A DNA stretch of 23,328 nt from a virus: positions 1 to 23,328 of the IMG/VR virus record IMGVR_UViG_3300030108_001424; one strand, written 5' to 3'. Below the pieces are notes generated by a model, which did no database searches, had not been told where the DNA came from, and saw only the letters and a list, made by a program, of their open reading frames with translations. Made by a program: the position numbers and the translations under genes. The first letter of the stretch is position 1; each line of letters begins with the position of its first letter. Positions 1 through 23,328 of this stretch are shown here, piece after piece.

Positions 1-2
1 CA

Positions 3-1082
3 TTATCCAAAACGACCAAGGCACAGCCACAAGTTGCCCTTGATGTCGGGTCAGTAGAAGAAGTATCGGGGTTTGCTCAGATAGAAAGGGACGAGTCCTT
101 TGCCGTGACTCAGGACTTTGTCGTGCAATCGTACGACAAAGCACAAACCGAAGCGGGTCGCATGGGTATACGCTTCGTAGACGATACAACTATTAAGATC
201 ACCGAAAACTCCATGGTCATCATAGACGAGTTTGTCTTTGACCCTGATCCATCTAAAGCAAAGCTAGCGGTTAATTTTCTAAAAGGTACAGCACGTTTTA
301 CTACAGGTCTTACTGGCAAAGTGGCTAAAGAAAACATGGTGCTGCGAACCAACTCTGCTACCGTGGGTATCCGGGGCACAGACTTCAGCGTTACTGTAAA
401 TCCAGATACTTCAGAGTCTTTGTTTATATTGCTGCCAGATCAAGACGGAGCGCCTTCAGGTGAAATATCAATAACAACTGATATGGGCACGGTTGTTCTA
501 AACCAAGCCTTTCAAGCGACCACTACCACTACATTAGAAAGCGCGCCGAGCGAACCCGTGATATTAGACTTATCGTTAGACTTCATCGATAACATGCTTA
601 TCGTAACGCCACCTAAACGTTCTAGATCTCTTGACGAAGAACAAGGGACCACGGACACCGTCGACCCAATACTGGACTTCAACGAGCTAGATATAGACTA
701 TCTAGCAGAAGAAAACTTAGGCGAGGAGGGACTAGAGTTTACCGAGCTAGACTACGATGCACTAAACGTAAACTTCTTAGAAGATCTATTAGATATCATC
801 AGCGAGCTAGATAAAATAGACGATGAGGATCGATTAGCACAAGAAGCAACCACAACGAGTATAAAAGGCACGGCGGTAGGACAAGATACAAAAACACAAA
901 TAACTACAATAGTTACCGGAGAAAAGATAAAATTAAGCAGAGCTGTAGGATCAACTGCTTCAATTAACATAGATAGTAGCAACAGCTACACCGTTGTATT
1001 GGAACAAGACGGTGTGATGAACGAAGTTAAAGTCAACGGCGGTAGCGATTCAACCATCGTCATTAGACAGGGGAATGGTTAA
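3..1082 (+). CDS. FecR-domain virion or surface protein (5' partial)
   Basis: The frame is open to the window edge, so the gene starts upstream; a GTG at 105 is in frame but lies inside the domain. Residues encoded from about 40 to 370 match the FecR-domain layout: a glycine-rich first strand (VGSVEEVSG), an R-M-G-I-R-F segment, D-x-T-x-I-K-I-T-E-N-S, then a G-T-A-R-F-T-T-G strand and a closing V-G-I-R-G-T-D-F. In FecR proteins this is a beta-rich periplasmic domain; isolated FecR-like domains also occur in phage structural modules. The middle (about nt 640-840) is very acidic, with repeated Leu-Asp-x-x-x-Leu-Asp segments. The C-terminus is Ser/Thr/Asn-rich beta sequence ending in a V-L-E-Q-D-G...N and I-R-Q-G-N pattern reminiscent of curlin repeats. 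No iron-transport neighbour is present. The context is virion genes, so a structural or adsorption role is inferred. The function is unproven. Confidence 0.7.
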   Translation, partial: LSKTTKAQPQVALDVGSVEEVSGFAQIERDESFAVTQDFVVQSYDKAQTEAGRMGIRFVDDTTIKITENSMVIIDEFVFDPDPSKAKLAVNFLKGTARFTTGLTGKVAKENMVLRTNSATVGIRGTDFSVTVNPDTSESLFILLPDQDGAPSGEISITTDMGTVVLNQAFQATTTTTLESAPSEPVILDLSLDFIDNMLIVTPPKRSRSLDEEQGTTDTVDPILDFNELDIDYLAEENLGEEGLEFTELDYDALNVNFLEDLLDIISELDKIDDEDRLAQEATTTSIKGTAVGQDTKTQITTIVTGEKIKLSRAVGSTASINIDSSNSYTVVLEQDGVMNEVKVNGGSDSTIVIRQGNG

Positions 1083-1117
1083 TCGGTATTATTTGCTGAT
1101 AATTAAAAAGATATTTT

Positions 1118-3004
1118 ATGCCTTTACAAAAAAATACATTTGTCCCTGGTATAAACAGAGAAGGCACCGCTTACGATAACGAAGGCGGTTGGTTTGACTG
1201 TAATTTAATTAGATTTCGTGCGGGCAGGCCAGAGAAGTTTGGTGGTTGGGGAAAGATTTTAAGTGCTACATATCAAGGAACAGCTAGAGCACTGCATAAT
1301 TTTATATCTCTAGCAGGCACTAAATACTTAGGTATAGGAACTCATTTTAAATATTATATTGTAGAAAATAACGATGCTTTTAATGACATAACGCCTATAA
1401 GAAAAACAGTTGGTGCTGGACAAACAGATACTACAGCGACTACTTTTGCAAAAGTTGGTAATGATGATGCTACCATAACGGTCACTAACAACTCTCATGG
1501 TGCAGTACAAAATGATTTTGTTACTTTTTCTGGAGCAGCATCGTTAGGCGGTAATATTACTGCTGCTGTTCTTAATCAAGAATATCAAATAGCCACCGTA
1601 ACGGATGGTAATACATACACAATAGAAGCTAAAGATACATCTGGTAATACAGTATTAGCTAACTCATCTGACTCAGGAACTGGAGGAGGTAGCGTTGTTT
1701 CCACTTATCAAATTAATACTGGATTAGATGTTTTTGTATCTTCTACTGGTTGGGGAGCAAACAGTTGGGGATCTAGCGGTTGGGGATCAACAACCCCTTT
1801 ATCAGATACTAATCAACTTAGAATTTGGACACATGATAATTATGGAGAAGATTTAATATTAAATGTTAGAGGTGGCGGTGTTTATAGGTGGGTAGAGAAT
1901 AATGGCACATCTACTAGAGCCAGTTTACTATCATCAGCCACTGGAGCTAATCAAGTTCCAACGGCGGCTCTTCAAGTATTAACATCTGAGGTTGATAGAC
2001 ATTTAATAGTTTTAGGTGCAGATCCACTTAACACCAGTAACGTTAGAACAGGAACACTAGATCCAATGTTGGTTGCGTTTAGTGATCAAGAGAATCCATT
2101 AGACTTTGAAACAAAAGCAACTAACTCTGCTGGAGAGTTAAGACTATCATCTGGTTCTTTAATCGTAGGAGCTGTTAAGTCTAGGCAAGAAACAGTTATC
2201 TTTACTGATACATCTGTTTACAGTATGCAGTTTATAGGGCCGCCGTTTACTTTCGGTCTTAACTTAATAAACGAATCAACTGGTTTGATAGGTCCCAAAG
2301 CAGCCGTGACAGCACCTAACGGTGTGTATTACATGAGTTATGATTCTTTCTATATATACAATGGTAGTGTGCAACAAATACCGTGCACGGTCAGAAACTA
2401 TGTATTCAGTGACATAAATCAAGCTCAAGCATACAAAATAAACGCATTTACTAACAACAAACATTCTGAGGTTGGTTGGTTCTATCCGTCAGCTAGTTCT
2501 ACTGAAATAGATAGGTATGTAATTTATAACTATGCAGAAAGCGTTTGGTACTACGGACAACTATCAAGAACTGCTTGGCTAGACTCAAACATAGAAAGCT
2601 ATCCGCAAGCTGTCTCTGGAGGATATTTATACGAACACGAGAAAGGTTTTGATAACGATGGCGCTGAAATGACAGGCGTATTTATAGAGTCTTCTGATTT
2701 TGATATAGGCGACGGCGATAGTTTTGCATTCTTGCGAAGAGTTATACCTGATATAAAATTTTTAGACGATGATGCTAGTTCTAATGTAAACATAGTTACG
2801 AAAACAAGAAACTTTCCTGGAGATTCTTTGAGTACAGATAACACTTCTGTTATTACACCATCAACTCAACAAAGCCACCTTAGAGCTAGGGGCAGACAAG
2901 CAGTTGTACGCATTTCATCTAACGATGGAGATAGCGGAAATGTTGGCGTTGGTTGGCGTCTTGGAGCAATTAGATACGATATAAGGCCAGACGGTAGAAG
3001 ATAA
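1118..3004 (+). CDS. Phage stabilisation (P22 gp10-like) tail/virion protein
   Basis: A 628-aa protein. The N-terminus (Met-Pro-Leu-Gln-Lys, then P-G-I-N-R-E-G-T, then G-G-W-F-D, I-R-F-R, P-E-K-x-G-G-W) is the hallmark of the phage stabilisation family, related to P22 gp10, which closes the portal/tail channel and holds packaged DNA in. Residues about 105-200 look like an inserted beta domain (S-H-G-A-V-Q-N-D-F-V-T-F-S-G, then D-G-N-T-Y-T-I). The rest has the beta-propeller-like alternation of family members, including repeated G-W-G/S-W-G around residues 210-225 and F-x-D-T-S-V-Y-x-M-Q-F-I-G-P-P-F-T-F. It starts 35 bp after the FecR gene behind an A-rich leader with no strong Shine-Dalgarno, and its TAA overlaps the next ATG by one base. 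The family assignment is from recognised sequence pattern; the exact tail position is inferred. Confidence 0.8.
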   Translation: MPLQKNTFVPGINREGTAYDNEGGWFDCNLIRFRAGRPEKFGGWGKILSATYQGTARALHNFISLAGTKYLGIGTHFKYYIVENNDAFNDITPIRKTVGAGQTDTTATTFAKVGNDDATITVTNNSHGAVQNDFVTFSGAASLGGNITAAVLNQEYQIATVTDGNTYTIEAKDTSGNTVLANSSDSGTGGGSVVSTYQINTGLDVFVSSTGWGANSWGSSGWGSTTPLSDTNQLRIWTHDNYGEDLILNVRGGGVYRWVENNGTSTRASLLSSATGANQVPTAALQVLTSEVDRHLIVLGADPLNTSNVRTGTLDPMLVAFSDQENPLDFETKATNSAGELRLSSGSLIVGAVKSRQETVIFTDTSVYSMQFIGPPFTFGLNLINESTGLIGPKAAVTAPNGVYYMSYDSFYIYNGSVQQIPCTVRNYVFSDINQAQAYKINAFTNNKHSEVGWFYPSASSTEIDRYVIYNYAESVWYYGQLSRTAWLDSNIESYPQAVSGGYLYEHEKGFDNDGAEMTGVFIESSDFDIGDGDSFAFLRRVIPDIKFLDDDASSNVNIVTKTRNFPGDSLSTDNTSVITPSTQQSHLRARGRQAVVRISSNDGDSGNVGVGWRLGAIRYDIRPDGRR

Positions 3005-3333
3005 TGGCTAAACTGCTACCAACCAGACTGCCAGTAGCAACCACTGAAATTAGCGTTGATTTATACAATCGATTAATAAGAATATTGGAGCTTAACCTAG
3101 GAGAGTTTGATCCTAGTAATACAGATCAGTTTACTACAGCTCAGCGTAACTCCTCTTTATTTAATCCAGGTAGTATTATATGGAATACAACAGTTGATAA
3201 ATTACAAGTATGGACTGGATTTGGTTGGTATAATATTGATGCACAACCAGAAGAAGAACAAGGTCTAAAAGGCACTGCTTCTGTTGGCGAGGTTTTCGTA
3301 CAAACCAGTAAAGGTACGCAAGTTTATTTGTAA
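3004..3333 (+). CDS. Small hypothetical structural-module protein
   Basis: A 109-aa protein that I do not recognise to family level. It is coupled to the gp10-like gene by a TAATG overlap, which supports a shared message and this start. The first 40 residues are mildly helical (ISVDLYNRLIRILELNLG). The middle has P-G-S-I-I-W-N-T-T-V-D-K-L-Q-V-W-T-G-F-G-W-Y-N, resembling the short 'W-N-x-T-x-x-K-L-x-V-W-x-G-x-x-W' turn common in phage tail and fibre proteins. The C-terminus is short beta sequence. No signal peptide or membrane segment is seen. A minor tail or neck component is the simplest guess because of its position directly after the stabilisation protein. Confidence 0.6.
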   Translation: MAKLLPTRLPVATTEISVDLYNRLIRILELNLGEFDPSNTDQFTTAQRNSSLFNPGSIIWNTTVDKLQVWTGFGWYNIDAQPEEEQGLKGTASVGEVFVQTSKGTQVYL

Positions 3334-3334
3334 T

Positions 3335-3649
3335 ATGGCAATAACAAGATCACAAATGGCTAAGACTACTAGAAAAAAAGGCAAGATGCCGCCTAGAAAT
3401 AAAAAGAACTTCCGACCAACTAAGTCGGGAGCTGGCATGACTAAGGCTGGTGTTAAGGCTTATCGTAAGTTAAATCCTGGTAGTAAGTTAAAAACTGCTG
3501 TCACGGGGAAAGTCAAGAAAGGTAGTAAGGCAGCGAAAAGACGTAAATCTTTTTGCGCTAGATCTGCTGGACAAATGAAGAAGTTCCCTAAAGCAGCAAA
3601 AAATCCTAATTCTAGGTTGAGACAAGCAAGAAGACGATGGAAGTGTTAA
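3335..3649 (+). CDS. Lysine-rich basic protein, DUF6321-like
   Basis: A 104-aa protein starting at the ATG two bases after the previous stop. A longer upstream start at 3284 would overlap the preceding gene by 50 bp and adds residues unlike the family, so I reject it. The protein is strongly basic and has the conserved run G-A-G-M-T-K-A-G-V-K-A-Y-R, N-P-G-S-K-L-K-T-A-V-T, then K-R-R-K-S-F-C-A-R and a C-terminal R-R-R-W-K-C. I recognise this as the pattern of a marine-phage domain of unknown function (DUF6321, from memory). The two conserved cysteines (in F-C-A-R and the terminal W-K-C) may pair or bind metal. It has no membrane segment. High charge and location among virion genes suggest a DNA-condensing or virion-packaged protein, but that is inference. 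Confidence 0.7.
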   Translation: MAITRSQMAKTTRKKGKMPPRNKKNFRPTKSGAGMTKAGVKAYRKLNPGSKLKTAVTGKVKKGSKAAKRRKSFCARSAGQMKKFPKAAKNPNSRLRQARRRWKC

Positions 3650-3949
3650 ATGGCAATTAAAAGAAACGTAAAGAGAACTGTTAAAAAAGTATCAAGAGAT
3701 TTAAAAAAAGCTAGTAATACTCATGCTAGACAAGCAAAAAAACTAGCTGCTCTTAAATTAAAAAAAGGTGGTACTGCAACTAAAAGAAAAAAAAGCACAA
3801 CTAAAAAGAAAGGTGCAACACCAACTAATCCATCTTTATATGCAAGAGTAAAAGCAGAAGCTAAGCGTAAATTTAAGGTTTACCCCAGCGCATACGCCAA
3901 CGCTTGGTTAGTTAGAACATACAAAAAACGCGGCGGCGGATACAGATAA
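3650..3949 (+). CDS. Lysine-rich basic protein with a GGG-Y tail
   Basis: A 99-aa protein whose start directly abuts the stop of the previous gene (TAA then ATG, zero spacing), so translation is probably coupled. The N-terminal 55 residues are almost a histone-like tail: K-R-N-V-K-R-T-V-K-K, R-D-L-K-K, then T-K-R-K-K-S-T-T-K-K-K. The C-terminal part (N-P-S-L-Y-A-R-V-K-A-E-A-K-R-K-F, Y-P-S-A-Y-A-N-A-W, Y-K-K-R-G-G-G-Y-R) is a small conserved helical module common in marine phages; I am unsure of its Pfam name. The bipartite layout (disordered basic tail plus compact module) resembles nucleic-acid-binding proteins. DNA condensation or virion incorporation is inferred from composition, not shown. 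Confidence 0.65.
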   Translation: MAIKRNVKRTVKKVSRDLKKASNTHARQAKKLAALKLKKGGTATKRKKSTTKKKGATPTNPSLYARVKAEAKRKFKVYPSAYANAWLVRTYKKRGGGYR

Positions 3950-3970
3950 AACTCTACATAACTCAATAAC

Positions 3971-4291
3971 ATGAGTCAGTATAATAAGTTTTATTACAAA
4001 CCTTTGCCTGATTTTTTACAAATAGGCGAAAGCGATATTGAAGGCTCTGGCGTATTCGCTAAAGAATACATAGAAGAAGACTACGATTTAGGCATGACGC
4101 ACATAAAAGTGCCTATCTTGAATGGCTACATAAGAACTCCTCTCGGTGGTTTTGTAAATCACTCTGACGATCCTAACTGTGAATTAGAAGAAAGATTAGA
4201 TTGGGATGACTATAGAATATATAATCTAGTAACGTTAAGGGATATATTAGAGGGCGAAGAACTAACATTAAATTATCACATTGACGAATAG
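3971..4291 (+). CDS. Compact SET-domain protein (lysine methyltransferase-like)
   Basis: A 106-aa protein consisting essentially only of a SET core. The motifs are in order: the Gly-Ser-Gly-Val-Phe-Ala SAM-binding turn at residues 25-30, Gly-Gly-Phe-Val-Asn-His-Ser at 59-65 followed by Asp-Pro-Asn-Cys at 67-70 (the NHS...PNC pseudoknot motif), and Glu-Glu-Leu-Thr-Leu-Asn-Tyr at 96-102, where the Tyr is the usual catalytic residue. SET proteins transfer a methyl group from S-adenosylmethionine to lysine side chains. Cellular SET enzymes carry pre- and post-SET parts that are absent here, so substrate contacts must be minimal or supplied by a partner. It sits between two pairs of lysine-rich proteins, obvious candidate substrates. 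It starts 21 bp after the previous gene and overlaps the next reading frame by 11 bp. The domain call is firm; activity and target are inference. Confidence 0.85.
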   Translation: MSQYNKFYYKPLPDFLQIGESDIEGSGVFAKEYIEEDYDLGMTHIKVPILNGYIRTPLGGFVNHSDDPNCELEERLDWDDYRIYNLVTLRDILEGEELTLNYHIDE

Positions 4292-4577
4292 AAAAAGAAA
4301 AGATCCTAAAAAAGGGACTGGCAAGAAGCCAAAAGGTAGCGGTAGACGTCTTTATACAGACGAGAATCCCAAAGATACCGTACGCATAAAGTACGCCACA
4401 CCAGCTGACGCTAGAGCAACCGTAGCCAAAGTTAAGAAAATTAGAAAACCTTTCGCTAGAAAGATACAGATACTCACTGTCATGGAACAACGAGCAAAAG
4501 TTGCAGGAAAGAAAGAACAAGCTAAAATAGCAAAAGCTGGTAAACAAGCAATTAGGAAAAAACATGGCAAAGCCTAA
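4281..4577 (+). CDS. Lysine-rich basic protein, TTG start or frameshift product
   Basis: A 98-aa protein. No ATG is available near the front; the frame opens with TTG at 4281, 11 bp inside the SET gene, with no recognisable Shine-Dalgarno. The next Met is at residue 68. The beginning (R-K-R-K-D-P-K-K-G-T-G-K-K-P-K-G-S-G-R-R) followed by L-Y-T-D-E-N-P-K-D-T-V is a motif I recall as widespread in marine phages. Then comes a helical basic segment (A-R-A-T-V-A-K-V-K-K-I-R-K-P) and a lysine-rich C-terminus. It is translated either by TTG re-initiation behind the SET gene or by a +1 shift at the SET stop (GAA TAG). It overlaps the next gene by 14 bp. The function is unknown; nucleic-acid binding is suggested by charge. 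Confidence 0.65.
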   Translation: MTNRKRKDPKKGTGKKPKGSGRRLYTDENPKDTVRIKYATPADARATVAKVKKIRKPFARKIQILTVMEQRAKVAGKKEQAKIAKAGKQAIRKKHGKA

Positions 4578-4917
4578 AGGCGGATTAACAGAATGGTTTG
4601 GCAAAGGTCCCAAAGGAGATTGGGTTGATATCGGTGCGCCAAAAAAGAATGGTAAGTTTCAAGCTTGTGGACGTAAATCTGCATCTAAAAGCAAAAGAAA
4701 ATATCCTAAGTGCGTACCGAGATCAAAAGCAAAGTCTATGACTAAGAGCCAAATAAGATCTGCGGTAGCTAGAAAAAGAGCAGCTGGCAATCCAGGGGGC
4801 AAGCCCACTAACGTCAAAACTATTGTCAAAAAGAAAGATGGCGGCATAGTAACTAAGTTAAACAGAGGTTGCGGAGCTGTCATGTCTAATAGAAGAAAAC
4901 GAACAAGTTATTCTTAA
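4564..4917 (+). CDS. Lysine-rich basic protein with a cysteine pair and GCGAVM tail
   Basis: A 117-aa protein. The N-terminal module G-G-L-T-E-W-F-G-K, W-V-D-I-G-A-P-K-K-N-G-K-F, C-G-R-K, R-K-Y-P-K-C-V-P is a small conserved domain of marine phages (possibly DUF5872, from memory and uncertain). Cysteines at about 35 and 50 could be a metal or disulfide pair. A second basic part (K-S-M-T-K-S-Q-I-R-S-A-V-A-R-K-R-A-A-G-N-P-G-G-K-P) precedes a C-terminal R-G-C-G-A-V-M followed by N-R-R-K-R-T, which looks like an independent short linear motif. It overlaps the previous gene by 14 bp and the following spanin gene by one base (TAATG). A virion or DNA-binding role is inferred from charge and location. 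Confidence 0.65.
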   Translation: MAKPKGGLTEWFGKGPKGDWVDIGAPKKNGKFQACGRKSASKSKRKYPKCVPRSKAKSMTKSQIRSAVARKRAAGNPGGKPTNVKTIVKKKDGGIVTKLNRGCGAVMSNRRKRTSYS

Positions 4918-5309
4918 TGAGTAAAATATTACTAGGCGTTGTTGCAGTATTAAGCATAGCCTTGTATTTTTTATGGTCACAAAACTCACAGCTCGCATCT
5001 CTTAATCAAGCTTTTGAACTAAGAGATCAAGAACAAAAAGCTGCGATAGAATCTTTGCAAAATGATTTTAAGGTGCAGACCGAAGGGCTACTGGCCATAC
5101 AGTCACGCAATCAAGAAATAGAAGCAGAGATGTCTAGATACCTAGATATCTTCAAACGACACAATCTAAGTAAACTAGCCGCAGCTAAACCTGGACTTAT
5201 AGAAACTAGAGTAAACAATGGCACTAAAGATGTATTCGACAGTATTGAAGCAGACAGCCGTAGCATTGATCGTCTTGATGACGGTCTACAGTTGCAGCCT
5301 GATTCCTAA
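4917..5309 (+). CDS. i-spanin (Rz-like inner-membrane lysis protein)
   Basis: A 130-aa protein. Residues 4-20 form one N-terminal transmembrane helix (ILLGVVAVLSIALYFLW), followed by a long polar helical region (about 22-85, heptad-like, rich in Gln/Glu/Leu) and a disordered charged C-terminus. This is the topology of an Rz-type i-spanin: anchored in the inner membrane with a periplasmic coiled coil that contacts an outer-membrane lipoprotein and fuses the membranes in the last step of lysis. The reading frame of the candidate o-spanin begins inside it and overlaps by 92 bp, the classic embedded Rz/Rz1 architecture, and the endolysin follows. It starts at an ATG overlapping the upstream stop by one base. 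The call rests on topology and context rather than sequence identity. Confidence 0.75.
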   Translation: MSKILLGVVAVLSIALYFLWSQNSQLASLNQAFELRDQEQKAAIESLQNDFKVQTEGLLAIQSRNQEIEAEMSRYLDIFKRHNLSKLAAAKPGLIETRVNNGTKDVFDSIEADSRSIDRLDDGLQLQPDS

Positions 5310-5595
5310 ACAAGTAGACGTCATATCTAAACCGTTAGATAGGCAGATAGCGCAGCCTATGTTGCCTAGAGGCATAGACCTAAAAGAACCGTATTGGTAT
5401 GTAGTATCTGAAAAGAACATTGATGAGTTCTTGGATAGGTTGAAGAAAGAAGAAGGCAGAATTGTTTTTGTTGCTATGTCTATACCAGACTACGAGCTCA
5501 TGTCTTACAACATGCAAGAACTTAAACGCTATATTAACGAGCTCAAAGAGGTCGTTGTGTATTACAGAAAAGTTACAACTAAGGAGGCAAAATGA
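5218..5595 (+). CDS. o-spanin (Rz1-like lipoprotein)
   Basis: A 125-aa protein. There is a short basic N-terminus, a hydrophobic stretch (T-A-V-A-L-I-V-L-M-T-V) and then Y-S-C, a slightly non-canonical lipobox with Cys26 as the likely lipidated residue after signal peptidase II. A start at Met5 (5230) gives an equally good signal and cannot be excluded. After the Cys comes a proline-containing linker (I-P-K, P-L-D, Q-P-M-L-P-R) and a C-terminal helical region (S-Y-N-M-Q-E-L-K-R-Y-I-N-E-L-K-E). It is longer than lambda Rz1. The first 92 bp lie in another frame of the i-spanin gene; the end overlaps the endolysin start (ATGA). It is thought to sit in the outer membrane and pair with the i-spanin across the periplasm. 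Confidence 0.72.
   Translation: MALKMYSTVLKQTAVALIVLMTVYSCSLIPKQVDVISKPLDRQIAQPMLPRGIDLKEPYWYVVSEKNIDEFLDRLKKEEGRIVFVAMSIPDYELMSYNMQELKRYINELKEVVVYYRKVTTKEAK
5580..5587 (+). promoter_or_regulatory. Perfect Shine-Dalgarno of the endolysin
   Basis: TAAGGAGG, a full match to the anti-Shine-Dalgarno core, ends 4 nt before the endolysin ATG at 5592. It is formed by the last codons of the o-spanin gene. Most starts in the structural unit have weak or no such site, so this one should give much stronger initiation for the endolysin. Confidence 0.85.
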
Positions 5596-6038
5596 AGATA
5601 TCGCAAGAAGGTATAGATCTAATAAAACACTTCGAAGGCTGTGAGTTAGAAAGCTATCGTTGTTCTGCTAACGTTCTTACCATAGGCTATGGGACCACTA
5701 AAAACGTGGTCGAAGGCATGAAAATATCGCAGCATCAAGCAGAAGAACTGTTAATGAAAGACCTAGAAGAGTTTGAAGAATACGTCGAAGATCTTATTGA
5801 CGTACCGTTAGAACAAAACCAGTTTGATGCTCTCGTAGCATGGACCTACAATCTCGGACCAACGAACTTAAAAACTTCTACGTTAAGGAAGGTCTTAAAT
5901 AAAGGCGCGTACGACGACGTAGCAGAGCAGATAAAACGTTGGAACAAGGCTAACGGCAAGGTTTTAAAAGGTTTAGTGCGCAGAAGAAACGCCGAAGCAG
6001 AGCTTTTTGACGGCAACGACTGGCACGTTTATACATAA
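5592..6038 (+). CDS. Endolysin, GH24 T4-type lysozyme
   Basis: A 148-aa protein that hydrolyses the beta-1,4 bond between N-acetylmuramic acid and N-acetylglucosamine. The catalytic signature is Glu15 (H-F-E-G), eight residues, Cys24, five residues, Thr30, then I-G-Y-G-T: the Glu-8-Asp/Cys-5-Thr spacing of GH24, in the Cys variant also found in some lambdoid endolysins instead of the Asp of T4 lysozyme. Other family features are N-Q-F-D-A-L-V-A-W-T-Y-N-L-G (residues about 76-89), L-R-K-V-L-N-K-G, W-N-K-A-N-G-K-V-L-K-G-L-V-R-R-R and A-E-A-E-L-F. There is no N-terminal signal or anchor, so export presumably needs a holin, which is not recognised in this window. The start is fixed by the perfect ribosome site and the ATGA overlap with the o-spanin. 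Confidence 0.95.
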   Translation: MKISQEGIDLIKHFEGCELESYRCSANVLTIGYGTTKNVVEGMKISQHQAEELLMKDLEEFEEYVEDLIDVPLEQNQFDALVAWTYNLGPTNLKTSTLRKVLNKGAYDDVAEQIKRWNKANGKVLKGLVRRRNAEAELFDGNDWHVYT

Positions 6039-6096
6039 AAATAGTGGCAGTAGAATAAATTTGCACATACAATAGAGAAAACTTAAACGAGAGACT

Positions 6097-7260
6097 ATGC
6101 AGTTACAAGAGTCACTAAACATAGCAAAAGGTTTGGGTCGTTTTGAAGACGACCATATAGCTCACGTGGCAACGGGAGAAACCGTTGTGCCTAAAGGCAT
6201 ACTGGATGCTAATCCAGAGCTACGCAAAATGCTTTACGATCAGTTTAAGGAATTCCAAGTCAACCCAGAAGAGTTTGTAGTCGGTTCACCGGCTATGAAA
6301 ATAAACCCGGTAACAGGTCAGCCAGAGTTCTTTTTAAAGAGTTTAACCAAAGGATTAGAAAAAATAGCTGAGAAGACAGGACTTAAAAAGTTAGGCAAGA
6401 AACTAGCGCCGTTGGCTCCCATAGCTGCAACATTCATACCGGGCATAGGTCCCGTAGCCGGAGGCGCAATAGGCGGAGTGTTAAAAGGTTTTATGGAAGG
6501 CAAAAAACCTTTGGAATATGGAATGGACGCTGCAAAAGGAGCGGCCATTGGAGGCATAGCAAAAGGATTAACTGGATACGCGGGACCGGCTGAAGGTAAA
6601 TCCATGGGACAAGAGTTTTTTGGAAACATAATGGACAACAAAGGGATAGGCGGGTTAAAAGACGCTTTTATATCAGAAGATAGTCCGTTAGGAAAACTTT
6701 TAAATTCACCACTAGGAAAAGAACTATCTGGCAGATTAAAACTACAAGGATTAGGTGATACATTTGAAGATGCAACTAAAGGCATTTTAGGCTCTGGCGC
6801 AGCAGCTTCCATGTTTGGTGGCGGCATGGGCGGCATGGGCGGCATGAGCGGAGGCGGTTTTGGCGGTATAGCTGATTTCTTAATGTTAAAAAAATTATTA
6901 GATCAACCAGACAGAAGTCCAGCAGATATTGTACCTATGGGCGCATCTGCTTTTGGTTACACACCAGAACAAATGCAAAATATACCTAGCTACAGAATAG
7001 CTAACTTACAGCCTGCTCTTGTAGAGGATGCTCAATACGCAAACATGGAAGAAGGTGGATTGTTAAAGGGCATAGCTAGCATTAAACAAAACGGGAATAT
7101 AAAAGGCTATGAAAAAGGTGGCATGGACGATGATGGTCCCGGAGATATAACACCCGCCTTTTTAGAACCCGGTGAGTTTGTTATGACTAGACCAGCAACA
7201 AGAGTCATAGGAGCAAGAAATCTATATAAATTAATGAAAGCAGCAGAGGGTATGGCGTAA
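6097..7260 (+). CDS. Probable internal virion protein with glycine-zipper segments
   Basis: A 387-aa protein. The N-terminus (H-I-A-H-V-A-T-G-E-T-V-V-P, then N-P-E-E-F-V-V-G-S, I-N-P-V-T-G-Q-P-E-F-F) is a block I recognise from marine-phage structural proteins. Residues about 108-165 hold Ala/Gly-rich hydrophobic stretches (A-P-I-A-A-T-F-I-P-G-I-G-P-V-A-G-G-A-I-G-G-V) that could insert into membranes. Residues about 236-255 are a low-complexity G-G-M-G-G-M-G-G-M run. The C-terminus (P-A-F-L-E-P-G-E-F-V-M-T-R-P-A) repeats the 'pGEfV' theme. No enzyme motif is seen. A protein ejected into the envelope or a scaffold is inferred from composition and gene order. It begins after a 58-bp gap, the largest in this unit, and overlaps the next gene by TAATG. 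Confidence 0.65.
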   Translation: MQLQESLNIAKGLGRFEDDHIAHVATGETVVPKGILDANPELRKMLYDQFKEFQVNPEEFVVGSPAMKINPVTGQPEFFLKSLTKGLEKIAEKTGLKKLGKKLAPLAPIAATFIPGIGPVAGGAIGGVLKGFMEGKKPLEYGMDAAKGAAIGGIAKGLTGYAGPAEGKSMGQEFFGNIMDNKGIGGLKDAFISEDSPLGKLLNSPLGKELSGRLKLQGLGDTFEDATKGILGSGAAASMFGGGMGGMGGMSGGGFGGIADFLMLKKLLDQPDRSPADIVPMGASAFGYTPEQMQNIPSYRIANLQPALVEDAQYANMEEGGLLKGIASIKQNGNIKGYEKGGMDDDGPGDITPAFLEPGEFVMTRPATRVIGARNLYKLMKAAEGMA

Positions 7261-8252
7261 TGGCTAGTTATCTAGACCCAGTAACTAGAGTAAGCACGGA
7301 AGATCCTTTTGCGGCTAGGATGCGCAGAGACTTTTTAGAGTCTGCGTTTGATTTAGCTGCCACACCTACACCAATAGCTAAACAACAAATAGCTGGATTT
7401 GATCCTCTAGAACAACAAGCTAGACAAGCTGCTGGGGGGCTAGCTCAGTTTCAACCTTTTATACAGCAAGCAGCGGGTTTCTTTGGTCCACAAGGAGCAA
7501 GAGACTTTTACAACCCATACGAAGATGCAGTTGTACAACAAACAATAAGTGATTTAACAGAAAGAGCTGACGTACAAGGAGTTCGTGATAGAGCTGACGC
7601 TGTCAGGGCAGGAGCTTTTGGCGGTTCGCGTGGCAGACTCATGGAGTCTGAAAGAGAAAGAGCTTTGGGTAGAGGCCTAGCAGAAGCTATAGGCGGTATA
7701 AGATCAAGAGGGTTTGAAGGAGCAAGAGCCGCAGCGCAAACAGCAGGAACAGGGTTAAGTAGATTAGCAACTACAGGGCAACAAGGAATTATTAATCAAA
7801 TAAATGCGCTAACTGGTTTGGGAGCATTAGGTAGAGGTATACAACAAGCAGGCTTTGACGCTACGTTTGATGCAGCGCAAAGAGCAGCACTAGAGCCTAG
7901 ACAAAGACTACAAACACTGCAAGGCATGTTAGGCATGCTGCCTACCACTAGAGCTGAAACTACTTACAAAGCAGCCGCTGGTGTAAGTCCTTTAGCACAA
8001 GCACTAAGTTTTGTTAGAGGGGGCGGCATAGGAGGTTTATTTGGTAATATGTCACCACAAATGATGCCAGCGCAGTCAAACGTACAAACGCCTGCCGCTA
8101 ATCCGGGAGCTTTTCAAGTTCCGCAAAACTTACCTTTCGTAGATCCAAATACAATAAAGCCAATGGACGGAGTCTTCACCGTAAGTCCACAAAATCTTGC
8201 AGGGGGTTTAGCACAGTTCAACCCTTTTAATATGCCTACCATTCAATATTAA
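7260..8252 (+). CDS. Probable structural/internal virion protein (Ala/Gln/Arg-rich)
   Basis: A 330-aa protein starting in a TAATG overlap. Residues about 80-150 contain N-P-Y-E-D-A-V-V, D-R-A-D-A-V-R-A-G-A-F-G-G-S-R-G-R-L-M-E and E-R-A-L-G-R-G-L, a pattern seen repeatedly in uncharacterised marine-phage virion proteins. The body is predicted long helices rich in Ala, Gln and Arg; the last 90 residues are Pro/Gln/Asn-rich and probably disordered. There is no catalytic motif, signal peptide or clear membrane span. With its neighbours it would belong to the internal core or ejectosome module, an inference from position between two other internal-type proteins. Confidence 0.65.
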   Translation: MASYLDPVTRVSTEDPFAARMRRDFLESAFDLAATPTPIAKQQIAGFDPLEQQARQAAGGLAQFQPFIQQAAGFFGPQGARDFYNPYEDAVVQQTISDLTERADVQGVRDRADAVRAGAFGGSRGRLMESERERALGRGLAEAIGGIRSRGFEGARAAAQTAGTGLSRLATTGQQGIINQINALTGLGALGRGIQQAGFDATFDAAQRAALEPRQRLQTLQGMLGMLPTTRAETTYKAAAGVSPLAQALSFVRGGGIGGLFGNMSPQMMPAQSNVQTPAANPGAFQVPQNLPFVDPNTIKPMDGVFTVSPQNLAGGLAQFNPFNMPTIQY

Positions 8253-8254
8253 TT

Positions 8255-9874
8255 ATGAGTTGGCGCAATAGAAACATGTTTACTAAAATGCCGCAGGGTA
8301 TTACCTCTGGGCTAGCTCCTATACCGAGATACAAGATGGGCGGCATGGTTCAATATTATGATGAAGGCGGCAAAACATATCCGAACGAAGGATTAAAAGC
8401 ATTAGCTAAAGTGGCTCCTGAAGTGGTCGAACGCATGGGCTATGAAGAAGGTGGCAAAACATATCCAAACGAAGGTTTGAAAGCGTTGGCTAAAGTTGCT
8501 CCAGAAGTAGTAGAAAGAATGGGTTACGAAAAAGGGGGAGAAATTTTTCCAGCAGATGAGGCTTTTAATTTTGTTGGCGGTACAGGGCCCATGGGCGTGC
8601 CTATGCCTAGCGGTATGCCAACACAAGTTTTTGAAGAGGGCGATGACGAAATTAACATGGCGTTAAACAATATGTTGCAAACAACAAGGCCTACTGGAGA
8701 CGCTCCAATAGTGCTTGCGCCAGAAGAAGGAGACGTAATTCCTGAAAAAGAAGAGGGTCAAAGTAAAGCAAAAGAGGCTTTGTTAAAAGTTATAGATAAA
8801 AGAAGACAATCTTTACAGTCACAGATTATGTCTCTTGTAGACGATATAGATTTAGACGAAAACGCTAATTCTTCTGACAAATTTATTCAAGATGTCTTGC
8901 CTCAAATAGTTGACTTAGCAAAAAGATTTGAACAACAGTCTAAAGAAATGGCTACTAAAATGAGTGTTTCTTTAGATGAAGAAGAAGCTACTTTGCTGAC
9001 AAATGAGTTTGAAGATCAATTAGAAAATAAGTTCCCAGCAACAGCTTTTATTTTAGACGAAGTTCAAGACACAAATGTTGCTGAAATACCTAGAATGAAA
9101 GAGGGCGGTATCTTTCAAAGAATTTTAGACTTTGCATCAGCAGGAAATCCAGCAGGAATAGATTTAAACGATTTAATAAAAATATTAGGGTTAGGCTCTA
9201 AAACAGGAGCTGCGGCAGCCTCCCTTTTTTCTGGGGAAGCTGAAGCTAGCCCAGAAACCCCTTCTACTAATTCTAAAAAAGTTCAGACGGCTGGTTTATT
9301 AAATAATATAAATGATTTATCTCAAGAGACTCCAAATTTTGTTGATCCTTTGTTTAGAACAAATGTTTTAGATAAAGCAGCGCCGTATTACGAAGAATTA
9401 AAAGATAGAGCAGAAGTAATTAGAAACGCTGCCTTAGCTTCGGGGAAAAGCAAACAAGGTGGTTTAGCAGGATTGTTTGATGTTAAAGGACAAGCAGATA
9501 TAGCCGCAGAAAAAACAGCAAGCGCTGGAGACATAGCTATGATTCAAGCAACGGGAAGAGGAAGCATAGCTGGATCAGCCGCAGAAAGAGATTACTTACG
9601 AGGTTCTCCAATAGCAAGACAAACTGCTTTTGGTCAGCTCTTGTCTAAAGAAGGCGTAGAAAAAGCTTACGAACAGTTTCTTGAAAACAACTTAGAAATA
9701 CCTGCTGCCTTTGATCCTAACGGTATTTTTAATAGTTCTAAGATGATAAACGGTGTGCCGTTTACTTTTTATGAACACTACAGGCAACAAATGGCTTTAC
9801 CAAGAGATAAAAGACCCGGCTCTTTATCTGAGATAATTGGCGAGTGGAATAAAATAACAGGAGACACAGGGTAG
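8255..9874 (+). CDS. Putative internal/structural protein with a duplicated 28-aa unit
   Basis: A 539-aa protein that I do not recognise as a named family. It starts 2 bp after the previous stop. Near the N-terminus a 28-residue unit beginning Y-[DE]-E-G-G-K-T-Y-P and ending V-V-E-R-M-G is present twice in tandem (residues 35-62 and 63-90), followed by a third partial Y-E-K-G-G-E. Residues about 155-275 are charged and helical (coiled-coil-like). Short E-G-G or K-G-G motifs recur and match those in the 387-aa protein upstream. The C-terminal third has a helical Ala-rich region (A-G-D-I-A-M-I-Q-A-T-G-R-G-S-I-A-G-S-A-A-E-R). There is no enzyme motif. A core or scaffold role is inferred from position before the giant internal protein. 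Confidence 0.6.
   Translation: MSWRNRNMFTKMPQGITSGLAPIPRYKMGGMVQYYDEGGKTYPNEGLKALAKVAPEVVERMGYEEGGKTYPNEGLKALAKVAPEVVERMGYEKGGEIFPADEAFNFVGGTGPMGVPMPSGMPTQVFEEGDDEINMALNNMLQTTRPTGDAPIVLAPEEGDVIPEKEEGQSKAKEALLKVIDKRRQSLQSQIMSLVDDIDLDENANSSDKFIQDVLPQIVDLAKRFEQQSKEMATKMSVSLDEEEATLLTNEFEDQLENKFPATAFILDEVQDTNVAEIPRMKEGGIFQRILDFASAGNPAGIDLNDLIKILGLGSKTGAAAASLFSGEAEASPETPSTNSKKVQTAGLLNNINDLSQETPNFVDPLFRTNVLDKAAPYYEELKDRAEVIRNAALASGKSKQGGLAGLFDVKGQADIAAEKTASAGDIAMIQATGRGSIAGSAAERDYLRGSPIARQTAFGQLLSKEGVEKAYEQFLENNLEIPAAFDPNGIFNSSKMINGVPFTFYEHYRQQMALPRDKRPGSLSEIIGEWNKITGDTG
8357..8524 (+). repeat. Two tandem 84-bp units encoding a 28-aa repeat
   Basis: Unit 1 is 8357-8440 and unit 2 is 8441-8524. The proteins differ at one residue (Asp to Glu at position 2), while by my codon-by-codon count the DNA differs at 14 of 84 positions, 13 of them silent. 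A third unit begins at 8525 but diverges after six residues. Confidence 0.9.
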
Positions 9875-9878
9875 CGAT

Positions 9879-12800
9879 GTGGCAGTTGAACAAGAAATGT
9901 CACCCATTGATAAGTACGTTAGAGGATTAATATCTCAAGAAGAATACGTTGCTTTAATATCTGGAGAAACAGCAAGCGAAGAAGATCCCGGTACTTTTGA
10001 AGTATTAAACAAAACTGTACAAGAACTAGCAGCTAATAGTTGGGCTGGGGTTAGAGCTTTGGGAGAAGCTTTTGATAATCAAGATTTAATAGAAAGAGCT
10101 AACGAAGGTATTGCTTACAGAGAACAAGTGTCAGCTAAGTTTGGACGACCAATGATGGTTGAAGATATAAAGGACTTTGAAGACATACCAGACTATATTT
10201 TTACTTCTGCTGTACCTCAAATATTACCAAGTCTAGCACTCAGTTTACCGTCTGCTTATGCGGGATTTAAAACAGGAGCAGCGATTGGAGCGATTGGTGG
10301 TCCAGTTGGAGCAGGTGTCGGTGGCGCGATTGGACTTGGCTTAGGAGCTTTTTTACCATCAGCTTTGTTAAACATAGGAGAGATAGATAGAGAAATAAAA
10401 CAACGAGCTGGCGAAGATGTTGAAAGCGGATTAACATCAATAGGATACGGTTCTGCCGCAGCTGCTTTAGACGTTGTATCTTTAGCCATAGGATTAAAAG
10501 CTGTACTACCAAGAATATTTAAAAACTCTCCTGTCTACAAAGAAGGCTTAGACAATATAGTTGACAGTCTAGTTAGTAAAGGAGTGCCAAATGTTGTTGC
10601 ATCGAGAGCAGTATCAAATGCAGCTATAGCTGCTGCGGCGGAAGGAACAACCGAAATGGCACAAGAGGTTATTATAGATTTTGCAGCAGAACAAAAAACA
10701 GGGGTGTCTAGTTCTCAAGAAGAATTTGAATCAAACTTATTAAACTCGTTTACTTTAGGTGCCCTTGGAGGGCTACCTGTTGGAGCCGCTTCCGGATATA
10801 TGCGCGGCAGAGAAATACAAAAAGATGTAGATAGTAAAAGAATAAGAGACGAGAAAGAAGCTCAAATAAAAGAAGAAGTAGAGCAATTCGTTATAAATAA
10901 TGATTTGGAAAACCTTGATGGAGAATCTTTAGCCGCTTTTGCTATAGACAACTATTCTAATTTTAGAGGTGGTATAGAACCAATACCCATAGATCTTACT
11001 GCGGACACCAAAGAAGTTTTAAATCAAATAAAAGCTTTAGAGTTTCAACGTAGGTTTGGTAGAGAAACACAAAAACTAGCTGAAACGGCAACCTTACCAG
11101 AGCTACAAAAAGAAGATTTAATTAGACAAGAACTGTATCTTCTTGAGTCTGAAGATAACAATTCTATTAGAACCAAAGCTTTAGAACTAAACTTAAATTT
11201 AAACAACTATGGAGACATAGAGTCACTAAAGAAAGGCATAGCAAAACAAATAGTAGAAGCTAAGTTTATGCAAAGCCCTGTAAGTAAGTTTTTAAGTCGT
11301 CCAAAAGAATTTGAAGAAAGCGTGCTTGAACTATCTCAGTTAAGCAGAGGGGAATTAGAATACAAAGCAAAAGAACTTTTACCTAATATTTACGGCAGAC
11401 CGGGAGAAGCATTTGATGTTGAAACCGATAATGATACGTTAATTTCAGAGATAGCCGAAAAAGAATTTTATTTAAAAAGATCAAAAGAACTTTTAAAGCC
11501 TGACGACGATGAGCCTATGGTCTTAATTATAAAACCTGAAAACCAAACTAAAACTTATGAAAACGAAATAAGACCGGGCGACCCAGCTAGAGGCAACGTC
11601 ATAGAGTTTGGCATAGAGCAAAACGGACAAAACTATATATTTAAAAAAGAACCTGTTTTTTCAGGAAAAGATATTATTGACTACGATTATATAGAACAAG
11701 GCTCTGGCGAATCTTTTAGTGACTTTGAAGTAGATAACGCTGCTGAAATAGATAATAGAAGAATAACATCCATAACAGTTAGAAAAGGAGATTATCCTCA
11801 ATTTAAACCCGACATTTTAAATAAAATAAAAAGTTCTTTTGAATGGGCCTTCGCTTCTACTAAAGGATACACAACAGCATTTTTTGAAGAAGATAGAAAC
11901 AGAAGAGCTAGAATGAAAGCTATGAACTCTTCTCTTCAGTTTTTTGCTAAAGAGTATCAGGAAGCTAAAAACGCTGCTATACGAAATGGCACTTTAACTG
12001 ATGAACAAGAAGTTAATAGGATTAGTAAAGAATACTTAACTAATAGATATGAAAGAAAAATATTAGATGAAGATGATCCAATAAGAAACATAATACAAAG
12101 AAAAATTTCAGAGCTTGAAGAACAAGCACTAAGAGCCAATCCCGGCAGTTCGAGAGAAGCTTTTTTAAAAAAACAAATTGCTGCTTTAAGAGAAGATTTA
12201 AGATCAGGTATTAGAACTAGCGTTACAACCCTTGTAGATTTGCCTGTTGAGTTAAGAGCGCCTTTGATTGGAATGAGATCAAGTATAGACAGATTAATAC
12301 AAAGACTTTTAGATGAAATGCCAAACGAAGTTTTAGATCAACTTAAAAAAGTAAGAAGAGTAGATGAGACAACAGGAGAACTTACTATAGAAGAAGAACC
12401 AGCAAGGGACATTCTGCAAGCTACTATGGGTTCTTATATTACGGAACAATACAAATTATTTGAAGAAGGCACTGGTTGGAACCCTAGAAGTATTTGGAAT
12501 CGTATAGCTCCGTCAGATAAAGTCAGAAGAATTTATGACGACGCTGTGGCTAAAGTTTTACAAATGAACCCAGAACTAAATGAAGCACAGGCTAAAAAAC
12601 AAGTAAATGATATAGTTAATCAATCTTTATCAGATGGACAAGTATCTGGGAAAATACTCGGGTCCATGTACAAAATAGATCCTGAACAAGAAACTATTTC
12701 TCCAATAGAAAAATACTTATCTCAAAAGCAAGCTTTACCAAAAGAATTTAAAGCGTTGTTTGGTGAGTTTGAGGATCCATCTCAAGTCGCTCTAAACACA

Positions 12801-14975
12801 GCCAGTAAGCTAATTACCTTTGTAGAAAACTATAGGTTTTATAACAAGTTAAAAGAGCTTAACGAAAAAACTGGAGAGCGTATTTTTACAACCACCAGGG
12901 CAGAAGAGTACAACACGGTAGTGCCTTTAAAAGATACGCCACTAGACGGTCTTTACACAACTAAAGAAATGGCAGAAGCCATGAAGATAGTTCAACAAGA
13001 CAAAAGCTTTTTTGAAAAATGGGTTTACGGTCCTCTTGTTTTAGTTCCTAAATTTTTAGCGCAGTCTTTTCAAACGGTTTACAGCGCAATGGCTCAAGCT
13101 AGAAACTTTGGTACAGCCGGAATGTTTTATGGAGTGCGTAACGGTAATCTTTGGAAAGATTTCCCAGCGGGAGCCAGAGGCGTATGGACAGATCTAGGTG
13201 GCAGTTATGACAGCAACGGTAACGCCACAGTAGATATGGTTAAAGCGCAAAAATTTAGAGATTTTATGGTATCGGAAGGAATTAATAACACGGAAGTTAG
13301 AACCGGAGAAATAATATCTTCTTTTGAAGAAGCCATGTCTGGAGGATACAGAAACATTGCGGAGTTTACAGCTTGGTTAATGACTAATAGTGGTAACGGC
13401 GGAGGATTTACACAAAAAACAGGGATAAAACCTTTAAGCTTTACTAAAAAAGCCATAGGGTACCCTCAAAAATTATATACAGCAGCAGATGATTTTTGGA
13501 AGACGGCAGCTTTTTTTGGAGAAAGAAGAAAACTTTTACGAAATTATAACAACACAGAAGATGGTAGAAGAAGTTTGTATGAGCACAGTAAAAGGCTAGG
13601 TGTAAAACTTACCGAAGGATTAGATTACGATACAAACATAGATAAAACAGCTGCTTATATAGTAAGAAATACTATACCCAACTATGACTACATAGGAAGA
13701 TTTGTAGATGCTCTTAGAAGAAAATTACCTTTTGCTCCATTCGTAGCTTTTCCAACAGAGATAGTAAGAACAGCAGCTAATCATTTAAGAATAGGATCTG
13801 TAGAGGCTACCTCTAACAATTTTGGAACGAGGGTCCAAGGACTTAGAAGCATCACAAGTTTAGGTTTAGCTACCTATGGAGTAGGCGCCGCAGCGCAAGC
13901 TCTTGGTAAAGCTTTAAATAATTTAGATGATGAAGACGTAGAACAGTTAAGAAAACTTGTTCCATACTTTTCTGAAAACAGTTTAATAATCCCTATAAAC
14001 ATAGAAGATGGTAAAGCTGAATACATAGACGGAAGTCACTTTTTAGTTTACGACACTATATCTAGAATGAGTCAGAATGTTTTAAACAGCGTTGCTGACG
14101 GAAAAGAGATAAACGAAGAGATGTACAAAAGTCTAGCAAAAGGGTTTTCTGGAGCGATTGTAGAATTTATTGGGCCTTATGCTAGTCTTTCTATTTTTCC
14201 AGAGATTACAAAAAATTTATTAGTAGATGCTGAAAGAGATAAGATAGCCAATCCAGCCTTATTAAAACAAGGAAGATGGGACGAGTATGTGGGTCTATTG
14301 CTTGGTTATGCTCTTTCAACTGCGCAGCCTGCATTTTTCCGACAATTAAATGATGTTAAAAAGGGGCTCACTCCTGATGAGTTTTCTTTTAATAAATATT
14401 CAAATAGAAAAGATTTTGACGATGCAATGATGGCTTTGGCTGGAGTAAAAATATCTGAGGTAGATGTAGCAAAAACTATGCCTTTTATAATCAACAATGC
14501 AAAACGTGAAATGAATACTTCAAACGATTTATTTGAAGATTTAATAGTTAAAGGTGGATCTGTGCCGGAAGAACAACTAATAAAAGAATACTATGCCGCA
14601 CAAAAAGGCAACTTTTTAGCGCAACAAAAACTTTACATAAAATACTTATCTGCTTTGTCCATAGCTAGCATTAACAATAAACAGTATAAAAAATTTAAAA
14701 GAGATTTAGACGAACAACTAGAGGACAGATTAGGTTCAAAAGTAGCAAGAAGACTCATAAAAGGAGAGTTCAGTCCGTACAAATATAGAAGCACAGCTGA
14801 AGAAACTTTTGATCTAAATACTAAAAGAATGGAAGACGAAGGTATGATTCCATCGGAAGGGCGTTCTTTCCCTAGACGAGATTTAGATAGAATCTACAGA
14901 GACTATGACAGAGCAGACATCTATTTATTAGATAATGTTACTGACTCTTTCCCGGACCTTGAGCTTCTTGAATAG
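9879..14975 (+). CDS. Giant internal virion/ejection-type protein (1698 aa)
   Basis: The chosen start is GTG at 9879 (M-A-V-E-Q-E-M); ATG at 9897 is the alternative. Residues about 110-165 form a Gly/Ala zipper-rich hydrophobic region (F-K-T-G-A-A-I-G-A-I-G-G-P-V-G-A-G-V) and a second lies near 190-212, both possible membrane insertions. The middle is long, charged and helical. Residues about 1044-1090 (P-K-F-L-A-Q-S-F-Q-T-V-Y-S, A-R-N-F-G) and about 1255-1300 (I-V-R-N-T-I-P-N-Y-D-Y, F-V-A-F-P-T-E-I-V-R-T) match blocks I recognise from giant proteins of marine phages. No lytic transglycosylase, peptidase or toxin motif was found. By size and place it is comparable to T7 gp16-type core proteins that are ejected with DNA, but this is analogy. 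Its 3' end overlaps the convergent exonuclease gene by 38 bp. Confidence 0.75.
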   Translation: MAVEQEMSPIDKYVRGLISQEEYVALISGETASEEDPGTFEVLNKTVQELAANSWAGVRALGEAFDNQDLIERANEGIAYREQVSAKFGRPMMVEDIKDFEDIPDYIFTSAVPQILPSLALSLPSAYAGFKTGAAIGAIGGPVGAGVGGAIGLGLGAFLPSALLNIGEIDREIKQRAGEDVESGLTSIGYGSAAAALDVVSLAIGLKAVLPRIFKNSPVYKEGLDNIVDSLVSKGVPNVVASRAVSNAAIAAAAEGTTEMAQEVIIDFAAEQKTGVSSSQEEFESNLLNSFTLGALGGLPVGAASGYMRGREIQKDVDSKRIRDEKEAQIKEEVEQFVINNDLENLDGESLAAFAIDNYSNFRGGIEPIPIDLTADTKEVLNQIKALEFQRRFGRETQKLAETATLPELQKEDLIRQELYLLESEDNNSIRTKALELNLNLNNYGDIESLKKGIAKQIVEAKFMQSPVSKFLSRPKEFEESVLELSQLSRGELEYKAKELLPNIYGRPGEAFDVETDNDTLISEIAEKEFYLKRSKELLKPDDDEPMVLIIKPENQTKTYENEIRPGDPARGNVIEFGIEQNGQNYIFKKEPVFSGKDIIDYDYIEQGSGESFSDFEVDNAAEIDNRRITSITVRKGDYPQFKPDILNKIKSSFEWAFASTKGYTTAFFEEDRNRRARMKAMNSSLQFFAKEYQEAKNAAIRNGTLTDEQEVNRISKEYLTNRYERKILDEDDPIRNIIQRKISELEEQALRANPGSSREAFLKKQIAALREDLRSGIRTSVTTLVDLPVELRAPLIGMRSSIDRLIQRLLDEMPNEVLDQLKKVRRVDETTGELTIEEEPARDILQATMGSYITEQYKLFEEGTGWNPRSIWNRIAPSDKVRRIYDDAVAKVLQMNPELNEAQAKKQVNDIVNQSLSDGQVSGKILGSMYKIDPEQETISPIEKYLSQKQALPKEFKALFGEFEDPSQVALNTASKLITFVENYRFYNKLKELNEKTGERIFTTTRAEEYNTVVPLKDTPLDGLYTTKEMAEAMKIVQQDKSFFEKWVYGPLVLVPKFLAQSFQTVYSAMAQARNFGTAGMFYGVRNGNLWKDFPAGARGVWTDLGGSYDSNGNATVDMVKAQKFRDFMVSEGINNTEVRTGEIISSFEEAMSGGYRNIAEFTAWLMTNSGNGGGFTQKTGIKPLSFTKKAIGYPQKLYTAADDFWKTAAFFGERRKLLRNYNNTEDGRRSLYEHSKRLGVKLTEGLDYDTNIDKTAAYIVRNTIPNYDYIGRFVDALRRKLPFAPFVAFPTEIVRTAANHLRIGSVEATSNNFGTRVQGLRSITSLGLATYGVGAAAQALGKALNNLDDEDVEQLRKLVPYFSENSLIIPINIEDGKAEYIDGSHFLVYDTISRMSQNVLNSVADGKEINEEMYKSLAKGFSGAIVEFIGPYASLSIFPEITKNLLVDAERDKIANPALLKQGRWDEYVGLLLGYALSTAQPAFFRQLNDVKKGLTPDEFSFNKYSNRKDFDDAMMALAGVKISEVDVAKTMPFIINNAKREMNTSNDLFEDLIVKGGSVPEEQLIKEYYAAQKGNFLAQQKLYIKYLSALSIASINNKQYKKFKRDLDEQLEDRLGSKVARRLIKGEFSPYKYRSTAEETFDLNTKRMEDEGMIPSEGRSFPRRDLDRIYRDYDRADIYLLDNVTDSFPDLELLE

Positions 14976-15675
14976 TATCCATAACCTGCTCTGCCCAATA
15001 TCTATCTACACGCTCCATCCACATGTCTGCGTGACGTCTAAACTCTCTGCCTTGTATAACAAACTCTTGATACACAAGATCAACGGAACACATTAAGACA
15101 ACACCTTTTTGTATGTCTGTGCCATACAGCTCGTTGTGCGCAAGAGCATACGCAGCAAGCTGACAGAAATAATCTTCTATCCATTCACGTCGTTTAGGTT
15201 TATTGGTTTGTTTAAAATCCATGATGCAGGGTTCGTCCTCAAACACGCCGATAACGTCAGCTTTACCTGCGTATCGATTTGGATTGTACAAAGACACCTC
15301 ACAGCCATAGACCTGATTTATCCTAGAAAAAGAGTTGTCCATGATGGTACATGCCATCTTATATGCTCTTTTCTCTTCGGCTGTTTCAGGTCTATAGTCC
15401 CACAAATTACCATGCACTATCTGTTTCTCTAGTATGTGATGCACGGTGGTACCGCGAGCAGCCGCCTCCATGCGTATCCTATTGGCTTCTTCCTCACCAA
15501 CACGTTCTATCCACTTCTTTATCCCGTCGTTATCTTCTTTCGTCCCGGATAATATCGTGGTGACAGAAGGCAGCTTCTGGCCGTTACAGTCATAAAACCT
15601 TCTTCCGTCTTTGCCGTCCTCACTAGAGAAGTCATTGTATTCGTACGGTGACTCGTACAATATTACATGCTTCAT
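14938..15675 (-). CDS. PD-(D/E)XK exonuclease (RecB/Cas4/MGME1-like)
   Basis: A 245-aa protein. Motifs are in order: S-V-T-T-I-L at 37-42, A-R-G-T-T-V-H at 73-79 (the conserved His of this class), Glu126, G-K-A-D at 137-140, I-M-D-F-K at 151-155 (the D-x-K of PD-(D/E)XK) and Q-L-A-A-Y at 172-176. This is the RecB-type nuclease core, which cuts single-stranded or double-stranded DNA ends with Mg2+. The arrangement resembles phage exonucleases and mitochondrial MGME1. There is no four-cysteine Fe-S cluster, so it is not a canonical Cas4. It is last in the leftward replication operon: its ATG overlaps the stop of the RHH gene (ATGA). Likely roles are recombination, genome processing or host DNA degradation. 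Its 3' end runs 38 bp into the opposing giant gene. Confidence 0.88.
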   Translation of the reverse strand: MKHVILYESPYEYNDFSSEDGKDGRRFYDCNGQKLPSVTTILSGTKEDNDGIKKWIERVGEEEANRIRMEAAARGTTVHHILEKQIVHGNLWDYRPETAEEKRAYKMACTIMDNSFSRINQVYGCEVSLYNPNRYAGKADVIGVFEDEPCIMDFKQTNKPKRREWIEDYFCQLAAYALAHNELYGTDIQKGVVLMCSVDLVYQEFVIQGREFRRHADMWMERVDRYWAEQVMDTIQEAQGPGKSQ

Positions 15676-15842
15676 GTTTTTGGTAACTCTTCTACTCTGC
15701 CTTTTTTCACGTCATCGTGTAGACGCTTAATCGCAAAAGCAAAAACGTTACTGGTAGATCTTTCAGTTCGCTTACCTATATCTTCAGCGATCTTAACAAT
15801 CTCCTTACGTATGGCTACGCTACGCCATTTTTCTGTATCCAT
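15672..15842 (-). CDS. Small ribbon-helix-helix-like protein (56 aa)
   Basis: I read this by hand on the minus strand. It encodes M-D-T-E-K-W-R-S-V-A-I-R-K-E-I-V-K-I-A-E, then D-I-G-K-R-T-E-R-S-T-S-N-V-F-A-F-A-I-K-R-L. The pattern is that of a ribbon-helix-helix DNA-binding protein: a short basic beta strand (W-R-S-V-A-I-R), helix A (E-I-V-K-I-A-E), a turn with R-S-T-S, then helix B (N-V-F-A-F-A-I-K-R-L). AGGAG lies at good spacing before its ATG. It starts 14 bp after the polymerase stop and its TGA overlaps the exonuclease ATG. RHH proteins of this size are usually dimeric repressors or antitoxins; no toxin partner is adjacent, so an operon regulator is the more likely role. The fold is inferred from pattern only. 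Confidence 0.65.
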   Translation of the reverse strand: MDTEKWRSVAIRKEIVKIAEDIGKRTERSTSNVFAFAIKRLHDDVKKGRVEELPKT

Positions 15843-15856
15843 TTTACTGAACTCCT

Positions 15857-17728
15857 TTAATCATTATCGTTTTGTGACTCCATAGAATCACCCCAGTTTT
15901 TGCCTACCTCTGCATCTACCTTATTAGGTACACACAAAGACACAGCTTGTTCCATGGTTTCAGTTATGCCTGCTACATCTTTATCCGAAGCTACAGAAAA
16001 CACAAGCTCGTCGTGCACCTGTAGTAACGGCATATAACCAGACTGATAACAGTCGACCATGGCCTTCTTTGTCATATCCGCCGCCGAACCCTGTATAAGT
16101 TTGTTCAGCGCCTTATAGACAAATGCTCTTTTTATTTCGCCGTTGTATTCGTGTATGGCTTCTTTGTATTTCATGGGTCGACCCGTGCCATAGCGCATCG
16201 GCTCCCACATATCAAAGTGACAACGACGTCCTAATAGTGTTTTTATATATCCTTTTGAGCTAGCACTTCTCATAACAGAATCTGCTAACTGTCTAACAAA
16301 AGGAGCGTAGGTATTAAACTTACTAAGTATGTCAGCAGCTTCGTCGGTTGTTACCCCCAACTGATCTGCTAGTTTACCTTTGCCCATACCGTACATAATT
16401 CCTAGACCGATAGTCTTTGCGGTCTTTCTATCTATGCCCACTAAATTAGCTACCTCTTGGTGAAAGTCTGCATCGCCTTCTAGATACGCATCAGCAATAG
16501 CATCTGCGCCATCGTACTTAGACAAACTAGCATAGTGAGTAAGTATTCTTGGTTCTTGTTGACTAAAGTCTGCTGAACACCAGCGCTCGCCTTCTTCTGG
16601 TAAGAACAAAGAACGAATCAACGGACCTATGTTTTTGTTTCGTGCCGGGACTTGTTGCAAGTTTGGATTGCTCATAGACAACCGACCAGTGACTGTACCA
16701 CCGCTCTCGCCTTTCAGCTGTCTTATCTCTGCGTGTATCCTGCCGTTGTGCTCGTGCTTCAGGATAGAGTCAATAAACGTGCTATGCGATTTGTTTATCT
16801 CTCTAGCTTCTTTAATCATTTTAGCTACAGGATGTGTGTGATTGTCTAAAAATGCCTTGGTAAAGCTAGGCTGCCCTGTTGGAGTACGTGTATACGTTAG
16901 CTTCAGGGCGTCAAAAACGGTCGCTAACGAGTTTGCTGCCCAAAGTTGTAGTTCTCTTACACCAGACTGTTTCTGTATCTCCAAGAGCAGTTCTTTTTCT
17001 TGTTTGATTAGCTGCCTCTTAATTGTCTCTGCTCTCTCAGTATCAACACGGACACCTTTCTTTTTCATTTCGTACAACACAGGCAAGACTTCCATTTCTA
17101 AATCAAAGATGTTCCACAGGTTCTGCTCTTCAATCAAAGTCTTGAAATGATTCCAAAGCTTCAACGTCAAAGCAGCGTCCTGTGTTGCATACGTACCCAC
17201 GTATGCCGAAGGCAGACGCCACATTTCTGCTTTCGGATCTAAGCCCCACTCCTCAGCAGCGGCGTTTAGTTCTGCCTCCGTTTTACCCTCGTTTACGTAT
17301 TCTCTACCCAAGGCATTTAAGGTATACCAATACTGGTTCTCATCTATCAGAGGAGCGACCACCATCGTATCGATAATTCTGCCGTTTACTTTTATGCCTT
17401 CTGATCCTAGCCAACCCATGTCGTACGATGCGTTGTGAAATATTTTGTCTGAGTTACTAGCGCATACTTTCTTAGCAAAACTAATTACTTTGTTTTTAGG
17501 AAAGTTAAACCCACTCTCATGCGCAAACGGAAAGTAGCCTTCAAAGCCATCGCAAGCAAACGATATGCCCACTATCTCTCCATCACCTCTTATGTATCCG
17601 GGACCTTTCTCTTTTAAATTAGGGTCTCTGGTTTCTGTATCTATCGCTACCTCTTTTGCGTTGACCAACAACTCTGTTGGAAACACATCAGGCGGAGTCC
17701 ATTCCGTAGGTGGTTTAAATGTTGTCAT
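15857..17728 (-). CDS. polA: DNA polymerase I family (family A) with 3'-5' exonuclease
   Basis: A 623-aa protein lacking the 5'-3' nuclease domain, like T7 gp5. The proofreading domain is intact: Exo I Asp30-Thr-Glu32, Exo II Asn99...Asp103 (H-N-A-S-Y-D) and Exo III Tyr180...Asp184 (Y-A-T-Q-D). Polymerase motif A is at about 384-394 (C-S-A-D-F-S-Q-Q-E-P-R) with catalytic Asp387. The O helix runs Arg434, Lys438, Leu442, Tyr446 (R-K-T-A-K-T-I-G-L-G-I-M-Y-G-M). Motif C is Q-V-H-D-E-L with His572 and Asp573. The position equivalent to E. coli Phe762 is Leu442, a variant known from marine viral polymerases. The ATG overlaps the helicase stop (ATGA). This is the replicative polymerase of the phage; no DnaJ-like or other insertion is seen. 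Confidence 0.95.
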   Translation of the reverse strand: MTTFKPPTEWTPPDVFPTELLVNAKEVAIDTETRDPNLKEKGPGYIRGDGEIVGISFACDGFEGYFPFAHESGFNFPKNKVISFAKKVCASNSDKIFHNASYDMGWLGSEGIKVNGRIIDTMVVAPLIDENQYWYTLNALGREYVNEGKTEAELNAAAEEWGLDPKAEMWRLPSAYVGTYATQDAALTLKLWNHFKTLIEEQNLWNIFDLEMEVLPVLYEMKKKGVRVDTERAETIKRQLIKQEKELLLEIQKQSGVRELQLWAANSLATVFDALKLTYTRTPTGQPSFTKAFLDNHTHPVAKMIKEAREINKSHSTFIDSILKHEHNGRIHAEIRQLKGESGGTVTGRLSMSNPNLQQVPARNKNIGPLIRSLFLPEEGERWCSADFSQQEPRILTHYASLSKYDGADAIADAYLEGDADFHQEVANLVGIDRKTAKTIGLGIMYGMGKGKLADQLGVTTDEAADILSKFNTYAPFVRQLADSVMRSASSKGYIKTLLGRRCHFDMWEPMRYGTGRPMKYKEAIHEYNGEIKRAFVYKALNKLIQGSAADMTKKAMVDCYQSGYMPLLQVHDELVFSVASDKDVAGITETMEQAVSLCVPNKVDAEVGKNWGDSMESQNDND

Positions 17729-19290
17729 ATTAAGTACCTGTAGTATTCGTTTCTAGCCTGCACGATATAGAGATTCTCTAGTGCTCTGGTAACAGCCACA
17801 TAAAACTGTCTGTGCAAACCATCTGGATTGAGCAAAAAGTTTTGCTTTATCGCCGGGGATATATCTAACAAGACTGCAACGTTGTCAGCCTCACCACCTT
17901 TTGCTTGGTGTATTGTAGATATCGCTATCCTCGGTTCGCCATGTAAATCCTCGTTATTGTTTTTTGCTTTTTCTATAAATGCTCTTCTTTCTACGTCTAT
18001 GGTTTTATTGAAAGTATCCTGCCAATCGCCGCCCAAGGTTTCTTCTTTCAAACCGTAGTTATCTAATATTTGTTGTTTAGTTAATTCTTGCCCCTTGTTT
18101 TCATCGTTTAATACTTTAGTTATAAATCCTCTCTTCACGTGCGCCTTGCCTAGATAAGCATATAGATCACCGAGTTGAGCCATAGTAAGCACTCCCTCAC
18201 TGTTTAGTTTCTCCCAAGCGTCCATGGCTGCAATCATCTTGTACGGAATGTATCTGTAGTGATTGTGCGAGAAAGGATAGCCGTTGTTTATCAAATGTTT
18301 TCTAGTGCTGTAGCCTTTGTTGTAATCGGACAACATGTAGTCACAAGAAGATAAAATTAACCAGTTGCCTTTTTCTAACGGCAACAGGTTGACAGAAGAT
18401 ACTTCTGTGACTGCGCCTTCTTGCTCTCTTGGTTTGTACTCTTTGTCCGCTCTCTTTCTTATCTTGTTTGATATGCGCTCTGCTACGTTGTGTACGGTCT
18501 TTGGTATCCTGAAAGACTGGTTCAGTACAATGTTCTTGCCTTCGTAGTCTACAAACCTATCTGGTCTGGCTCCGCTCCACTCGTAGATAGCCTGATCGTC
18601 ATCGCCTGCTATGTAGGTCTTATCAACGTTAGCAGACAGTACATCGACCAAACGCCAGTTTAGTTCTGCCAAGTCTTGAGCTTCATCAACGATAAGAACA
18701 TCTAACGGTGGACAAAGGCCTCTCTCAACAAACTCTTTTATCATGTCAGCAAAAGAATAAATAACAGGAGAGCTTTGCATGCGATACTCTTCCCATGCGT
18801 CGTAAATATTTTTTAAGATAACGGGTACCACATTCTTGCGTAAAGCTACGTCGCAGTTAAGTCTTTCTTCTTCGATATCTCTACAGTTTGCTTTTGAGTT
18901 TTCTATCAGTTGGAAATATGGATCCTCCAACATCTTATCCAGCGATTGTTTCTTATCCATCTTATAGTTCTTAGTTAAGTTGAAGCTGTACTCTTCTAAA
19001 AAGTCTCGGATATCTTCGCCTGACATCACTCTGCCTATGGCTAACGCACGCTTGCAGAAGGCGTGACTTGTGCAAAAGTAAGGCATTTCATCAAAACCAA
19101 GCCCCAAGGACGCGTACGCCCTGTTTTTGGCCTCTGTAGCAGCCTTCACTGAGTAAGATATAAAAGCTATTCTGTCTGGCTGCACGCCGTCATCTAGATG
19201 TTGCTCTACTAAATCAAGCAGCTTAGTTGTCTTACCCGTTCCCGGAGGACCAAAGAACTTCTGTATGTTTCTAATCTTCAATCTTCCCAC
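17725..19290 (-). CDS. SF1 DNA helicase, UvrD/Rep-like
   Basis: A 521-aa ATP-dependent 3'-5'-type helicase. Motif I (Walker A) is G-P-P-G-T-G-K-T at 14-21, motif Ia is around S-Y-S-V-K-A-A (45-51), motif II is V-D-E-A-Q-D at 201-206, motif III is A-G-D-D-D-Q-A-I-Y-E-W at 228-238, motif IV is Q-S-F-R at 258-261, motif V is S-T-I-H-Q-A-K-G-G-E-A-D at 458-469, and motif VI is Y-V-A-V-T-R-A at 497-503. It is shorter than bacterial UvrD (about 700 aa), with reduced 1B and 2B subdomains. It overlaps the primase gene by 13 bp and is directly followed by the polymerase, so a role at the replication fork or in recombination is likely. Family assignment is firm; direction of unwinding is inferred from family. 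Confidence 0.93.
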   Translation of the reverse strand: MGRLKIRNIQKFFGPPGTGKTTKLLDLVEQHLDDGVQPDRIAFISYSVKAATEAKNRAYASLGLGFDEMPYFCTSHAFCKRALAIGRVMSGEDIRDFLEEYSFNLTKNYKMDKKQSLDKMLEDPYFQLIENSKANCRDIEEERLNCDVALRKNVVPVILKNIYDAWEEYRMQSSPVIYSFADMIKEFVERGLCPPLDVLIVDEAQDLAELNWRLVDVLSANVDKTYIAGDDDQAIYEWSGARPDRFVDYEGKNIVLNQSFRIPKTVHNVAERISNKIRKRADKEYKPREQEGAVTEVSSVNLLPLEKGNWLILSSCDYMLSDYNKGYSTRKHLINNGYPFSHNHYRYIPYKMIAAMDAWEKLNSEGVLTMAQLGDLYAYLGKAHVKRGFITKVLNDENKGQELTKQQILDNYGLKEETLGGDWQDTFNKTIDVERRAFIEKAKNNNEDLHGEPRIAISTIHQAKGGEADNVAVLLDISPAIKQNFLLNPDGLHRQFYVAVTRALENLYIVQARNEYYRYLI

Positions 19291-20882
19291 TCCTTCTTAG
19301 CCGTAGGGTTTTTAAAATCATCTACAGTAATCTTACTGTTATCTACTTCGACAACATCTAACACCCAAATGTTTTTGTTGCCTATGTTCTTGTCTATCCA
19401 TTTGACTGAGTTGTTTGCTCCCATGTTCTTTAGTTCGTCAAAGATCTCTGCCTCTTTTATGTTCTTCATGTTTTTGTATTCTCTGATGTAGTTGACTATG
19501 TCTCTGCCTCTAAACCACCATTGATTAGTTTCTTCCTCTTCCATACGAAACGCTCCGCCAGATACGATAGCCATACGAGAAGTAGACTCTGTGGTAATAC
19601 AAAACTCCATGATAGATTCTTCAAGCAGTCCACTCTTGGTCATGTCAGCAGGGACGTCTATCTCCTGCACGTCTTGTAGCAATGCGTTTAGTTTTGCTAC
19701 CCAATCTATTTTCTTTACGTCTGGTGGACAGATGTTCAACACTTCCATACATCTTTGTTGATACATGCTGAAGTTGTGAAGTTGTTTTGTTTCGAGCACG
19801 ATAGTCTGTCCGTCTATATCTAAGTGCCACAAGGGTGGGTCAGTTAGATATTTCCGTAGCCCACCAAAGACAGGATCGCGTTCTGCGGCATCTATGCCAA
19901 ACCTTTTGGTTACACAGATACCGCTCTGACAAAAGTCTTGTAGCGGAGCTTTGCTGCACGGATACCGATAGTCAGACTTCTCCACGCTTTGTATTAAGTT
20001 GTTAACTTCGCTATGCGGTAGTGGTTTGGCGCAGACCTGCTTGTTTACTTCTTGCAGCTTATCTTTCCACTCTTCGCCTTCTGGGTGTACTTTTCTAAAA
20101 AACACACCGTAAGCAAACATAGCATTGTTGCGCATACCTTCAGGTATACCGTTCAACTTCATGTGAACCAGACAAGGTGGAGCCTCGCTCCAGATGTCTT
20201 TGTCTGCGCCGTTAGATGCGATAAGTTTTCTCCTAGATTTCTTTACCGGGAGAAGCTCATCTAATTGTTCTTCTGTGATCGCTTTACGCTTTGCATACTT
20301 TATAAAGTCCTCTGGGGATAAAGAATCTGCTTTTTTGTTCAGACCGTATCTGGTCGTATCGTCGCCTGCAAAGTAGGGCATGTTCAACCAGTTACCTGTT
20401 TGCTTTTCTTTGGGTACTTGGTCAGACCATTGATATTGTTTCGGAAATATCTCATCTCCAGTTCTGCCCATGGCTGCTGTAATGTCCTCTAGTTTATTTT
20501 TTATTTTGATGGCTGGGACAGGCTCACTTGTAAAAAGGAATAAGTGAAGCCCGCCCGACTTAGTAGAACAAGCGACCAAGGGCAGAGACATCTCATCGAT
20601 GTTTTTCAAAATCTTTTTTATGTCGATAGGGTATTCATCTATATCTATGCAGCCCCACCTACATGTTTCATCATCGGTTATCGGAATCACTCCGATAGAA
20701 ACCTCTCCGTCTAAATGTTTTTTCCAAAGCTCAAGAGTAAGCGGTTCATGCAGGGTCTTTGCTATCCCGTCTTTCTTTACTCCGCGTGCTGTGTTCTTCT
20801 GCCCTGTGATTTCATATATTCCGTGCGCTCTGTCCAGCCCGGAAAAAACATCCATAAATTCTTTTTCTATTTCTTTTGTCAT
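19278..20882 (-). CDS. AEP-type DNA primase (primase-polymerase-like)
   Basis: A 534-aa protein. The catalytic core of the archaeo-eukaryotic primase superfamily is visible: C-I-D-I-D with Asp80 and Asp82 (the D-x-D metal ligands) and S-T-K-S-G-G-L-H-L-F with His113 (nucleotide-binding motif). A following G-N-W-L-N-M-P-Y-F at about 163-171 is typical of the TOTE/prim-pol-like branch. I cannot place the third carboxylate securely. Residues about 245-330 resemble a PriCT-like helical domain, with G-M-R-N-N-A-M-F-A-Y and a Cys cluster (Y-P-C, eight residues, C, four residues, C) that may bind zinc. The C-terminal part is unassigned. It should make primers for the adjacent family-A polymerase. 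Its ATG lies 17 bp after a GC-rich hairpin and lacks a clear Shine-Dalgarno. Confidence 0.82.
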   Translation of the reverse strand: MTKEIEKEFMDVFSGLDRAHGIYEITGQKNTARGVKKDGIAKTLHEPLTLELWKKHLDGEVSIGVIPITDDETCRWGCIDIDEYPIDIKKILKNIDEMSLPLVACSTKSGGLHLFLFTSEPVPAIKIKNKLEDITAAMGRTGDEIFPKQYQWSDQVPKEKQTGNWLNMPYFAGDDTTRYGLNKKADSLSPEDFIKYAKRKAITEEQLDELLPVKKSRRKLIASNGADKDIWSEAPPCLVHMKLNGIPEGMRNNAMFAYGVFFRKVHPEGEEWKDKLQEVNKQVCAKPLPHSEVNNLIQSVEKSDYRYPCSKAPLQDFCQSGICVTKRFGIDAAERDPVFGGLRKYLTDPPLWHLDIDGQTIVLETKQLHNFSMYQQRCMEVLNICPPDVKKIDWVAKLNALLQDVQEIDVPADMTKSGLLEESIMEFCITTESTSRMAIVSGGAFRMEEEETNQWWFRGRDIVNYIREYKNMKNIKEAEIFDELKNMGANNSVKWIDKNIGNKNIWVLDVVEVDNSKITVDDFKNPTAKKEWED

Positions 20883-20898
20883 ACATATTGTTAGAGGT

Positions 20899-20922
20899 GG
20901 GCGGCGGGGTTACTCGCCGCCC
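20899..20922 (-). promoter_or_regulatory. GC-rich hairpin in the primase leader
   Basis: Two 10-nt arms (plus strand GGGCGGCGGG at 20899-20908 and CTCGCCGCCC at 20913-20922) enclose the 4-nt loop GTTA. In the leftward transcript the stem is eight G-C pairs, one A-C mismatch and a closing G-C. No U-tract follows in either direction, so it is not a standard terminator. It lies in the 46-bp gap between the SSB-like gene and the primase, in otherwise AT-rich DNA. It could modulate translation or mark an RNA-processing or 3'-end stabilisation point. Confidence 0.75.
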
Positions 20923-20928
20923 GATAGA

Positions 20929-21708
20929 TCACTCCCAAGTTTTAGCTTCGGAATTATCCTCTAATGCAGCAGTATTGGAACTCCCCGGGAGTTGATCCAT
21001 ACCACCGTCTGCACAAAACTCAGAAAACTCTTTTGCTTCTGTAAACAAATCAGTTTCCTGTTCATCTAAGACCCGTTCCTGTGAAATGGAAAATGAATAC
21101 CATGACCCACGATCGTTAGATTCTATTTGTGTTTTTAAAAGATACCAGTGCGAGTATGAAGGAGGGGTAAACATACCCTGTGCTCCTTGCATCTTCGTAC
21201 TCTGTATCAGTGTGTTGAAGTATCTAGAGTGCTTCAACTGTGACCCCGTCATGTTGATGACGCATTTCTGCGGCTCTTCATCAATCAAAGCGTAGCCATA
21301 GTGGTTAGCCGTTGGTGTAAGCTGAGTTTCACCTGTTGGTGTGATAAGCCTACCTTGGCTATCACGATTGCATCTGTTAAACAGATCGCTATCAGCAGAG
21401 TGAACCTTAACTAGCCCACCGCCCTTCTCACGAAGTTTCCACTCGACCAACGTTTTGTTATACCAAACTGGTAAGAAACTCAAACCCGTCTCACCTGATA
21501 TTATTGTGTTGGAACCAGTGAAAAAGAGATCTCCCTCTTCCGCATCAGGATTATAGTCAGCGTTGTCTTTTTTCCTTTGCGGAGACATTGCTTGTATGAT
21601 CGTGATACGCGGAGTCCTAAGATCGTCTGATGATACTTCGCCGAAGCCTTTCTCTTCGACACCTTCAAATAAAGATACTATGTCACTTTTTGGTTTTTTA
21701 GTTGCCAT
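20929..21708 (-). CDS. Probable single-stranded DNA-binding protein
   Basis: A 259-aa protein with no enzyme motif. Central beta-rich sequence with many aromatics (G-L-S-F-L-P-V-W-Y, H-Y-G-Y-A-L, S-H-W-Y-L-L-K, G-S-W-Y-S-F) would suit an OB-fold. The C-terminus is acidic and ends on an aromatic and a Glu (A-L-E-D-N-S-E-A-K-T-W-E), the kind of tail that SSBs and T7 gp2.5 use to contact replication partners. It has no signal peptide. It sits immediately upstream of the primase in the replication operon; its own start follows the 189-aa gene by 14 bp with a GAGG ribosome site. I do not recognise it by sequence identity, so the SSB call rests on composition and position. Confidence 0.55.
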   Translation of the reverse strand: MATKKPKSDIVSLFEGVEEKGFGEVSSDDLRTPRITIIQAMSPQRKKDNADYNPDAEEGDLFFTGSNTIISGETGLSFLPVWYNKTLVEWKLREKGGGLVKVHSADSDLFNRCNRDSQGRLITPTGETQLTPTANHYGYALIDEEPQKCVINMTGSQLKHSRYFNTLIQSTKMQGAQGMFTPPSYSHWYLLKTQIESNDRGSWYSFSISQERVLDEQETDLFTEAKEFSEFCADGGMDQLPGSSNTAALEDNSEAKTWE

Positions 21709-21722
21709 ATCTTCGTTCCTCG

Positions 21723-22292
21723 TTATTTAGTTATTTTCGTTCGCTTGCCCTCGTAGACAGAGAAAAGATCTCTGACTGCTTGGTCAAACACCTGATTGCC
21801 CGACTCAACTTGTTCGCGAACGAACGCCTTGAGCGAGCTAGGATGGACATTCTCTTTCTGTTCAGGCAATAGCCCTTCCTTTCTGAGTACATCTATCACT
21901 TCTTTAGCGCGATCGTCCTCACCTCTGCCGAACTGCACGCTGACGACATTCTTAATTAAGTCGCCATGGCCGTTCTCGCGGAGCCAACTGTGAGCCGCAT
22001 CAGCTTTGTCTTTGCTGATACGAGCGCTGTAAAACGGTTCAGCTGCTATCCTCGATCCGTCATTCAAACGAATGTCTTGGATACCTAGCTCTAATAATCT
22101 TTGGGGTATAACTTCTTCTGATAGTTCACGCTCTTGTTCTTTCAAGCGTTGTAGTCGGTCCTCTGTGTTTCCGATTGTGCCCTGTACGCGCAGAAGTTTG
22201 TCGCATAGTTTTGATAGGTCGGCTAAATGGTTTTCGTTAAGGTCTTCTACTTTCTTCTTTGTTTGTTCTTCGAATAATATTTCTATTGCCAT
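21723..22292 (-). CDS. Conserved phage protein with N-terminal coiled coil, function unknown
   Basis: A 189-aa protein. Residues about 8-62 are strongly heptad-like and charged (coiled coil). The rest has a compact alpha/beta block (I-R-L-N-D-G-S-R-I-A, A-R-I-S-K-D-K-A-D-A-A-H-S-W-L, G-H-G-D-L-I-K-N, V-Q-F-G-R-G-E-D-D, V-H-P-S-S-L-K-A-F-V-R-E-Q) that I recognise from early-region phage proteins without a known activity. As the first gene of the leftward unit it is transcribed from the divergent control region and has an AAGGAG site before its ATG. Position suggests an early replication accessory or a host-takeover protein; a DNA-replication adaptor is equally possible. Confidence 0.6.
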   Translation of the reverse strand: MAIEILFEEQTKKKVEDLNENHLADLSKLCDKLLRVQGTIGNTEDRLQRLKEQERELSEEVIPQRLLELGIQDIRLNDGSRIAAEPFYSARISKDKADAAHSWLRENGHGDLIKNVVSVQFGRGEDDRAKEVIDVLRKEGLLPEQKENVHPSSLKAFVREQVESGNQVFDQAVRDLFSVYEGKRTKITK

Positions 22293-22321
22293 TATTTATT
22301 TTCTCCTTCGTTAGTGCGAGA

Positions 22322-22368
22322 TCTAGCAGGATGTGTGAACATGAATAAACCCGACTGTCCTTGCTAGA
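22322..22368. repeat. Inverted repeat TCTAGCA...TGCTAGA in the control region
   Basis: Arms TCTAGCA (22322-22328) and TGCTAGA (22362-22368) extend to TCTAGCAGGA and TCCTTGCTAGA with one bulged base. The 33-bp space between the short arms is too long for a single dimer footprint but fits a looped or paired operator. It lies in the leader of the leftward operon, 30 bp upstream of its first ATG. Confidence 0.6.
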
Positions 22369-22396
22369 CCCCGACTTTTTATATAAAACCAGTCGG
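22351..22396. promoter_or_regulatory. Three CCGACT hexamers at exact 20-bp spacing (candidate operators)
   Basis: CCGACT occurs at 22351-22356 and 22371-22376 on the plus strand and inverted as AGTCGG at 22391-22396. Starts are 20 bp apart, about two DNA turns, so all three face the same side of the helix. The last copy ends one base before the -35 element at 22398. Copies 2 and 3 flank the AT palindrome TTTTATATAAAA (22377-22388). This is a typical layout for a repressor or activator binding cooperatively between divergent units. Confidence 0.6.
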
Positions 22397-22397
22397 A

Positions 22398-22426
22398 TTG
22401 ACATGAGTATATATTACTTTTAAAAT
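22398..22426 (+). promoter_or_regulatory. Near-consensus sigma70-type promoter, rightward
   Basis: TTGACA (22398-22403, perfect -35), a 17-bp spacer, then TAAAAT (22421-22426, five of six against TATAAT). It drives the SNF2-type helicase whose ATG is 50 bp downstream. It suggests early transcription by host RNA polymerase. Confidence 0.8.
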
Positions 22427-22435
22427 AAAAGGCAA
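22408..22435 (-). promoter_or_regulatory. Weak candidate leftward promoter
   Basis: Read on the minus strand, TTGCCT (22435-22430), 16 bp, TATATA (22413-22408). Each box matches four of six consensus bases. It overlaps the rightward promoter and would serve the replication operon beginning at 22292. AT-richness makes chance matches likely. Confidence 0.25.
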
Positions 22436-22475
22436 GATATTTTTGAATATTAACGAAAAACGAAGGATAAATCTT

Positions 22476-23328
22476 ATGAACTACGAATTTAAAACGCCGC
22501 CCTACGCACACCAAAAACAAACTTTAGAACAAAGCGCCGACAAACCGCTGCACGCTCTCTTCTTAGAGATGGGTCTTGGTAAATCAAAGATACTCATCGA
22601 TAACATGGGTATGCTTTTTATGAAAGGAGAGATCTCTGGAGCATTGATTGTTGCCCCCAAAGGTGTCTTGCAGAACTGGTCTGTCAACGAGATTGAACGC
22701 CACTTGCCCGATAGCATAGAAAGAAATGTTTTAGTCTGGCAACCGAACCACACGCAACGTTGGACCAAGGACTTTAAAGACATGGTCACAGAAGATAGCA
22801 CAGGTAAATTAAATATTCTACTTATGAACGTCGAGGCGTTTGCCACCGACAAGGGTTGCAAGTTTGCCGAAGAATTTTTGGCTACGCACGAGTGCATGCT
22901 TACCGTAGATGAGTCGACCACGATAAAGAATCCAAAGGCAAAGCGTACGAAAAACCTAATAAAACTGGCGCCTCTAGCCAACTACCGCAGAATACTCACA
23001 GGTTTTCCAATAACCAAAGCGCCGCTAGATTTGTATTCGCAATGCTTTTTCCTGAGCCCAAACTTACTTGGCTACAACAGCTATTACGCCTTCCGGGCAC
23101 GCTACGCCATCATGCAAAGAAAGCAGATGGGCGGTCACGCATTTGACCACATCGTAGGCTTTCAAAGGCTGGACGAATTACAAGAAGCTCTCAAACCTTT
23201 TTCTACAAGAAAGACTAAAGAGCAATGTCTTGATCTACCAAAGAAGGTCTACACCAAACGTTACGTTGAACTAACGCCAGAACAAAAGAAGGCATACGAA
23301 CAGATGAAGAAAGAAGCCATCATGGTAT
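22476..23328 (+). CDS. SNF2-type SF2 DNA helicase/translocase (3' partial)
   Basis: Open from ATG 22476 to the window end (284 codons, no stop). The N-terminal RecA-like lobe is complete: a Q-like Tyr-x-His-Gln (10-13), Walker A E-M-G-L-G-K-S at 31-37, motif Ia I-V-A-P-K-G-V-L-x-N-W at 58-68, motif II V-D-E-S-T-T-I-K-N at 144-152 (DESxxIKN, as in phage SNF2-like proteins rather than DEAH), and motif III L-T-G-F-P-I-T-K-A-P-L-D-L-Y at 174-187, with Phe where the family usually has Thr (LTGTP). These enzymes translocate on double-stranded DNA or unwind D-loops; in phages they are linked to replication initiation and recombination. The start is supported by CGAAGGA upstream and by the consensus promoter. 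The second lobe lies outside the window. Confidence 0.9.
   Translation, partial: MNYEFKTPPYAHQKQTLEQSADKPLHALFLEMGLGKSKILIDNMGMLFMKGEISGALIVAPKGVLQNWSVNEIERHLPDSIERNVLVWQPNHTQRWTKDFKDMVTEDSTGKLNILLMNVEAFATDKGCKFAEEFLATHECMLTVDESTTIKNPKAKRTKNLIKLAPLANYRRILTGFPITKAPLDLYSQCFFLSPNLLGYNSYYAFRARYAIMQRKQMGGHAFDHIVGFQRLDELQEALKPFSTRKTKEQCLDLPKKVYTKRYVELTPEQKKAYEQMKKEAIMV

Follow-up and report, generated by a model that had tools for sequence, protein, structure and literature searches.

The short region that separates a leftward replication operon from a rightward SNF2-type DNA helicase gene, in the marine phage record of 23,328 bases that was analysed here as a whole (‘the window’, itself a fragment), is best read as a compact divergent control element with two interlocked promoters. 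The short repeats lying beside these promoters are a lineage-specific add-on, most likely one that forms hairpins in a leader RNA; taking both parts together, we hold this reading with slightly better than even confidence.

Predicted interlocked promoters between two transcription units

The replication operon runs leftwards on the minus strand and comprises genes for gp33-like (DUF7307) and gp34-like proteins, an AEP primase, a UvrD-like helicase, DNA polymerase A and a PD-(D/E)XK nuclease. Its first gene (21723..22292, minus strand) encodes a DUF7307 / Pam3 gp33-like protein of 189 amino acids (E 9e-29; phrog_2378), and the divergently oriented SNF2-type helicase gene (22476..23327, plus strand; PF00176, E 7.5e-25; phrog_62) runs off the end of the window. 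Judged by protein similarity, the nearest named phages are the HTVC023P-type pelagiphages and phage DSL-LC04, with SNF2 identities of 45-54%; at the nucleotide level, no similarity between the window and cultured phages was found. HTVC027P, which is of the HTVC023P type, has been described as lytic (PMC12753301). Far from the region of interest, the window also encodes a FecR-domain protein (3-1082, plus strand; PF04773, E 2e-10), and FecR genes have been described together with curli-secretion genes in HTVC023P-type pelagiphages (PMC9599517). A SET-domain protein of 106 amino acids (3971-4291, plus strand; PF00856, E 3.5e-10) is encoded within the structural gene region.

Between the two units, the plus strand carries a predicted sigma-70-type promoter (22398..22426) made up of a perfect TTGACA (22398-22403), a 17-bp spacer and TAAAAT (22421-22426), with a start predicted near 22433 that would serve the SNF2-type gene at 22476. 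Facing away from it on the minus strand (22406..22435), TTGCCT (22435-22430) and TATACT (22411-22406) are separated by 18 bp and form a putative promoter of moderate quality (9 of 12 consensus positions), which would serve the replication operon from a start near 22399. Both are consensus matches. The first bases of the two -35 boxes lie 37 bp apart and the predicted starts ~34 bp apart; the -10 boxes are separate, and each -35 box sits near the predicted start site of the opposite promoter, giving what is, at the level of prediction, a pair of divergent promoters with overlapping core elements. A scan of positions 15000-23328 with the sigma-70 consensus returned only three promoter-like sites, against 14 expected from shuffles, and this pair accounts for two of the three. 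No intrinsic terminator was found in the control region.

Searches for relatives yielded 90 loci, and most of those holding both genes keep the divergent order. The two loci nearest to the window, L002 and L003, make up a ‘trio’ with it, in which 77 of the 78 columns from 22398 to 22475 do not vary whereas the left flank diverges; the rightward promoter itself is identical in both relatives, bar one base of the spacer. For the wider set of relatives, promoters were scored by means of a simple weight matrix of E. coli consensus frequencies. In 13 of 21 sequence clusters, a distance of 33-40 bp separated the -35 boxes of the best-scoring plus/minus pair, as against 6.5% of shuffles and 6.1% of random 150-mers taken from the same phages, a comparison to be read with the knowledge that the range was chosen after the data had been seen and that the clusters are homologous and not independent. 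The other eight clusters, which include the cultured HTVC023P and HTVC027P, do not have this geometry as their best pair; the interlocked pair is present in 023Pt_psg01. Near-symmetric TTGACA...TGTCAA promoter pairs also occur upstream of SNF2 in distant relatives among L056-L091 (L063, L064 and L070). The first-pass annotation had proposed that a single region controls both the replication operon and the SNF2-type gene, and this part of it is supported, in that gene order and the interlocked promoter pair are both widely conserved.

Some further features of these relatives may be recorded here. L064 has a long inverted repeat upstream of SNF2, TTGACAATATA...TATATTGTCAA, the symmetry of which is imperfect but extended, and in several of the distant relatives L056-L091 both predicted leaders have GAAAG close to where they start. 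Assorted small leftward genes lie between the gp33-like and SNF2 genes in L004, L005, L012-L020, L033, L038 and others, the spot adjoining the divergent promoters being a hot spot for gene turnover.

A classical bidirectional promoter, in which a symmetric -10 element is shared by the two directions, would also give divergent transcription from such a region. In five relatives (L004, L012, L015, L016 and L090), the -10 boxes overlap and the predicted starts are 21 bp apart, which falls within the 7-25 bp of the published definition (PMC10268837). For the window, however, the geometry disfavours an arrangement of this kind, its -10 boxes and predicted starts being set too far apart, and we regard it as very improbable there.

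A hexamer pattern confined to close relatives

The first-pass annotation had singled out copies of CCGACT at a regular 20-bp spacing, with an inverted repeat interleaved, and had read that spacing as a sign of proteins binding cooperatively along one face of the helix. The repeats themselves are real, and every position given for them proved exact. Copies 1 (22351-22356) and 2 (22371-22376) are on the plus strand and copy 3 (22391-22396; AGTCGG as read on the plus strand) is on the minus strand, such that three copies fall within 46 bp, the last of them 1 bp from the rightward -35 box, with its perfect TTGACA at 22398, and ~3 nt past the predicted leftward start. The inverted repeat, TCTAGCA (22322-22328) with TGCTAGA (22362-22368), spans 22322..22368.

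Chance expectation was gauged with 20000 dinucleotide shuffles of the 183-bp intergenic region. A non-AT hexamer of any kind occurred three times within 60 bp in 1372 of these (6.9%), and three exactly equidistant copies of any hexamer in 48 (0.24%); over the entire window, 0.23 equidistant triples are expected and 2 were seen. A window-wide search for further clustering of CCGACT, as had been suggested, revealed no enrichment of the hexamer (8 found, 5.5 expected). The pattern is therefore locally unusual, lies within chance once the entire window is scanned, and is weak evidence by itself.

Within the trio, copies 1 and 3 are kept in both relatives, whilst copy 2 is kept in L003 and reads CCGGCT in L002. 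The second spacing is 19 in both (20/19, as against 20/20 in the window). In the block 22351-22376, 24 of 26 columns do not vary, compared with just 23 of 38 in its left flank. The TCTAGCA inverted repeat is perfect and longer in L002 and carries one mismatch in L003. Beyond the trio, the hexamers are absent from relatives whose SNF2 identity is 79% or less, many of which still have a similar rightward leader. The exact CCGACT triple had no match in viral collections, and a relaxed triple combined with TTGAC was found only in L002 and L003 among viral contigs, and in none of the genome contigs. The hexamers are a recent, lineage-specific addition, and probably serve either as part of a leader RNA or as a binding site.

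Conservation does not support same-face cooperative binding: the helical spacing of the repeats is not constant across relatives, having shifted from 20 to 19 in both of the closest, and the second hexamer has been lost in one of them. The annotation had itself offered a lack of conservation of hexamer and spacing in close relatives as grounds for giving up its proposal, and what was found goes half of the way; the spacing changed and L002 lost its second hexamer, but the remaining hexamers were kept.

It might be that the hexamers are chance occurrences or decaying relics, and that the promoters alone matter. The number of equidistant triples expected per window, and the disappearance of the hexamers at ~80% identity or less, are in keeping with this, but in the three nearest sequences the block is better conserved than the left flank, and the leader that contains it folds better than most shuffles (see below). 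We think it unlikely.

Predicted leader hairpins and a candidate operator

The predicted leftward 5' leader (22293..22399, minus strand) contains every one of the CCGACT and TCTAGCA repeats, all of which are also upstream of the rightward -35 box. The computed fold of this leader has an energy of -24.9 kcal/mol, compared with -18.6 for shuffles (z -2.0), and its 22318-22398 part reaches z -3.5. Copies 2 and 3 of CCGACT pair with one another as the predicted 5' hairpin (-9.2 kcal/mol, z -2.8), and the TCTAGCA repeat gives a second, larger one (GGUCUAGCA-A-GGA / UCC-UGCUAGAUC). The corresponding leaders of L002 and L003 (lengths 97 and 103) fold at -28.7 and -25.9, with predicted 5' hairpins of similar energy to that of the window (-8.3 and -8.7) despite the altered spacing; in L002, the change that abolishes hexamer 2 permits a hairpin in another register, the energy of which is ordinary for its composition (z -0.9).

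Both leaders of the L021-type clade begin with small hairpins: CAACU-N3-AGUUG, with a variable loop, in the left leader, and AACAC-N5 to 8-GUGUU in the right, the arms of the latter differing but still pairing in L047 and L051. In the window, the predicted rightward leader occupies 22433..22475 on the plus strand (GCAAGATATTTTTGAATATTAACGAAAAACGAAGGATAAATCTT from 22432), and its motif, GCAAGA-ATATT...AACGAA...AAGGA, is recognisable in some relatives with SNF2 identity down to ~71%. A search of 22000-22600 against Rfam gave no match up to E 1. Just 5' of the start codon, both leaders of the window carry AACGAAGGA (22304-22312, minus strand; 22459-22467, plus strand), which occurs elsewhere in the window only at 8384; ATAACGAA recurs in the leaders of relatives on both sides.

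On account of the leader folds, the alternative-register hairpin of L002 and the leader hairpins of the L021-type clade, we lean slightly towards a leader-RNA role for the repeats over a DNA operator, a judgement made from three close sequences. A protein operator is a close rival. Here, the CCGACT copies (and perhaps TCTAGCA) would be half-sites recognised by a small DNA-binding protein, for which the RHH-like product of L003 described below is one possibility, or by a host regulator; tandem binding upstream of the rightward -35 box would block leftward transcription from its start onwards, and either repress or help the rightward promoter. The packing of three copies against the -35 box suits such an arrangement, as does the near-invariance of the block beside a diverging left flank. 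Copy 1, moreover, is invariant in the trio and belongs to neither hairpin, which favours a protein site or an alternative pairing. Saying this, the shift in spacing in both relatives, the loss of copy 2 in L002 and the absence of the hexamer triple elsewhere in the viral and genome collections all count against an operator.

The RHH-like protein invoked by the first-pass annotation has no counterpart in the window record as far as RHH matches go, and the RHH_1 profile (PF01402) found no match in the window or in 13 related records. In L003, two small additional genes are found between the control region and the gp33-like gene, at 191-385 (+) and 375-623 (+) of that locus, both of which are missing at the matching place in the window and in L002, these records being fragments. 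The first, which directly adjoins the region on its leftward, downstream side, encodes 64 amino acids that look RHH-like by eye, with weak matches to VapB (E 0.026, below the cut-off) and phrog_25348 (E 6e-4). Used as a query against the records of the relatives, this protein found only L003 itself; it had no solved-structure match, and its single-sequence AlphaFold model is poor (pLDDT 57). The product of the second gene has 82 amino acids and no assigned function. Weighing the repeats and this candidate together, we regard an operator as a serious contender, though one to which we give distinctly less than even weight.

Proposed polymerase competition and known systems

Interlocked promoters with leader hairpins remain our preferred reading, and on it we propose a model for how the region might work. 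Two promoters of the host sigma-70 type would face apart from within one another, the -35 box of each lying near the start of the other, and for this reason we infer that RNA polymerase should occupy one orientation at a time, so that leftward transcription of the replication genes and rightward transcription of the helicase gene would compete. In the leftward leader RNA, CCGACT copies 2 and 3 would form a 5'-terminal stem-loop, followed by the second hairpin, and these structures may affect the stability of the mRNA or the translation of the replication operon. The ‘phage switch’ envisaged by the earlier annotation is possible on such a scheme, through exclusion of polymerase at overlapping promoters, and would have no need of the hexamers. 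Going further, a large marine phage group might time its transcription without any regulator, by means of near-symmetric interlocked promoters with matching 5' stem-loop leaders; the balance between replication operon and helicase would then be struck by polymerase competition alone, and fast-evolving hairpins would tune each side. This broader idea we put forward as a long shot. If both promoters are active, the region would show polymerase competition occurring naturally, and conserved, in the divergent control region of a marine phage group. It would also supply a promoter model for phages in which transcription has hardly been studied. The hexamers, by comparison, would matter little outside their lineage.

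In lambda-type OR switches, several short repeated sites lie between or beside divergent promoters that are themselves separate. The window resembles these in having divergent promoters plus short repeated sites, but its promoters are interlocked, the spacing of its sites is not conserved, and no CI/Cro-like or lysogeny gene was seen in the window. The HTVC023P-type pelagiphages (PMC9599517) and the Pam3-like module have homologues of its gp33-like, gp34-like, primase, helicase and DNA polymerase genes, likewise divergent from an SNF2-type helicase gene, although identity is low (see above for SNF2) and, in HTVC023P and HTVC027P, the interlocked pair is not the best-scoring one. Bacterial bidirectional promoters also drive transcription both ways out of a single short sequence, where polymerases would be expected to compete sterically, but they share a symmetric -10 and have starts mostly 18 bp apart (PMC10268837, PMC12825309), unlike the separate boxes and wider predicted spacing of the window. 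In the Pc/Pr pair of the Bacillus plasmid pLS20, divergent promoters overlap between opposite units, and the regulator RcoLS20, two operators and DNA looping have been demonstrated (PMC4207663). The window has overlapping promoters of this sort, with candidate sites alone standing where regulator sites overlap or flank those of pLS20, and differs in what its two units encode, namely phage replication functions and a helicase. On its predicted architecture, we would class the region with overlapping divergent promoters, as a variant of them.
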